NCBI GenBank assembly: GCA_015232315.1
Contig: JADFZZ010000005.1
Span: forward strand, 62,001 to 126,000
Direction of reading: 5' to 3'
Source of the DNA: SAR324 cluster bacterium
GTDB taxonomy: Bacteria > SAR324 > NAC60-12
DNA length: 64,000 nucleotides
Shown here: in pieces, positions 1 through 64,000 of the stretch
Layout: each line of letters starts with the position of its first letter
Numbering within the stretch: the first letter of the stretch is position 1
The notes under the pieces: generated by a model
Seen by the model: the letters and a program-made list of their open reading frames with translations, nothing else
Told to the model about the DNA's origin: nothing
The model's database searches: none
Position numbers and translations under genes: made by a program

Positions 1-1
1 T

Positions 2-3000
2 TTTTCTATGTTTATTCAGTTTTTATATCCAGAGGATTTCCCCCAAAAAATATTAAGGGTTATTCAGGGAATCGGTTTTCTGGCATCATTCCTTGTTTTG
101 GTAACCCCGCCGATTCTCTTCACGCAACTCACTATATCGTATCAGATATTCACTCTGGTTACCTGTCTGATCAGTATTTATGTGCTGGTCCGTGCTGTGA
201 CTAAAAAACGTGAGGGTGCGCGTATTTTTGTAGGTGGATTTCTGATCATGTTCTGCGCGATCATCAATGATATTCTGCATCACAATCAGATCATTTCATC
301 CGATGACATGACACCTCTCGGATTGTTCGTTTTCATATTTTCCCAGTCTTTCCTGCTTTCACTGAGGTTTTCCCAGGCATTTTTCACCGTGGAAGAGCAA
401 TCCCAACGATTGATGGTTCTGGATAAATTGAAAGATGACTTTCTGGCCAACACATCCCATGAATTACGAACTCCGCTCAATGGTATCATTGGTTTGGGGG
501 AGTCGATTCTGGATGGAGCCAAAGGCCCTGTTTCTCCGGGGCTGGCTCATGACATCCATATCATTGTCCAGAGCGGCAAAAGATTGTCCAATCTGGTCAA
601 TGACATTCTGGATTTTTCCAAAATGAAACATTCGGAACTTCAACTTCAACTGAAACCTGAAAATATCAAACAAACCATTGAACTGGTACTGACCATTTCC
701 AAGACGCTGGTGGGAACCAAACCCCTACGACTCTCCAGCAAAATGCCTGAAGATATGCCGTTGGTTCTGGCTGATCATAATCGGTTGCAGCAAATTTTGT
801 ACAATTTGATTGGGAACGCAATCAAGTTCACCCACGAAGGGCAGGTCGAAGTGAATGTCAGAGTAGAACAACAGTTTGTTCATATTGATATTGTGGACTC
901 GGGAATTGGAATTCCCGCAAATAAACTGGACCAGATCTTTATCTCCTTTGAACAGGTAGATGGTTCAACCGCGCGCGAATATGGCGGCACAGGACTGGGA
1001 CTTTCCATCACTAAACAACTGGTTGAAGCCCATGGTGGAAAAATTTCTGTAACCAGCAAAATGGGTGAAGGTTCAGTTTTTTCGTTTTACCTGCCTGTCA
1101 CCTCAGAACAGGAAGTCCAGGATACATCCTATTCGGATCTCACCAGGGAAAAGTATCAGATGCCTGATACCGTCTTGATTGATGAAATGGATGAGATTCC
1201 GAATGCATCCGGTTTGAAACAAAAAACGATCCTGGTTGTTGATGATGAGCCTGTGAACCTGCAAGTGCTCAAAAATTTGCTGACCCTCAGGAATTTCAGG
1301 GTGCTCACGGCACAGGATGGTTTTAGCGCACTTGAACTCATTGAAAAACAACTCCCGGATCTGGTCATACTTGATGTCATGATGCCACGGATGAGCGGTT
1401 ATGAAGTGTGTGAGAAAATCAGGGAAACACATCAATCCTCAACACTGCCAATCGTCATGCTCACTGCCAAGAATCAGGTCAATGATCTGGTTCAGGGATT
1501 AAACAGCGGTGCGAATGATTATCTCAACAAACCTTTTTTTAAGGAAGAATTGCTTGCAAGGGTGGACACACATCTGGAGTTATCAGAAATCAACACTGCC
1601 TTTTTGCAGGCCAACCACCGGTTGAAATTGCTGTTGCAGGGCACTCGAGAAATCGCTGAAGCCAATGATAAATTTCACACAATGATCAATGCCGCGAATT
1701 CCATATTGTCTGAATTGCCTGTTTTGGAGAACGCCACAGCCCATCTTTATTTTGGAGAGAATAATCTTTCTTCCGGGAATCAATATACTTATTTCGGGTT
1801 TCCATTGAATTATGAACCATTCCCTCATGTAAAAATGGATTCTATTAAAGAAACAAAGCACCTGAATTGTTCTGCCATGCCGGCATTAATTCAGGAATCT
1901 TTTGATTCGGGAAACACACAAACATTTCTGCATGAACAAACACTGTATATTCCGCTAGGACATCGGGACCATCATCTGGGTGCGATCATGATTGAAGGCA
2001 TTGATCATCACCTTATCCATGACGACTTGAAGGAATTTATTGACACCTTGGCCTATTCGCTGTCTGTCGCATTGGAAGACCTGAGTTTTGTGGTTGAACT
2101 GGAAAAGAAAGTTCTGGATCGAACACGACAACTGAATGAATCGCTCCATCAGGTTGAACAGCAAAATACGACGCTGTTGGCGAGCAACCGCAAACTTGAA
2201 GACCTCAACCAGACCAAGGAACAACTTCTCAAGCGTCTGAGTGAACTTTACAACACACAATTGGCTGATTTAACCGATGTTTTGGACCTGATTCAGATTG
2301 GTAACGGGGATCTCAAAGCCATGGTCCGTCAGGCCATCAGGGATGCGCATGAAATCAAGCAGTCATTGCGTCCTGTCACGTCACTGTATGTGTCAGAACA
2401 GGCGATCAGGAGTAAAAAAGTGCTCCTGGCTGAAACAGATAAAAAACAACAGATGCTTGCGAAAATGGCATTGGGTGGCACCGGAGTGGAACTGGATATA
2501 GTTTCAACGATTGAGCAGGGCAAAGAACAACTGGAGGCTTCCGTCTATGATATTCTGTGTATTAATTCAGAACTGATTGAACTGTCTGAAATCGCGCATC
2601 AATGTTCTCCAAATACAAAATCAGTGTTCATGACATCAGAAAGCGCCTCCACTTATTTACAGATATTGGATCGGTATCCGTTTCTTTCCAATATCGTATC
2701 TCGCAACGAGGAGGACCGAACCTTCACGCTGAAAAACATTTTCACAACGGTTAGCAAACTGATCAGTCAAGATCTGTTTGGCTTTGAAAAATATCTGAGT
2801 TGGGGTGTGGATGCCCAGCAGTATCCTGTGATCAACAGTGATTCACGACATAAACTTACAGATGGAATGGAAGACTATTTTAACCATTTGGGTGTGCGCA
2901 AAATGATCCTTAACAAATGCGTCATGGTGGCAGAAGAACTGTTGATGAACGCAATCTATGACGCACCTTCCGATGCTATGGGCAAAGCCCTGTATAATCA

Positions 3001-3346
3001 TTTGCCGAGAACAGTGCCTGTCGAATTGAAACCGGAAGAACAAGGCCTGTTTCGGTATGCCTGTGATGGTTTGCTGCTTTCCGTCTCTGTTGAGGATCCC
3101 TTTGGCGGACTGGGCCGACAAACGATTCTGGAATATCTGAAAAGCTGTTATGAAGGTCGTGCGGGCTCACTCAACAAAGATAAAGGCGGAGCAGGAAGAG
3201 GTCTGTTTCAGATCATTGAAGCGTCTGATCTCGTTGTGATCAATGTCAAACAAGGTGTCAAAACTGAAGTGATTTCAATTTTTAATCTGGATCCCGGAAA
3301 ATCAAAGAATGAAAAAAATACATCCCTTCATTATTTCTATGCGTAA
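2..3346 (+). CDS. 7TM hybrid histidine kinase with receiver, pseudo-receiver and RsbW-like ATPase (5' partial)
   Basis: The frame is open to the window edge, so the N-terminus is missing; residue numbers count from the ATG at 8. Residues 1-125 hold several hydrophobic helices that resemble the end of a 7TMR-DISM membrane sensor. A HisKA domain follows with the phospho-acceptor at His151 (SHELRTPLNG), then a HATPase with N-box Asn270, DSGIG at 297-301 and GGTGLGLS at 326-333. A receiver follows with Asp412/Asp413, phospho-acceptor Asp456, Thr486 and Lys508. After that come a possible GAF-like region, a coiled coil at about 700-760, a receiver-like domain at about 800-920 lacking the phospho-Asp, and a C-terminal RsbW-like ATPase (EELLMNA near 975, KGGAGRGLFQI near 1060). 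It should autophosphorylate in response to an unknown signal and pass phosphate to its own receiver. The C-terminal half is closely related to the protein at 54905-57202. The role of the last ATPase is unknown. Confidence 0.9.
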   Translation, partial: FSMFIQFLYPEDFPQKILRVIQGIGFLASFLVLVTPPILFTQLTISYQIFTLVTCLISIYVLVRAVTKKREGARIFVGGFLIMFCAIINDILHHNQIISSDDMTPLGLFVFIFSQSFLLSLRFSQAFFTVEEQSQRLMVLDKLKDDFLANTSHELRTPLNGIIGLGESILDGAKGPVSPGLAHDIHIIVQSGKRLSNLVNDILDFSKMKHSELQLQLKPENIKQTIELVLTISKTLVGTKPLRLSSKMPEDMPLVLADHNRLQQILYNLIGNAIKFTHEGQVEVNVRVEQQFVHIDIVDSGIGIPANKLDQIFISFEQVDGSTAREYGGTGLGLSITKQLVEAHGGKISVTSKMGEGSVFSFYLPVTSEQEVQDTSYSDLTREKYQMPDTVLIDEMDEIPNASGLKQKTILVVDDEPVNLQVLKNLLTLRNFRVLTAQDGFSALELIEKQLPDLVILDVMMPRMSGYEVCEKIRETHQSSTLPIVMLTAKNQVNDLVQGLNSGANDYLNKPFFKEELLARVDTHLELSEINTAFLQANHRLKLLLQGTREIAEANDKFHTMINAANSILSELPVLENATAHLYFGENNLSSGNQYTYFGFPLNYEPFPHVKMDSIKETKHLNCSAMPALIQESFDSGNTQTFLHEQTLYIPLGHRDHHLGAIMIEGIDHHLIHDDLKEFIDTLAYSLSVALEDLSFVVELEKKVLDRTRQLNESLHQVEQQNTTLLASNRKLEDLNQTKEQLLKRLSELYNTQLADLTDVLDLIQIGNGDLKAMVRQAIRDAHEIKQSLRPVTSLYVSEQAIRSKKVLLAETDKKQQMLAKMALGGTGVELDIVSTIEQGKEQLEASVYDILCINSELIELSEIAHQCSPNTKSVFMTSESASTYLQILDRYPFLSNIVSRNEEDRTFTLKNIFTTVSKLISQDLFGFEKYLSWGVDAQQYPVINSDSRHKLTDGMEDYFNHLGVRKMILNKCVMVAEELLMNAIYDAPSDAMGKALYNHLPRTVPVELKPEEQGLFRYACDGLLLSVSVEDPFGGLGRQTILEYLKSCYEGRAGSLNKDKGGAGRGLFQIIEASDLVVINVKQGVKTEVISIFNLDPGKSKNEKNTSLHYFYA

Positions 3347-3351
3347 TGAAA

Positions 3352-4389
3352 TCAATGTGAATAACTGTTCTTTTTAAGCCATTTCAGCGGATTCAAGGCG
3401 ATTCCATCTACATGAAGTTCAAAATGTATCTGAAACTGCCGGGTTACAGAGTCCTCACCAGCCTGCCCCAGCAAATCGGCCTCATCGACAAAAGAACCTT
3501 TAACCACATCGGTATTTTTAAGTCCGCCATAAATGGAATAGGTTTCTTTGCCGTGATCAATAATGACCAGTTTACCAGGCTCCGAGACAACGTCAGCAAA
3601 TACCACTTTGCCCGGTGCGACCGCAAAGACCGGGGCATCTGCCGCTGTCAAAACCATGATTCCATGGGATTGATTCATTCGGGCCTGAGGGTGTTTTCCG
3701 GCAGTGCCATACAATTGAATCAAACGACCTTCAACTGGTGGCGGAAGACGGCCCTTCAAGGGATAAAGTCCTTTGGTTTTGTTCAGGTTTTTTGCGAGTT
3801 TAATCTGTTTTTCAAGATATTCCGTGTCACGCTGGAGTTGAGACAGATTGGAAAGAATGTCTTTCAGGTATTCTTCATAAATCTGTGAATCTTCTTGCAA
3901 AACTTGCAATTGCTGAGAGCTCCAGAGTTTGGTGTTCAATCCTGCGGTATTCTGCTTCAGAATGGATTCAATGCGTTGGATTTCTGCTTTGAAAAGCTCC
4001 CGGATTGCATGATTCAATGCTGGATTAGGCGAAAAGACAATGCTTCCCGGTTTTGAAAGAATCTGATAATTCAGAGACAATTGTGCGGAACGTGTAGGTG
4101 GATCAAGAGACAAGGAGAGACCGGGAATAATCACTGCGCCCGAAGAAAGGGCGTTTATCTGGGCCTGCCCGGTTTTATATAAGTCATGGTTTTGGTTGAG
4201 ATGATTTTCAATCTCCTGTTTTCGGAGAATCATTGTCTGAATTGTTTCTTTCTTGATTTTCAATTGTGAGCGCAACTCTTTCGTTACATCATCACTTGCC
4301 GCGGAACAATTCATGGTTGTGACTGAAAACAACAGGTAGAGAATCAGCAACGGATGACATTTTTTAATCAGGAATAAAGAATATTTCAT
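3352..4389 (-). CDS. EnvC-like murein hydrolase activator (degenerate LytM/M23)
   Basis: A 345-residue exported protein with an N-terminal hydrophobic signal (about residues 1-31, likely cut near CSA/ASDD), a long coiled coil (about 35-210) and a C-terminal LytM/peptidase M23 fold (about 215-340). The zinc site is degenerate: the Asp of the HxGxD motif is absent (HGIMV), the first His of the HxH motif is Gln (QIHFEL), and the catalytic YxHL motif reads YGGL. This is the pattern of EnvC, which does not cut peptidoglycan but activates periplasmic amidases at the division site. The coiled coil plus dead LytM layout supports that role; activity on a particular amidase is inference. Its start codon overlaps that of dnaG on the other strand by two bases. 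Confidence 0.85.
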   Translation of the reverse strand: MKYSLFLIKKCHPLLILYLLFSVTTMNCSAASDDVTKELRSQLKIKKETIQTMILRKQEIENHLNQNHDLYKTGQAQINALSSGAVIIPGLSLSLDPPTRSAQLSLNYQILSKPGSIVFSPNPALNHAIRELFKAEIQRIESILKQNTAGLNTKLWSSQQLQVLQEDSQIYEEYLKDILSNLSQLQRDTEYLEKQIKLAKNLNKTKGLYPLKGRLPPPVEGRLIQLYGTAGKHPQARMNQSHGIMVLTAADAPVFAVAPGKVVFADVVSEPGKLVIIDHGKETYSIYGGLKNTDVVKGSFVDEADLLGQAGEDSVTRQFQIHFELHVDGIALNPLKWLKKNSYSH

Positions 4390-6121
4390 GAAAGTTGACC
4401 GTCATCAGGTTCGCGAAATCGTGGACCAAACAGATATTTTGCAATTGATCCAGGACAAAGGTGTTGCTTTAAAAAGATCAGGCAGCAGTTTCATGGGCTT
4501 ATGTCCGTTTCATTCTGAAAAAAGCCCCTCCTTTTCGGTTCATCCTCAAAAGGGGTTTTTCCATTGCTTTGGCTGTAGTGCCAGTGGCGATGCCATTGAG
4601 TTTCTCAAAAAACACGATCGTCTGACCTTTATGGAGGCCGTCAAGGAACTGGCTGACCGTGCGGGAATTACCCTTGAACTGTCGCAGGAGGCTTCCAGCA
4701 ACCAGGATCATGGTTTCAGGTGTTTAGGTCTGACCGCTGAATTTTATCGCAATCAGCTTCAACTCCCTCAAGGTGACAATGCCCGACAATATCTGCAATC
4801 ACGGCAGGTATCTGAAGCACTTCAACAGCACTTTATGTTGGGGTACGCGCCCTCCGGATGGCAGACGTTGATTCAGCATCTTCAAGCAAACAAAATTCAG
4901 CCACAGGATATGCTCCAGACAGGAATTGCAAAAACTTCTCCCAAGGGCGGTGGCAATTATGATTATTTCCGGGACCGACTGATATTCCCCATCCGTGATA
5001 TCAAGGGACGTTGTATTGGATTTGGTGGCAGAATCATGGTGCAGGACCCTAAACAGGCCAAATACCTGAACTCGCCCGACAGTCGCTATTATAATAAAAG
5101 TCAGGTGCTGTATGGTGTGTTTGAAGGTCTGGAAAGTATCCGCAGGAAAAAAGAAATGATTTTTGTAGAAGGCTACATGGACGTCATTCGCATGCATGCG
5201 TTTGGCTACACCCACGCCGTTGGTATCTGCGGAACCGCCCTGACCTCTGATCACCTGCGTATGATACAACGTTATGTGGATCAGATCATCGTGTTGTTAG
5301 ATGGAGATCAGGCCGGAAAAAACGCGGCATTACGGAGTATGCCTCTTCTGCTGGCATCGCCCTTGAGAACCAGAGTCGTGGTATTGCCTGAGAAAGAAGA
5401 TCCTGACAGTTTTTTATTGAAATATGACAAATCCGCTCTGGAGCGTTTATTGGACCAGGCTGAACCCGCTTTGGATTTTTTAGTGCAACAAACGCTTGCC
5501 AAACATGGCATGGATGTGCAAGGACGTACTAGAGCTCTTGAAGAACTGGTGCCCGTAATGAACCAGATTCCGCATGAACTGGCGAGGCAGAATGCCCTGG
5601 TAGGGCTGGCGGAGCGATTGAAGATTTCTGTACAAAGTATCATGAAACGATCTGAACCTTTGCAATCGGAAAAAAATTATGGTATCGTTCTCGGTTTATC
5701 TTCGCAGGAAGAGGATTTGACAGAAAAAAGGCTGTTGCACGCGTTGTTGTCAGAACGTTCATTGATCCATGTGGCTCGACAACACTTAAAGCCTTCCGAA
5801 TTCCAGACCACTATTTTTCAGTCAATTTATACAGAATTACTCAATCTACCGGAACAACAATTTCTGGAGCAATCTATTCAATCATTTGAAAAAATGATTC
5901 CCAAACTGTATTCCAAATTGTTAGAAGTGTATTTAGAAAATTTTTTGAAAGAAAATCCTGAAGCGCAATTCAGAAAAGATCTACGCAACATGAAGGAACG
6001 TCCATTGCGAAAATTGTATGATATCAGAATCAATTCTGCTGATGTCGTTGAACGTTTGAGCGCACGTAAGGATCTGGAAGAACAATTACAAAAACTCAAT
6101 GAGTTATTTCCATCACGCTAA
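4388..6121 (+). CDS. dnaG: DNA primase
   Basis: DnaG lays down RNA primers for DNA replication and works with the DnaB helicase. The 577-residue protein starts with the CHC2 zinc finger (Cys39, His42, Cys60, Cys63). The catalytic core and TOPRIM domain follow, with EGYMDVIRMH and the acidic DGDQAGKNAA motif at about residues 260-310. A helical C-terminal region for helicase binding ends the protein. Length and domain order are normal. The start is supported by the usual 8-10 residues before the VREIVDQTDIL segment. Only 24 bases separate it from rpoD, as in the macromolecular-synthesis operon; rpsU is not upstream, where an EnvC-like gene diverges instead. Confidence 0.97.
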   Translation: MKVDRHQVREIVDQTDILQLIQDKGVALKRSGSSFMGLCPFHSEKSPSFSVHPQKGFFHCFGCSASGDAIEFLKKHDRLTFMEAVKELADRAGITLELSQEASSNQDHGFRCLGLTAEFYRNQLQLPQGDNARQYLQSRQVSEALQQHFMLGYAPSGWQTLIQHLQANKIQPQDMLQTGIAKTSPKGGGNYDYFRDRLIFPIRDIKGRCIGFGGRIMVQDPKQAKYLNSPDSRYYNKSQVLYGVFEGLESIRRKKEMIFVEGYMDVIRMHAFGYTHAVGICGTALTSDHLRMIQRYVDQIIVLLDGDQAGKNAALRSMPLLLASPLRTRVVVLPEKEDPDSFLLKYDKSALERLLDQAEPALDFLVQQTLAKHGMDVQGRTRALEELVPVMNQIPHELARQNALVGLAERLKISVQSIMKRSEPLQSEKNYGIVLGLSSQEEDLTEKRLLHALLSERSLIHVARQHLKPSEFQTTIFQSIYTELLNLPEQQFLEQSIQSFEKMIPKLYSKLLEVYLENFLKENPEAQFRKDLRNMKERPLRKLYDIRINSADVVERLSARKDLEEQLQKLNELFPSR

Positions 6122-6145
6122 GTTTGTTAACATAGGATTTCTGTT

Positions 6146-7945
6146 ATGAAACCAATTATCGTAGAACAGACTGAGGTCACTCAAGATCAGGCACGGCTGA
6201 TTAAAGAGCTCATCGCTGAAGGCCGTGAAAAAGGCTTTGTAACCCTGGATGACATCAATTCCTATCTCAGCAATGAAATTCCTTCTCAGGAAAAACTGGA
6301 ACGAATTTTCAGTATCTTAGCCGAGATTGATATTGAAATTGTTGATTCCAATAAAAAGATCAACCTGGGAAACATGGACAGCCCCGTAGATCAAGAAACG
6401 GATCTGATTGAGAAGGAAGAACTCGATCTGGCCCCCGGTATTGACACGTCAACCGATGATCCTGTGCGGATGTACCTTCGCGAAATGGGCAGTATTGAGC
6501 TGTTGACCCGAGAAGGTGAAGTCGAGGTTGCGCAGGAAATTGAGGAAGGACAATACGAGCTGATTAAAATATTCGCACGTTCCAACCTTATCCTGAATTA
6601 TCTGTTCGATTTATGCAAAAAACTTAAGCACAATCAGGTGAAAGCACGTCACATTGTTTCTGGTCTTGATGAAGAGGACAATCTGATTGAGGACGAAGAA
6701 GCCGCAACAGTGCGTGTGATTGAATTGCTCGATAAGTGTCAGGAAGAATATGACAACATTCAGAAAATTCTTGCCAAAGTTACCGCCAGAGGCGTGTCGG
6801 AAAAACAAAAAGCCGAAATTGATCAATTATACCGGCAGATCGAGGAGATCATCAGAAACATCAATTTTAATTCCCGGCAGATTGAGAGCATGTGCAATGT
6901 CATGTTCAAACATAAAGATAAAATTGATCTGACCATCAAACAGCTCAATAAGTACATTCACGACCTGAAAATTCCGCTGGAGGAAGCGGACGAGCTTTTT
7001 TCACAGTGGAAAAACGCCAAAGGTGTCAAAAACAAGGAAAAAATCGCCCTCGACATACAAGAGGTTGCCAAAAGGCGATTTAATATTGTGCGCCGTACTT
7101 ATGAAAAAATTGAAGCATGCCGTAACCGGAAAAGTTTTATGATGGAACGGACAGCGTTGACCTGGGAAGCGTTCCAAAAGGAAGTGGCCTTTCTGCGAAG
7201 GGCAGAGCGACGTGTTAAAATCGCGAAAAGCAAGCTGGTTGAAGCCAATTTGAGGTTGGTGATCAGTATCGCCAAAAAATACACAAACCGGGGGCTTCAA
7301 TTTCTGGATCTGATTCAGGAAGGGAACATTGGTCTGATGAAAGCCGTGGACAAATTTGAATATCGTCGTGGATATAAATTTTCCACCTACGCGACCTGGT
7401 GGATTCGACAATCCATCACTAGGGCCATTGCGGATCAGGCTCGAACCATCCGGATTCCTGTCCACATGATTGAGACCATCAATAAATTATCCAGAACATC
7501 ACGGGCACTGATTCAGGAATTTGGACGTGAAGCAACACCGGAAGAATTGGCTGAACACATGCAAATGCCGCTGAACAAAGTACGAAAAGTGCTTAAAATC
7601 GCCAAAGAACCCATTTCGCTGGACACACCGATCGGAGATGATGATGATTCACAGTTGAAGGATTTTATCGCTGATGAAAAAGCTACAAATCCCGGTGATG
7701 TGGCCGCTTATGGAAACTTGAGCGAATTGACGCGCTTCGCCTTGGGAACGCTCACGCCTCGTGAAGAAAAAGTGTTGCGGATGCGCTTTGGGATTGATGA
7801 AAACAAAGATCACACGCTGGAAGAAGTCGGGCAGGATTTTGATGTCACCCGGGAGCGAATTCGGCAGATTGAAGCAAAGGCACTTCGTAAACTCAGACAC
7901 CCCACAAGAAGCAAATTGCTTCGTTCTTTCTATGATGGGAATTAA
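6146..7945 (+). CDS. rpoD: RNA polymerase primary sigma factor (sigma-70)
   Basis: The housekeeping sigma factor directs RNA polymerase to -10/-35 promoters. Its 599 residues show region 1.1 at the N-terminus, region 1.2 ([12 protein letters not shown], near 107), a non-conserved acidic insert, region 2 ([25 protein letters not shown]... and the TWWIRQ segment near 420) and region 3. Region 4.2 carries the -35-reading helix ([20 protein letters not shown]). It lies directly after dnaG, probably in the same transcript, and is followed by a clear rho-independent terminator at 7949-7970. A full region 1.1 marks it as group 1 rather than a stationary-phase paralogue. Confidence 0.97.
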
Positions 7946-7948
7946 CAG

Positions 7949-7970
7949 ACGGGCCCCAAGGCCCGTTTTT
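7949..7970 (+). terminator. Rho-independent terminator after rpoD
   Basis: A 7-bp perfect GC-rich stem (ACGGGCC at 7949-7955, GGCCCGT at 7960-7966) with loop CCAA is followed by a run of T. It starts four bases after the rpoD stop codon and ends the dnaG-rpoD transcript. The opposite strand lacks a good T-run, so it should work mainly in the plus direction. Confidence 0.9.
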
Positions 7971-7974
7971 CAAA

Positions 7975-8709
7975 TTACCATTCCTTAACAGCCCACCCAA
8001 TTGGTGATCCTTCGGGAGAAAATTCAAACGCCGCGGTTTGATATTTTTTCTGCATGATTTCTTTTTTCAGATTTTTCAGAGTATTCATCGGCATTTCAAC
8101 CAGCAGCGCATTCACCAGACTGGTTGGAATACTGCCGCCGGGGACAGTATGCAGTCTCCATGTGATTTCAGTTTGTCCATCACCAACATCCAGGATTCGA
8201 TAATACCCTTGAGAAAAGGGCACACGAACATTATCGCTGTCAGAAGAGGGGTATTCGTACTTGGCATCAGCCTCTGTTGAGACAATAATCGCTTTGGTTT
8301 CCGCTTCCTGTGTAATCACCGAATGAATCACAACATCCCTGTCATCCACAGGCCAAGGCAAATCACTCACCTGATAAATATAACGCTCGGTAAAGCTGAG
8401 CAATTTGATCAGTTTTGCTTCCGCGCATTTATCAATCCATTTTGTATAAGAAGGTGTGTCATCCAGCATGGCGAGAACGCTCGCAACCGAGGTTTTCAAA
8501 GTAACAACCCCCTTAAACTCGTCATAATCAGACCCCGGAACCTTTTGCACAAAGACCTTGATTCCATCTTTCTCATCTTTCAACTCCCATTCCGCACGAA
8601 CAACCTGCCCCCACAATCCGCTTAACAGCAGACTGATCAACAAGACCAGCAACCCGGTCCGCACATGCTGTTTCAATGGATGAGTCAAACTAATGGCTTT
8701 TGCTTTCAT
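7975..8709 (-). CDS. Exported START-domain lipid-binding-like protein
   Basis: A 244-residue protein with a basic N-terminus and a hydrophobic segment (about 18-37) ending in VVRAEW, likely a signal peptide or single anchor. The rest matches the START/Bet v1-like helix-grip fold: an EWELKDEKDGIKVFVQ opening, WPVDDRDVV in the middle, and a C-terminal helix after VPGGSIPTSLVN. START proteins bind lipids or other hydrophobic ligands; bacterial ones of this length are mostly uncharacterised, so no ligand can be named. A strong ribosome site (GGGGGAG) sits directly before the ATG. It converges on rpoD and appears monocistronic. Confidence 0.8.
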   Translation of the reverse strand: MKAKAISLTHPLKQHVRTGLLVLLISLLLSGLWGQVVRAEWELKDEKDGIKVFVQKVPGSDYDEFKGVVTLKTSVASVLAMLDDTPSYTKWIDKCAEAKLIKLLSFTERYIYQVSDLPWPVDDRDVVIHSVITQEAETKAIIVSTEADAKYEYPSSDSDNVRVPFSQGYYRILDVGDGQTEITWRLHTVPGGSIPTSLVNALLVEMPMNTLKNLKKEIMQKKYQTAAFEFSPEGSPIGWAVKEW

Positions 8710-8760
8710 ACTCCCCCTTCTGAAAGGATTAAAAAATCTGTTTTTTGGGATACAAATTGT

Positions 8761-8789
8761 TTGTTAGCGTTTTCCTCTCTGTTTGACAA
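8761..8789 (-). promoter_or_regulatory. Putative sigma-70 promoter of the START-domain gene
   Basis: Read on the minus strand, TTGTCA (8789-8784) is followed after 17 bases by TAACAA (8766-8761), about 50 bases upstream of the start codon. The -35 box matches 5 of 6 consensus bases and the -10 box only 3 of 6, so this is tentative. Confidence 0.4.
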
Positions 8790-8864
8790 GATAGAGAATG
8801 TTGAAAACGTCACAAAATCTGGAACTTGATAGTGCTTGTGGATTTTTCATCAGAAAACAGATTT

Positions 8865-11576
8865 TTATGGATGAGGACTTTCCATTTTCCAGATCTGAAG
8901 TTCTTGTCTCACTGTCAGAAAATCTGCATCACGACCAACCACCAGTATCTGGTTGTATCCGGAGTTGAGATGGATTCGGGTGGAAAAGGGTAGGGTTTTA
9001 ACAGCGGATTGCGCCGCGGAATAATAAATTTTCTTTGAGTTGACCAAAACATACACATCCTTGACCGCAGAATCATCCTCAAGCTGTCCCTTGAGCACAA
9101 CTGTTGCCTCATCGGTGGCAGGCAGCAGCAATTCCTCCTGACGATCTGTCATCAACTGACCGGAAATCACAGGTGATTCAAAACCATGAGCATCAGGGAG
9201 TTTCTCCCCGAAAGCATATTCAACACGCATCTGATTGCCGACAGACGATGCTGTCGCAACTTCTATCTGTAGTTTATGTTGCACAGGCACATGGGGGGGG
9301 AGCTTTATCAATAGGGCTTGAGCTTCACCATGTGAAAGATGCTCCAATCGTTTTTCCAGCGTCTCATCCGCAGACCCGGTTGATCTAAGAAAGAGGCTGA
9401 CATTTACATTGTCCGCATCGGCGCCTTTATTCATTATTTTAAATTCCAAAGCTGTCGTTTCATCAGCCTGAATGATGCCATCACTGTTTCCCTGACTGTT
9501 TAGTGTGCCATCATCGAAACCGGTGAGGGTTATTTGATAATGGGGCTTTCCCGGGATATTGAATTTCAAGAAATGTTGTGTTTCTGATAGTTCTTTCAAA
9601 TCATGATTCAATAACATGAAACGGATTGATTCAAAATGATGAATCAGTTCAGGATCTACAGAAAATGTATATTGCCGCTTGAGGGTTTGTTGCGGTCCAA
9701 TCAAACCCACTGGAAATTCAAGTTGATCAAACGCCGGATTACGGCTTTCAGTTTTAACCAGTAACCGATGAATCGGAGTGGTCTCCTTGTTGGTTACCGA
9801 TACCGACACTTGTAACACTGATTGCCTGGAAATGATTTTATCAATAGATTGCCATTCCTGTTCAGGGGAATCAGGTCGCCACTTCAGTTCTGTTGCGAAT
9901 GAAACAGCAGGCCTTGAGACAGGTTCTGATGCGATTGACCAGTCCGTATCCTTTGAAGAAAGGGATTGAATAATCAAATCCTGTTGCCGTTGTTGCTCAT
10001 CCCCCGCAACCTCTAGCGATGTTTCCAGCAAGGATTTCTGAGGATCATGCAATTTGATGGCGGCAGCCAATATTCTTTCAGCCAGTTGCACATAAGCATC
10101 GTTTTCAAGCTCGTCAATAGAAAGTCGGATTGTGTCCGAATTGGCAGGTGTTGCATCATAACTGCTGTCAATGTATTGCAGAACCATGTCTGGCATGACT
10201 GGTTTTAATTCCGGAATCACAGAGGCGTTGGCTGGTGTGCGGGGCGTCAGTCGAAGGGGTGTGAATGTTACTGGCGACATTAAAATATGGGGTGTGACAC
10301 CAATGGTTTGTATCGAAAGATTCCCGGGGGTCAGATAATGGGCAATTGTCAGTTTCAAGGCTGCTTCAGGGGTTAGTTCCCACACCGACTGCACAGAGCC
10401 CTTGCCAAAAGTGGTATCACCGATCAGCACCGCACGATGATTATTTTTCAATGCCGCTGATACAATTTCAGAGGCTGAGGCACTGCCATGATTGATGAGG
10501 ATCACCAATGGTAAACGGGTTAACTCCTTATGAACAATGGGGCGATGCGCATAATAAATCTGGGGATCAGCATTACGACTGTTGACAGAGACAATCATCA
10601 TTTTTTCAGGCAAGAACATATCACTTACCTGTATGGCCTGCTCCAACAAGCCTCCGGGATTGTTCCTCAGATCCAGTATGATTCCACGGATGTCTGGATT
10701 TTCTGACAAATGCTTTTTAAGCTCATGAGCAGTGCTGTCCTGAAAATTTTTGATTCGGGCATAGCTTAAATCTCCCGCAGGAGTGGGAATTGTCAATGCG
10801 TCAACACTGTTCAGTTTGATGGTTTCCCGTTTCAACTCAAAAACCAGAGCTTGGGGATGCCCCTTCCGCAGTATGTCCAGAACAATCGTGCTTTCTGGTG
10901 GACCACGGAGCAACTCAATCACTCTTGCCATACTCATATTGTCGGTATGCTCTCCGTTGATCCGGATAATATGGTCATAAGGCAATATGCCGGCTCGTGC
11001 GGCAGGACTCCGGGCAATTGGAGTGGTCACAATGAGGTGATTCTCTCTTAATTCCAGAACAATCCCAATACCCGCAAATTCGCCATCCGTATTGATTTTG
11101 AATTCCTGATAAATATCGTTAACCAACAGTGCTGAATAAGGATCCAGCGACTGAAGAATACCATTGATCAGCATGGACTCCACATCTGCCTGCTCCGCTC
11201 CCCAGGATTGTAATAATCCAAGAACCTGCTGTGCAAGGCGATGCACATCTTCCAGCGTCCGCAATGGGGTTGGCGGAAAAACATGCTGGTTGTTGCCAAA
11301 ACGGAGAACCAGTGAATGTTGCTCCTGTTCCCCGGTCCATTCAAACAGCAATTCAGGAATCGTTCGTTCCAATTGCATGAGCCCTCCCTGAAGCATCACC
11401 GCAGGCATCAATTTTTGTGGTGACACATAATCAAGCTGTGTCCGCAATAGGGTTTCAGACAGAAGTTCTGAAGTGATATGCGATGATGATGGTTCTTGCG
11501 GGAGTTTAGAGGGGGCCGGTGTCAGGCATCCCTGATGCATGAAAATCACCAGTAAAAAAAAGAACAAACGGTACAT
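8865..11576 (-). CDS. PDZ-containing S41 family C-terminal processing protease with long C-terminal extension
   Basis: A 903-residue exported protease. The N-terminal hydrophobic segment ends in HQGC17, a weak lipobox, so lipid attachment is possible but unsure. A PDZ domain spans about 160-250 (TTPIARSPAARAGILPYDHI). The S41 core at about 265-445 has the Ser-Lys dyad: Ser367 in GSASASEI and Lys392 in FGKGSVQ, spaced 25 residues as in Prc/CtpA. The remaining 450 residues include beta-rich, CARDB-like modules (a segment with FDDGTLNSQGNSDG near 680) absent from standard Ctp proteases. The family trims C-termini of periplasmic proteins; the extension may bind substrate or envelope. Resemblance to extended S41 proteases of myxobacteria is from memory and untested. 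It is probably co-transcribed with the upstream diguanylate cyclase, 11 bases away. Confidence 0.9.
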   Translation of the reverse strand: MYRLFFFLLVIFMHQGCLTPAPSKLPQEPSSSHITSELLSETLLRTQLDYVSPQKLMPAVMLQGGLMQLERTIPELLFEWTGEQEQHSLVLRFGNNQHVFPPTPLRTLEDVHRLAQQVLGLLQSWGAEQADVESMLINGILQSLDPYSALLVNDIYQEFKINTDGEFAGIGIVLELRENHLIVTTPIARSPAARAGILPYDHIIRINGEHTDNMSMARVIELLRGPPESTIVLDILRKGHPQALVFELKRETIKLNSVDALTIPTPAGDLSYARIKNFQDSTAHELKKHLSENPDIRGIILDLRNNPGGLLEQAIQVSDMFLPEKMMIVSVNSRNADPQIYYAHRPIVHKELTRLPLVILINHGSASASEIVSAALKNNHRAVLIGDTTFGKGSVQSVWELTPEAALKLTIAHYLTPGNLSIQTIGVTPHILMSPVTFTPLRLTPRTPANASVIPELKPVMPDMVLQYIDSSYDATPANSDTIRLSIDELENDAYVQLAERILAAAIKLHDPQKSLLETSLEVAGDEQQRQQDLIIQSLSSKDTDWSIASEPVSRPAVSFATELKWRPDSPEQEWQSIDKIISRQSVLQVSVSVTNKETTPIHRLLVKTESRNPAFDQLEFPVGLIGPQQTLKRQYTFSVDPELIHHFESIRFMLLNHDLKELSETQHFLKFNIPGKPHYQITLTGFDDGTLNSQGNSDGIIQADETTALEFKIMNKGADADNVNVSLFLRSTGSADETLEKRLEHLSHGEAQALLIKLPPHVPVQHKLQIEVATASSVGNQMRVEYAFGEKLPDAHGFESPVISGQLMTDRQEELLLPATDEATVVLKGQLEDDSAVKDVYVLVNSKKIYYSAAQSAVKTLPFSTRIHLNSGYNQILVVGRDADFLTVRQELQIWKMESPHP

Positions 11577-11587
11577 ATTATCTGATT

Positions 11588-12589
11588 TCAGGCAACAGGA
11601 TTGATATTGAGTGAACCTGGAATGGTCTGATTCCGGCCTTTTGATTTTGCTTCATAAAGAGCTGTATCTGCGCTTTTGAGCAAACTATCGATCGTGAGAT
11701 CCGAAGCTATATCATCTTGTACGGACGTCAGGCCAATGCTTGTGGTTATTTTTATTTGTTCCCGTTCAAAAATAAAAGTTGTGGACTCAACATCGCGGCG
11801 GATACGCTCCGCAATCACAAAAGACTCCAAAGGATTCATGTTTTGTATCAGAATCACAAACTCTTCACCTCCATAACGGGCCACGATGTCATGCTGTCGC
11901 AAATTTTTTCTAAGAATGGAGGCAAACAGTGTAAGAACATAATCACCACATTGATGGCCATACTTATCGTTGATGTGTTTAAAATGATCAATATCCAGCA
12001 TCAACAAACTCAGTGATTTGGGATTACGTTTGATATAGGATACTTCCTGTATCAAGCGGTCTGTCAGATACCGTCTGTTGTAAATTCCGGTCAATGGATC
12101 TGTGATGGCCTGTTCCTGTAAAGCCAGCCTGGTCTGTTCCAAATCATGGTTTGCCCGGGTCAAGGTCTCATTCAGTCTTACCAGTTCCATATTTTTTTCC
12201 GCCAGTGAATCAAAGGCACGTTTCAACCGGATCATAACATGAACTTTGGCACGAAGTTCTGTATTGCTAAAAGGCTTGACAATATAGTCTTCTCCACCAA
12301 TTGCTAGCCCTGTTGCCAGTGCTTCATCCGTTTTGAATTTTGCGGTCACAAACACAACAGGAATATAAGGAATATCGTTTCGCTGTTTGATGATACGGCA
12401 GACCTCAAATCCATCCATTTCGGGTATCTGGACATCCAGAAGGATCACATCGGGGTTCAGAATCGCAAGTTGATCCAATGCCTTACGCGGTTTTTGGAAG
12501 GTTATGATTTCATGATGATCTCGTGCCAGGATTTGAGATGCGACAAACAAATTGTCTTCTGAGTCATCAATAATAAGAACTTTACCCAT
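11588..12589 (-). CDS. Response regulator diguanylate cyclase (receiver-GGDEF)
   Basis: This PleD-like enzyme makes cyclic di-GMP from two GTP when its receiver is phosphorylated. The start is set at the ATG giving MGKVLIIDD, which begins the receiver correctly; the longer open frame upstream overlaps the divergent gene. The receiver has acidic Asp-Asp after KVLII and the phospho-acceptor in LLDVQIPEMDG. After a coiled linker, the GGDEF domain carries the active-site motif GGEEF. The inhibitory I-site RQHD (RxxD) lies five residues before it, so product inhibition is expected. There is no EAL domain. The partner kinase is not evident. Confidence 0.92.
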   Translation of the reverse strand: MGKVLIIDDSEDNLFVASQILARDHHEIITFQKPRKALDQLAILNPDVILLDVQIPEMDGFEVCRIIKQRNDIPYIPVVFVTAKFKTDEALATGLAIGGEDYIVKPFSNTELRAKVHVMIRLKRAFDSLAEKNMELVRLNETLTRANHDLEQTRLALQEQAITDPLTGIYNRRYLTDRLIQEVSYIKRNPKSLSLLMLDIDHFKHINDKYGHQCGDYVLTLFASILRKNLRQHDIVARYGGEEFVILIQNMNPLESFVIAERIRRDVESTTFIFEREQIKITTSIGLTSVQDDIASDLTIDSLLKSADTALYEAKSKGRNQTIPGSLNINPVA

Positions 12590-12701
12590 AAGTGGCTCAC
12601 AATTTATGCAACAAGATAAAATAGCATTTTTTCGTCCTGATTCAGTCAGAAGAATTCCAGACAAAATAATTACCCAACTAGAAGACAAACAATCAAACCT
12701 A

Positions 12702-13334
12702 ATGAATGTTCGTTATGATGAATTGAGAGATATCTATAAAAAAAGACGATTCTGGCTACTGGTCTCTGTAGTTTTGAGCGCCTGGCTGTTTTTTCCTGTA
12801 CTTTTCTGGTTCTGGTATCGTCGCCGTCTCAAGGAATGGAAGGCTGTTAAGTCGTTGGAGAAGCAGATGAAAAACTTTAAACAACAACGTACCTCCAAAT
12901 TTTTCTGGCAAAAATGGATTCATAAAAAAAACAGGGTTCGGTCCTCCAGTTTTGAAGAACTGATCCGTTTTTACAAAACACTCATTGAAACAGCTCGCCA
13001 GTATAATTTAAGAATCGATTTGTTTGATTACCTGTTAGATCGTAAAAACAGGCAGTTGGATCCACCCTTCAGGGTAGAAGAACTGGAACAAATTGAGTTG
13101 ACTTTTCAAAGGATCTACGATGAGTTGCGTAGTGCCCTGAATTTGCTGGATATTGCTGAGAGAAATCCTGACGTTGATTTGGTTTCATTGCTGAAAGACA
13201 AGTATGAATCCAGCCATGAATCTGCGGATTATATCGCCCAAACTGCTGATTTAGCAGGTTCTGGAGAACTGATTCAGGAATTACTGCTATTAGAGACAGA
13301 ATTACATCGAGAAATGAAAAATCTGGCACAATGA
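12702..13334 (+). CDS. Unknown membrane-anchored coiled-coil protein
   Basis: I do not recognise this protein. From the ATG at 12702 it has about 210 residues: a short cytoplasmic segment (MNVRYDELRDIYKKRR), one strong hydrophobic helix or hairpin rich in Trp and Phe (about 17-40), then a basic and later acidic helical region that looks coiled-coil. An alternative ATG at 12606 would add 32 residues; neither has a strong ribosome site. It diverges from the diguanylate cyclase, so the gap of about 110 bases should hold promoters for both. It lies upstream of the heat-shock cluster but is separated from it by a promoter and CIRCE. Confidence 0.6.
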   Translation: MNVRYDELRDIYKKRRFWLLVSVVLSAWLFFPVLFWFWYRRRLKEWKAVKSLEKQMKNFKQQRTSKFFWQKWIHKKNRVRSSSFEELIRFYKTLIETARQYNLRIDLFDYLLDRKNRQLDPPFRVEELEQIELTFQRIYDELRSALNLLDIAERNPDVDLVSLLKDKYESSHESADYIAQTADLAGSGELIQELLLLETELHREMKNLAQ

Positions 13335-13463
13335 TTTTAAGCTGAGATATTCTCGTCATCGCCACCATGTCTGCTTATCTTTCTGAGTTGATTCCAGCAT
13401 CTGAATTGTCTTCTGAAACAATACGCTAGAATTCCATAGAACATTTAGGCAAGGATATTTTTC

Positions 13464-13490
13464 TTGACTCGTCCTTTTTGTGATGTTAAT
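13464..13490 (+). promoter_or_regulatory. Putative promoter of the hrcA-grpE-dnaK operon
   Basis: TTGACT at 13464-13469 resembles a -35 box, and GTTAAT at 13485-13490 a weak -10 box, with a 15-base gap. It lies just upstream of the CIRCE operator, the expected position for HrcA to block initiation. The short spacing makes the exact -10 box uncertain. Confidence 0.5.
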
Positions 13491-13494
13491 CAAG

Positions 13495-13521
13495 TTAGCA
13501 CTCTCACTCAGTGAGTGCTAT
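13495..13521 (+). promoter_or_regulatory. CIRCE operator (HrcA binding site)
   Basis: The inverted repeat TTAGCACTC-N9-GAGTGCTAT matches the CIRCE consensus (TTAGCACTC-N9-GAGTGCTAA) at every arm position except the last base. It sits 46 bases before hrcA, which encodes its own repressor. This predicts heat-inducible, HrcA-repressed transcription of hrcA, grpE and dnaK. Confidence 0.96.
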
Positions 13522-13567
13522 CACCCTTCTTGAGGGGAAGTTTCAGTGAAATTGATCAAAGAGGCAC

Positions 13568-14623
13568 ATGGCAAAGGGGATGGCATCTGACATTGATGAG
13601 CGAACGGAAAAAGTACTACGGGGGCTTGTTGACAGTTATATCCTGACATCAGAACCTGTTGGTTCCCGGACATTGTCAAAAAGCCTGGATATAGCGCTTT
13701 CACCGGCAACAATCCGAAATATCATGGCTGATCTGTCAGAGTTAGGGTATTTGAAGCAACATCACACTTCCGGTGGTAGAATTCCCACAGACAAGGCCTA
13801 TCGGTTGTATGTGGATTCAATGATTGTCGCGAATGACCTTCCCAGAGGGATTCAGGATCGTATTAGGGATTTATCCTTGCAGGGGTCTGCCAAGGTTGAG
13901 GATCTGCTGGTCAGCACCACCAGAATTCTTGCGGGGTTGACGCAGTTTGTGTGTGTTATTTCCGCGCCAAAAGCAGAATCCAGCTTGTTACAGCGGATCG
14001 AGTTCATCAAGATCAGTTCACAGAAAATTCTGGTCATATTGATCACAAAGTCAGGAATTATTCGTAATAAAATTATTGATTCGCCAGATGCCCTGTCGCA
14101 GGATTTTCTTAATTCAGTTGCGATGTTTCTCAATGAGCAGTTCCATAACAAATCTCTGGTTCAGATACGTAACAGTATTCTGGAAAAAATGATTGAGGAT
14201 AAGGAACGTTATGACCGCTTGTTGGCCCAGGCTGTCCGTCTGGGAAAGAAAGCCTTTGAGGTGGAAGACAGTCCTCAGGTTTTTCTGGAAGGACAGATGA
14301 ACTTGCTTCTCAATGAAAAATTACAGCGTCGCGAAACCATAAAATCGGTGCTCGACGCATTCGACCACCAGACCGTCGTGATGGATTTGCTCGAATCGAC
14401 ATTACATGCGGATGGTATCCAGATTTATATTGGTATGGAAAACCATTTTGAGGAATTCAAGGATTACTCATTGATCACTGCCGGATATGGTGGTGACAAT
14501 AACGTGCTTGGATTTGTGGGAGTTGTAGGACCTACATGCATGGATTATCAACGGATTATTCCAGTAGTGGATTATACCGCGAAAATCCTGTCTCGTACTA
14601 TTTCAGAACGATCATACGAATAA
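13568..14623 (+). CDS. hrcA: Heat-inducible transcription repressor HrcA
   Basis: HrcA binds CIRCE and represses chaperone operons when folded with chaperonin help. The 351-residue protein opens with a winged-helix DNA-binding domain (TEKVLRGLVDSYILTSEPVG, near 12-31, and SPATIRNIMADLSELGYL). It continues with the GAF-like and dimerisation region and ends normally (YQRIIPVVDYTAKILS). The ribosome site AAGAGG lies a few bases before the ATG. It is the first gene after a near-perfect CIRCE and is followed after seven bases by grpE, so it regulates its own operon. Confidence 0.97.
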   Translation: MAKGMASDIDERTEKVLRGLVDSYILTSEPVGSRTLSKSLDIALSPATIRNIMADLSELGYLKQHHTSGGRIPTDKAYRLYVDSMIVANDLPRGIQDRIRDLSLQGSAKVEDLLVSTTRILAGLTQFVCVISAPKAESSLLQRIEFIKISSQKILVILITKSGIIRNKIIDSPDALSQDFLNSVAMFLNEQFHNKSLVQIRNSILEKMIEDKERYDRLLAQAVRLGKKAFEVEDSPQVFLEGQMNLLLNEKLQRRETIKSVLDAFDHQTVVMDLLESTLHADGIQIYIGMENHFEEFKDYSLITAGYGGDNNVLGFVGVVGPTCMDYQRIIPVVDYTAKILSRTISERSYE

Positions 14624-14630
14624 AGGAGGT

Positions 14631-15278
14631 ATGAAAGAAAATACTGAAAATGAGAACAACAGGGATTCTATGGAATCCGGTGATGTTTCCGTGGAATCAC
14701 CTAAGGAGCGCACAGAAGACTTGCTGGATGACGAAGAAGCACAGGTTTCCGTGGAAAAACCTGAAAGCGTTTCAACAGTGGAAGAACCCTTGATTTCCAT
14801 GGTAGAAAGACTACAGGATGCTGAAATGCGTGCCAATGACATGCAGGATCGATATTTGAGGCTTAATGCAGAATTTGAAAACTTCAAAAAACGCATTGCA
14901 AAAGAAAATGCTGACAAGCTTAAATATTATCATTCCAGCCTGATCAAGGATTTGTTGCCATCCATCGACAGCCTTGAACATGCGATTGAACATGCCAAAA
15001 AGAATGATACCAATGCTACGGCTATCCTGGAAGGCATACAAATGGTTTATAACATGATTCAGGATGTTCTGGGGAAGTTTGGTGTTTCCCGTGTAGAAGC
15101 CAAAGGGGAACTGTTTGATCCCAACAGGCACCAGGCGATTGGAATGGTGGAGACAGAGGAAGTGCCGGACAATCATGTGCTCGATATGTATCAACTTGGA
15201 TATTTTTTGCATGACAGAATTGTTCGACCAGCCATGGTTCGCGTTGCTAAAAAAGTTGAAAAAACCTCAAATGAATAA
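14631..15278 (+). CDS. grpE: Nucleotide exchange factor GrpE
   Basis: GrpE releases ADP from DnaK. The protein has 215 residues: a long acidic, low-complexity N-terminal tail (about 1-60), the paired coiled-coil dimer helix (DRYLRLNAEFENFKKRI, near 75-95) and the C-terminal beta domain (GELFDPNRHQAIGMVE, near 164-180). An excellent ribosome site, AAAGGAGGT, immediately precedes the ATG and overlaps the hrcA stop. The acidic tail is longer than in many homologues but within family range. Confidence 0.96.
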   Translation: MKENTENENNRDSMESGDVSVESPKERTEDLLDDEEAQVSVEKPESVSTVEEPLISMVERLQDAEMRANDMQDRYLRLNAEFENFKKRIAKENADKLKYYHSSLIKDLLPSIDSLEHAIEHAKKNDTNATAILEGIQMVYNMIQDVLGKFGVSRVEAKGELFDPNRHQAIGMVETEEVPDNHVLDMYQLGYFLHDRIVRPAMVRVAKKVEKTSNE

Positions 15279-15306
15279 AAACCTCAATTAATATAAGGAG
15301 TATGAA

Positions 15307-17226
15307 ATGGGACGAGTAATTGGAATTGATCTGGGAACAACAAACTCATGTGTGGCTGTTATGGAAGGTGGCGACCCTAAAGTAATCCAAAACGCTGAAG
15401 GCATGCGAACCACACCATCCATGGTGGCGTTCAATGATTCCGGAGACCGTCTGGTTGGCCAGGTTGCAAAACGTCAGGCCATCACAAACCCTGAACGTAC
15501 CATTTTTTCCGTCAAACGATTGATGGGACAGGTGATCCAGACAGAGCAGGTTCAGCGCATGAAAAAAATCGCACCCTATAAAATTGTGGGTGGTGCTCAT
15601 GATCAGGCCTGCGTGGAATCTGACGGTAAAAAATATTCACCTCCTGAAATTTCAGCATTTATCCTGCAAAAAATGAAACAAACGGCAGAAGATTACCTGG
15701 GTGAAACAGTAACAGACGCTGTAGTTACCGTCCCAGCTTACTTCAACGACAGCCAGCGACAAGCAACCAAAGACGCCGGCAAGATTGCCGGACTGAATGT
15801 TTTAAGAATCATCAACGAGCCAACCGCTGCGGCCTTGGCCTATGGACTGGATAAAAAACGTGATGAAAAAATTGCCGTTTTTGACTTGGGCGGTGGAACT
15901 TTTGATATCTCTATTTTAGAGATAGGCGATGGCGTGTTCGAAGTAAAATCAACCAATGGAGATACATTCCTTGGAGGAGATGATTTCGACACAACAATCA
16001 TTGAGTTTCTTGCCAGCGAATTCAAAAAAGACCAGGGGATTGATCTGCGCCAGGACAAGATGGCCCTACAACGCCTCAAGGAAGCTGCAGAAAAAGCCAA
16101 ACATGAATTATCTGCCAGCATGGAAACAGAGATCAACCTGCCATTCATCACCGCAGATGCTTCCGGCCCCAAACACCTTAACATAAAATTAAGCCGGGCT
16201 AAATATGAGCAGATGGTGGACAGTCTGGTACAGCGATGCCTTGAGCCTTGCCGTAACGCTCTCAAAGACGCTGGATGCACCGCAAATGATATCGATGAAG
16301 TGATTCTTGTGGGTGGTATGACCCGTATGCCAAAAATTCAGCAGATTGTTAAAGAGTTCTTTGGTAAAGAGCCTCACAAGGGTGTTAATCCCGATGAGGT
16401 TGTGGCTATCGGAGCAGCAATACAGGGTGGTGTTCTGAAAGGCGAAGTTAAAGATGTCCTGCTGCTGGATGTAACGCCTCTGTCTCTTGGTATTGAAACG
16501 CTGGGTGGTGTCATGACCCGACTGATTGAACGAAACACCACAATACCGACAAGGAAAAGTCAGACATTTTCAACAGCAACTGACAATCAACCAGCAGTCA
16601 GCATTCACGTGCTTCAGGGCGAACGTGAAATGGCCGCAGACAATAAAACGCTTGGCAGATTTGAGTTGGTGGGTATTCCTCCCGCACCACGCGGTATGCC
16701 TCAAATTGAAGTTACCTTTGATATTGATGCCAACGGAATTGTGAGCGTCAGTGCCAAAGACCTGGGGACCGGGAAAGAGCAACAAATACGCATTACAGCA
16801 TCCAGCGGATTGACTGACGAAGAAGTCAAACGAATGGTAGATGAGGCGGAACGCTTTGCCGATGACGATAAAAAACGTCGTGAATCTGTCGAGACAAGAA
16901 ACCAGGCAGAATCGCTCATTTATGGAACAGAAAAATCATTAAAAGATGTCGAAGATAAAGTATCATCTGAGGATAAAAATAAAATCACAGCAGCCATTGC
17001 GCAGCTCAAAAAGAGCCTTGAAGGTGGTGATATCGAGGTAATCAAAGCGGATATGGACGCCTTAACTCAAGCTTCCCATAAACTTGCGGAAATCCTCTAT
17101 AGTCAGGCATCCAGTTCAGCAGAAAATACAGGGCCGGGAGCGGGTGCAGGTCCTTCCTCATCGTCAGGATCTGGTAAACAAGATGATGACATCATTGATG
17201 CTGATTTTGAAGAAGTGAAAAAATAA
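15307..17226 (+). CDS. dnaK: Chaperone DnaK (Hsp70)
   Basis: This ATP-dependent chaperone works with DnaJ and GrpE. The 639 residues contain the actin-like ATPase domain ([17 protein letters not shown] at 5-21, [17 protein letters not shown] near 140, [10 protein letters not shown] near 195, [11 protein letters not shown] near 337). The interdomain linker ([16 protein letters not shown]) and beta-sandwich substrate-binding domain follow, then a helical lid and a Gly/Ser-rich tail ending in [14 protein letters not shown]. Length and motifs are canonical. It is the last gene of the CIRCE operon; a strong hairpin follows at 17250-17320. Confidence 0.98.
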
Positions 17227-17249
17227 ATCAGACATACTTCAGCGAATTT

Positions 17250-17320
17250 CCCCGTGTTTTTTGTGAGCAGTGCATTTAATTATGCATCATGCACTGAAAA
17301 ACGTGGGGTTTTCTGTTTTT
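17250..17320 (+). terminator. Large terminator hairpin after dnaK
   Basis: The core stem CAGTGCAT (17268-17275) pairs perfectly with ATGCACTG (17289-17296) around a 13-base loop. An outer stem, CCCCGTGTTTTT with AAAAACGTGGGG, pairs with two mismatches, and TTTTCTGTTTTT follows. This should end most transcription before dnaJ. The remaining bases to 17472 show no further gene. Confidence 0.8.
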
Positions 17321-17484
17321 ATAGTGTGGAAGTTATAAGGAGCAATATTGTCTGAAGTATTTTTGCGGAAGAATACTACAATTTCTTTTGCTAAGAGAGG
17401 ATTGTAAATTATAAAAACGAGATATATAGTGCAACCTTTGTTGTGCAGTCCTGAAAATATGAATGTTTTTACAAGGAGATGGGT

Positions 17485-18597
17485 TTGGCAAAGCGAGATT
17501 ATTATGAAATCTTGGGTGTTTCTCGTACTACATCTCAGGAAGAATTAAAAAAAGCATATCGAAAAATCGCGCTGAAATACCATCCCGATCGAAATCCGGG
17601 AGACAAAGCCGCGGAAGATAAGTTCAAGGAAGCCACAGAAGCTTATGAAGTGTTAAGCAATCAGGAAAAACGGGCTCGATATGATAAATTCGGTCACGCA
17701 GCCGAAGGCATGGGCGAAGGCTTCGCTGGTGCGGGTGGTGGCTTTGGCGATATTTTTGGTGATATATTCAGCGAATTTTTCGGAGGTACAGGCGGTCGTG
17801 GTCGTCGTGGCTCAACCCGTGGTGAACGTGGCTCTGACCTGCAATACAATATGGAGGTCAGTTTTGAAGAGGCTGCTTTTGGCCATTCCACCGAGATTGA
17901 GGTTCCACGCCTTGAAACCTGTGATTCATGCGGTGGACTTGGCGCACGATCTGAAAGGGATATTGAAGTCTGCTCAGTGTGTCATGGAACCGGACAACAG
18001 CGAATCCAGCAAGGATTTTTCAGTGTTTCCACGACATGCAGTCGTTGCGGCGGCAATGGCCGAATCGTCAAAAACCCCTGTCCCAAATGTTATGGAAAAA
18101 CGAGGATCACAAAAACCAAGCGGATTCGAGTCAATATTCCGGCTGGAATAGATACTGGATCCAGAATCAAGTTATCCGGTGAGGGTGAACATGGTGTAAA
18201 TGGCGGACCTCCAGGAGATTTGTACATTGTGATCCATGTCAAGGCTCATTCAATTTTTGAACGAGAAGGTGCCGATCTATTTTGTGAAGTTCCAGTCAGT
18301 TTTGCCCAAGCCGCATTAGGCACTGAAATTGATGTCCCAACGCTGGAAGGCAAAGCCCGCTTAAAAATCCCATCCGGCACCCAAACTCACAAAGTTTTCC
18401 GAATGAGAGGAAAAGGCGTGGCTTACCTTAGAGGAAATGGTCGAGGAGATCTGCATGTAAGAGTGGTTATTGAAACGCCCTCCACTCTGACCTCCCGACA
18501 AAGAGAACTGCTGGAAGAATTTGAAAAAGAAAGCATGGATGGAAACCATCCATTGAGAGATAAATTCCTCAACAAAATAAAAGGTTTGTTTATGTGA
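17485..18597 (+). CDS. dnaJ: Chaperone DnaJ (Hsp40), TTG start
   Basis: This co-chaperone stimulates DnaK and delivers substrates. The J domain has the HPD motif ([10 protein letters not shown]); a Gly/Phe-rich segment (about 75-115) and four zinc-binding repeats follow: [24 protein letters not shown] and CPKCYGKT. The last repeat lacks the final Gly. The C-terminal substrate-binding domains are complete. I choose TTG at 17485: it yields the standard [12 protein letters not shown] start and lies six bases after AAGGAG (17473-17478), whereas the ATG at 17479 touches that site. No CIRCE is seen upstream, so it is not obviously under HrcA control. Confidence 0.95.
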
Positions 18598-18642
18598 CCC
18601 TGCATTTCATCGTTTTTCTTTCCTCCCCTGTTTCACTTTCTG

Positions 18643-18683
18643 ATTTTCCTGTTTTTGAACAATCCCCTCAAAAACAGGAAAAT
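18643..18683. repeat. 16-bp perfect inverted repeat downstream of dnaJ
   Basis: The arms ATTTTCCTGTTTTTGA (18643-18658) and its exact complement (18668-18683) flank a 9-base loop. The A/T tracts lie inside the stem and no T-run follows, so it is not a canonical terminator, although it may act as one. It lies in the 371-base gene-free stretch between dnaJ and etfB. Confidence 0.7.
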
Positions 18684-18873
18684 ACATGAATACTGAAATT
18701 AAATCTTGCCTCTCAACAGGATGTATCCTATTTTACCCCCTTATTTCCATAGGGTAAATGCTGTATTTTTTAATTGATGGGCATTTTTATGCTTGTTGAT
18801 AATATGATGCGGATTTTTCAACCCCCTATTATGCTCGGATTCATCACGATTGTATGATAATCCGTTTTTCAGG

Positions 18874-18904
18874 CAGTTTTTCATCATGTTTTTATGAAAA
18901 ACTG
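18874..18904. repeat. 11-bp perfect inverted repeat upstream of etfB
   Basis: The arms CAGTTTTTCAT (18874-18884) and ATGAAAAACTG (18894-18904) flank a 9-base loop, about 65 bases before the etfB start. It could be an operator or an RNA hairpin in the etf leader. No regulator can be assigned. Confidence 0.6.
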
Positions 18905-18968
18905 GTTGTCAGTAGAACAGAAATGACCACGTCAACTTAGTCAGTTAACCATTTGAATGGAGGTTGCC

Positions 18969-19754
18969 TTGAATATTCTTGTTTTGATCAAGCAGGTAAT
19001 TGATGTTGAGTTAAGTATCCGTGTTAAAGATGGATCCATCGTTGAAGATGGTCTGCAATATGTAATCGGAGGATGGGACGAAATAGCTGTAGAAGCAGCG
19101 TTACAAATATCCGAATCTGCTGGTGGCGAAGTGACATTACTCACAATTGGTCCAGAACGCGCGGCTGAAGCATTGAGAAAAGGACTGGCGATGGGCGCCC
19201 ACCAGGCGATTCATATTAAGGATGACGCATTTAACGGATCCGATTCTTTTGTCTATGCCCAGGCAATAAAGAAAGCCATTAGTGGCAAATCATACGATCT
19301 GATTATTGCTGGAAAGCAGTCTCAAGATACAGATTCCGGATTAACTGGCGGCATGCTGGCTGAGTTTCTCGGATTGCCTCAAGTGACCAACGTTGCCAAA
19401 ATCGACAAAATCTCTTCAGACAAGCTTGAACTTCGCCGCACTGGTGATAACGGTCAGGAAGTTATTGAACTGACATTGCCTGCGGTGATCACAGTAAGTG
19501 ATAGTCTGTATGAGCCAAGGTTGGCATCGATGCGCGGAATTATGCAGGCCAGAAAAAAACCTTTAGAGGAACTGACTGCAGCGGCAATCGGTTTATCGGC
19601 TGGAGAGTGTGGAAAAGCTGGTGCCCAAACAATCGTTATCAGTTTTATGGAACCGGAGTCACGTAAGGAAGGCAAAAAATTTGAAGGTGATGAAGCTGAT
19701 ACTGTTAAACAGGTCGTGAATTTACTGGTCAATGAAGTAAAGATGTTTTCCTGA
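18969..19754 (+). CDS. etfB: Electron transfer flavoprotein beta subunit, TTG start
   Basis: EtfB pairs with EtfA to carry electrons from acyl-CoA or related dehydrogenases. The protein has about 261 residues, opens with MNILVLIKQVIDVE as is standard, and carries the family signature in the AGKQSQDTDSGLTGGMLAEFLG region (near 116-137) and an AMP-binding fold. The TTG start at 18969 sits five bases after TGGAGG (18958-18963); the ATG at 18957 overlaps that site and is unlikely. etfA and a membrane oxidoreductase follow, forming one electron-transfer operon. No dehydrogenase gene is adjacent, so the electron donor is unknown. Confidence 0.95.
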   Translation: MNILVLIKQVIDVELSIRVKDGSIVEDGLQYVIGGWDEIAVEAALQISESAGGEVTLLTIGPERAAEALRKGLAMGAHQAIHIKDDAFNGSDSFVYAQAIKKAISGKSYDLIIAGKQSQDTDSGLTGGMLAEFLGLPQVTNVAKIDKISSDKLELRRTGDNGQEVIELTLPAVITVSDSLYEPRLASMRGIMQARKKPLEELTAAAIGLSAGECGKAGAQTIVISFMEPESRKEGKKFEGDEADTVKQVVNLLVNEVKMFS

Positions 19755-19810
19755 AACCATTGTTGTTATAAAACAAACATTGCATAGCGGTTTATTTGGA
19801 GGTCAATATT

Positions 19811-20773
19811 ATGGCAAAAATATTAGTTGTTGCAGAAGTAAAAGGTGGCCAGGTTAAAAAACCTTCCCTGGAATTGCTATCGTTTGCAAAATCCAAAGGT
19901 TTGGAAGTTGATGCGGTAGTGATGGGTAGTGGTGTGGCAAAACTGGCAGACACACTTGCGGGTCAGGGAGCTAACAAAGTTTATGTGGCGGATGATGCGT
20001 CTTTAGCGTTATACAGCACATTGCCCTATACAAGTGCTGTTGTTGACGCAGTGAAACAATCTGGTGCTACACAAGTTTGGCTGACATCTTCAGAATCAGG
20101 AAAGGATCTAACGCCTCGTGTGGCTGCAAGATTAGGAGTTGGGGCTTTGCCTGATGTGAAAAAACTTGAAATCAATGGTGATGATGTTGTTGCGTATCGC
20201 CCTGCTATGGCAACAAAAGTGATCCAAAAGGTAACATTTTCCAAACCAGGAATACGTGTAATCAGTGTTCGAGGCGGGTCGTTTGATGTGGCTCCTGCTG
20301 AAAGTAAGGCAGCAACTGTTGTTAATTTGAGCATCCCTCAGGCAGACAACCGTGTTCGTGTTAAGGAAGTTGTGACTGAAAGTGGCGGCCAGGTTGAATT
20401 AACAGAGGCGAATGTGATTGTGTCTGTTGGCCGTGGCGTAAAAGGAACTGAAGGTGTTGAGTTTGTGAAACCTCTCTCCAGTCTGTTAGGTGCCGCATTT
20501 GGCGCATCACGAGCTGTTTGTGACGCAGGTTGGATGCCCCATTCAGCCCAGGTTGGCCAAACCGGTAAAGTAGTCGCTCCGTCTGTATATTTTGCGGTTG
20601 GAATTTCAGGAGCCATTCAACATCTTGCTGGTATGAGTGGATCCAAGGTCATTGTTGCGGTGAACAAAGATCCTGAAGCCCCAATTTTTAAAGTGGCTGA
20701 TTACGGTATCGTTGGAGATTTGTTCAAGGCTGTCCCTGTACTCATTGAAGAAATCAAAAAAGCTAAAGGATAA
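19811..20773 (+). CDS. etfA: Electron transfer flavoprotein alpha subunit
   Basis: EtfA binds FAD and completes the EtfAB heterodimer. The 320-residue protein starts at ATG 19811 (MAKILVVAEVKGGQ), eight bases after TGGAGG; an in-frame TTG at 19796 overlaps that site. The C-terminal FAD domain has the expected motifs: GRGVKG near 216, ASRAVCDAGWMP near 243, GKVVAPSVYFAVGISGAIQHLAG near 260-283, and the closing VNKDPEAPIFKVADYGIVGD. It is part of the etfBA-oxidoreductase operon. Confidence 0.96.
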   Translation: MAKILVVAEVKGGQVKKPSLELLSFAKSKGLEVDAVVMGSGVAKLADTLAGQGANKVYVADDASLALYSTLPYTSAVVDAVKQSGATQVWLTSSESGKDLTPRVAARLGVGALPDVKKLEINGDDVVAYRPAMATKVIQKVTFSKPGIRVISVRGGSFDVAPAESKAATVVNLSIPQADNRVRVKEVVTESGGQVELTEANVIVSVGRGVKGTEGVEFVKPLSSLLGAAFGASRAVCDAGWMPHSAQVGQTGKVVAPSVYFAVGISGAIQHLAGMSGSKVIVAVNKDPEAPIFKVADYGIVGDLFKAVPVLIEEIKKAKG

Positions 20774-20805
20774 TTAATTCAGCCAATTAAAACCATAGAG
20801 GGCCT

Positions 20806-22857
20806 ATGAATCCTGTTTTAATAAGTTTAATGCTGTTGTTGTCAGTAGCAGTAACTTTATATGCTATTTATATGAAGATGGCTGTGCTAAAAGCGGCTCA
20901 ACCTGAAAATCGTTTTGACCAGATTCCTTTAAGAATCAAAGAATTGGTGAAAATTGGTTTTGCTCAGCAACGATTGATTGGACGTAAACATGAGCGTTCC
21001 TCAGGAGCAATGCATACCTTCATTTTCTGGGGGTTTCTTGTTCTTGGAACACGATCATTGTCATTGCTAGGAGAAGGATTTGTTCATGGATTTCAGGATT
21101 ATATGCCCTTGCTTGGTTCTGATTGGCTATTAGGTTATGTCTATACTTTTATAAAGGATGTCTTTGAAGGTATTGTTTTTTTAATGATCCTTTTTGCTTT
21201 TTACCGAAGATTTATTTTAAGGCCTGCACGGTTGCATAATAGTTTCGAAGCAATTCTTGTTTTATGCTTTATCGGCAGTTTGATGATAACAGATCTCCTG
21301 TATGATGGAGCTAAATTCAATCTGATTCAGCATTATGGACAGCACAGCATCCATTACCTCCAAAGTCCAATATACGGAACAGAAGCTGACTGGGCCCCCG
21401 TTGCCCGTTTATTTGGTTCATTAATTTCCGGTTGGGGAGAAACCATCAATGCTGGAATTTACTTTTTCTCCTACTGGATCCATGTTGGAGTATTGCTGAT
21501 ATTTTTGCCATTTTTGCCTGGTTCAAAGCACATGCATGTGATCAGTGCATTGCCTAATGTTTTTTTCCGCTCTCTGGGCTATCCTCATACCCCTGTTAAA
21601 TTACTTGATTGTGAAGATGAATCGGCTTGGGAAAATCAATCGTTGGGAATGACCCGAATCGAGCAGTTGAGCTGGAAACAGGTACTCGATCTTTATACTT
21701 GTACGGAATGCGGACGTTGTAAGGATGTTTGCCCAACCTACGTAACGCATAAGCCATTAACACTCAAAGACATGAATGATAGCCTGAAACATCATCTTGT
21801 GGATGAAGCAGAACACATCGTGTCCCATGGGAAAAGCAGTGATGCAAAAGAGTTGGTCGGCGACGTGATTCATCCTGATACATTATGGGCCTGCACCACT
21901 TGCAGAGCTTGTGAGGAGGTTTGCCCTGTAATGATTGAGCATGTACCAAGAATCATTGCAATGAGACAGGCTCAAACATTGCTATTTGAAGCTCAACCTG
22001 CTGAGATCAACACAGCCTACAAGGGCCTCGAAAGAAACTATAATCCTTGGGGAATTGGTTATGACAAACGCGCAAAATGGGCTGAAGGTTTGGATATTCC
22101 CTTAATGTCTCAGACCAAAGCTGAAGATATTGATATCCTGATGTGGGTAGGTTGTGCAGGTTCATTTGATGACCGAAACCAGAAAATCGCCCAGGCTACC
22201 GCAAAATTACTGAAACATGCGGGGCTGAAATTTGCGATTCTGGGAAGCGAGGAAAAATGTACTGGTGACTTGGCACGACGCTCTGGCAATGAAATGCTGT
22301 ATCAAATGCTTGCTGGAGAAAACATTGAAGTATTGAATCAGTATAAGATCAAAAAAATCGTGACTTCTTGCCCTCACTGTTTAAATGCTTTGAAAAATGA
22401 ATACCCCCAGTTAGGTGGCACTTACGAAGTGTACCATCATTCTCAATTGATAGCACAATTGATCGAGGAGAAAAAACTGAAGGTTCAATTTCATATGAGT
22501 GAAAAAATAACATACCATGATCCCTGTTACCTGGGACGTTACAATCAGGAATATGACGCACCAAGAAACATTCTGAAAGCCGTAACAAAGGCAGCACCCA
22601 TTGAGATGAGACGCAGTCGGAATGAAAGTTTCTGTTGTGGTGCAGGGGGCGCACGTATGTGGTTGGAAGAAACAATTGGAACCCGAGTGAATGAAGAACG
22701 TGTAATGCAAGTTGCGGAAACTGGTGCGACAACTGTAGCTACTGGTTGTCCGTTTTGTATGACCATGATCAAAGATGGCATTGCCTCAACTGGACATGAG
22801 GAGAAAATAAATGTCCAGGATATCGCTGAGTTGGTACTTGCTTCTGTAGAAGAATAA
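20806..22857 (+). CDS. EtfAB:quinone oxidoreductase (membrane cytochrome b / iron-sulfur / CCG-domain protein)
   Basis: This 683-residue protein likely takes electrons from EtfAB and reduces (methyl)menaquinone, as known for EMO-type enzymes. The N-terminal 270 residues hold about five to six membrane helices with His residues resembling a nitrate-reductase-gamma-type cytochrome b. Two ferredoxin-like motifs follow, CTECGRCKDVCPT near 299 and CTTCRACEEVCPV near 363, each able to bind a 4Fe-4S cluster. Two CCG domains form the C-terminus (SCPHCLNALKNEYP and FCCGAGGARMW), as in heterodisulfide reductase HdrD. Its position 32 bases after etfA supports the electron partner. It differs from classical ETF:ubiquinone oxidoreductase, which is a FAD enzyme. 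Confidence 0.9.
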   Translation: MNPVLISLMLLLSVAVTLYAIYMKMAVLKAAQPENRFDQIPLRIKELVKIGFAQQRLIGRKHERSSGAMHTFIFWGFLVLGTRSLSLLGEGFVHGFQDYMPLLGSDWLLGYVYTFIKDVFEGIVFLMILFAFYRRFILRPARLHNSFEAILVLCFIGSLMITDLLYDGAKFNLIQHYGQHSIHYLQSPIYGTEADWAPVARLFGSLISGWGETINAGIYFFSYWIHVGVLLIFLPFLPGSKHMHVISALPNVFFRSLGYPHTPVKLLDCEDESAWENQSLGMTRIEQLSWKQVLDLYTCTECGRCKDVCPTYVTHKPLTLKDMNDSLKHHLVDEAEHIVSHGKSSDAKELVGDVIHPDTLWACTTCRACEEVCPVMIEHVPRIIAMRQAQTLLFEAQPAEINTAYKGLERNYNPWGIGYDKRAKWAEGLDIPLMSQTKAEDIDILMWVGCAGSFDDRNQKIAQATAKLLKHAGLKFAILGSEEKCTGDLARRSGNEMLYQMLAGENIEVLNQYKIKKIVTSCPHCLNALKNEYPQLGGTYEVYHHSQLIAQLIEEKKLKVQFHMSEKITYHDPCYLGRYNQEYDAPRNILKAVTKAAPIEMRRSRNESFCCGAGGARMWLEETIGTRVNEERVMQVAETGATTVATGCPFCMTMIKDGIASTGHEEKINVQDIAELVLASVEE

Positions 22858-22869
22858 TAGCTCCTCATT

Positions 22870-22937
22870 AAAGGGTCATTCAGGAAAAAACGAGTCCTAT
22901 TGGAGGTATCGAACAGATCTTCCGATGGGGACCCTTT
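22870..22937 (+). other. Potential long-range stem in the rimP leader / after the etf operon
   Basis: AAAGGGTC (22870-22877) is complementary to GACCCTTT (22930-22937), enclosing about 52 bases. A short palindrome GTGAAGT-G-ACTTCAC follows at 22984-22998. Either could belong to the etf operon end or to the leader of the rimP-nusA operon. No known riboswitch is recognised. Confidence 0.3.
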
Positions 22938-23025
22938 CATCAAATTCCTGCCGTGTTTCCCCCTGATCAGGATTATCCGTTGAGTGAAGTGACTTCACAA
23001 TTTTTGATACCTTTATTGAAAGTCT

Positions 23026-23493
23026 ATGTCCAAACTAGTCGATTCAGTTGAACAATTGATAAAACCAGCAATTGAACAGGCCGGTTTTGAACTAATCGAA
23101 ATTGAGTACAAAAAGGAAGGAAGTCAGTGGTTTCTCAGAATTTATATTGATCATCCTGAGGGTATCAGCCTGGATCATTGTGTTTCAGTGACTAGCATCT
23201 GCGGAAACCTGATGGATACGATGGATAGCATTCCAGATGAATATATTATGGAGGTTTCTTCGCCGGGGTTATTCCGTGTGTTGAACAAACCTTCTCATTA
23301 TGAAAGTGTGTCAGGACAAAGGATAAAAATTAAGCTTTTCCAGCCGATTGATGGGAAAAAACAATATTTAGGGAAATTGTTGTTTGTTGATGGGGATGGA
23401 GTCAAAATTCATGATGAACAAAGCGACAAAGATCTTGTTATTCCTTATCGTTGTATCTCCAGATCCAATCTGGAACCTGAATTAAAGTTCTAA
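23026..23493 (+). CDS. rimP: Ribosome maturation factor RimP
   Basis: RimP helps assemble the 30S subunit. The 155-residue protein has the family layout: an N-terminal alpha/beta domain (VEQLIKPAIEQAGFELIEIEYKKEG compressed in residues 8-32, then LRIYIDHPEGISLDHC) and a C-terminal SH3-like domain ending in VIPYRCISRSNLEP. The conserved YIMEVSSPGLFR motif is near 74-85. It is the first gene of the conserved translation/transcription operon, directly before nusA. Confidence 0.93.
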   Translation: MSKLVDSVEQLIKPAIEQAGFELIEIEYKKEGSQWFLRIYIDHPEGISLDHCVSVTSICGNLMDTMDSIPDEYIMEVSSPGLFRVLNKPSHYESVSGQRIKIKLFQPIDGKKQYLGKLLFVDGDGVKIHDEQSDKDLVIPYRCISRSNLEPELKF

Positions 23494-23518
23494 AAACATT
23501 TGATTAAAGAGGTTTGCT

Positions 23519-24673
23519 TTGAAAGACAATTTAATTGAAATCATTAATGATGTTTCAAAGGAAAAAGGTTTGGACCGTGATAAACTCATCCACTTGGTTG
23601 AGGAAGCAATTGTTCAGGCTGCGAAGAAAAAATTACCTTATCAAGTTATCGAAGGTCATCTGAATCCGAAAACTGGTCAAATTGAATTATTTCAGTATAA
23701 AGAAGTGGTTGATGACTTGGATGATCCAAACAATGAAATTTCACTGGAAGAAGCCTTGGAAATGGATCCCTCAGCCGTTTTGGGGGACGAAGTTGAATAT
23801 GAAATTGAAGAAAAAGAATTTTTAAGGATTGCACAATCTGCAAGACAGTTGATTTTCAAAAGAATCAAAGAAGCGGAACGAGAGAACATTGTTGAAACTT
23901 TTCTGAGTAAAAAAGGTGAAATTCTGACGGGAACTGTTGTTCGGACAGAATCGAACGGTCGGGTTGCCATTAATTTCATGAACAAAACAGAAGCTTATCT
24001 GTTTCCTAAAGAACAAATTCCTGGTGAAGTTTTTCGATATGGAGATCATATCCGTGTTTACTTAATGGATATCAACAATGATCCACAAAAAACATCTCAA
24101 CTCTCCATTTCAAGAACACATCCAGGACTGCTTATCAAACTTTTTGAAATGGAAGTTCCAGAAATTTTTGATGGTATAGTCAAAATAGTGACCGCTGCCA
24201 GAGAACCAGGAAAACGGGCCAAAATATCTGTTTATACGAATGATCCTGATGTAGATCCTGTCGGAGCGTGTGTTGGAATGAAAGGAAATCGGGTTCAAGT
24301 GATTGTCAATGAACTACAGGGAGAAAAAATTGACATCATCCGTTGGAGTGATGATTTAAACGAATATCTACAAAATGCGTTGAATCCAGCAGAAATCACT
24401 AAAATGGAAATGAAGGAAAACGGAGATATCAATGTATGGGTCGAAGCGGATCAATTATCTCTGGCCATTGGAAAGCAAGGACAAAATGTTCGCTTGGCAT
24501 CAAAACTTATTGGCAAAAAAATTAATGTATCGTCTGTGAATGACCATCAAGGAGCTTCGATTGAAGAACAACTAGCTTATGAACTGGTAAAGCAGAAGGA
24601 AATGAATGAGTTGGCTGCTGAGATGAAAAGTGAAGAAAAATTGTCAGAAATTTCTGCAGAATCAGGAAAATAA
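23519..24673 (+). CDS. nusA: Transcription elongation/termination factor NusA, TTG start
   Basis: NusA binds RNA polymerase and RNA, affecting pausing, termination and antitermination. The 384 residues comprise the polymerase-binding N-terminal domain, an S1 domain (GEILTGTVVRTESNGRVAI, near 130-150) and two KH domains (GACVGMKGNRVQVIVNEL near 249-266; LAIGKQGQNVRLASKL near 318-333). The C-terminal repeats of the E. coli protein are missing, as in many lineages. The TTG start lies six bases after AAAGAGG (23506-23512) and matches the usual N-terminus. Between nusA and infB the small genes seen in some operons are absent. Confidence 0.95.
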   Translation: MKDNLIEIINDVSKEKGLDRDKLIHLVEEAIVQAAKKKLPYQVIEGHLNPKTGQIELFQYKEVVDDLDDPNNEISLEEALEMDPSAVLGDEVEYEIEEKEFLRIAQSARQLIFKRIKEAERENIVETFLSKKGEILTGTVVRTESNGRVAINFMNKTEAYLFPKEQIPGEVFRYGDHIRVYLMDINNDPQKTSQLSISRTHPGLLIKLFEMEVPEIFDGIVKIVTAAREPGKRAKISVYTNDPDVDPVGACVGMKGNRVQVIVNELQGEKIDIIRWSDDLNEYLQNALNPAEITKMEMKENGDINVWVEADQLSLAIGKQGQNVRLASKLIGKKINVSSVNDHQGASIEEQLAYELVKQKEMNELAAEMKSEEKLSEISAESGK

Positions 24674-24752
24674 TATCCTGCATTTTTACTTAATTAAAGA
24701 TAGCAAATCGTTGATCAGACATGATTAACATCACATTTATGAGGAAAAGTTT

Positions 24753-27362
24753 ATGACAAAGATGAGAGTGTTTGAACTGGCTAAGGAACTTAATCTGCCA
24801 GCCAAACAGCTACTCCTGCGAATTCAGAAAATGGGGTATGACGTTTCAAGTAACTTTAACGTATTGTCTGAGGAACATATTCAGGAAATTCAGGACAGGT
24901 TACAAAAAAAATCACAGGCCTCCGGGGGCGCAACCACACCAACTTCAAGTGGGGGAAGGATTACATCTTCTCGTAGCAGTGAATCGTCAAACAGCGACAC
25001 TTTGGCAAAACATCCAAGAAGAATCAGAAAATCGTCACGTACTGATGAAGAATCTCATGAAACTGATTCTCAGAATACTGAGGAATTGCTGGGTGTGGCT
25101 GTTGAAACTAGTGAACCCTTCATCGAAGATACCACCACAAAAACAGAAGAACCGGTTTCTCCTACTGAATCGTCTGAAGCAATAGTTCCTGTTGAGAAAA
25201 ATCCTCCACCAGAGCAAGCGACGCCAGTTTCAGAACTATCCCCTGTAGACAATACTATTGAAATAGTTCAAGAAGTAGTTCAGCCTGAAACGATTTCTGT
25301 TAGCAAAATACAAGAAATCGATAGTACAAAATCCCTTGATGAACAGAAAAAAAAGAAACCTAAGGGAAAAACACTCATTGAAGAAGAATTATTAGACAAT
25401 GAACTTCTTGACAGTAAAAAGAACAAAATTCTTCCCAAAGAATTTAAAAAAGATAAAAAACCAGCATTTATTGATCCCAGAGCAAAAGACATACGCATTA
25501 AAACTTTTCAGGAAGAAGAAGAGTTTGTTGTAAGGCGTAAAGCAAACAAGTTTGATCGTAAGAGACAGAAGGAGGTTATCGAGCCTGAAGTCACCAAACA
25601 TGTTTTCAATCCAAGAAAAAAGAATGTTAAGGTTGGAAACAATATTGTGGTGTCTGAATTTGCGGGAATGATTGGTATTAAAGTTCAGGAAATCATAAAA
25701 AAACTTTTTTTAATGGGAATTCCAGCGACTATCAACCAGAGTATTCCCGGAGAAACAGCCGCTTTGATTGCCACCGAGTTTAACATTGATGTAGAAGTTG
25801 AAACGTTCAATCTGGAAGATGCCCTGGAAGATCCCTCACAGGAAAATTTGGTAGAATGTCCTCGAGCACCCATTGTTACAGTGATGGGACATGTGGATCA
25901 TGGGAAAACATCATTGCTTGATAAAATCAGATCCAGTCGCGTGACGCTGGGTGAAGCCGGCGGCATCACTCAACACATTGGAGCATATCACGTAGCCACA
26001 GAAGTTGGAAATATCACTTTTCTGGATACACCTGGACACGAGGCTTTCACAGCAATGCGGGCACGGGGAGCCAATGTTACAGATATTGTTATTCTTGTTG
26101 TTGCCGCGGATGATGGCGTTCAACCTCAAACAATTGAAGCCATTCATCATGCTCAAGCTGCTGAAGTACCAATCATTGTTGCTGTGAATAAGATTGATCG
26201 CCCGCAGGCTAATCCTGCAAGAATTCGGCAGGAATTGCTGGAACATGGCTTGATCGCTGAGGAATTAGGTGGAGAAACAATTTTTGTTCATGTCTCTGCA
26301 AAAAGCGGTGAAGGCATGGATCATCTACTGGAAATGATCCAGATTCAGGCGGAAGTCCTGGAACTGAAAGCACCAATAGATGGAGATGCACGAGGAATTA
26401 TTGTTGAATCAAAAGTCAGCAAGGGACGTGGTCCTGTTGGAACAGTGCTTGTTACATCCGGTACACTCAAGGTGGGTGATTATTTTGTGGTGGGGCAAAC
26501 CTTTGGCCGGATACGCGCAATGTTCAATGATCAGGGAAAATCACTGAAAAATGCAGTGCCGGCAATACCCGTTGAAATTGTCGGTTTTAATGAAGTGCCA
26601 GAAACCGGTGAAAAATTCTTTGTGTTAACCGACGAAAAAAGAACACGTCAAATTGCTGAGGAAAGGGCAAAGAAAACCAAGGAAAGTGTCGCCGTTCAAC
26701 AACAAAAAATGCATTTAGACACCTTGTTTAGCAAAATAGGTGCTGACGCACATGTTGAACTGAAAATCCTGATAAAAGCCGATGTTCAAGGCTCCTCTGA
26801 AGCTTTGCAAAGTTCCTTGAAACAATTGGGGAATGAGCATGTTTCGGTAAGATTTATTCACAGCGCGGTTGGAAGCATCACTGAAACAGATGTTGTCCTG
26901 GCCGCAGCTTCGGATGCCATTATCATTGGCTTCAATGTCCGGCCTGACAGTAAAGCCAGAGAAGTGATCTCCCGGGAAGGTGTTGATGTAAGGCTTTATA
27001 GTATTATCTATGATGCCATTGATGAGATCAAAGCCGCACTCGAAGGTTTACTAAAACCCATTATCCGGGAAGAAGTTATTGGTCATTGTGTTGTCAGAAA
27101 AGTATACACGCTTGCCAAACAGAATATTATTTTGGGATGCTATGTGACTGATGGAAAAGTGATCCGTGGTGCTCATGCAAGGTTGATTCGAAATAATATA
27201 ATTTTGCACGATGGAGCAATCAACTCGCTAAGACGTTTCAAGGATGAAGTGAAAGAAGTTCTGAATAATTATGAATGCGGTATGACCTTTTCCTATGAAG
27301 ACGTAAAAGAAGAAGATACTTTCGAAATCTATCAAAAAGTAGAAGAAGCCGCAAAATTATAG
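24753..27362 (+). CDS. infB: Translation initiation factor IF-2
   Basis: This GTPase places initiator tRNA on the ribosome. The 869-residue protein has an IF2 N-terminal helical domain ([18 protein letters not shown]), then a long low-complexity charged region with Thr, Glu, Lys and Pro (about 55-290). The conserved core follows: G1 [10 protein letters not shown] near 379, G3 DTPGHEAF, G4 NKID, then domains II-IV ending at [16 protein letters not shown]. Everything expected is present. The linker is variable across the family and of low complexity here. Confidence 0.97.
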
Positions 27363-27383
27363 TTCTGAGTTGAAAGGCCAATC

Positions 27384-27761
27384 ATGAGAAGTCATCGCGT
27401 TGGAAGTATGAGCGCTATGGTTCATAAAAAGCTTTCGGAAATATTATTTCGAAAAAGCAAAGATCCGCGTTTTCAGCGAGTGACCATCAGCAGAGTTGAA
27501 ATGGATATGGACAGCACTTATGCCAAAATCTATATTGCGATGTTTCCGCCCGAACATGTTGAGGATGTTGTTATATCCTTAAATAAAGCAGCAGGATTTT
27601 TCAGTTCTCATTTGGGAAAGACACTCCATACCAGACACACACCCAAACTGGTATTTGTTTATGACCATGGTTTTGATGATTCAATGCAAATTGATTCGAT
27701 CCTCAGGGAAAATCACTTGAATGACCAGGGAAAATCACAGGAAAATCAGGAGCAAGAATAG
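27384..27761 (+). CDS. rbfA: Ribosome-binding factor A
   Basis: RbfA is a KH-like 30S maturation and cold-adaptation factor. The 125-residue protein shows the typical N-terminus (RSHRVGSMSAMVHKKLSEIL), the TISRVEMDMDSTYAKIYI strand-helix segment and a short acidic tail (QGKSQENQEQE). It lies between infB and truB in the usual order, with only two bases before truB. Confidence 0.93.
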   Translation: MRSHRVGSMSAMVHKKLSEILFRKSKDPRFQRVTISRVEMDMDSTYAKIYIAMFPPEHVEDVVISLNKAAGFFSSHLGKTLHTRHTPKLVFVYDHGFDDSMQIDSILRENHLNDQGKSQENQEQE

Positions 27762-27763
27762 CT

Positions 27764-28648
27764 TTGCTGATTATTAATATTGATAAACCGGTAGGTTGGA
27801 CATCCACGGATGTTGTACGTTTTTCAAAAAAGCAATTGAATGAAAAAAAAGCAGGTCATTTAGGAACACTCGACCCGATGGCGAGTGGTGTATTGCCTGT
27901 TTTTTTAGGAAAATCAACTAAACTGATTCATTTGTTTGAAAATATTGGAAAAACATACGAGGCTACATTTCGTTTGGGTATCAGGACAGATACTTTTGAT
28001 GCTACAGGGATAACAGTAGAAGAAAAAGATCCTTCACACATAACACTTGAACAGTTGAAAACTGTTATCAAGAAATATGAGGGAATCAATGCGCAATTGA
28101 CCCCAATTTATTCAGCCGTCAAATTTCAAGGCGTTCCAGCATATCGGCTGGCTCGAGCTGGAAAAGAAGTTCACAGGAAACAGCGTCAAATCATCATTGA
28201 TGAATTAACACTTCTCGATACTGGTATGTTTCCAGAAATACGGTTACGAATACAGTGTTCTAAAGGAACATATATTCGTACTCTGGCAGATGATATGGGA
28301 CTGGATCTTGGTGTTGGTGCACATATGACACAATTGCGGAGAATCGCATGTGGCTCAGTGTTTACCATGGAAAATATCAGCAGTATTGACGCATTGCGTG
28401 ATAAACAAAATTTATTGCGGCTTGATCCGCTAGATCTTCTTTCTCATTTACCAACCTTGTCTGTAAATGAGGATGAAATCGCTTGTTTAAGTCATGGCCA
28501 AGCCATCTCTGCGCATGAAATCCAATCGGATCTCATGACAGAGAATCAACAGGTCAAGGTGATTGATAAAAATAAGCGTCTGGTTGCTATTGGATGTATC
28601 ACAATTAGTGAAGGCATAAAATTTAATCCTTTCAAAGTTTTCATATAG
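27764..28648 (+). CDS. truB: tRNA pseudouridine-55 synthase TruB, TTG start
   Basis: TruB makes pseudouridine 55 in the T-loop of tRNAs. The 294-residue protein begins [15 protein letters not shown] and carries the catalytic Asp in [16 protein letters not shown] (near 32-47), the [19 protein letters not shown] segment and [15 protein letters not shown] near 166-180. The C-terminal part resembles a short PUA-like domain. The start is TTG at 27764; AGGAG lies about ten bases upstream inside the end of rbfA, suggesting coupled translation. Confidence 0.94.
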
Positions 28649-28655
28649 GAGCAAC

Positions 28656-28922
28656 ATGCTGACCAATGAAGAAAAAAAACTTATAGTTCAAAAATATGGC
28701 AAAGATGAAAAAGACACAGGCTCACCTGAAGTACAGATTGCTATCTTGACAGCCCGTATCAATTATTTGACAGGCCATTTTAAACAACAACCTAAAGATT
28801 TTGATTCAAGACGAGGCCTGCTCAAATTGGTTGGGCAGCGAAGAAGTTTGCTTGAATATCTGAAAAAAGGCAGTGTTGATCGTTACAGTACCCTGATTGA
28901 ACAATTAGGGATTCGTAAATAA
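28656..28922 (+). CDS. rpsO: 30S ribosomal protein S15
   Basis: S15 binds 16S rRNA early in 30S assembly. The 88-residue length is standard and the sequence is canonical: [21 protein letters not shown] near 22-42, then [20 protein letters not shown] near 53-72. It sits seven bases after truB and 84 bases before pnp. That gap can form a small hairpin (GCTGAT at 28963 with ATCAGC at 28977), possibly linked to transcript processing as in other rpsO-pnp units. Confidence 0.97.
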
Positions 28923-29006
28923 ACAGCACTGTGCGGTAATCTCCGTAAAGTGTTTTGGTTTTGCTGATAAGTCCGGATCAGCGTTTATCTCAAGGAGTAT
29001 GATTTC

Positions 29007-31079
29007 ATGAATATTATTGAAACGGAATTTGCGGGAACAACCTTGTCTCTGGAAACGGGGAGAATGGCAAAGCAAACCAATGGTTCAGTATTGGTTAAAT
29101 ATGGTGAGACAACAGTACTGGTAACAGCGACTGCTGAAAAAGGAAATGGTTCCCAATCTGATTTCTTCCCACTATCGGTACATTTTGTTCAAAAAATGTA
29201 TGCAGCAGGTAGAATTCCCGGGGGGTTCTTTAAAAGAGAAGGGCGCTTGTCCGATCAAGAAACGTTAACCTCACGTTTTATTGATCGACCCTTGAGACCG
29301 TTATTTGATCCAGCTTTTTTTGCGGAAACAGTCGTGGTTGCGACTGTCTTAAGCTATGATGATCAGAACGCTCCTGATGTTGCCGCATTGGTTGGTGCCT
29401 CTGCCGCCCTACTGATTTCAGATATTCCTTATTATAAACCAGTGGCAGGTATTCGGGTTGGATATGTTGAAGGTAACTTTGTCGCCAATCCAACATCAGA
29501 GCAATTATTCATCAGTGAGTTGGATATTTTTATGGCAGGCTCTCGTGATGCGATTATCATGGTAGAAGGGGATGCCAAGCAAGTGAGTGAATCATTGGTG
29601 CTGGATGCCATATTATTTGGCCACGCACAAATACAACCACTGATTGACGCTCAGATGGAGCTTGCAAAGATCTGTGGAAAACAAAAACGAGTGCTTGAGC
29701 CTAAATCTGTAGATGTCGGTTTAAAGACAACCGTTACAGAGTTTGCGATTGAAAAGATCCGCAATGCACTTGCCATTAAAGAAAAACAGGAACGTTATGC
29801 CGCAGTAGATGCTGTTGTTGCAGAAACACTGACTCATGTGCTCGGCGAATCAAGAGACGATGCCTCTGTTAAAAACATCAAAGGTTTGATTGAAGATCTG
29901 AAAAGCCAAGAAATGCGTGGTAAAATTTTGCATGAGCAAATTCGCATTGACGGACGAGGCCCCAGAGACATCAGAAAAATCACATGTGAAACCGGTGTCT
30001 TGCCACGAGTCCATGGATCCGCATTGTTTACGCGAGGAGAAACACAGGCTCTGGTTGTCACTACGTTGGGAACAAAAGAAGATGAACAGATGATCGACAG
30101 TTTGTCTGGGGTTACATATAAAAATTTTATGCTGCATTATAATTTTCCGGGTTTTTCAGTTGGTGAAGCAAAAGCACCAAGAGGCCCAGGAAGACGCGAA
30201 ATTGGCCATGGCTTTTTGGCAGAACGCGGATTGGCAACCTCCATTCCTCCACGTGAAAAATTTCCATATACCATTCGCCTTGTGTCAGAAATTCTTGAAT
30301 CGAATGGTTCCTCTTCAATGGCCACAGTGTGTGGAGGTTCCTTATCAATGATGGATGCAGGAATCCCCATCTCAGTACCGACAGCCGGGATTGCAATGGG
30401 ATTGATCAAGGAAGGTGACAATACTGTTGTGCTTTCAGATATCTTGGGGGATGAAGATCATCTGGGTGATATGGACTTTAAAGTCGTAGGAACTGAACAA
30501 GGGATCACCGCATTGCAAATGGATATCAAAATTGAAGGACTGGACAAGGCTACAATTTCGTCAGCATTGGAACAAGCCCGTGAAGGTCGACTTCATATTC
30601 TTGGTATCATGAATGAGGCTATTCATCAGCCCCGAGCAGGACTTTCCAGTTATGCCCCTCGTTTTGTGACACATAAAATTTCACGAGAACAAATTGGTAG
30701 TATCATTGGTCCTGGTGGAAAAATCATCAAAGGCATCGTTGAGAAAACAGGTGCTAAAATATCTGTGGATGATGATGGGGTTGTGCATATCTCCTCCAAA
30801 GATCATACAGCGGTAGATTCAGCTCTGGAAGAAGTCTTGGCACTGACGCGTTCAGTAAAAATCGGAGAGGTTTATACTGGACCTGTGAAGCGTGTTACTG
30901 ATTTTGGTCTTTTCGTTGAGATATTTACTGGCACGGAAGGTCTGGTTCATATTTCAAATCTTGCTGAAGGCAGGGTACGTTCAGCTTCAGACATTGCTAA
31001 ATTGGGCGACAGCGTTACCGTTAAAGCTATTGGCTTTGATAAACGTGGCAAGCTTCAACTGAGCATGAAAGACGTCTAG
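29007..31079 (+). CDS. pnp: Polyribonucleotide nucleotidyltransferase (PNPase)
   Basis: PNPase degrades RNA from the 3' end using phosphate. The 690-residue protein has two RNase PH domains (first near 10-230; second opening at IRIDGRGPRDIRKITCE), the linking helical domain, a KH domain (IGSIIGPGGKIIKGIVEKTG near 563-582) and a C-terminal S1 domain (GEVYTGPVKRVTDFGLFVEI). Catalytic residues lie in the DEDHLGDMDFKVVGT segment. An AAGGAG ribosome site precedes the ATG. It ends the rimP-to-pnp operon, before the hairpin at 31089-31119. Confidence 0.97.
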   Translation: MNIIETEFAGTTLSLETGRMAKQTNGSVLVKYGETTVLVTATAEKGNGSQSDFFPLSVHFVQKMYAAGRIPGGFFKREGRLSDQETLTSRFIDRPLRPLFDPAFFAETVVVATVLSYDDQNAPDVAALVGASAALLISDIPYYKPVAGIRVGYVEGNFVANPTSEQLFISELDIFMAGSRDAIIMVEGDAKQVSESLVLDAILFGHAQIQPLIDAQMELAKICGKQKRVLEPKSVDVGLKTTVTEFAIEKIRNALAIKEKQERYAAVDAVVAETLTHVLGESRDDASVKNIKGLIEDLKSQEMRGKILHEQIRIDGRGPRDIRKITCETGVLPRVHGSALFTRGETQALVVTTLGTKEDEQMIDSLSGVTYKNFMLHYNFPGFSVGEAKAPRGPGRREIGHGFLAERGLATSIPPREKFPYTIRLVSEILESNGSSSMATVCGGSLSMMDAGIPISVPTAGIAMGLIKEGDNTVVLSDILGDEDHLGDMDFKVVGTEQGITALQMDIKIEGLDKATISSALEQAREGRLHILGIMNEAIHQPRAGLSSYAPRFVTHKISREQIGSIIGPGGKIIKGIVEKTGAKISVDDDGVVHISSKDHTAVDSALEEVLALTRSVKIGEVYTGPVKRVTDFGLFVEIFTGTEGLVHISNLAEGRVRSASDIAKLGDSVTVKAIGFDKRGKLQLSMKDV

Positions 31080-31088
31080 TCTTTTAAT

Positions 31089-31119
31089 GGAGAAACTATA
31101 CCGGTTGTATGGTTTCTCC
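31089..31119. terminator. Hairpin between convergent pnp and unknown gene
   Basis: A 13-bp stem pairs 31089-31101 (GGAGAAACTATAC) with 31107-31119, with one G-T pair, around a 5-base loop. It fills the 41-base gap between two convergent stop codons. Neither side has a long T-run, so it is probably a bidirectional terminator of moderate strength or an RNA-stabilising end. Confidence 0.7.
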
Positions 31120-31120
31120 T

Positions 31121-32001
31121 TCATACGCTGGATGATAATTCACTTAAAATATCAAAAGTTCTTTCCCAATTTTCATCGCCTTGATTCAGGGCAATCGTTC
31201 CATGCAGAATACCATATCGTTTTTGAAATGGATCATGCACATAACGTTCTTTGAAAATCATGATGGAATTTAGAATATCCCCATAATTTTTCCCTGCAAG
31301 CAGGCAGTAAAGCATTTTAACATTAAAAGGCGCCTCGCTACGTGCTAATTGTACCAATCCATCAAGGGTTGGTGAAAATTCCAGGTCACTTCCATTGCTG
31401 ATATTCTTAAGCAGTAAAACCATATCTACATTAGTGGTATAACCTTCCTGCAACATCCTGGTAGCATTGATTTTGAATTTTTCAGCCAGATCAGCAGAGT
31501 TTTCATTATAGATCTCCCACAACAATTTGTTACACCCCATGGTTTCCAGTTGCTGATCATCCAAAGTCTTGACCCACTTTACTTTAAGCCAGTTGCCAAA
31601 CAGTTGATAGGATCCATTGGTATTTTGCTTGAACTGCATAATGCCATTGTTGTATTGCTGTGCATAGGTTTGTGCCATTTTCTCAGAGACACTGACTATG
31701 ACACGGATTGGCACATCAAAATCGACTCGGCCCTTTAAAACCAGCATTGCGCCATTTTCATCCAGTGAATGAGGAGAAAATTGTTCATATGTGGCGCCAA
31801 CCCCCCGCATTGTTCGGACAGTCATGGTGACACCAGGAATCATTTCAATGGAGTTTCTTGTGCGAACACTCATGCTCACCATCTGATAAGGTGGATTAAA
31901 AAGATAGCTTTCCAGGAACAACGTAAAAAAAGCAGATCTGATATATTGAGGATGTCTTTGGATTCAACGACATGAGGGATCAGGATATTTTTCAAATTCA
32001 T
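31121..32001 (-). pseudogene. Unknown protein with an apparent frameshift in a T7 run
   Basis: I do not recognise the family. The main frame (31121-31921) lacks a convincing start: its first codon is TTG without a ribosome site. An ATG at 32001, after a weak CAGG site, opens MNLKNILIPHVVESKDILN..., which shifts out of frame at a run of seven T on the minus strand (31925-31931). Adding one T would join it to FLESYLFNPPYQMVSM... and give a protein of about 293 residues. The remainder is a mixed alpha/beta sequence without membrane segments or known motifs. It may be a true frameshift mutation, a sequencing error or slippage. If the start is internal instead, ATG 31882 (MVSMSVRTR) is the best candidate. 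Confidence 0.5.
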
Positions 32002-32386
32002 GATAAACCTGTGTTTTTCATCCATTGAGGGTCGTGGATGAATTAACGGATTGAATCATTTGGTTCGTGTTCCAACCTTACAAACATCAAAATCATGTCA
32101 AATACAGGTATTCCGAAAAATCAGACCGAGACTACACTGAACGAGAGGAGATGCAAGAAATTTATTATTTTTCTAAATTCAGGCATCCTGATGTTTCCTT
32201 GGCTGGAATCGCAAAAAATCGTATTTTATATTTCTGCTTTGAAAAATTTGTCATGAATAACGGACATCCCTAAAAAAGATTGGAAAAGATGTACCGGAAT
32301 TGTTATTGAATTTTATAAGGCATCTCGCTTCATGTTTTTTGTGCATAATTGAACTATCCGGTTGAATCAGTCCCTCAAGGAGAACA
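32002..32386. other. Gene-free stretch between the frameshifted gene and the EF-hand lipoprotein
   Basis: A stretch of 385 bases, AT-rich. It must hold the promoters of two divergent genes, but I could not identify clear -35/-10 pairs. A 68-codon open frame inside it has no ribosome site or protein-like pattern and is not called. Confidence 0.5.
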
Positions 32387-33784
32387 ATGAATTCTGCTCT
32401 AATAAAAAGAAGATGGATGGCACTCATCCTGGGATTACAGATCCTCATATTACCTGGATGTGCTGAAGACGAAGGCAGCACAACATGTAAGGACAGACTC
32501 AACCAAAAACAGTATTCCAGTGTTGCGAACGACAGGCGTTGTTCTAATTATGAACGGGCAAGCGGATACCTGGGCATGGCTGGTTTTGGATTTGCCCCTT
32601 TTCTGGATGCTCGTGGAAACCAGAATTTTAGCAGGATCATGGGCTTGAGTGAATACGATGGTGTCCACAAGGATCTGGATGGATGGAAAAGCGATACTGG
32701 CGTGTTAAGACCGTATGAAGAAGCCATGTGTCTGGTCGGTCCTCAAAAACTGGTTGATTCCTTGGTAGATCAGGAAAAATGTTCTGTTTCAGGATATCGA
32801 AAAAATGAGACATCTCGATCCAGGTTAGATATTGAAATTTTTATTTTTGGAATTCTGGGGGAACTGGCCTTAAGAACTTTTGGTGAACTGGATAGAGATC
32901 GCAACGGTGAAATATCATCCACTGAACTTGGCATCTTCCGTGAGGCTACCGCTAATATTGACCTGGAAACCGCTAATACGGCCGTTTTCAGTTCGGATAC
33001 AACCATATTTCAGGCACTAACAGACAGCTCTGTTTATATGGTTAAACTGGGAGCCTCCTTTTTTGGATTACTGCCCAAATGCCAGGATATGAACAATAGT
33101 TTTTCCGGGATTTTACCATCAAATTTTGACAAGGACGGGTCTTCCTTCACATGCCTTAATCTATTGTTAAGCGAATTGGTTCCAATTGTTAAAATTGATG
33201 AAGTCACCCGGATTTTCACTCAAGAATCCGGTCAAAAACTTTCCAGTGTATTTGCCCTGACCTCAACATACGCAGAAAGAGCCGCACTGATGCGCGAAGA
33301 TCTCATTACTCTGGGATTCACACCTGAAAAAGACTTCCTGGATTTGATGGATTCTGTCGTCAGTGATATGGATAATGGTGGAGAATGCCTTAGCGAAGAT
33401 AACCTGGGGATTTTCAGTGTGCTTTCAGAAATGGGCAAGACCGCGGCAACAGGCAGTGATGCTTTGAAAGAAAAGAATCTTCTGAAACTTACAACGCTAA
33501 AAGGGTTACGTAGTGTGATCGATGTCCAGCAACTTATAGACAATAGCTGTCCTAAGCTGTTTCAAAATTTTTGTGACACGATCACACACGTTCGAATGAT
33601 TTATAAAAAAAGTGATGGAAGTTATACTGATTTCTATCCTGACGCCATTGAAGACCGCATACGTATTCCGCTCAATGTATTTGGAAAACTTTCAAAGGGC
33701 GAACCTGTAAAAGACGATGAGATCATCACGTTCCAGGAATTGATGTGTTTCGATTCAGATGCATTCTTAAATAATCTTGAATAA
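32387..33784 (+). CDS. Predicted lipoprotein with a canonical EF-hand calcium-binding loop
   Basis: A 465-residue protein with a basic N-terminus, a hydrophobic stretch and the lipobox LPGC25, so it should be lipid-anchored in the envelope. Near residues 169-180 lies a perfect 12-residue EF-hand loop, DRDRNGEISSTE (Asp1, Asp3, Asn5, Gly6, Ile8, Glu12), which suggests calcium binding. The mature part has several Cys residues (for example in CSNYERASGYLG and SCPKLFQNFCD), possibly in disulfides. No other domain is recognised. The gene converges on typA with an 11-base gap. Confidence 0.75.
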   Translation: MNSALIKRRWMALILGLQILILPGCAEDEGSTTCKDRLNQKQYSSVANDRRCSNYERASGYLGMAGFGFAPFLDARGNQNFSRIMGLSEYDGVHKDLDGWKSDTGVLRPYEEAMCLVGPQKLVDSLVDQEKCSVSGYRKNETSRSRLDIEIFIFGILGELALRTFGELDRDRNGEISSTELGIFREATANIDLETANTAVFSSDTTIFQALTDSSVYMVKLGASFFGLLPKCQDMNNSFSGILPSNFDKDGSSFTCLNLLLSELVPIVKIDEVTRIFTQESGQKLSSVFALTSTYAERAALMREDLITLGFTPEKDFLDLMDSVVSDMDNGGECLSEDNLGIFSVLSEMGKTAATGSDALKEKNLLKLTTLKGLRSVIDVQQLIDNSCPKLFQNFCDTITHVRMIYKKSDGSYTDFYPDAIEDRIRIPLNVFGKLSKGEPVKDDEIITFQELMCFDSDAFLNNLE

Positions 33785-33795
33785 TCTCGCACAGG

Positions 33796-35628
33796 TCAGT
33801 CTGTCGCTTTTTTCATTCGGGCTGCCGCACTTTGCCGCTCCGTAATAGGAAGAATCCTCTTCCGTAGACGAATGTTTTTAGGCGTGACTTCAACCATTTC
33901 GTCTTCCTTGATGAATTCAATCGCCCATTCCAGCGTTATGGGCAGCACAGGGGTCAGAATCACATGTTCATCTTTTCCAGTGGCTCGCATGTTGGTGAGT
34001 TTTTTGCCTTTGCAAGGATTGACATTCAAATCTGAATCGCGGTTATGCTCTCCAATAATCATGCCCTCATACACAAGCTCACCCGGTGTCACAAACAGAA
34101 TTCCCCGTGGCTCCAGATTGAATAACGCATAGGCAATCGCCTCGCCCTGACGGTCTGAAATGATAGAGCCAGCAATCCTGGTGGTAAAATTCCCTCGAAA
34201 TGGTTCATATCCGACAAACATGGTATTCAACAAGCCAGTACCTCGGGTATCTGTCAGAAATTCATTTCTAAATCCAATCAATCCTCTGGCGGGAATATTA
34301 AACTGAGCCCGGATGCGTCCTGTGCCATGATTGACCAGATTTACCATGCGTCCTTTGCGGAAAGCCAATTTTTCGGTAATAACCCCGAGATAGGCATCAT
34401 CACAATCAATATATACTTCTTCAATAGGCTCTAGTATTTGTCCATTTTCTTTTCGATAAATCACCTCAGGACGTCCGACAGTCAGTTCATAACCTTCACG
34501 ACGCATGGTTTCGATCAGAATAGCCATTTGCAGTTCACCACGCCCTTTTACCAGAAAGGCTTCCGCGTTTTCCGTTTCTTCAATTTCCAGTGACACATTC
34601 TTGAGGGTTTCTTTATGAAGTCGATCCCTGATGCGGGTGATTTGGGTATATTTGCCTTCACGACCTGCAAATGGCGACGTATTGATGGTAAACCTCATGG
34701 AAACAGTTGGCTTGTCAACTGTGATTCGTGGCAACGCTTTTGGTTGTTCTGCCGTACAAACGGTGTCGCCGATATGAATATCTTCAATCCCGGATAAAAT
34801 TAAAATGTCTCCAGGTTGAACGTCTTCGACCTCAGCCATTTTAATACCTTCATATGTTTGTAATTTCGACACTCTCAAAGAGATCTGTTTTTTTTCTGAA
34901 ATGCACACCATGGATTCATTTTTATGGATGTGTCCATTGATTACCCGACCGATAGCCAATCGGCCCAAATATTCAGAATAACCCAAATCGGATACCAACA
35001 TCTGGAATGGTGCCTCTGAATCATAGGAGGGCGGAGGAATCCTCTGGCAAATGGTTTCAAAGAGCGGGATCAAATTATTTGAGTCATCTTCCATCCGGTG
35101 TTTGGCCATGCCATCGCGTCCTATGGCATAGAGGACAGGGAAATCAATCTGATCTTCACGTGCATCGAGATCAATAAACAAATCATAAACTTCATCCAGG
35201 ACTTCCTGAATTCTGGCATCTTTCCGATCAACCTTATTTATGATCGTGATCAGACTCAAATTGAGTTCCAAGGCTTTTTTCAGAACAAATCGAGTCTGGG
35301 GTAACGGTCCTTCTGAAGCATCAACCAACAAAATAGCGCCGTCTACCATACGGAGAGCACGTTCCACTTCTCCACCGAAATCCGCATGCCCGGGAGTATC
35401 CAGAATATTGATTTTAATATCATTCCACCAGACCGAACAGTTCTTTGCGGAAATAGTAATGCCCCGTTCCCGTTCCAGATCCATATTATCCATCACACGT
35501 TCATTGACTTCCTGGTTGTCTCGAAAGGTACCACTTTGTTTGAATATCTGGTCGACCAGTGTGGTTTTTCCATGGTCTACGTGGGCAATGATTGCGATAT
35601 TTCTTAATTTTTCATTTCGGGTGATCAT
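33796..35628 (-). CDS. typA: Ribosome-associated translational GTPase BipA/TypA
   Basis: TypA is an EF-G-like GTPase involved in ribosome assembly and stress or cold adaptation. The 610-residue protein has G1 AHVDHGKTTL near 14-23, the switch segment RGITISAKN, G3 DTPGHADFGGEV and G4 NKVDR. EF-G-like domains II, III and V follow, then the TypA-specific C-terminal domain (KGKKLTNMRATGKDEHVILTP in part, near 546-566). It is a single gene on the minus strand, and the 323 bases upstream hold no other gene. Confidence 0.96.
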   Translation of the reverse strand: MITRNEKLRNIAIIAHVDHGKTTLVDQIFKQSGTFRDNQEVNERVMDNMDLERERGITISAKNCSVWWNDIKINILDTPGHADFGGEVERALRMVDGAILLVDASEGPLPQTRFVLKKALELNLSLITIINKVDRKDARIQEVLDEVYDLFIDLDAREDQIDFPVLYAIGRDGMAKHRMEDDSNNLIPLFETICQRIPPPSYDSEAPFQMLVSDLGYSEYLGRLAIGRVINGHIHKNESMVCISEKKQISLRVSKLQTYEGIKMAEVEDVQPGDILILSGIEDIHIGDTVCTAEQPKALPRITVDKPTVSMRFTINTSPFAGREGKYTQITRIRDRLHKETLKNVSLEIEETENAEAFLVKGRGELQMAILIETMRREGYELTVGRPEVIYRKENGQILEPIEEVYIDCDDAYLGVITEKLAFRKGRMVNLVNHGTGRIRAQFNIPARGLIGFRNEFLTDTRGTGLLNTMFVGYEPFRGNFTTRIAGSIISDRQGEAIAYALFNLEPRGILFVTPGELVYEGMIIGEHNRDSDLNVNPCKGKKLTNMRATGKDEHVILTPVLPITLEWAIEFIKEDEMVEVTPKNIRLRKRILPITERQSAAARMKKATD

Positions 35629-35902
35629 ATATCCTTAGCTTTAAGTTTTGGAAAAAACGTATGTATCTTGGCCAAATTATTCTGAAACATTCCAGTTGAG
35701 ACCAGTTTTCACAAACGTGCAGGCGCATCATATGACCAAAGGCAAATCATCGTCAAGGCCACATCCCTGTAAAATCATGAATTATCGATTCTGAAGCATA
35801 AAATTGAGGGAGGAAATGAGAATACTCTGGAGCAAAATTTTGAGACACTGAACAGGATGGTAAGAAGAAAAATCGGGGTAAAACGACACTGAATTACTGA
35901 AC

Positions 35903-35936
35903 CGGCACCAACAAGACTTCATCGTTGCTGGTGCCG
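35903..35936 (-). terminator. Hairpin downstream of the 16-heme cytochrome gene
   Basis: CGGCACCAACAA (35903-35914) pairs with TTGCTGGTGCCG (35925-35936) with one mismatch around a 10-base loop, 16 bases beyond the stop codon at 35952. The minus strand lacks a continuous T-run after the stem, so efficiency is uncertain. The rest of 35629-35902 shows nothing recognisable. Confidence 0.55.
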
Positions 35937-35951
35937 TCACCTATCTGCCAA

Positions 35952-38363
35952 TTAGGCTGTCAGATGCTGTTCTATCCAGTCTTTCAGATTCTGGTCCTTC
36001 TCCAGTTCTTTCTGCAGAAGTTCCGCCAGGGATTGATGCTGTTCATTCATGCTGTTGATGAATGATTGCGTCAAATAGGAAAGTTGCTTTTCATCAATCT
36101 TTCCTTGTGAATATTGGACGGCTTCCAGGATCATCAGACGAAAATGCTTGGTATGATGATGTTTGTAATGCTCAAGCGACATCTGCCCATCCACCATAGT
36201 GAAACTAACTGGATATTCCTTGGGATGCAGCATGACAAAAAAGAAATGCCACACCACAATGGCCAGTGTTGCCAGAATCGCTTCATAGAAATGAACAATT
36301 TCGCTGATTTTTATGACCCATGAATAGGGAATCCATTGGCTGAACAAGGTCGGATTCCACAGAATGATACCGGTCAATCCCATGATCATCGTTCCCCAAA
36401 TGAGTGCCCAATATTCTGCTTTTTCCATATAATCAAAGTTGCCATACTCCGGCGGTTTCTTTTTCAAATGCAAGTAATACAACATATTATTCAGAAAATC
36501 GGTCATATCACTCACAAGGGGGAGCAACTGACGAAGTCCTTGTCTTCCGCGTGGTGTAAACAGCATATAAGCAATATGGTAAAATCCCAGCAAGAGCATG
36601 ACGACACCCGCAATGCGGTGTACCTCCTTGCGAATCGGTTCAGCCAACCCAAACCATTGAAAGATCCAGTTTTCTGGAAATTTCAGTGTAAACCCGGTGA
36701 AGACCAGGACAAAGAAAGACAGCACCAGGAGCAGATGCTGAATAATTTCATTTCGATTAAAACGGGCAATTCTAATTTTGAGTTTGTCCCGTTTGCGTTT
36801 TTCTCTGATTTCATGAATAAAAATAATCATATTGTGCAACAGCATCCCGCCAATGACCACAAAGATCATCGAAACATAGAGTTGCCTCACCCAGTATTCA
36901 AGTGTCTCCGAGGCCGGTGATTCAGTTTTGTGAGAATAATTTCTGGAAAATTCCACGGTGGCGTCCTTGTGGCAATTTTGACATGTCTGCGTGACATTCA
37001 TAGGACTGACACTGGAATCCTTATGCTCTTTGGGTAAAATTTTATGTGGATTGTGGCAATCAATACAATAAGCCGCGGATTTGTCGCCTCGTGTTGTGGC
37101 CAAGCCATGGTAACTGTCCTGATATTGAACAGCGGTACTGTTGAGCCCATATCTTGACAACAGTTGCGGATTTTTATGACAGTTGATACAGGTCTCTTCC
37201 TGAATTTTTTTCACTTCCGCCCCTCGTGAAGCGGTATTGAGTTCCTGTATCTCGTGCTCATTGTGGCAATCATTACAGACTGGAGCATGACGGTCTCCTT
37301 TTTTTGCTCTGATCCAGTGAATCGAGGCCTGATACTCTTCCGTAATTTTCTGATGACATTCCCCGCAAGTATCGGGAACATTAACGCTGGCAATTGAAGA
37401 ACCTGGTTGAACGCGGTTTTTGATATCATGGACACCATGACATTTCACACAGGTAGGTGCTTTCAACTCGCCTTTGTCATTCAGATCCGCTTTTGCCATC
37501 AACATGCCGTGGATCGATTGGTCATAGTTTTTACAGCATGCTTTGGACAGCGAATAGCGTTGAATGATAGCGGGATCCTCATGGCATTTGCTGCAAGTCC
37601 GGGCAAGATGATTTGGCGAAACAGGGCTTTCAGGATTCTTTACATCCAGAATTTTATGGACACCATGGCAACTGGTGCAGAGAGCAGCATCACCGATGCC
37701 CTCCATCAATGAAATTCCATGAACACTGTCTTTATGTTCCAGCGCGGCATTTTTGTGGCACATATCACAGTTGGATTTTTGTAAAAAGGTCAGATCCTTT
37801 TCATGTTCCTTCAGATTTTCAGTGATATAGATATGACAATCCACACAGGCTAATTTACTGTGTGGTGTATCTGCCAACTCGGCATGATAATCCTTTTTGT
37901 CATGGCACTCAGTACATTTCTCATCAGGAATATAGGGCAACGAATGATAGTTCTGCGTCAACATCATATTCTCGTGACAGGACGAGCAGTAATTCTCGAA
38001 ATGATCCTCTACCTCTTCGTTGAGCTCAATGTCATGTGCGTTATGGCACGTAGCGCAGTTAGGAATATCTTCATCCGTAAAAGAAGCCATGCGCCGATGA
38101 ATGTCAGTCTGGGTTTGTGTCACCTCATCTTCATGACATTCCTCACAATTCGCAGGTTCCAGAGGGGTATCTTCATCGTGGTCCGTGTCACCATCCAAGT
38201 GACATTCCAGACAAGCAACATCTTCATGAACCGCCGAAATCTTCTCAATTTTTTCATGACATTCCATGCATTTATGAGATTCCCCCTTCAGATCTTCTGC
38301 CCAAAGGACGGCTGGAGACAAACACAAAAACACAAACAGGATCACAAAATTTTTCTTGGACAC
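35952..38363 (-). CDS. Multiheme cytochrome c (16 CxxCH) fused to a membrane cytochrome b domain
   Basis: An 803-residue redox protein. A signal peptide (about 1-22, ending LWAED) exports an N-terminal region with 16 CxxCH heme-c motifs spread over about residues 30-460, starting CMECH and ending CQNCH. The C-terminal part carries about five to six membrane helices with conserved His residues (such as HNMIIFIHE, HRIAGVVMLLLGFYH and HFYEAI), resembling the di-heme cytochrome b of formate dehydrogenase/hydrogenase. Quinol oxidation or reduction by the b domain with electron passage along the periplasmic heme wire is likely, but the direction and partner are unknown. It diverges from a 19-heme homologue; its tail ends with a soluble acidic helix. 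Confidence 0.85.
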   Translation of the reverse strand: MSKKNFVILFVFLCLSPAVLWAEDLKGESHKCMECHEKIEKISAVHEDVACLECHLDGDTDHDEDTPLEPANCEECHEDEVTQTQTDIHRRMASFTDEDIPNCATCHNAHDIELNEEVEDHFENYCSSCHENMMLTQNYHSLPYIPDEKCTECHDKKDYHAELADTPHSKLACVDCHIYITENLKEHEKDLTFLQKSNCDMCHKNAALEHKDSVHGISLMEGIGDAALCTSCHGVHKILDVKNPESPVSPNHLARTCSKCHEDPAIIQRYSLSKACCKNYDQSIHGMLMAKADLNDKGELKAPTCVKCHGVHDIKNRVQPGSSIASVNVPDTCGECHQKITEEYQASIHWIRAKKGDRHAPVCNDCHNEHEIQELNTASRGAEVKKIQEETCINCHKNPQLLSRYGLNSTAVQYQDSYHGLATTRGDKSAAYCIDCHNPHKILPKEHKDSSVSPMNVTQTCQNCHKDATVEFSRNYSHKTESPASETLEYWVRQLYVSMIFVVIGGMLLHNMIIFIHEIREKRKRDKLKIRIARFNRNEIIQHLLLVLSFFVLVFTGFTLKFPENWIFQWFGLAEPIRKEVHRIAGVVMLLLGFYHIAYMLFTPRGRQGLRQLLPLVSDMTDFLNNMLYYLHLKKKPPEYGNFDYMEKAEYWALIWGTMIMGLTGIILWNPTLFSQWIPYSWVIKISEIVHFYEAILATLAIVVWHFFFVMLHPKEYPVSFTMVDGQMSLEHYKHHHTKHFRLMILEAVQYSQGKIDEKQLSYLTQSFINSMNEQHQSLAELLQKELEKDQNLKDWIEQHLTA

Positions 38364-38853
38364 AAAACTTCTCAGCGGATGTTAGAACCTATAAAATACG
38401 ATAAACAGGATTTCAGGACCGGAAATAACAAAACAGAAGGGGAAGAGCAAGAGTTGTATTTGGCGCAGATGGATCGTTGCGATCTCTATGCTTTATCTTC
38501 GTAGGCCTGCTGCTATGTAGAGAAAAGGTCGGATTATTATTATCTTGATATGTCACCTATTCCCTAATAGGTGAGCCTCACCTTCATTTATCACTTATCA
38601 TCTGTAGCTCTTTATTACTCGACAGTGGTAAGTTCTCAGCTTTCCGTTCTCAGTTTTTTGAAATGATTGAAATTATTATGATTTTTATATAAGTCTAAAA
38701 GTTTCTTTGAAAGTTTGATGTTTAGGAAATTTTTAATTTCAATGACTTACAAAAAGCTGAAGGCTGATAACTGAAAATTTACAACTCTTGAGTTTATTAG
38801 CAAGTCCTGAAAAAAGGCCATTCCTTTTAAATTGACTCAAATTATACAAAAAT
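38364..38853. other. Divergent control region between the two multiheme cytochrome genes
   Basis: A stretch of 490 bases, gene-free and AT-rich, separating two divergently transcribed cytochromes; it should contain both promoters. It contains two short copies of a CAG/CTGA-type repeat (38632-38660 and 38755-38778) resembling one at 60984-61010. No clear FNR, ArcA or other redox-operator motif was found by eye. Confidence 0.5.
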
Positions 38854-41679
38854 ATGAAATACTGTAAATTTATTGTAAGTGTTGGAATTATACTGTTGAT
38901 GCTGTCATCAACGGTGTGGGCTTCAGACAACCAGGTCTGCCTTGACTGTCATGAAGGTGATGACTCCGATGTTTTTCTCCTGCCCTTTGAACGACCTGCC
39001 GCGGCGGCAATGAACAAAGAGAAGACCGATGATGAAGAAGCACCTGAAATTATTCTCTCAAAATTCACCGAATCGGTTCATGGCAAAAAACAATGTATCG
39101 ATTGCCATACAGACGCCACCGAAGATCATGAGGAAAATGATGAACCGCTGAAAAAAGTGGATTGTGCGGAATGTCATAAAAAAGAACTGGTAAAATTTAA
39201 AGAGAGTGTTCATGGCGAAGCGGCACTCAAACGCAAAGATCGATTCGCACCAACCTGTTATTCTTGTCACGGAAATCATTACACCCTTCCCAGCACCTCT
39301 CCACGATCATCAACCTATGTCATGAACATTCCAGCGACGTGTGGAAACTGTCACAAGGAAGGGACTCCCATGACAGAATCGCATGAGTTTGAACAAAGCA
39401 ACGTGTTCGAAAATTACTCCATGTCACTTCATGGGACGGGATTGTTCAAACGTGGATTAACGATTACAGCGGTTTGTACCAATTGTCATGGCACCCATGA
39501 CATCATGAATCACAAGGATCCCAAATCGAAAATCGGTAAAAAGAACATTGTCGCGACCTGCCTGCAATGTCATGGACAGATTGAAAAGGTTCACGACAAG
39601 ATTATTAAGGGACAACTATGGGAACATGAACCTGGCAAAATTCCAGTGTGTGTGGAGTGCCATTCGCCTCACAAAGTCCGTAATGTTGTCTATGAAGATC
39701 CCATTACTGATAAAACATGTCTGTCCTGTCACTCCGATCCTAACCTTCAAATGACTAGAAGTGGTCGGACTATATCTCTGTATACCGATGAATCCCAGTT
39801 AAAGAAATCCGTCCATTTCGAGCAGTCGTGTGTGAAGTGCCATTTCGATGTCAATCCTGCCCGTGATCCGGTCTGCAAAGAATCAAAATCTGTGGATTGT
39901 TCCGTTTGTCATGCTGAACCTGTGAAGAATTATTCTGAAGGAATTCACGGAAAGCTTTTGGCAGATAAGGATAAGGATGCCCCCTATTGTACCGACTGTC
40001 ATGGTACTCATGGGGTTCTATCGAAACATAACCCGAATTCACCCACTTTTCCCGAGAAGGTTCCTGAATTATGTGGTGGATGTCATAAGATGGGACAAAA
40101 GGCCGCTAATAGAAATCATTCCACTGAGACAGATATACTTGGAAACTACACGGCCAGTATTCACGGAAAGGGATTGTTTGAAAGCGGGCTGCTCGTAACA
40201 GCTACGTGTCAGAGTTGTCATACTTCCCACAAAGAACTTCCGGCGGATGATCCTCAATCGACGGTTAATCCGAAAAACGTGGCTGCAACTTGCGCGAATT
40301 GCCATTACAGAATCAATGAACGACTCAAGGATAGTGTGCATAGTCCGGATGTCACTAAAACAGACGCCCAATTGCCTACCTGCAATGACTGTCACTCTTC
40401 ACATACGATCAAGCGAACGAATCTTGATGATTTCAGGCTTGGAATCATGAATGAATGTGGTCAGTGTCATGAAGCTCTGACAAAGAGTTATCTGGAATCT
40501 TATCATGGCAAAGTTTCAAAACTGGGAATCGGGAGAGCCGCCAAATGTAATGATTGTCACGGTTCCCATAACATGTATCCGAAGTCAGATCCGCGTTCAA
40601 CGCTTCATCGTGATAATATCGTGGTAACTTGTCAGAAATGTCATCCACACGCTAACGAAAATTTTGCCAGTTATCTCCCTCACGCAACCCATGATGATAA
40701 GGAAAAACATCCGGAACTCTATTATTCCTATTGGTTTATGACGATTCTTCTGGGTGGAACAATGATCTTCTTTGGTCTCCATACCTTGCTTTGGGGAATT
40801 CGGTCAGTAATTCATGGCGCAACACATCGTCGAAGAAAAGAAGACCACGATCCAAAAATGAAAGGGAAATTCGTTCGTAGATTCAAACCAATACAAATGG
40901 TGCTGCATTTATTAATAATCATCAGTTTCCTGAGTCTCGCAGTCACAGGAATGACGTTGAAATTTTATGATATCCCGTTTTTCGCAAGTATATCACACAT
41001 GCTTGGCGGACCAATTACGACTGGGATCATTCACAGAATCGGAGCCTTCATCACTCTGATCTACGCGGCTATCCATCTGTATATGATTATCAGAGGTTTT
41101 ATTCGCCGTGAATTTACCGTGAAAGGTCTTCTCAAAGAGGAATACACGATGGTGCCGTTGATGCGTGACTTGCGAGAGATGAAAGCAAACATCCTCTGGT
41201 TCATTGGCCTCGGCAAGAAACCAGAGTTTGGGCATTGGACCTATTGGGAAAAATTTGATTACCTTGCCGTATTCTGGGGAATCGCCGTCATTGGTTCAAC
41301 CGGTTTGGTATTGTGGTTTCCAGAAGTGGCAACCATCCTTCTTCCTGGCTGGATGATCAATGTCGCGACGATCATTCACAGTGATGAAGCGTTACTCGCC
41401 AGTGCGTTTATATTCACCATTCATTTCTTTAACTCCCATTTCCGACCAGGAAAATTCCCAATGGATCCTGTTATTTTTACAGGAGTTGTGCCTCTGGAAG
41501 AGTTTATAGAGGAACGTCCACGTGAATACCAACAAATGGTTGAAAAGGGTGAACTGGATAAAAATATCACTGGCTCATTGCCAAAATGGTATTTAAATAT
41601 GGCCCATGTTGCGGGGCTTACGTTCCTGACAATCGGCATTGTTACGGTTATAGCTATTATCTATTCTTTGTTGCATTGA
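38854..41679 (+). CDS. Multiheme cytochrome c (19 CxxCH) fused to a membrane cytochrome b domain
   Basis: A 941-residue relative of the divergent neighbour. The signal peptide ends VWASDN near residue 25. I count 19 CxxCH motifs between about residues 30 and 600, from CLDCH to CQKCH, often followed by repeated SVHG or SLHG and xGTH segments that suggest internal duplication of heme modules. The C-terminal 320 residues hold about six membrane helices with His ligands (HLLIIISFLSLAVTGM, HRIGAFITLIYAAIH, HSDEALLASAFIFTIHFF). It probably forms a quinone-linked electron conduit; donor and acceptor cannot be read from the sequence. Expression may be coordinated with the 16-heme protein through the shared 490-base control region. 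Confidence 0.85.
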   Translation: MKYCKFIVSVGIILLMLSSTVWASDNQVCLDCHEGDDSDVFLLPFERPAAAAMNKEKTDDEEAPEIILSKFTESVHGKKQCIDCHTDATEDHEENDEPLKKVDCAECHKKELVKFKESVHGEAALKRKDRFAPTCYSCHGNHYTLPSTSPRSSTYVMNIPATCGNCHKEGTPMTESHEFEQSNVFENYSMSLHGTGLFKRGLTITAVCTNCHGTHDIMNHKDPKSKIGKKNIVATCLQCHGQIEKVHDKIIKGQLWEHEPGKIPVCVECHSPHKVRNVVYEDPITDKTCLSCHSDPNLQMTRSGRTISLYTDESQLKKSVHFEQSCVKCHFDVNPARDPVCKESKSVDCSVCHAEPVKNYSEGIHGKLLADKDKDAPYCTDCHGTHGVLSKHNPNSPTFPEKVPELCGGCHKMGQKAANRNHSTETDILGNYTASIHGKGLFESGLLVTATCQSCHTSHKELPADDPQSTVNPKNVAATCANCHYRINERLKDSVHSPDVTKTDAQLPTCNDCHSSHTIKRTNLDDFRLGIMNECGQCHEALTKSYLESYHGKVSKLGIGRAAKCNDCHGSHNMYPKSDPRSTLHRDNIVVTCQKCHPHANENFASYLPHATHDDKEKHPELYYSYWFMTILLGGTMIFFGLHTLLWGIRSVIHGATHRRRKEDHDPKMKGKFVRRFKPIQMVLHLLIIISFLSLAVTGMTLKFYDIPFFASISHMLGGPITTGIIHRIGAFITLIYAAIHLYMIIRGFIRREFTVKGLLKEEYTMVPLMRDLREMKANILWFIGLGKKPEFGHWTYWEKFDYLAVFWGIAVIGSTGLVLWFPEVATILLPGWMINVATIIHSDEALLASAFIFTIHFFNSHFRPGKFPMDPVIFTGVVPLEEFIEERPREYQQMVEKGELDKNITGSLPKWYLNMAHVAGLTFLTIGIVTVIAIIYSLLH

Positions 41680-41781
41680 TTGAGGGAAGAAATCCCGGTT
41701 TGACCGCAATGGCGTCGAACAGGCGATCTCCATGAAATAATATTCCAAGGAACGGCAAAAGAATAAGTTGTAAAAAGGTGC

Positions 41782-41802
41782 AGGCGAACAAAACGTTCGC
41801 CT
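41782..41802. repeat. Short palindromic element between convergent genes
   Basis: AGGCGAAC (41782-41789), loop AAAAC, GTTCGCCT (41795-41802), flanked by TGC and CTACAG. It resembles the GTAGGGGCGAA...TTCGCCCCTAC palindromes dispersed in many bacterial genomes. It lies between the 19-heme cytochrome and purB stops and may act as a two-way terminator. Confidence 0.6.
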
Positions 41803-41875
41803 CTACAGTATGGGCGTTGGCAGTGGTGAATCTTGAGTTCGTTCGACGCAATGGGATAGAATGTTGCGGAAACGT

Positions 41876-43312
41876 TCAAATGATAGGCTGTGGGGTATAA
41901 TTGCGGGCGTGGGGGTATTGATTCATCAATTGTTCAACCTGATCAGCAAAGTGCATGACCTGTTGAGAAGAGGAAGCTACAAAATTCCGGGGATTATTCA
42001 AAATAGCCTGAATTTCACCCAGCGATAGCGGAAGTCGCGGGTCATTTGCCAGGCGTTCCGGCAAAGGATTATGCGTCATTTCACCGCGTCGCAGGGCATC
42101 AACCACCGCAATCGCGTTTTCTTTGATGGCTTCATGCGCTAATTCGCGTCCGCATCCTTTCTGCACGCAGGCCATCAAAATAGATGTTGTGGCCAGAAAT
42201 GGCAAATGATAGGCCAGTTCCTGGGCAATGACCTGTTCATAAAAACCCATTTCCTTGAGAATGGTCATGAATGTTTCCAACTCTCCATCCATCGCAAACA
42301 TGGCCCCGGGGAGCGCGACCCGACGTACCACAGAACAGGAAACATCGCCTTCGTTCCATTGATCGCCACTCAGCCCCATCAGCATGTTGACATAACCATT
42401 CAAAATACTGTGGAAACCATTGATGCGTTCAGAACTGCGTGAATTCATTTTATGCGGCATGGCGGAAGATCCCACCTGACCTTTCTGGAACCCTTCGGTA
42501 GCCAGACTTTGCCCGGCCATCAACCTGAGTGTTTTTGCAAAACTGGAAATTCCGCTACTGAGATGAAACAAACCGTGAACCGTTGCTTCATCCAGACTGC
42601 GTGGATAAACCTGCCCAACCGCGTTAAAACTGTTCTGAAATCCCAGATGCTTGCGAATATCCGATTCCAACTGGCGCAAGGCTGTTTCATTATCCTGAAG
42701 CAGAATGCGCTGGTCCAGTTGGGAACCCACCGCACCCTGGATGCCTCTTAACGGATACTGGGCCATCAGGCTTTCCAGTTGCCGAAAGGCCACCAGCATT
42801 TCCTCACCGAACATCGCCAGCCGTTTCCCCAGGGTGATGGGTTGAGCTGGTACATTGTGGGTGCGTCCCACCATCATCAGGTCACGGGTTTTCTTGCTCC
42901 ACTCTGCCAGCATTCCCAACGCCGCAATATATTTGACACGGATAATTTCAAGAGACCGGAAAACCTGCAACTGCTCCACATTATCGGTCAAATCACGGCT
43001 CGTCATGCCTTTGTGAATGTGCTCATATCCCGCCAATTCACAAAATTCTTCAATCCGGGATTTGACATCATGCCGCAGAACTCGTTCTCGTTCGTTGATC
43101 CGGTCAATACGAATGTCATGCTTCACCCGTTCATAGGCCTCAATGGCTTCCTGTGGAATATCAATTCCCAACGATTTCTGAGCTTTCATCACCGCGATCC
43201 AGAGCTCCCGTTCCAGCAAAACACGACCTTCCTGTGACCAGATGTGGCACATTTGAGGACTGGCATAACGAGAAGCAAGAATATCAGGAATCACAGGTTT
43301 GGCAGAAGACAT
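41876..43312 (-). CDS. purB: Adenylosuccinate lyase
   Basis: PurB acts twice in purine synthesis, splitting SAICAR and adenylosuccinate to release fumarate. The 478-residue protein has the superfamily signature GSSAMPHKMNSRSSE (near 281-295), the MTSRDLTDNVEQ substrate loop near 103-114 and the GRTHNVPAQPITLGK segment near 148-162. It starts two bases after the end of trpS and closes the rplU-rpmA-trpS-purB operon, an unusual combination that is probably driven by the ribosomal-protein promoter. Confidence 0.95.
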   Translation of the reverse strand: MSSAKPVIPDILASRYASPQMCHIWSQEGRVLLERELWIAVMKAQKSLGIDIPQEAIEAYERVKHDIRIDRINERERVLRHDVKSRIEEFCELAGYEHIHKGMTSRDLTDNVEQLQVFRSLEIIRVKYIAALGMLAEWSKKTRDLMMVGRTHNVPAQPITLGKRLAMFGEEMLVAFRQLESLMAQYPLRGIQGAVGSQLDQRILLQDNETALRQLESDIRKHLGFQNSFNAVGQVYPRSLDEATVHGLFHLSSGISSFAKTLRLMAGQSLATEGFQKGQVGSSAMPHKMNSRSSERINGFHSILNGYVNMLMGLSGDQWNEGDVSCSVVRRVALPGAMFAMDGELETFMTILKEMGFYEQVIAQELAYHLPFLATTSILMACVQKGCGRELAHEAIKENAIAVVDALRRGEMTHNPLPERLANDPRLPLSLGEIQAILNNPRNFVASSSQQVMHFADQVEQLMNQYPHARNYTPQPII

Positions 43313-43314
43313 GG

Positions 43315-44283
43315 CTAAAACCCCACTCGATTGCGCGCCCGGTCAAGAACAATTCTGGCCACTTGACGTGCCTTGTCTCTTCCTTGTTCGAGAATACCGT
43401 CCAGACGCGACTGGTTGTTGATTAAATTGAAATAAATATCACGGGCCGGTCCCAACTCCCGATTGATGACTTCAAAACAAGCCTGTTTGGCTTCGCCGTA
43501 TCCCATGTTGCCGTTGCGATAGCGTTGTGCGAGCGCTTCCTGTTCTGATTTATCAGCAAACAGTTTGAACAGGCCAAACACATTACAGGTTTCAGGATCT
43601 TTGGGTTCTTCGACTGATTTTGAATCGGTCACAATTTTCATGACCGTTTTCCGTAATTGTTTTTCTGTGGAAAACAGAGGAATCGTGTTGTCGTATGATT
43701 TGCTCATCTTGCGGCCATCCAGGCCGGGAATCGTGGCGACATTGTCTTCAATCAGCGGTTCAGGGATCACAAAGGTTTCGCCGAAAATATGATTGAAACG
43801 CAGGGCAATATCACGCGTGATTTCCAGATGCTGTTTCTGGTCTTTTCCCACAGGCACCAGTTGTGACTCATACAGAAGAATATCTGCGGCCATCAATACC
43901 GGATAAGAAAACAGGCCATGTGTTGCTTCTTTGTTGTTGGCAATCGAATCTTTATAGGCATGGGATCGTTCCAGCAACCCCATCGACGTCACACAAGACA
44001 GCAACCAGGTCAGTTCCGTCACTTCCGGCACATCCGACTGACGAAAAAGTACATGCGTGTCAATGTCCATTCCCAATGCGGTGAAAACCGCCACCAGTTC
44101 ATAGGTGTGAGCCTTCATCTTGACTGGATCATGCAAACTTGTCAGCGCATGGTAATCTGCGATGAAATAAAAAGCTTCGTGGGATTGTTGGAGTTTGAGA
44201 GCGGGCTTGAGCATACCCAGGTAATTCCCCAGATGAGGATTACCTGTGGGTTTGATGCCCGTGAGCGCACGGTGACGTTTCAT
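43315..44283 (-). CDS. trpS: Tryptophanyl-tRNA synthetase
   Basis: This class I synthetase charges tRNA-Trp. The 322-residue length is normal for bacteria. The HIGH-type motif is PTGNPHLGNYLG near 12-23 and the KMSKS motif is GRKMSKSYDN near 194-203; the tryptophan-binding pocket segment YPVLMAADILLYES is near 127-140. The start codon overlaps the rpmA stop in TGATG, suggesting translational coupling. Confidence 0.96.
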   Translation of the reverse strand: MKRHRALTGIKPTGNPHLGNYLGMLKPALKLQQSHEAFYFIADYHALTSLHDPVKMKAHTYELVAVFTALGMDIDTHVLFRQSDVPEVTELTWLLSCVTSMGLLERSHAYKDSIANNKEATHGLFSYPVLMAADILLYESQLVPVGKDQKQHLEITRDIALRFNHIFGETFVIPEPLIEDNVATIPGLDGRKMSKSYDNTIPLFSTEKQLRKTVMKIVTDSKSVEEPKDPETCNVFGLFKLFADKSEQEALAQRYRNGNMGYGEAKQACFEVINRELGPARDIYFNLINNQSRLDGILEQGRDKARQVARIVLDRARNRVGF

Positions 44284-44540
44284 CAGGAGGCAGGAATGAT
44301 GTTGATGAATTTGCGGTCATTTTGTTTACGGGTGAATTCTACCACACCGTCTGCCAGTGCAAACAAGGTAAAATCACGTCCGGTTCCTACATTTTTACCA
44401 GCATGGAACGTAGATCCCACCTGTCGAACAAGAATGGTTCCCGCTTTCACGGTTTGTCCTCCAAAACGTTTTATTCCACGGCGTTTGCCGGCGGTGTCGC
44501 GTCCGTTACGACTGCTTCCACCTGCTTTTTTATGAGCCAT
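44283..44540 (-). CDS. rpmA: 50S ribosomal protein L27
   Basis: L27 lies near the peptidyl-transferase centre. The 85 residues show the canonical [18 protein letters not shown] start and the [18 protein letters not shown] core. The N-terminus starts directly with the functional tail and lacks the Firmicutes-type cleaved extension. It follows rplU by 24 bases, the usual pairing. Confidence 0.97.
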
Positions 44541-44564
44541 AACACCTCTATTTACTCGATTGAA

Positions 44565-44876
44565 TTATGCTTGAATAGATTCAACTTTAACGATTGTTTT
44601 TTGCTGGCGATGTCCACCGTGTTTACGATATCTTTTACGGCGTCTTCGTTTAAAGATCCGTATTTTGTCGTCCTGTGTGTGTTCTACGATAGTTCCTTTA
44701 ACAGACACGCCGTCCAACACTGGGTGTCCGACTTTAATGGCACCGCTGTCATTGAGCAGAAGAACCTGGTTGTTTTCATAGGCACTTCCCGGCTCGGCCT
44801 GAATTCTGTCCACTTCGACAGTTACTCCGGCTTCAACCTGAACCTGACGTCCCCCTGCATGAATAATTGCGTACAT
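44565..44876 (-). CDS. rplU: 50S ribosomal protein L21
   Basis: L21 is a 23S rRNA-binding protein. The 103-residue sequence is typical: MYAIIHAGGRQ start, VTVEVDRIQAEPG, and the basic KIRIFKRRRRKRYRKHGGHRQ segment ending in TIVKVESI. It has a good ribosome site (CAGGAG) and leads the rplU-rpmA-trpS-purB operon. A hairpin at 44915-44931 lies in its leader. Confidence 0.97.
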   Translation of the reverse strand: MYAIIHAGGRQVQVEAGVTVEVDRIQAEPGSAYENNQVLLLNDSGAIKVGHPVLDGVSVKGTIVEHTQDDKIRIFKRRRRKRYRKHGGHRQQKTIVKVESIQA

Positions 44877-44914
44877 GATGTGACTCCTGAACCTTGAACA
44901 AAAGTAAGAAAAGG

Positions 44915-44931
44915 AGTTGATAAGATCAACT
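44915..44931 (-). promoter_or_regulatory. Hairpin in the rplU leader
   Basis: On the minus strand AGTTGAT, loop CTT, ATCAACT forms a 7-bp stem followed by CCTTTTCTTACTTTTG, about 40 bases before the rplU start. It could be an attenuator or autoregulatory structure. The T-rich tract is interrupted, so terminator activity is uncertain. Confidence 0.35.
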
Positions 44932-45015
44932 TACCTGATATGAGAAACCAAGCTTGATACACTGACAAACTGGACATGACAAGTTTTTTGTTCACTATTT
45001 TTTAAAGATGATTTT

Positions 45016-46029
45016 ATGAAATTTTCCAGAATGAATTCCTTCCTGGCTCCCTTAAAAAATCCCGATGAAGATTATTTGCATCCCTGGATTTCCACGCTCG
45101 CTTATGAGCAGATCCAGCAGGTTCGCAAGGAACGGATACCGTGGCTCAAACGCAAAAGTTCTGAACTTTTTTCTGAAGCACTCGAAAGTCTGCCATCTCT
45201 TCAAACACAACATTTTTCCATGAATCAGGATGTGGTCACAATTGGACATTCAGCGGAACTTTCCGCCTATGAAAAGGATGTAGTGATTCAGGCGTTAAAA
45301 ACAATGATGCCATGGAGAAAGGGGCCTTTTGAAATTTTTGGTACTTATATTGATTCAGAATGGCAGAGTTACCGTAAATGGAACAGGGTTTTACCCCATA
45401 TTGGCGATTTGAAGGATAAAATCATTGCGGATATCGGCTGTAACAATGGCTATTACATGTTCCGTATGCTGGAACACCAGCCGAGGCTTGTGATAGGGAT
45501 GGACCCCAACGCCCGGTATTGGTTCATGTTTCACCTTCTTCAGCACTTTGCCAGGCAGGACACCCTGCGTTTTGAATTGCTCGGAATTGAACACATGGGA
45601 TTGTTCCCGGAATTTTTTGACGTTGTTTTTTGCATGGGGATTCTTTACCACCACCCAGACCCCATTGGCATGCTTCAGCGTATTTTGTCCTCACTCAAAC
45701 CCGGAGGCCTTTTGATCGTTGAGTCACAGGGGATTCCTGGAACAGAAACCATCGCGCTGTTTCCTGAAAACCGTTACGCCAAGGTTCCCGGAACCTGGTT
45801 TGTTCCGACAGCTTCCTGCCTGAAAAACTGGATTCACCGGGCAGGATTTCGACATGTAGAACTGTTTGATCAGCACGACATGACTGCGGAAGAACAACGT
45901 AAAACCGAATGGGCGCCCTATGAAAGCCTGGAAGATTTTCTGGACCCGGAAAATCCCTTGCAAACGGTTGAAGGTTATCCGGCTCCACTGAGATTTTATG
46001 TCAAAGCCATAAAACCGATGCGGCCCTAA
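45016..46029 (+). CDS. cmoB: tRNA U34 carboxymethyltransferase
   Basis: CmoB transfers the carboxymethyl group of carboxy-SAM to 5-hydroxyuridine at the wobble base, giving cmo5U. The 337-residue protein has the family N-terminal domain (LHPWISTLAYEQIQQV, near 22-37, then the FEIFGTYIDSEWQSYRKWNR segment). A Rossmann methyltransferase follows, with IADIGCNNGYYMFRML near 137-152 and FCMGILYHHPDPIGML near 210-225. CmoA, which makes carboxy-SAM, is not in the window. The gene diverges from rplU. Presence of CmoB fits a proteobacteria-like host. Confidence 0.92.
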   Translation: MKFSRMNSFLAPLKNPDEDYLHPWISTLAYEQIQQVRKERIPWLKRKSSELFSEALESLPSLQTQHFSMNQDVVTIGHSAELSAYEKDVVIQALKTMMPWRKGPFEIFGTYIDSEWQSYRKWNRVLPHIGDLKDKIIADIGCNNGYYMFRMLEHQPRLVIGMDPNARYWFMFHLLQHFARQDTLRFELLGIEHMGLFPEFFDVVFCMGILYHHPDPIGMLQRILSSLKPGGLLIVESQGIPGTETIALFPENRYAKVPGTWFVPTASCLKNWIHRAGFRHVELFDQHDMTAEEQRKTEWAPYESLEDFLDPENPLQTVEGYPAPLRFYVKAIKPMRP

Positions 46030-46081
46030 ACCGATCTTCCTGAAAAAAGACCAATAGTTTTGGGCTTTGTCGGCTCAAAGC

Positions 46082-46267
46082 TCAAAGCGCTGAAAGAACT
46101 CTGAGATCATCACCATGCTTTTTTGTCACCCATTTGTAAAGACCACCTGATGAGGTATTGTCTCTTTGCACTTTTGTGTTAAAACTCTCATAAACAAATT
46201 CCGGTTCCTGACAGGCAACGTCAGAATAACGCAACATCTGGAATCTTCCGCCAACTTTTTCAATCAA
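46082..46267 (-). CDS. Possible small protein opposite the M20 peptidase promoter region
   Basis: A 61-residue open frame, read from an assumed TTG at 46267, has a protein-like composition (segments KVGGRFQMLRYSDVACQEPE and GGLYKWVTKKHGDDLRVL) rather than antisense noise. It fills most of the gap between cmoB and the M20 peptidase. No good ribosome site supports the TTG; an internal ATG gives a shorter form. I do not recognise a family, so this is a candidate only. Confidence 0.3.
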   Translation of the reverse strand: MIEKVGGRFQMLRYSDVACQEPEFVYESFNTKVQRDNTSSGGLYKWVTKKHGDDLRVLSAL

Positions 46268-46271
46268 TTTT

Positions 46272-47393
46272 GTGCAATACAAGCCTCTTGATCTGACACA
46301 ACAGTTGATACGGCTCAACACCATCAATCCTCCGGGCAAAGAGCGGGAATGCGCTCGCTTTCTGGGGGAGTTGCTGGGCAAGAATGGATTCCGCGTCAGG
46401 TATTATGAATATGAAGATTCCAGAACTTCTCTGGTCGCTTCTCTGGACGGAGAAGATGAAACTCCGCCGATTTGTTTTACCGGCCATCTGGACACGGTTC
46501 CTCTCGGAGAAAAAATCTGGCAGAAACATGCCTTGAGTGCTGAAACTGATGGTGACCGGGTCTTTGGACGCGGTACTACCGATATGAAAGGTGGCATAGC
46601 CGCCATGACTCTGGCCGCGTTACGACTTGCAAGGAACAAACAGCTCAGATCCGGCATGATGCTGGTATTCACCGCCAGTGAGGAAACAGGATGTGAAGGC
46701 GCTGACTATCTGGCAAACAAGCTTAGAGTGTTGGAAGAACCTGGAGCGATTGTGGTGGGCGAACCTACAGGTAATCTGCCGTTGATCGGTCACAAAGGCG
46801 GACTCTGGATTGAAGTCTGCGCTACCGGGGTGACAGCCCATGCGTCTATCCCACACCACGGGGTCAATGCCATCTATAAAGCCGCCGAAGCCATTCGTCA
46901 GCTCCAGCAATTTGATTTTGAGGTTCCAGCCCATCCGGTGCTTGGGGCGCCTACGCTGAATGTGGGTACGATCTCAGGGGGGCTCAATATGAACTCTGTG
47001 CCTGATCGGGCTACTTTGGGCATCGACATCCGGACTATTCCTGGGCAAACGCCGGAGAGTATTCTTGAAAAATTAAGAGCAACTCTGGGACCGGATATCA
47101 TGATTCGGAAATTGCATCATGCCGATAGTATTTACACAGAACCTCAACAGGAATGGATGCAGTCCGTGTTTTCCATCATGAAAAACTATCTCCCTGCCGT
47201 TGATGAAACCAAAGCCGCGCCTTATGTGACAGATGCTTCCATTTTTAAACCCGCCCTGGCCTATCCTCCCACTGTGATTTTGGGACCGGGAGAAATTGAG
47301 ATGGCCCACAAAACCGATGAATACTGCCATATCTCCAAAATTGAGATGGCTGTGGATGCCTATTTTGATATTCTTCGTGACTGGTGCCTCTAA
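46272..47393 (+). CDS. M20 family metallopeptidase (ArgE/DapE-like), GTG start
   Basis: A 373-residue zinc deacylase or desuccinylase type enzyme. Metal ligands are visible in TGHLDTVP (near 70-77), GRGTTDMKGG (near 98-107), the catalytic Glu pair in ASEETGCEGAD, VGEPTG, and a C-terminal His in EMAHKTDEYC. The dimerisation insert lies between about 175 and 290. The family includes ArgE, DapE and aminoacylases; substrate cannot be decided, and no arginine or lysine genes are adjacent. The start is GTG at 46272, fitting the usual N-terminus (LTQQLIRLNTINPPG), but no ribosome site is obvious. Confidence 0.85.
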   Translation: MQYKPLDLTQQLIRLNTINPPGKERECARFLGELLGKNGFRVRYYEYEDSRTSLVASLDGEDETPPICFTGHLDTVPLGEKIWQKHALSAETDGDRVFGRGTTDMKGGIAAMTLAALRLARNKQLRSGMMLVFTASEETGCEGADYLANKLRVLEEPGAIVVGEPTGNLPLIGHKGGLWIEVCATGVTAHASIPHHGVNAIYKAAEAIRQLQQFDFEVPAHPVLGAPTLNVGTISGGLNMNSVPDRATLGIDIRTIPGQTPESILEKLRATLGPDIMIRKLHHADSIYTEPQQEWMQSVFSIMKNYLPAVDETKAAPYVTDASIFKPALAYPPTVILGPGEIEMAHKTDEYCHISKIEMAVDAYFDILRDWCL

Positions 47394-47424
47394 GTCTCTG
47401 TCCCATAATGATAGCTTGAATTTA

Positions 47425-47488
47425 TGACTATTCCGCGATACTTTCCGGAAAAGTCATGACTATTTCGGAATTTTTGTCGAAATAGTCA
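47425..47488. promoter_or_regulatory. Two abutting 32-bp palindromes upstream of the DUF4143 ATPase gene
   Basis: Unit 1 (47425-47456) has arms TGACTATTCCG and CGGAAAAGTCA with one mismatch; unit 2 (47457-47488) has arms TGACTATTTCG and CGAAATAGTCA with none. Each unit has 11-base arms and a 10-base centre, and the units touch with no gap. They end 35 bases before the start codon. An operator pair for a self-regulating gene is the simplest reading. Confidence 0.75.
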
Positions 47489-47523
47489 CATCCACATTTC
47501 GTCCACTGTTTGGAACAATCATT

Positions 47524-48651
47524 ATGGAAAGAGCACTGACGCCATATCTTAAAGAATACATGGACCGCAAAATCATTCTGTTAACGGGACCACGCCAATC
47601 CGGTAAAACCACCATTTCTAAAATGATCACTCCAGACTATGACTACTTGAACCATGACAATCATGAGCATCGATTGCTGATCCGTGAAAAGGCCTGGGAT
47701 CGTAGCAAGGAACTGATCATCCTGGATGAACTGCACAAGATGAAAGATTGGAAAAGCTGGTTGAAGGGGATTTATGATACGGAAGGACTGACTCCCAAAA
47801 TTCTGGTGACCGGTAGTGCTAAACTGGATACCTACCGAAAAATGGGAGATTCGTTGGCGGGACGTTATTTTCAATATCGTCTTCATCCCCTGGATATTCG
47901 GGAGATCAGTCAGATTGAAGGGAAGCAGGACCGAACCCTGACTCAGCAAATGATTCGCACGGGAGGTTTTCCTGAGCCCTTTCTTGAAGGCACTGAAACT
48001 TTTTACAATCGCTGGAAGCGATCCCATTCGGATATCATCCTGCGTCAGGATATGCTGGAACTGGAAAGTCTGCAAAATATCAGCACCATTGAAACCCTGA
48101 TCCAGTTGTTGCGACAAAGGGTGGGGTCTCCTGTTTCATGGAATTCCCTGGCCAGAGATTTGGGGTGCAGTGACAAGTCTGTCAAAAAATGGGTCCAGAT
48201 TCTGGAGGAAATGTATGTCATTTTTCAGATCCATCCCTTCCATCGCAATGTGGCGCGCGCATTGCTGAAATCACCCAAAATCTATTTTTATGATACCGGT
48301 CAGGTCTTGGGGGATTCTGGCAGTCAACTGGAAAATATGGTGGCATGTTCCCTGTTGAAGGAAATTCACTTCAGGCAGGACTGTTTAGGGCAGAACTACG
48401 ATTTGAATTATGTACGCACAAAAAATGGACAGGAAATCGATTTTTTGATCACCCATGATGAAGAACCGGATACCCTGATTGAGGTCAAGTGGGCGGATGA
48501 TCAACCTTCCCGACATTTTAAATTTTTCAGCCAATACCTTCCAATTCAGAGGCAGATTCAACTGGTTGAAGAATTGAACCGAGAAAAAACATATCCGGAA
48601 GGTCTTGAAATCCGCAAAGTCAACCACTGGTTGTCTGAAATGCCGTTTTAA
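47524..48651 (+). CDS. AAA-type ATPase with DUF4143 C-terminal domain
   Basis: A 375-residue protein of the widespread AAA_14/DUF4143 family, whose cellular role is unsettled. Walker A is GPRQSGKTT near 22-30, Walker B LIILDEL near 65-71, and sensor-like VTGSAKLD near 96-103. A winged-helix-like segment (SWNSLARDLGCSDKSVKKWVQ in part, about 200-220) precedes the C-terminal DUF4143 region. That region contains EIDFLI...LIEVKW, resembling a PD-(D/E)xK nuclease-type core. Such genes are often mobile and patchily distributed. It stands alone behind a pair of palindromes at 47425-47488. Confidence 0.85.
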   Translation: MERALTPYLKEYMDRKIILLTGPRQSGKTTISKMITPDYDYLNHDNHEHRLLIREKAWDRSKELIILDELHKMKDWKSWLKGIYDTEGLTPKILVTGSAKLDTYRKMGDSLAGRYFQYRLHPLDIREISQIEGKQDRTLTQQMIRTGGFPEPFLEGTETFYNRWKRSHSDIILRQDMLELESLQNISTIETLIQLLRQRVGSPVSWNSLARDLGCSDKSVKKWVQILEEMYVIFQIHPFHRNVARALLKSPKIYFYDTGQVLGDSGSQLENMVACSLLKEIHFRQDCLGQNYDLNYVRTKNGQEIDFLITHDEEPDTLIEVKWADDQPSRHFKFFSQYLPIQRQIQLVEELNREKTYPEGLEIRKVNHWLSEMPF

Positions 48652-48761
48652 AGAAGAGCTATGGTCATGAATTGCATTGGAGATCCGAGTTGCATGTTTC
48701 AATATTTGAGATCATATCGGCAGAAATGTGTAATTCATTTTAACTGAACCATGAGTGAACT

Positions 48762-49016
48762 ATGGACTATATTAATGGTATTGGAATTGCGGCCGGAGTT
48801 TGTACGACAGTAGCCTTTGTGCCACAGGTTGTTCATGTGTGGAAGACGCGTTCCACACATGATATATCACTGGGAATGTTTGTTATTCTGTGTACCGGAA
48901 TTGTTTTATGGCTGGTTTATGGTCTGCTGTTGATGGCCTGGCCCATCATTTGTGCGAATGGTATTACTTTGGTGCTGGCAGGGTGTATTTTATGGTTTAA
49001 ATTGCGTTATGGCTGA
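48762..49016 (+). CDS. SemiSWEET-type sugar transporter
   Basis: An 84-residue membrane protein with three predicted helices and the PQ-loop motif FVPQVVHVWKTRSTHDIS near residues 19-36, typical of SemiSWEETs, which dimerise to pass sugars. Length is normal for the family. The ATG is preceded by a weak ribosome site. The natural substrate cannot be inferred. Confidence 0.85.
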   Translation: MDYINGIGIAAGVCTTVAFVPQVVHVWKTRSTHDISLGMFVILCTGIVLWLVYGLLLMAWPIICANGITLVLAGCILWFKLRYG

Positions 49017-49019
49017 ACA

Positions 49020-49256
49020 TCACAAGTTTTTCTGTTGCCAGGTCAGAAACAGCTTCATCAACAGTAAACTCCAGGGAAAGGCGTGAAAGAACAGATCAAA
49101 CCAGTCGAGCGGTTTCACAAGTTCACCTCTGAACAGCATTTGTAATTTTTCCACAATATGTGGTGGAGTGAACGGAGCCAACCCAAGGGTCAGGCTGAAG
49201 ATCACAAACATACTCAATGGAGTTTTGTTCATCCATTCCAAAAAATTTGCCATCAT
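49020..49256 (-). CDS. Small conserved-looking membrane protein
   Basis: A 78-residue protein with two predicted membrane helices (about 14-30 and 57-72) joined by a segment containing LGLAPFTPPHIVEKLQML and the pair KPLDWFDLFFHAFPWSLLL. This arrangement matches a family of short uncharacterised proteins sometimes labelled RND transporter by automatic annotation, a name its size does not support. It converges on the SemiSWEET gene with only three bases between stops. Confidence 0.65.
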   Translation of the reverse strand: MMANFLEWMNKTPLSMFVIFSLTLGLAPFTPPHIVEKLQMLFRGELVKPLDWFDLFFHAFPWSLLLMKLFLTWQQKNL

Positions 49257-49268
49257 TAATACCTCTTT

Positions 49269-49805
49269 ATGAAAAATTCTGAATCAAACTATCCTCAGTC
49301 TGTTTTGTGTTATTGTCCGCGTTGCGGAAGTTCATCCTTTGTATTTCAGAAGGATGATTCTTTCCTGTGCAATTCATGCCAGTTTCATTTTTATCCCGGC
49401 GCCTCCGCGGCTGTGGCGGCCATTATCCGGAACAACGAAGGAAAGATACTTTTCACGCTCAGGGCTAAAGATCCAGCCAAAGGAACTCTGGATCTACCCG
49501 GAGGATTTGTTTCGCTCATGGAAACCGCAGAAACGGCTTTATCCCGTGAGATCCTGGAGGAATTGCACCTCAAAGTGACACACCTTGATTATTTGGGGTC
49601 CTTTCCCAATCGATATCTCTTCAGCGGCATGATTTACTTTACCCTGGACCTTGTCTTTCTCTGTGAGGTTGAAGACTTGAAGCCACTTCAGGCGGCTGAT
49701 GATGTGGCAGGAATCGTCTTTGAGGATCCACACCAATTATCCCTGGAACGTATCGGCCTGGAATCTATCAGAAATATTGTCAAATTTCTGAGCCAAACAT
49801 CCTGA
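49269..49805 (+). CDS. Nudix hydrolase with N-terminal zinc ribbon
   Basis: A 178-residue protein. The N-terminus has a zinc ribbon (Cys16, Cys19, Cys34, Cys37). The Nudix box follows, with the Gly of GGFVSLMETAE and the REILEEL catalytic helix in correct spacing. The family cleaves nucleoside diphosphates linked to another group; NADH pyrophosphatase (NudC) shares the ribbon-plus-Nudix layout, but its SQPWPFPxS motif is not seen, so the substrate stays open. It diverges from the small membrane protein gene with 12 bases between starts. Confidence 0.85.
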   Translation: MKNSESNYPQSVLCYCPRCGSSSFVFQKDDSFLCNSCQFHFYPGASAAVAAIIRNNEGKILFTLRAKDPAKGTLDLPGGFVSLMETAETALSREILEELHLKVTHLDYLGSFPNRYLFSGMIYFTLDLVFLCEVEDLKPLQAADDVAGIVFEDPHQLSLERIGLESIRNIVKFLSQTS

Positions 49806-49807
49806 TG

Positions 49808-50104
49808 TCATTCGTATTTTGAAATTTTTTGTTGCTCTGAACAAAAATAATAACCATCTGGAAGACGGCTGTAGTAGTGATTGACAGGCTGAGGCTCCCC
49901 ATTCTTTCTGCTTCTCAGAACAATTTGGCGATTTTCTACCAGAAAATGTGTGACTGCCAATCGTTTGCACAGTAAATCAAGATCCACACTGATTTGTTTG
50001 TTATAGCCCTGATATATCAGGGGGTTTCCGGAGGATTCGCATCCTGCGGATATTCCTGCCAGCAAACAGATTACCACGACATATTTGATTATAGTCACTT
50101 TCAT
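49808..50104 (-). CDS. Small putative lipoprotein
   Basis: From the ATG at 50104 this is a 98-residue protein with a short basic N-terminus, a hydrophobic stretch and ISAGC, a weak lipobox followed by a Ser/Gly-rich start of the mature chain. The mature part (about 77 residues) has no recognised domain. A longer reading from GTG 50179 would bury the signal and is less likely. The gene ends two bases from the Nudix stop, in convergent orientation. Confidence 0.55.
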   Translation of the reverse strand: MKVTIIKYVVVICLLAGISAGCESSGNPLIYQGYNKQISVDLDLLCKRLAVTHFLVENRQIVLRSRKNGEPQPVNHYYSRLPDGYYFCSEQQKISKYE

Positions 50105-50255
50105 ACCCTGACCATGAAAAGAAGTAAGTCCCATGAATATTTTGTGCGGTTGCACAAAATATATGGACAACACCCCCACAAGTCCAGTTCTCTTTGAAAT
50201 GGTTGATCACTATTTTTTAGAAATTTTATCAACGGAAACAGCATGAAATGTGAAA

Positions 50256-51110
50256 TTAATCCATGCTTTTGATCAGGGATTCACTGACGTCCCATAGCAA
50301 TTTTGAGACATTGTCATTTTGTGACAATCGTCGAGGCGTCGCAACTTTTTTTCGTTTGAAATATTTTCCGCTCACACCGTCAACTTCTGGTGATGAAGCC
50401 AAATAAATCGATGTTTCCGCACCTTTTTCAGGGGTGATTAAGAAAGGGCCGGCAAGTTTAACCAGCCACTTGAATAGGCCTGATGTGTTGAGACCAAATC
50501 CTGTACGGATAACGCCAGGATGCAGGCAATTCACAGTAACCTCTGTCCCTTGCAGTCTTTTGGACAGTTCGTGGGTGAACAGTATATTGGCCAGTTTGGA
50601 CCGGCCATAAGCCTCAAAATAGTTATAATATTTTTCACCCTGCAGATTGTCAAAATCCATGTTTCCCCGATGATGAGCCTCGGAGCTGACATTCACAATT
50701 CGGGCCGGAGCACTTTGTTTTAATAGATCCAACAGCAATGTAGTCAGCAGAAAATAGCCCATGTGGTTGGTGGCAAAGGTCATTTCCAGGCCATCTTCGG
50801 TCAATTGGCGTTCCGTCATGATCAGTCCGGCATTGTTGACCAGCAGATGCAGTTGGGAATGTTTTTGTTTGAACGATTCAACCATTTCTCTGATGGAACG
50901 CTGTGATGACAAATCTGCCAGCATCAACTCCACATCCTTGTTGCGACTCTGTCGGATGATCTCCAGTCGCGCCTGTTCGCCTTTTTCCGGGTTACGGCAC
51001 ACCATCACCAAATGTGCCCCCAGTTTGGCCAGTTCCAAGGCGGTGATTTGGCCGATACCAGAGCTGGCTCCGGTTACAATACAGATTTTTCCTTTCATGG
51101 ATGTGTCCAT
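50256..51110 (-). CDS. Short-chain dehydrogenase/reductase (retinol-dehydrogenase-like)
   Basis: A 284-residue NAD(P)-dependent oxidoreductase. The cofactor motif TGASSGIG is near 13-20, with Arg39 in MVCRNPEKG favouring NADP. The structural NNAG is near 91-94, the catalytic Ser in VNVSSEAHH near 140 and the YGRSK pair near 167-171, followed by HPGVIRTGFG. The sequence type resembles RDH11-14-like enzymes acting on lipophilic alcohols or aldehydes, but the substrate is not readable. It has no clear operon partner. Confidence 0.88.
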   Translation of the reverse strand: MDTSMKGKICIVTGASSGIGQITALELAKLGAHLVMVCRNPEKGEQARLEIIRQSRNKDVELMLADLSSQRSIREMVESFKQKHSQLHLLVNNAGLIMTERQLTEDGLEMTFATNHMGYFLLTTLLLDLLKQSAPARIVNVSSEAHHRGNMDFDNLQGEKYYNYFEAYGRSKLANILFTHELSKRLQGTEVTVNCLHPGVIRTGFGLNTSGLFKWLVKLAGPFLITPEKGAETSIYLASSPEVDGVSGKYFKRKKVATPRRLSQNDNVSKLLWDVSESLIKSMD

Positions 51111-51158
51111 AAATACTCCTGAGGGGTGGTAGGAAGTAGCCAGACTGCTGGCTTGAAC

Positions 51159-51617
51159 TCAATTGTCTTCGTATAGTTCCCTGAGTTGATAAAACACCTG
51201 AATGGCCTCATTCAGCTCACGATCCAGTTTTTTCCATTCGTTGGAAGTGATTGTTTCGCCACCTTCACTCAGTTCATCCGTGACTTCAAGAAAGGCCCGG
51301 GAAATATCGCCAAATTCCTTGCCGGCCCGTATCATCAACCGGGCGGCATTCTCATGAGTCGCGTTCACTTCGGGTTTTCGGACCAGGATATAATTGAAAT
51401 AGGTGGTAATCCATTCCAGTACCAACTGATTGTCCACTTTTTCCAGAATTTCAAAAAATGTCATTAATCCCAGTTTGTGCCGATCGTCAATCGGATTCAA
51501 CTCTCCCATCAAGGTAGGATATGATTTATCCAGATAATCGGCGATGTTCTTGGGACCTGCGTCTTTTACCGCCTTATGAAGTAATGAGAATAATTCCTTT
51601 TGATCCTGATATTTCAT
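51159..51617 (-). CDS. Phage CII-like (CP76 family) regulator candidate
   Basis: A 152-residue helical protein. Residues 10-70 (KAVKDAGPKNIADYLDKSYP, then ELNP...HKLGLMTFFEILE) resemble the helix-turn-helix and following segment of the phage regulatory CII/CP76 family, including the xELNPxxxxHKL pattern. The C-terminal half is an amphipathic helical region. If correct it would bind DNA. It lies between an SDR gene and a tail-collar protein. The match is by eye and should be tested. Confidence 0.55.
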   Translation of the reverse strand: MKYQDQKELFSLLHKAVKDAGPKNIADYLDKSYPTLMGELNPIDDRHKLGLMTFFEILEKVDNQLVLEWITTYFNYILVRKPEVNATHENAARLMIRAGKEFGDISRAFLEVTDELSEGGETITSNEWKKLDRELNEAIQVFYQLRELYEDN

Positions 51618-51640
51618 AACGTTTTACTCAAATGATGATT

Positions 51641-52612
51641 TCAATACTTGATCAAATACACCACGTTGATGTTGAGCGGCCGGGTTTCATTGCCTCCACC
51701 TGTAATAGCGTCCGCCCAATTCCCCCACGTACCATCATAGCCTTTTTCGTCAGCTATGGGATTCAGCGCAATCCGTGTATGCGAACTAGCCCCTGTACCC
51801 GTTGTACCAAATGACAGAATCTTTTGCTTGACATAGACCGATTGTGGGGTCACAGCCTCTGGTTGCTTAGTGCCCACAACATCACCGGTGATCCCGTCCC
51901 CACGATCCGTGCGGGTCGCCCGGTCAGGATCCTTGGTCTGTCCGTCGGCCATGCCTCGCAAAAAATACCCTCGATAATCCGGTAAATTGAATGTAGTAGA
52001 ACCATCACCGGAACCGTAAGTTGTGCCGATGGCAGTAAATAAATCCGCATAGGTCGTTCGACTGACAGCGCTACCTTCACAATAGAGCCAACCTGTGGGA
52101 GGTGTGGTGTTATGCCCAGGAACAGCGGATGGCATGATCAGGCCTGGAGGAAGACTTACATCTACTGCATGAACTTTTTTCCATTTGACACTGGAAGATC
52201 CTAATTCATAGGAATTGTCCGTAGCCGCAACGATATCCTGTGACTGGATTTTTCCCTGCATGTTGGAAGTGCCAACCACATCAAGTTTATACGCAGGTGA
52301 TGTGGTACCGATACCCACGTTGCCGGACTTCACCTGAATCTGTGCCAGAAGCTCATTAATCGCGGTGAAGACAGCCGTGAAATTTGCATTGATTTTGGAA
52401 GAACTGATGACTGTTCCTGAGGTAAAACTATTCGCTGTGACACTGGTTGGTGTATCGGCATCGGTCCAGATTGCAAGAGTGAACGATGCTACCAGGATCC
52501 CGATGATGGTTGACGGAATATGGAAAAACCGTCTTGTTTTATGACTTTGTTCCAGATTGGAGAGTTTGGCCTCTAATTGTTCAAATTTGTTGGCAATTTC
52601 CCTGTTTTCCAT
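51641..52612 (-). CDS. Membrane-anchored phage tail-collar domain protein
   Basis: A 323-residue protein. The N-terminus is a short coiled coil (NKFEQLEAKLSNLEQSH) followed by one hydrophobic helix (about 31-48), so it is anchored or exported. A segment with GNVGIGTTSPAYKLDVVG near 95-112 is the motif that often precedes tail-fibre and spike heads. The C-terminus is a tail-collar domain (PPTGWLYCEGSAVSRTTYADL near 176-196; FNLPDYRGYFLRG near 213-225). Such cellular copies may be surface or adhesion proteins rather than virion parts. No capsid or terminase genes are nearby. Confidence 0.8.
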   Translation of the reverse strand: MENREIANKFEQLEAKLSNLEQSHKTRRFFHIPSTIIGILVASFTLAIWTDADTPTSVTANSFTSGTVISSSKINANFTAVFTAINELLAQIQVKSGNVGIGTTSPAYKLDVVGTSNMQGKIQSQDIVAATDNSYELGSSSVKWKKVHAVDVSLPPGLIMPSAVPGHNTTPPTGWLYCEGSAVSRTTYADLFTAIGTTYGSGDGSTTFNLPDYRGYFLRGMADGQTKDPDRATRTDRGDGITGDVVGTKQPEAVTPQSVYVKQKILSFGTTGTGASSHTRIALNPIADEKGYDGTWGNWADAITGGGNETRPLNINVVYLIKY

Positions 52613-52644
52613 AAATCCCCCTTTTTAGAAAATTCGTTAATCTC

Positions 52645-52995
52645 TTAGAAACTTCTCCCATCCACCGGAACCCGATTCAAGGTGGTAAGTTCAAGGCCTT
52701 CAAGACAACGGACATTGATGGCGGCAGTTTTGTTGCCTTTTTTGTCGGTTCCCAGCCCAAAGGGCGCACAGCCACATTTTGGACAGAACTGATGCTGGAT
52801 CACATGTTTGTTGAAGGTGTAGGTGGACATGTCGCTTTCAGGTGTCATGATTTTGAGCTGATCCCGTGCGACAAACCACAGCAGATACCCTTTACGACTG
52901 CAATGAGAACAATTGCATTCCATGACTTTCTCAAAGTCGCCTTCTACCTCAAATACAATACCACCGCAGTGGCAACTTCCCTTGTGAGCCATCAT
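52645..52995 (-). CDS. GFA/CENP-V domain protein
   Basis: A 116-residue zinc-binding protein with three Cys clusters: GSCHCGG near 6-12, CNCSHCSRKG near 28-37 and CPKCGCAPFG near 71-80. These match the GFA family, named for glutathione-dependent formaldehyde-activating enzyme; most members have unknown activity. It stands between the tail-collar and acyltransferase genes on the same strand. Confidence 0.85.
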   Translation of the reverse strand: MMAHKGSCHCGGIVFEVEGDFEKVMECNCSHCSRKGYLLWFVARDQLKIMTPESDMSTYTFNKHVIQHQFCPKCGCAPFGLGTDKKGNKTAAINVRCLEGLELTTLNRVPVDGRSF

Positions 52996-53024
52996 ACTCC
53001 TTGTATCAGACAGGTTTGTTTCAT

Positions 53025-53816
53025 TTAGAAATAAGTCAGATGTCCCTGCAACAGTTTATGAAAAATTTTGTTGACCGGAGACTGATTGACAACGTTTTCA
53101 CGGTAATGCTCGGCATCATCCACCAGTTTTTCAATCGTATGCTGAATGTCCAATGTTTTTTGTTGAATTTTTTCTTCTGTGTTCAATTCCTCCTGTGTCA
53201 GATGAATGGGTTTTCCGATCTTGAACACAATTTTTGTGGGGCGGAACACAGGAAGCTTGGGAATGAGCATGAAATCGAAAGTGGGGTCCACAGGTTTCAT
53301 GATTTTTTCCACCAGCCATTTGTTGTGGGAGACAAACCAGGGAATGGATTGATCCACTCCATAAAATCCGATTGGGATGATGGGGACAGGATGTCCCTGA
53401 ACCATTCGTAGAAATCCAGTATGAAAGTGATTGAAACGGTTTCTGACGTCTGTCGCGCCTACACCTTCCGGCATGATCAACACACTGTTCCCGGATTTCA
53501 GCAGATCAATACCGTTCTGGATTTTGGCGGGTTTGCATTGCAAGGCTCTGAACCACATTCCTGCCGGACCATTGGTAAACCCGGACCAGACGAGCGTTTT
53601 CAGTTTCTGGTCAGGATCAACAGTCAGCAGATACGATGCCCACAGATAAACCTCCAACCCGAAAAACGCGGTATGATTCATGACAAACATGCAATTGCTT
53701 TCAGCGCTATTGATCAGGTTTTCTTCACCGGTGACTTCCATCTGAAAATATTTGCGGGAAAATTCATGAAGGTATCGAGGCACACCAGCCTGAACCATTT
53801 TGTCCATGATCGACAT
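53025..53816 (-). CDS. PlsC-like acyltransferase family protein with altered HX4D motif
   Basis: A 263-residue protein of the phospholipid/glycerol acyltransferase type. The first motif appears as NHTAFFGLE near 47-55, in which the Asp of HX4D is Gly; the following Glu might substitute. The second conserved block is LIMPEGVGAT near 112-121, and PVPIIPIGFYG near 142-152 corresponds to the later conserved strand. It would acylate a lipid or related acceptor in the inner membrane if active. The gene is 14 bases from the CheX-like gene, so it may share its transcript. Confidence 0.72.
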   Translation of the reverse strand: MSIMDKMVQAGVPRYLHEFSRKYFQMEVTGEENLINSAESNCMFVMNHTAFFGLEVYLWASYLLTVDPDQKLKTLVWSGFTNGPAGMWFRALQCKPAKIQNGIDLLKSGNSVLIMPEGVGATDVRNRFNHFHTGFLRMVQGHPVPIIPIGFYGVDQSIPWFVSHNKWLVEKIMKPVDPTFDFMLIPKLPVFRPTKIVFKIGKPIHLTQEELNTEEKIQQKTLDIQHTIEKLVDDAEHYRENVVNQSPVNKIFHKLLQGHLTYF

Positions 53817-53830
53817 AGTTCTCCTTAAAG

Positions 53831-54799
53831 TTAAAAAAAATCAATTTCACCAGCAAGTATTGAATCAATATCAATGGCTTCAGGTTCCTTGAATTCTTCA
53901 GGCGCCCAATGGAGATGAAACACAAATCGTTGATAAATAGAAATCGGCTCAAACTCATCTTTGGCATCATGGATCACATAACGGAAACAGAGTTGAGGGT
54001 TTTTGGAACCAAAAGAAATATATTTGCTTTCCTGATCCACAATGATGGGCACTTGTGACAACATCTGGCTGTAATCATGATCATGCGTAAAAAATTTTGA
54101 TTTGAAGCGCCCCCAGATCATGTTGGTGACTTCTCCCAGCAAATTGTTCAGAATGGTCGAGCTGGTATCATTGGCTGGAAATGGAGTGCGTTCATTACGA
54201 ATGAGTGAAGACAGTTTTTCTTTTTCGACTTGCAACAGCATGGACCCCCGACACCAATTGCTTTCAAGCGGAATCATGCTGAGAAGTTCGCCAAAAATCA
54301 CACTGTCCTTGATGAGATAAGGCGCACAGGTAAATACTTCCACATCCTGAAACAGCATTTTCAAGGTTTCTTCAGAGATTTCTTCAATGCCTCGAATCAG
54401 TGCTTCCGGAAAAAAAATACTGAATAAATGTGTTTCAACCAGTTGCTTCAATTCCCCGGTGTCATTTCCTGAATAAAACGCGGATACGGCATTACGGGTT
54501 TTCGTATTGATCGCATCCAGCGTGTCAGCACCATTTTCATAAACGATGATCGGCAATTCAGGCCTGAGATTATGAATCAGTGTCAATGTGGCATAAAACA
54601 CCTCCTGTTCTATGCCTATCGGCGATAACAGGAGCATACCGACATCCACATTGGATTTAACCACTTCAACAATGGTGGAAAAAGTTCGGACTTTCCATCC
54701 GGTCAAATTATTTTCTTCAAAAAAAGTTTTGAGTGGCTGGATATGAGTGGGATCATCATCAAAAAAGAGAATTTTTCCCCGGAGCATATTTTCTGACAT
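53831..54799 (-). CDS. Pseudo-receiver protein with a C-terminal CheX-like domain
   Basis: From the ATG at 54799 the protein has 322 residues. The N-terminal 120 resemble a receiver (RGKILFFDDDPTH), but the phospho-acceptor position is Ser (GMLLLSPIGIE), so it should not be phosphorylated normally. The region around ILNNLLGEVTNMIWGRFKSK carries the E-x-x-N-x-x-x-G pattern of CheX/CheC-type CheY-P phosphatases. A role in ending signalling by the neighbouring CheY proteins is an attractive inference. It is the last gene of the chemosensory cluster, about 100 bases after the receiver/ATPase gene. Confidence 0.65.
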   Translation of the reverse strand: MSENMLRGKILFFDDDPTHIQPLKTFFEENNLTGWKVRTFSTIVEVVKSNVDVGMLLLSPIGIEQEVFYATLTLIHNLRPELPIIVYENGADTLDAINTKTRNAVSAFYSGNDTGELKQLVETHLFSIFFPEALIRGIEEISEETLKMLFQDVEVFTCAPYLIKDSVIFGELLSMIPLESNWCRGSMLLQVEKEKLSSLIRNERTPFPANDTSSTILNNLLGEVTNMIWGRFKSKFFTHDHDYSQMLSQVPIIVDQESKYISFGSKNPQLCFRYVIHDAKDEFEPISIYQRFVFHLHWAPEEFKEPEAIDIDSILAGEIDFF

Positions 54800-54904
54800 A
54801 AGCAATCGCTGTAAGAAATTAACATTCAAGCATGAAGAAATCGGATTCAAGATGCGCCAAACAGCAAAATTTATATGAAATCCACGCTGTTCAAGGCATG
54901 AAAA

Positions 54905-57202
54905 TTATCCAAAAAAGTAGTGAAAAGAAGTATGGCTGTCATTGCTGATTTTCGGGTCGACATTCAAGATCGCGATCACTTCTGTGCGGACCTGAGGTTT
55001 GACATTGATCACCATGAGATCTGACGAAACCATGATCTGGAACAGACCTCTGCCGGCACCACCTTTTTCTGTATTGAGCGATCCGGCTTTTCCCGCATAG
55101 CAGCTTTCCAGATAATCCAGAATCGTTTGCCGTGTCAAAGCGCCAAAGGGATCTTCAACAGAAATACCAATGAGAATGCCATCGCAGGCAAAACGGAATC
55201 TGGCATATTCAGCAGGTTTCAACTGGATTTGCTGGGTGCGGGGCAGGTGGTTATAGCGCATGCTTCCATCGGCATTGACCGGTGCGTCATAAACCGAATT
55301 CATGAGCAATTCTTCAGCAATCAGAACACATTTATCGGTAATACTCCGACGGATGCCCAATTGTTTGAGGTTGGCTTCCATCTGATTGGTAAGCTTGACA
55401 CGTTCTTTGCTTCCGGTGATTTCAAATTCGCTGACATCCACGCCCCAACTTACATATTTTTCCAGGCCGAACAGATCGCCACTGATGAGTTTACTGACAG
55501 TTGTGATGATATTTTTGATGGTGAATGTTCGATCCGCATTATTTCTTGTGACGATATTGGAAAGAAAAGGATACTGTTTCAATATGGAAAGATAGACTGA
55601 AACATCTTCTGAGGTCATCAACAACGACAGTATTTCAGGGTCTTTTTTCATGGCAACGGGAATCAGATCCAGAAGCTCGGCATTGGTGCAAATGATATCA
55701 TATTTTTGCTCATGAATCAGTTTTTCACCTTCTTCCATGCAAGACACAACATCCAGTTCCATGCCGGTGCCACGCAAGGCCATCTGTGCGAGAATCTGCT
55801 CCTTTTTATCAGATTCCGCAATCAACACCCGTTTGTTTCTAACCGCTTTCTCTGTCAGATATAAACTGTGAAAGGGCCGCAGGGACTCTTCCATTTCATA
55901 CATTTGCCGCTGGATTTCGTGTCGAAGTTCCTGTGACTCTTGTGGTATCTGTTCGGACAGTGTGATGATATTCTGTTTCAGTGACGGGAACTGAATATCG
56001 CTCAATTTGTACATTTTCTGCAGAAATTGCTCTTTGGTCTGGTTCAGGTCTTCCAGTTTTCTATTGCTGGCAAGCAACTCCATATTCTGCTGTTCCAGAC
56101 GTTGCCGGGAGACATTCAAATCCTGAGTTTTGGACAGAAGCGAGTCACTGATTTGTGCCTGAATATCAAGAGTCATTTTGAGGTCGATGGTTCGTTCATC
56201 AATAATCTTTTCAAGCAGAACCACAAAATTAATTTTTTCCAGTGACGTCGCCAGAGAATGAGCCAGCGTATGAATAAATTCTTCATCTTCCCTGGTCAGC
56301 GATACGTGTTCCTGAAAGTCAACAACAAGCAATCCCAGCAAAATCTGTTCATGCCAGATTTGCAGGCTGAAAGTTTTGTCAATGGCTTTGAACGAGCTTT
56401 GGGTGGCAATATTATCCGGTTCAGATAATCCGGACGGAGTGGTTTCTGTGAAAACATGCAGAATGTCTTTGATCGAATCCAGTTTGGGCAGAAAAATCTG
56501 TTTGTGATTCGGATATGTATTGAACTGAAAATAAGAATATCCCTGGTGTTTACGTGATTTTCTTCCCTGAAAATAAAGTCTGACATGATTTGCTGAAAAT
56601 TGAGGAAGCCCCAATAAAATCGCATTGACCGCATTGACCATAGCATGGTACTTGTCATGGGCTTCAGCAATGTTTTTTGTGCCTTCCACCAGCAATTCCA
56701 GTCTGGTTTTGGCATGTTCAAGCTGATGGAGACTTGTTTGAAGCGCTGTTTGTGTACGAAAGAGTTTGTGGTGACTGACCTGAGCTTCCTGTTCCAGAAA
56801 CTCGTTGTAGACCATCAGATAGGCACGATTGACATGCTCAAGGAGTTCTTCGGGATTTTTACCTTTTTCAACAAAGGCAAACGCACCCTGATTGAGGGAA
56901 CTCATGGCAACTTCCAGCGAGGAGAAACCTGTATGGATTATAATGCGAATATTGGGGTTTTTCTGTTTGAGAATATTCAGAATATCCAGCCCTGTCATGT
57001 CAGGCAGACGAAGGTCCAGAATAACAAGCGTAATCTCATTGTCCTGACAGATTTGCAGGGCTTCTCCACCCGTGGTACAACTGATATGCTTGATGTTTTC
57101 CGTTTCGAGAACACCTGCCAGCGTGGTGATGTGCGCTGGATTATCATCCACAATCAACACTGGGTATCTGGCTTTGATTTCAGAAAGTCCACTCATATCC
57201 AA
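54905..57202 (-). CDS. Response regulator with pseudo-receiver and RsbW-like ATPase output
   Basis: A 765-residue protein. The N-terminal receiver is intact (Asp19/Asp20, phospho-acceptor Asp63 in LVILDLRLPDMTG). A possible GAF-like region, a coiled coil with LLASNRKLEDLNQTKEQ, a receiver-like domain (Asn in place of the phospho-Asp, YDIICTNAELL) and an RsbW-like ATPase (EELLMNSVYDAP near 620, KGGAGRGLFQI near 713) follow. The part from the GAF-like region onward is closely related to the hybrid kinase at 2-3346. It is probably phosphorylated by CheA; the ATPase may be an anti-sigma or protein kinase output, which is inference. Confidence 0.8.
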   Translation of the reverse strand: MDMSGLSEIKARYPVLIVDDNPAHITTLAGVLETENIKHISCTTGGEALQICQDNEITLVILDLRLPDMTGLDILNILKQKNPNIRIIIHTGFSSLEVAMSSLNQGAFAFVEKGKNPEELLEHVNRAYLMVYNEFLEQEAQVSHHKLFRTQTALQTSLHQLEHAKTRLELLVEGTKNIAEAHDKYHAMVNAVNAILLGLPQFSANHVRLYFQGRKSRKHQGYSYFQFNTYPNHKQIFLPKLDSIKDILHVFTETTPSGLSEPDNIATQSSFKAIDKTFSLQIWHEQILLGLLVVDFQEHVSLTREDEEFIHTLAHSLATSLEKINFVVLLEKIIDERTIDLKMTLDIQAQISDSLLSKTQDLNVSRQRLEQQNMELLASNRKLEDLNQTKEQFLQKMYKLSDIQFPSLKQNIITLSEQIPQESQELRHEIQRQMYEMEESLRPFHSLYLTEKAVRNKRVLIAESDKKEQILAQMALRGTGMELDVVSCMEEGEKLIHEQKYDIICTNAELLDLIPVAMKKDPEILSLLMTSEDVSVYLSILKQYPFLSNIVTRNNADRTFTIKNIITTVSKLISGDLFGLEKYVSWGVDVSEFEITGSKERVKLTNQMEANLKQLGIRRSITDKCVLIAEELLMNSVYDAPVNADGSMRYNHLPRTQQIQLKPAEYARFRFACDGILIGISVEDPFGALTRQTILDYLESCYAGKAGSLNTEKGGAGRGLFQIMVSSDLMVINVKPQVRTEVIAILNVDPKISNDSHTSFHYFFG

Positions 57203-57220
57203 CCTGTCACATGAAACACA

Positions 57221-60055
57221 TCACGAAGAAACGGCCATTTCCATTAATTCATTAGGTTCGAGAATCAAAACAATCTGTCCGTCGCCCATGATGGTTGAGC
57301 CTTTGAGTCCCGGGATGGATGCCAGATAATCCTCCAGAGGCTTCACCACAATTTCCTGCTGGTTGTATAACTGATCGACGGCGATACCAATTTCAATATT
57401 GTTGGACTGAAGCACAACGATGGCGATATTTTTTTCGGTGACTTCATCATCCCATTCCTCTTCATTCTGTGCCGCCGGAGGAAGGTTCAGCAATTTGGTC
57501 AGCGGAGTGACGCCCAGAATTTCACCACGAAGTTCCAGGGCAAGCTTTTCATTCAGATGCTTGATGGATTTTTCATTGATCTGAACGGTTTCCTTGATGG
57601 ACTCCAGCGGAATGGCATACTGAGACCCATTGGCGCCCACAATCAGTGCTTCAATCACAGCCAGCGTCAATGGAAGTTTCAACCGGACGGTTGTGCCTTC
57701 ACCAACTCTGGATTTGACATCTACGGTTCCCTGAATGTTGCGGATGTTGGTCATCACCACATCCATACCAACTCCTCGTCCGGAGATATCCGTGATTGCG
57801 GCGGCTGTGGAAAATCCCGGAGCAAAAATCAGATTGACCGCCTGTTCATCGGTCATGGCATCGGATTCCGCTTGGCTGATAACCCCTTTTTTCACAGCGA
57901 TAGGTTTGATTATTTTCGGATCAATACCGCGACCATCGTCAATAATATCAATTGCGATGAAACTCCCCATGTGCCCGGCCTTGAGAATGATGTTTCCCTG
58001 TTCATCCTTCCCACAGGCTTTACGGGTGTCTGGTGGTTCGATGCCATGGTCACAACTGTTCCTGATAATATGGACCAGTGGATCGCCAATTTCCTCAACA
58101 ATACTTTTATCAACCTCAGTGTATTCTCCAACCATTTGAAGAGAGATTTTCTTGTCTGTTTTTCTGGCAATATCCCTGACAATCCGTGGCATTCGCTGAA
58201 ACACGGTCTTCACCTGAACCAGACGCATTTCCATCAGATTGTCCTGCAGATTGTCCGAAATACGACTGATATTGTTTTCAATCTGTTTAATATCCCGGAT
58301 CACATCCGCAATGTTCTGGTTGGAGTCCAGACTGTCAGCCAGATGCTTGAACGTGTTTCGCGCGATGATCAATTCGCCGATCAGGTTCATGAAGCGATCA
58401 AGGCGACTTGCATCCACCCGCATCGTTTTGGCTTCCGCAGCTTTGGCCCCCCCTTTATCGTCTTTGTCAGCGCCTTTTTTAGGGCTATCTTCGTCCTGAT
58501 CTTCGGCTTTTGCTGCTTTTTTCGGTTTCTCTACGGGTGGTGGTGGCGGTGCTTTTTCAACTTTTGCCGGTGGCGGTGGCGGTGTTTCTTTGGGTTTTTC
58601 CGGAGTTTTGACTACAGGTTTGGGTGGCGCAGGTTGTTTTGCGGGCGTCACTGTGCCACCTGTTTGAAGGCTTGCGATGTCATTCGCGATTTGATCATGA
58701 ATTGGAAAAACCTGATCCTTCAACACAATTTCGCTTTGCTCAATTTCGCCACCAAGCATTTTCAGCAGGATTTCTTCATAGACGCCAATTTTTTGTTCAA
58801 GAGCTTTCTGCCCACAGTAACCGGCGCCACTACCCAGCGTTTTCAGCGAACGATGCAGGGTAATCAGCGAGTGTTCATCCAGAATGCCTTTATTCATTTC
58901 CTGACGATAGGCTTTCAGAACTTCGAGTTGCTGTTTGGCTCCATCCAGAAATACGGCTAAGGGATCCTTTGCTTTTTCAGGTTTGGGTGTGGTGGGCACT
59001 TCTGCCGGTGCGGCCTGTGCATTCGACTCCATCACATTGTCCAATAGTGTCGCGACTTCCGCAATTTCAATGACTTGAGCATAGTCTTCAATTTTAACAT
59101 AAAAGACCATGGTCCGGAGAATATCAATGCTACGAAAAACGATATCGCCAATATCCTTGGTATAAGGCAATTTGCCTTTTCGCAGATGATCGAACACATT
59201 TTCCACACGGTGACTGAGCAGTTCAATCTGTTTCAACTGCACATAGGCCGCGGTTCCCTTGATGGAATGGATCGCACGGAAAAACGAATTGATCGGTTCT
59301 GACGCACCGGGACTTTCCTCCAGTGCCAGCAAACTTTCCTCAATCGTTTCGAGATGTTCTTCTGCTTCAAGGACAAACTGACCAAGCAACTCATTGGAAA
59401 CCTGTGACAGGAGTGCTGGATCGACCAGCGGTGAGAGCGGATATTTCGCCAGACTTTCTTCACGAGACACTGCACTCACCGCAACCGGAGTTGGGGCTAC
59501 AGGTTCAGACACCGGTTCAGGAGGGGTCTGTCCATAGGTGCTCATGAGTTCGTCAAAATCCAGTTGGGGCTTGATGTGCGCTGGAATTGAAACATTTTCT
59601 GTTACTTCCTCAACGATTTCTGCCTCCGCTTCGATGGCACCACCCGAACGAAGAACCGCATCAGAACCAGTTTCCACGATTTTCACAAGAATTTTGACAA
59701 TTTCGGTCACATCCGGTGATTCCCCTTCGCCAACCAGCGCAAACACCAGTTCCTTGAGTTTGTCAATGGCAGGCAGCAGGAAGTCCAGCAACACAGGGGT
59801 CATTTCCATTTTATTCTGACGCACCAGGTCAAAAACGGATTCCAGTTTGTGCGATAGCGAACTGATTTCTGTCAGGCCCATGAAGCCTGCGGTCCCCTTG
59901 AGGGTGTGCATCACCCGAAACAGATTGTTCAGGATGGAAGGATCTTCTGTGGAATCCTCCATTGCCATCAAGTCTTCTTCCATGGAGTCAAAAGCTTCGC
60001 GACTGTCCTCAACAAAGCCTTCTATCATTTCTTTTAAATCATCATCCATGGTCAT
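57221..60055 (-). CDS. cheA: Chemotaxis histidine kinase CheA with three Hpt domains
   Basis: CheA phosphorylates CheY and CheB in response to chemoreceptors. The 944-residue protein is larger than usual: Hpt domains have His50 (VMHTLKGTAGF), His263 (AIHSIKGTAAY) and a third, less typical, His401 (LHRSLKTLGSGAGYC). A proline-rich linker (about 470-540) leads to the dimerisation helices. The ATPase follows (HIIRNSCDHGIEPPD, DDGRGIDPK, GRGVGMDVV), then the CheW-like domain at the C-terminus. Its start overlaps the end of the receiver gene by four bases. Multiple Hpt domains suggest branched phosphorelay to the several receivers nearby. Confidence 0.95.
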   Translation of the reverse strand: MTMDDDLKEMIEGFVEDSREAFDSMEEDLMAMEDSTEDPSILNNLFRVMHTLKGTAGFMGLTEISSLSHKLESVFDLVRQNKMEMTPVLLDFLLPAIDKLKELVFALVGEGESPDVTEIVKILVKIVETGSDAVLRSGGAIEAEAEIVEEVTENVSIPAHIKPQLDFDELMSTYGQTPPEPVSEPVAPTPVAVSAVSREESLAKYPLSPLVDPALLSQVSNELLGQFVLEAEEHLETIEESLLALEESPGASEPINSFFRAIHSIKGTAAYVQLKQIELLSHRVENVFDHLRKGKLPYTKDIGDIVFRSIDILRTMVFYVKIEDYAQVIEIAEVATLLDNVMESNAQAAPAEVPTTPKPEKAKDPLAVFLDGAKQQLEVLKAYRQEMNKGILDEHSLITLHRSLKTLGSGAGYCGQKALEQKIGVYEEILLKMLGGEIEQSEIVLKDQVFPIHDQIANDIASLQTGGTVTPAKQPAPPKPVVKTPEKPKETPPPPPAKVEKAPPPPPVEKPKKAAKAEDQDEDSPKKGADKDDKGGAKAAEAKTMRVDASRLDRFMNLIGELIIARNTFKHLADSLDSNQNIADVIRDIKQIENNISRISDNLQDNLMEMRLVQVKTVFQRMPRIVRDIARKTDKKISLQMVGEYTEVDKSIVEEIGDPLVHIIRNSCDHGIEPPDTRKACGKDEQGNIILKAGHMGSFIAIDIIDDGRGIDPKIIKPIAVKKGVISQAESDAMTDEQAVNLIFAPGFSTAAAITDISGRGVGMDVVMTNIRNIQGTVDVKSRVGEGTTVRLKLPLTLAVIEALIVGANGSQYAIPLESIKETVQINEKSIKHLNEKLALELRGEILGVTPLTKLLNLPPAAQNEEEWDDEVTEKNIAIVVLQSNNIEIGIAVDQLYNQQEIVVKPLEDYLASIPGLKGSTIMGDGQIVLILEPNELMEMAVSS

Positions 60056-60477
60056 CCTCTCCTGAAAGTATCCTGCATCACCTGATGCCAGCGTTGTGCC
60101 CTTGCTTCTGCCTCAAGAACTGCGGTTTGCAGCAAAGTGATATCTGTGAAGGGTTTGGTGAAATAATCACAGGCACCGTTTCCAAGACAATCGACAACAA
60201 AATCCAGACTTGAATAACCGGTCATCATAATGATCTGCGTCAGAGGGTTTATTTTTTTTAAATGAACCAACAGTTCATTGCCCAGCATTCCAGGCATTTG
60301 AATATCCAGCAGTACCAGATGGAACAATTCATCACGCATCAGTCTGATCGCATCCTGAGGATCTCCACAGCATTTGATAAACAGACTGGAGGATTCAAAA
60401 ATCATGGAAAGCGTTTTGAGAATGACGGGTTCATCATCCACAATCAGCAGTTTTATTCCAGACGGTGCGATGGCCAT
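60052..60477 (-). CDS. Single-domain response regulator
   Basis: A 141-residue stand-alone receiver with Asp14/Asp15, phospho-acceptor Asp58 (LVLLDIQMPGM), Thr in MMTGYSS and Lys in YFTKPFTD. No output domain follows apart from a short helical tail. It overlaps the start of cheA by four bases, so it is likely a direct CheA target, perhaps a phosphate sink or a second CheY. Confidence 0.88.
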   Translation of the reverse strand: MAIAPSGIKLLIVDDEPVILKTLSMIFESSSLFIKCCGDPQDAIRLMRDELFHLVLLDIQMPGMLGNELLVHLKKINPLTQIIMMTGYSSLDFVVDCLGNGACDYFTKPFTDITLLQTAVLEAEARAQRWHQVMQDTFRRG

Positions 60478-60479
60478 CT

Positions 60480-60848
60480 TTATTCTCCGACCAGCATTTT
60501 TGCGTTCTGGACCAGTTCTTCAGATTTAACCGGTTTGATCACATATAAATTTGCTCCGGCTTTGAATCCTTTCAATTTGTCTTCAGCTTCAGACTCGGTC
60601 GAAATGATAATGATGGGTGTCTGGGTATATTGGGATTCTTTACGAATTGCCTCACACAACGCATAGCCATCCATCTTGGGCATATTCACGTCGGTCACAA
60701 TCAGATCAAATTGTGATTCCAGGAGTTTTTCCATAGCTTCGTACCCATTGCTGGCCTCCACCACCTCAAAACCTCCGGATTTTAGCATAAATGAATGAAT
60801 ATTTCTTACGATTGCTGAGTCATCAACAACTAATACTCGCTTTGCCAT
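60480..60848 (-). CDS. cheY: CheY-like chemotaxis response regulator
   Basis: A 122-residue receiver close to CheY in length and sequence: Asp9/Asp10, phospho-acceptor Asp53 (LIVTDVNMPKMDGYALC), Ser/Thr in IIISTES and Lys in YVIKPVKSEEL. It would carry the CheA signal to the flagellar motor or another output; no motility genes are visible here. It is two bases from the next receiver gene in the same operon. Confidence 0.9.
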   Translation of the reverse strand: MAKRVLVVDDSAIVRNIHSFMLKSGGFEVVEASNGYEAMEKLLESQFDLIVTDVNMPKMDGYALCEAIRKESQYTQTPIIIISTESEAEDKLKGFKAGANLYVIKPVKSEELVQNAKMLVGE

Positions 60849-60983
60849 GTCTGATTCCTTCCTTAAATAAATGAATCAATACCAATAAAATAGGCCCCCT
60901 TGAGGTATCTTCTAGGGATATAACAAAAATAACGGGGATTCCAAAGAAATACTTTCAATTAATCACAACAAATTCAAAAAGCG

Positions 60984-61010
60984 TTCAGCCGTCAGCTATC
61001 AGTTTTCAGG
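60984..61010. repeat. Short CAG/CTGA-type repeat
   Basis: The segment TTCAGCCGTCAGCTATCAG and the following TTTTCAGG resemble the copies at 38632-38660 and 38755-38778 (the latter reverse-complemented). It lies in the 269-base gap between cheR and cheY, which otherwise shows nothing recognisable. Confidence 0.4.
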
Positions 61011-61117
61011 AATTCTCAAGGCATGGAAGCCAAACGATATTTTCTGCTATTGAGTCATAATGCTTCTGAGACGCATAAACACTGAAAGCTTACCAAATTC
61101 AAACTTCAGTGCCCCGG

Positions 61118-61948
61118 TTATTTCTGGTACGACAATGATTTTTTGAATTTGACCAGACGAAACGCGGCGCTGAGGCGTCCTACTGATTCGGAATGGCCCA
61201 GAAAAATAAAACCATTCTTGTTCAGTGCGTCGTATAAAAAATTAATTACCATTTTTCGAGACGCGTCATCGAAATAAATCAGAACATTACGGCAGAAAAT
61301 GAAATCCTTTTGCCGTTCCTGCCTCATGGCAAAACGATCCACCAGATTCATCCTGCGAAACTCTACCATTGAAACAATTTCGCGATGCAGTTGATACAAG
61401 CCATTGTTCAATGGTTTGAAATAACGGGACAAAATATTTCTCGGCACATCCTTGATGGACCGACTGTCATAAATGCCTTCCTGAGCTTTAGCCAGCACCT
61501 TGCGATCGAGATCTGTTGCCAGTAAATTGATCTTCCAGCGTGCCAGATCAGGAATGTTTTCTTTCAACATGATCGCAATGGTGTAGATTTCTTCGCCAGA
61601 GGAACATGCCGCACTCCAGAGGTTGAGCTGATAGTCCCCGGCTTTCCGTTTTTCCTGAAGGATCAGCGGCAAGGCCTCTTCCACGAAAGATTCCATTTGG
61701 GGAATATGCCGGTAAAAATACGTTTCATTGGTAGTCAGTGATTCAACGAGTGCCCAGAACTCATTGGGATCACTCTCAAATTTGAGTGCCCGATAATAAT
61801 CCTGAAATGAGTTGTATCCTCCTTCCAGCATTCTTTTCTCGGCACGTTTTTCGACAAAATACAGTTTTTTCTCATCAAAAAATAATCCTGATTTACTGTA
61901 AATAATGTCACGTAGCCTGTAAAATTCCTCCAATTCCAGTTTTTCCAT
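61118..61948 (-). CDS. cheR: Chemoreceptor methyltransferase CheR
   Basis: CheR methylates glutamates of chemoreceptors using SAM. The 276-residue protein has the helical N-terminal domain (TTNETYFYRHIPQMESFV near 69-86) and a Rossmann domain with LWSAACSSGEEIYTIAIML near 110-128. DLDRKVLAKAQEG and FCRNVLIYFDDASRKMV near 218-234 follow, with the closing LGHSESVGRL. It follows cheB by 37 bases, forming the adaptation pair. Confidence 0.95.
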   Translation of the reverse strand: MEKLELEEFYRLRDIIYSKSGLFFDEKKLYFVEKRAEKRMLEGGYNSFQDYYRALKFESDPNEFWALVESLTTNETYFYRHIPQMESFVEEALPLILQEKRKAGDYQLNLWSAACSSGEEIYTIAIMLKENIPDLARWKINLLATDLDRKVLAKAQEGIYDSRSIKDVPRNILSRYFKPLNNGLYQLHREIVSMVEFRRMNLVDRFAMRQERQKDFIFCRNVLIYFDDASRKMVINFLYDALNKNGFIFLGHSESVGRLSAAFRLVKFKKSLSYQK

Positions 61949-61985
61949 GGATTTCCGTTACATAGTTCTGGCGACTGAAGCATTT

Positions 61986-63050
61986 TCAGAAACTGTGCGC
62001 ATGATACAGTTCCACAAGTTTGCTGGCAATTTTATGAGACGGCAGCACAAATTCAGCACCACCGCGTTCAATGGCACGTTTGGGCATACCAAATACAGTG
62101 CAGGTTTCTTCCGCTTCGACAACGCTGTGTCCTCCCAGTTTTCTAAGGCGAACGACACCATCGGCACCATCCGATCCCATACCAGTCAAAATCACACCCA
62201 ACCAGTTTTTTCCAAGGTGATCGCACAGGGACTGGAATAAAACATTGACCGACGGACAGTTGATATCCGATTGACTTCCATGCCGTATGTTAATGAACCG
62301 GACCAGTTCATTACGCACAGAGATTTCCATATGTCGTCCGCCGGGAGCGATATAAATGGTTCCCCGTTCAATGATTTCCATGTTCTCGGCCTCTTTCACG
62401 GTCATGGGACAGACATCGTTGAGATGAGCCGCAAGTTTGGCTGTAAATTTTTCCGGCATGTGTTGCACGATCAGGATGCTCAGATTCAGTTCCGCCGGAA
62501 TCTGCGGAAGAATTTGATAGAGCGTCCCCGGACCGCCAGTAGAAACCCCCAGACCAATGATCCGTGAACCATCTGTTTTTCCAGGCAACACCCGATGATG
62601 CACTTTCTGGACAGACTCATGATAAACAGGCTTGAATTTGAATTTCTGTCGTTTGCCTTCAGTCGCGGCCAGATGAATTTTTTCCAGCAGATGATACGTT
62701 TCCCGGTCAATGTCCAGCGATATTGACCCGGAAGGCTTATGAATGAAATCAAACGCTCCCTGCGAGAGAGCCTGAATTGTTTCTTCTGCGCCTTCATCTG
62801 TCAGCGCGCTGACCATGATTACCGGCAAGGGACATTCCCGCATGATGTGTCCCAGGGCTTCAAGCCCATCCATGACAGGCATGTTGATGTCCAGTGTCAT
62901 GACATCCGGTTTCAAGGCCTTGACCTTATCAACCGCTTCCTGTCCATCAGAGGCCGTGCCAATCACATGAATGGCCGGATCTGTTTCCAGCATTTTTTTA
63001 ATTTCACTCCGCATCAACGCGGAATCATCTACAACCAATACTCGTATCAT
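61986..63050 (-). CDS. cheB: Chemoreceptor methylesterase CheB
   Basis: CheB removes methyl groups from chemoreceptors and may deamidate glutamines when phosphorylated. The 354-residue protein has a receiver with Asp8/Asp9 and Asp54 (VMTLDINMPVMDG), a linker and the esterase domain. Its catalytic triad is visible: Ser170 in GVSTGGPG, His197 in VQHMPEKF and Asp294 in GMGSDGADG. Its presence with CheR shows the pathway adapts. CheD is not seen. Confidence 0.96.
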   Translation of the reverse strand: MIRVLVVDDSALMRSEIKKMLETDPAIHVIGTASDGQEAVDKVKALKPDVMTLDINMPVMDGLEALGHIMRECPLPVIMVSALTDEGAEETIQALSQGAFDFIHKPSGSISLDIDRETYHLLEKIHLAATEGKRQKFKFKPVYHESVQKVHHRVLPGKTDGSRIIGLGVSTGGPGTLYQILPQIPAELNLSILIVQHMPEKFTAKLAAHLNDVCPMTVKEAENMEIIERGTIYIAPGGRHMEISVRNELVRFINIRHGSQSDINCPSVNVLFQSLCDHLGKNWLGVILTGMGSDGADGVVRLRKLGGHSVVEAEETCTVFGMPKRAIERGGAEFVLPSHKIASKLVELYHAHSF

Positions 63051-63106
63051 GCTTATTAATTTTCATTACAGGCCTTTTCCTGTGGAATTGGCCAAAATTC
63101 TTGGTT

Positions 63107-64000
63107 TCAGGGGGATTCCAGCAATGCGGGTTCAATATCGCCATCGTAAAATTCGGCCTGACTCAAAGTTTCCGGAGTGTCAATCAGAATGACGATTTCA
63201 CCTTTTTCAGAAGTTCTTCCGATGCCTTCAACAAATTCATTGTATTGACGATTGATGCCTACCGGTTTTTCAAAAAGGTTGTAGGGAACATGATCTATCC
63301 CCAGAATCTGATCCACTTGAAATCCTGCTTTCTGATCATTCACTTCAATAATGATAATGCGTGTTTTTTCAGAGACAGGCAATGGTTGATTTCCAAAAAA
63401 AGTAGCCATTTCAATGATGGTGATCACATCGCCCCGGAGATTGATCACGCCTTTCACAAACGGTGGCGCCTTGGGAACCCTGACCATTTTCTGGATCGTT
63501 GTGATTTCATTGATTTCCAACACGCGAACCGCGAATGTTTCTTCTCCGACTTTGAATTTCAGAATGGAAATTATTTCGGAATGGGTTTCCTCTTCGGATG
63601 TTTCATCTTCAATGTCATTGAGTTCATCTCTAAGCTGCTGAAGATGTGCCTGTTCGTCTTCTGTAAGCAGGCTTGGCAGGTTCAACGCCATGATGACTTC
63701 AGTATGATCATTGCGTTTGATTTTGATAATACCATCCAGTTGTTCAGCACTGCGTCCACTGATATTGGGCGGAGGTGGCACAATATCATTTTCCAGGACA
63801 TGAAAGACTTCTGTGATTTGATCCACAATCAATCCCATCATCAATCGGTCATCATTGACAATCAGGACCGATGTGTCTTCCGTGTAAGCGATATCAGGGA
63901 GTAAAAAACGACGCCCAAGCCGGAGAATAGGCAATGCCTGGTCCCGTTGATAAAAAATGCCTTCAATTTTATCGGCCATTTCCGGCACCAGTGTGATTTT
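63107..64000 (-). CDS. Tandem CheW-domain adaptor (5' partial)
   Basis: The frame is open to the right window edge, so the N-terminus lies outside; the GTG at 63988 is inside a CheW fold, not a start. The visible 297 residues hold the end of one CheW-like domain (PEMADKIEGIFYQRDQALPI onward), an acidic linker (LNDIEDETSEEETH) and a complete second CheW domain (ILKFKVGEETFAVRVLEINE, VKGVINLRGDVITIIEM, GFQVDQILGIDHVP). CheW couples chemoreceptors to CheA. Double-CheW proteins are less common than single ones and may bridge arrays. It is upstream of cheB in the same direction. Confidence 0.92.
   Translation of the reverse strand, partial: KITLVPEMADKIEGIFYQRDQALPILRLGRRFLLPDIAYTEDTSVLIVNDDRLMMGLIVDQITEVFHVLENDIVPPPPNISGRSAEQLDGIIKIKRNDHTEVIMALNLPSLLTEDEQAHLQQLRDELNDIEDETSEEETHSEIISILKFKVGEETFAVRVLEINEITTIQKMVRVPKAPPFVKGVINLRGDVITIIEMATFFGNQPLPVSEKTRIIIIEVNDQKAGFQVDQILGIDHVPYNLFEKPVGINRQYNEFVEGIGRTSEKGEIVILIDTPETLSQAEFYDGDIEPALLESP

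Follow-up and report, generated by a model that had tools for sequence, protein, structure and literature searches.

Genes and palindromes at the locus

Within the window (the whole 64,000-nucleotide stretch of the SAR324 cluster bacterium contig that was analysed), two abutting palindromes lie directly in front of a gene encoding an ATPase fused to a predicted nuclease domain (Table 1). The product scores well above the curated cut-offs for AAA_14 (87.8 bits vs 27) and DUF4143 (102.5 bits vs 28.1), and residues G22, G27, K28, D68, E69, E270, D306, E320 and K322 are invariant or at least 90% conserved. An AlphaFold2 model built with 60 homologues (mean pLDDT 92.6) comprises an AAA core, a winged helix-turn-helix (wHTH) predicted with high confidence and covering approximately residues 186-255, and an alpha/beta domain at the C terminus. 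In Foldseek searches, the full model resembled STAND, RuvB and ORC ATPases, and the C-terminal part gave weak matches to SmtB/MarR-type repressors for the HTH and to EcoT38I and McrB-McrC for the nuclease. A sequence search of solved structures with the window protein returned no convincing match.

Table 1. Features of the window around the ATPase-nuclease gene.
Feature	Coordinates	Strand	Remarks
Palindrome unit 1	47425..47456	+	Half-sites 1 and 2; 11-bp arms with one A/A mismatch
-35-like hexamer ATGACT	47456..47461	+	Overlaps half-site 3; placed by homologue alignment; 4/6 match to TTGACA
Palindrome unit 2	47457..47488	+	Half-sites 3 and 4; perfect 11-bp arms; covers predicted promoter
-10-like hexamer CGAAAT	47478..47483	+	16-bp spacer; AGTC of half-site 4 directly after
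GGAA, Shine-Dalgarno-like stretch	47512..47515	+	Leadered-type gene
AAA_14 + DUF4143 ATPase-nuclease gene	47524..48651	+	375 aa; PADLOC PDC-S01, E 1e-56
AAA+ ATPase domain (residues 1-120)	47524..47883	+	Walker A G22..G27 K28 and Walker B D68 E69 invariant
wHTH (residues 186-255)	48079..48288	+	Predicted operator reader; Foldseek SmtB/MarR-type repressors
PD-(D/E)XK-type nuclease domain (residues 265-371)	48316..48636	+	E270, D306, E320-x-K322 invariant or nearly so

In domain content, HMM matches and the fusion of an ATPase to a PD-(D/E)XK domain, the window gene corresponds to PDC-S01 of PADLOC. A 2026 survey describes PDC-S01 as such a fusion and a candidate single-gene system, ranks it fourth in frequency among the defence systems of prokaryotes, and notes that experimental validation, antiviral activity included, is pending for most PDCs (PMC12988326). 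The window gene product is a predicted anti-phage protein. We rejected carriage of the gene by viruses, as no near relative turned up on viral contigs. The text of the survey nowhere mentions promoters, palindromes or autoregulation, and the promoter-embedded four-site operator proposed here is an addition to its description. In the open-access literature examined, DUF4143 is listed in a table of one paper; we found neither a mechanism for PDC-S01 nor an account of such an operator, so an earlier report is possible.

A sequence-only reading of the window had pointed out the two palindromes, described them as touching units with 11-base arms within 100 bases of the start codon, and interpreted them as a cooperative operator or a recombination site. 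Both units were recovered at the positions that it gave, meeting without a gap at 47456/47457 and spanning -99 to -36 from the ATG at 47524. The 11-base arms hold for both, although they are perfect only in unit 2 (TGACTATTTCG-GAATTTTTGT-CGAAATAGTCA, as arm-centre-arm) and contain one mismatch in unit 1 (TGACTATTCCG-CGATACTTTC-CGGAAAAGTCA). Two properties had escaped that reading: unit 2 contains a sigma70-like promoter geometry, and the junction AGTCA/TGACT is itself a third dyad centre. The element therefore has four half-sites (GACT at 47426 and 47458, AGTC at 47452 and 47484), all of them best taken as copies of a single sequence, GACTATTYCGG.

The window has about five perfect dyads with 11-bp arms and loops no longer than 14, and 2 of 12 dinucleotide shuffles also yielded such a dyad, so that a lone dyad is only mildly unusual; the abutting pair with a common half-site is no chance event. 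No mismatch-free copy of the half-site was found elsewhere in the window, and the paired layout occurs only once in the whole 5.25-Mb genome. Two further perfect hairpin-like dyads with arms of at least 11 bp lie in AT-rich DNA at 18646-18680 and 18874-18904, and are unrelated to the element in sequence.

The promoter of the window gene is less obvious by itself. Its -10-like hexamer matches TATAAT at three of six positions, which is weak alone, and was assigned by alignment with homologues that mostly have CATAAT, CAGAAT, TAAAAT or TATAAT there; at the position of the -35-like hexamer, homologues mostly have TTGACT. A generic promoter score applied without the family alignment did not pick out this promoter. 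The match of the hexamers themselves is poor, and the assignment depends on the relatives. The first base of the -35 lies 68 bp from the ATG and the -10-like hexamer at -46, rather than the approximately 12 bp 5' of the ATG expected for a leaderless mRNA, leaving a leader of about 33 nt. From these sequence features, the window gene appears to be a leadered variant with a weak promoter.

Conservation of the element and its lock to the promoter

We analysed the upstream regions of about 240 homologues, in a first set of loci, then in previously unused genomes, and then in a second replicate composed of high-scoring members and enriched for the window's own clade. Start codons were set by homology and not by the promoter, and many of the genomes are drafts. 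Dyads with a score of at least 12 within 120 bp upstream were present in 31 of the 126 first-set genes and in 10/62 genes of the new genomes, compared with 2/186 segments taken far upstream and 1/116 control genes from these loci. A conserved upstream element, which the sequence-only reading had said would be informative, does exist, and the two findings named there as speaking against it were not made: palindromes of this kind are present at other DUF4143 genes, and the rest of the genome has no further copy of the motif. Since around 60% of the members have no dyad with a score of at least 9 upstream, the putative self-operator, at the cut-offs used, belongs to only part of the family; it is most pronounced in the clade that includes the window gene.

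Among close relatives the layout GACT-n22-AGTC-NT-GACT-n22-AGTC is invariant, and the alignment of four half-sites holds down to approximately 35% protein identity; the four-site arrangement is found upstream of related genes across many bacteria. The motif itself is highly similar between close proteins only, falling to background level below about 35% identity. The exact TGACTATT is not a family-wide signature; what is family-wide is the architecture only. A search of 383 genomes with the exact four-site pattern found five loci, one per genome, all directly upstream of DUF4143 genes, and the backward pattern used as a control gave zero matches. Two viral contigs that also match the pattern were discarded as apparent chance coding matches, with no DUF4143 gene on the stretches examined.

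In some relatives the symmetry goes further. L046 (-79..-16), L006 (-63..-6) and L052 (-98..-37) have near-perfect palindromes with 28-31-bp arms, in which the spacers between half-sites are also symmetric, beyond what an operator needs; template-switch correction between the arms is perhaps responsible.

The palindromes occupy a fixed place with respect to promoter hexamers. Of the 188 family genes, 40 have TTGAC at -36 to -34 relative to the ATG (2.1 expected; controls 2/116), a result reproduced in the new genomes (10/62 vs 0.5 expected) and in the second replicate, with its larger share of the window clade (23/54 vs 0.55 expected). Similarly, TA...T was present at -12 in 53/188 family genes (4.5 expected; controls 3/116), in 14/62 genes of the new genomes and in 19/54 of the second replicate. 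Together, these positions predict a transcription start at the ATG, and thus leaderless mRNAs, in many genes. In close relatives, half-site 3 overlaps the -35 (NTGACT) and half-site 4 directly follows the -10 (NNNAAT then AGTC).

In order to locate the symmetry relative to the promoter, we tested 135 centres in the 72 genes having an NTGAC-n17-NNNNNT anchor. Symmetry was highest at three of them, +0.5, +16.5 and -15.5 bp relative to the -35, with means of 6.9, 6.3 and 5.8 of 14 pairs (median of all centres 4.0, sd 0.5). Lying 16 bp apart, they are the three centres of the window element with its two abutting 32-bp units. The 32-base period noticed in the window is therefore a property of the homologues as well, where the layout is locked to the -35 and -10.

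Among the 26 genes with four sites, the -35 lies 34 or 35 bp from the ATG in 18, for which the promoter predicts a leaderless mRNA, and 46-94 bp away in the remaining 8, six of which have a Shine-Dalgarno-like stretch. The spacing between element and promoter is constant at either distance, so it is the promoter that the palindromes track and not the ATG. At the centre, 20/26 of these genes have the dinucleotide TT, a break in symmetry required by a TTGAC -35.

Divergence of the half-sites and the winged helix

The sequence of the half-site differs between subfamilies, and even paralogues checked within one genome have different palindromes. Large paralogue sets occur in this family, with about 17-30 DUF4143 genes in each of the genomes G094, G051, G048 and G049. 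When 40-residue segments of the protein were compared with the half-site after correction for identity, the best tracker was residues 183-222, in the HTH (partial r 0.30; over all segments, mean 0.05, sd 0.11). The whole HTH gave a partial r of 0.25 and the recognition helix alone (214-226) one of 0.07. Residues 205 and 217 ranked first and second of 330 columns for covariation with the half-site. In the 26 four-site genes, D217 accompanies CGG-type half-sites (TCGAT once), E217 accompanies CCGC, and P217 goes with GCA in 3/5. These values are suggestive of a half-site that covaries best with the wHTH, if modestly, phylogeny being only roughly controlled.

A putative self-operator and its alternatives

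A dyad element overlaps the gene's own promoter and is conserved in orthologues, and it is specific to the family, with 5/5 exact matches at DUF4143 genes; both are features of an autoregulatory operator. Moreover, no neighbouring gene common to most loci, whether a regulator or not, was found in the flanks, which makes the product the natural candidate binder. On these grounds we consider it probable that the element combines the promoter of the DUF4143 (PDC-S01) gene with an autoregulatory operator to which the ATPase itself binds. The four GACTATTYCGG half-sites would form two abutting 32-bp dyads across the -35 and -10, to which the product would bind through its wHTH, as dimers or as a tetramer. 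Once bound, it would shut out RNA polymerase and repress its own transcription, which may hold a potentially harmful ATPase-nuclease scarce until it is required and some signal relieves the repression. The protein may also have a role in phage defence. A period of 32 bp, about three helical turns, would place all sites on one face of the helix and favour cooperative binding. The binder could nevertheless be a protein other than the ATPase, and the layout of the element would also suit an activator.

The main alternative, an operator for an unlinked regulator such as a host repressor of defence genes, seems unlikely to us. It has a precedent in known defence repressors such as CapW, which are separate proteins binding palindromes in defence promoters (PMC9122588). 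However, the motif occurs once in the window's genome, at the DUF4143 gene, and half-sites vary among paralogues of one genome and diverge with the DUF4143 protein, whereas a shared host regulator should produce one motif per genome. Such private motifs disfavour an unlinked regulator, as does the lack of a regulator gene common to the flanks.

Of the two possibilities raised by the sequence-only reading, the operator is strengthened by conservation and the lock to the promoter, and the recombination site found no support. The palindromes might have marked the ends, or served as targets, of a mobile DUF4143 cassette in transposition, recombination or homing, with its own nuclease domain perhaps doing the cutting. 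The presence of that domain, the patchy and multicopy distribution of DUF4143, the long perfect palindromes of L046, L006 and L052, and the Bacteroidetes relative L036, with palindromes on both sides of its gene (AAAACTATTTGTCA-type, at upstream -55..-21 and downstream +5..+39), would all be compatible with this. Yet no matching palindrome lies near the 3' end of the window gene to serve as a second end, the element is single-copy in the genome, and its distance to the -35 and -10 is fixed in all close relatives, a constraint that a target site would hardly require. We therefore rejected this reading as very improbable.

An RNA hairpin in the mRNA leader, acting as an attenuator, riboswitch or antisense-type control, is still harder to sustain and was likewise rejected. 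Inverted repeats lying 5' of coding sequence are able to form RNA structure, but 18/26 four-site genes have a predicted start at the ATG, which would leave the palindrome untranscribed, and among mismatches in the dyads G-T and A-C are about equally frequent (8 vs 7). Both the recombination site and the hairpin fit worse than an autoregulatory operator. The least credible proposal is a replication-initiator-like site, at which an AAA+ and wHTH protein akin to ORC/Cdc6 would bind repeats in order to initiate replication or to load other proteins: ORC/Cdc6 and RuvB are among the Foldseek neighbours, but with low TM-scores (0.24-0.35) equalled by STAND and clamp-loader proteins, no replication genes adjoin the locus, and the promoter lock would be left unexplained.

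An autoregulatory operator of this kind would have parallels in several known systems. CapW and BrxR, the WYL-domain repressors that control CBASS and BREX, likewise act at palindromes within defence-gene promoters and keep expression low when cells are uninfected (PMC9122588); those are separate regulators, whereas here the sole candidate binder is the putative effector. As in type II toxin-antitoxin systems, palindromic sites within the promoter would serve to restrain the potentially toxic product, but from a single gene, with no antitoxin partner in the flanks, and with DNA-binding and effector domains in one chain. Lambda CI at PRM is an autoregulated repressor with tandem operators and a leaderless mRNA, and shares with the present case the repeated dyads over its own promoter and the leaderless transcript, predicted here in many relatives. 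It is not homologous, and differs in being a dedicated repressor and not an AAA+ ATPase-nuclease with a rigid 2 x 32-bp array.

More speculatively, and with considerable doubt, DUF4143/PDC-S01 might be a one-gene immune switch, in which a private four-site operator holds a DNA-bound pool that is both repressor and sensor and is released by infection. Leaderless mRNA in many relatives would then allow resupply when translation initiation is disturbed, and private half-sites would prevent cross-regulation between paralogues.

A promoter-locked self-operator would provide a first testable handle on the widespread and uncharacterised PDC-S01. It predicts that the wHTH reads sequence and specifies the exact DNA for each protein, and further predicts autorepression, along with leaderless mRNAs in much of the family. 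Pairs of half-site and wHTH could also supply a set of orthogonal repressors.

The layout of the self-operator may extend beyond DUF4143, to the ATPase_2 family (PF01637). About 6 of the 15 genes of this other ATPase family that were examined have palindromes just 5' of the ATG (L304, -61..-7; L293, -57..-9; L309, L297, L302 and L305), five of them with scores of at least 9 near the start, and in L304 a TATAAT is placed as for a leaderless mRNA.
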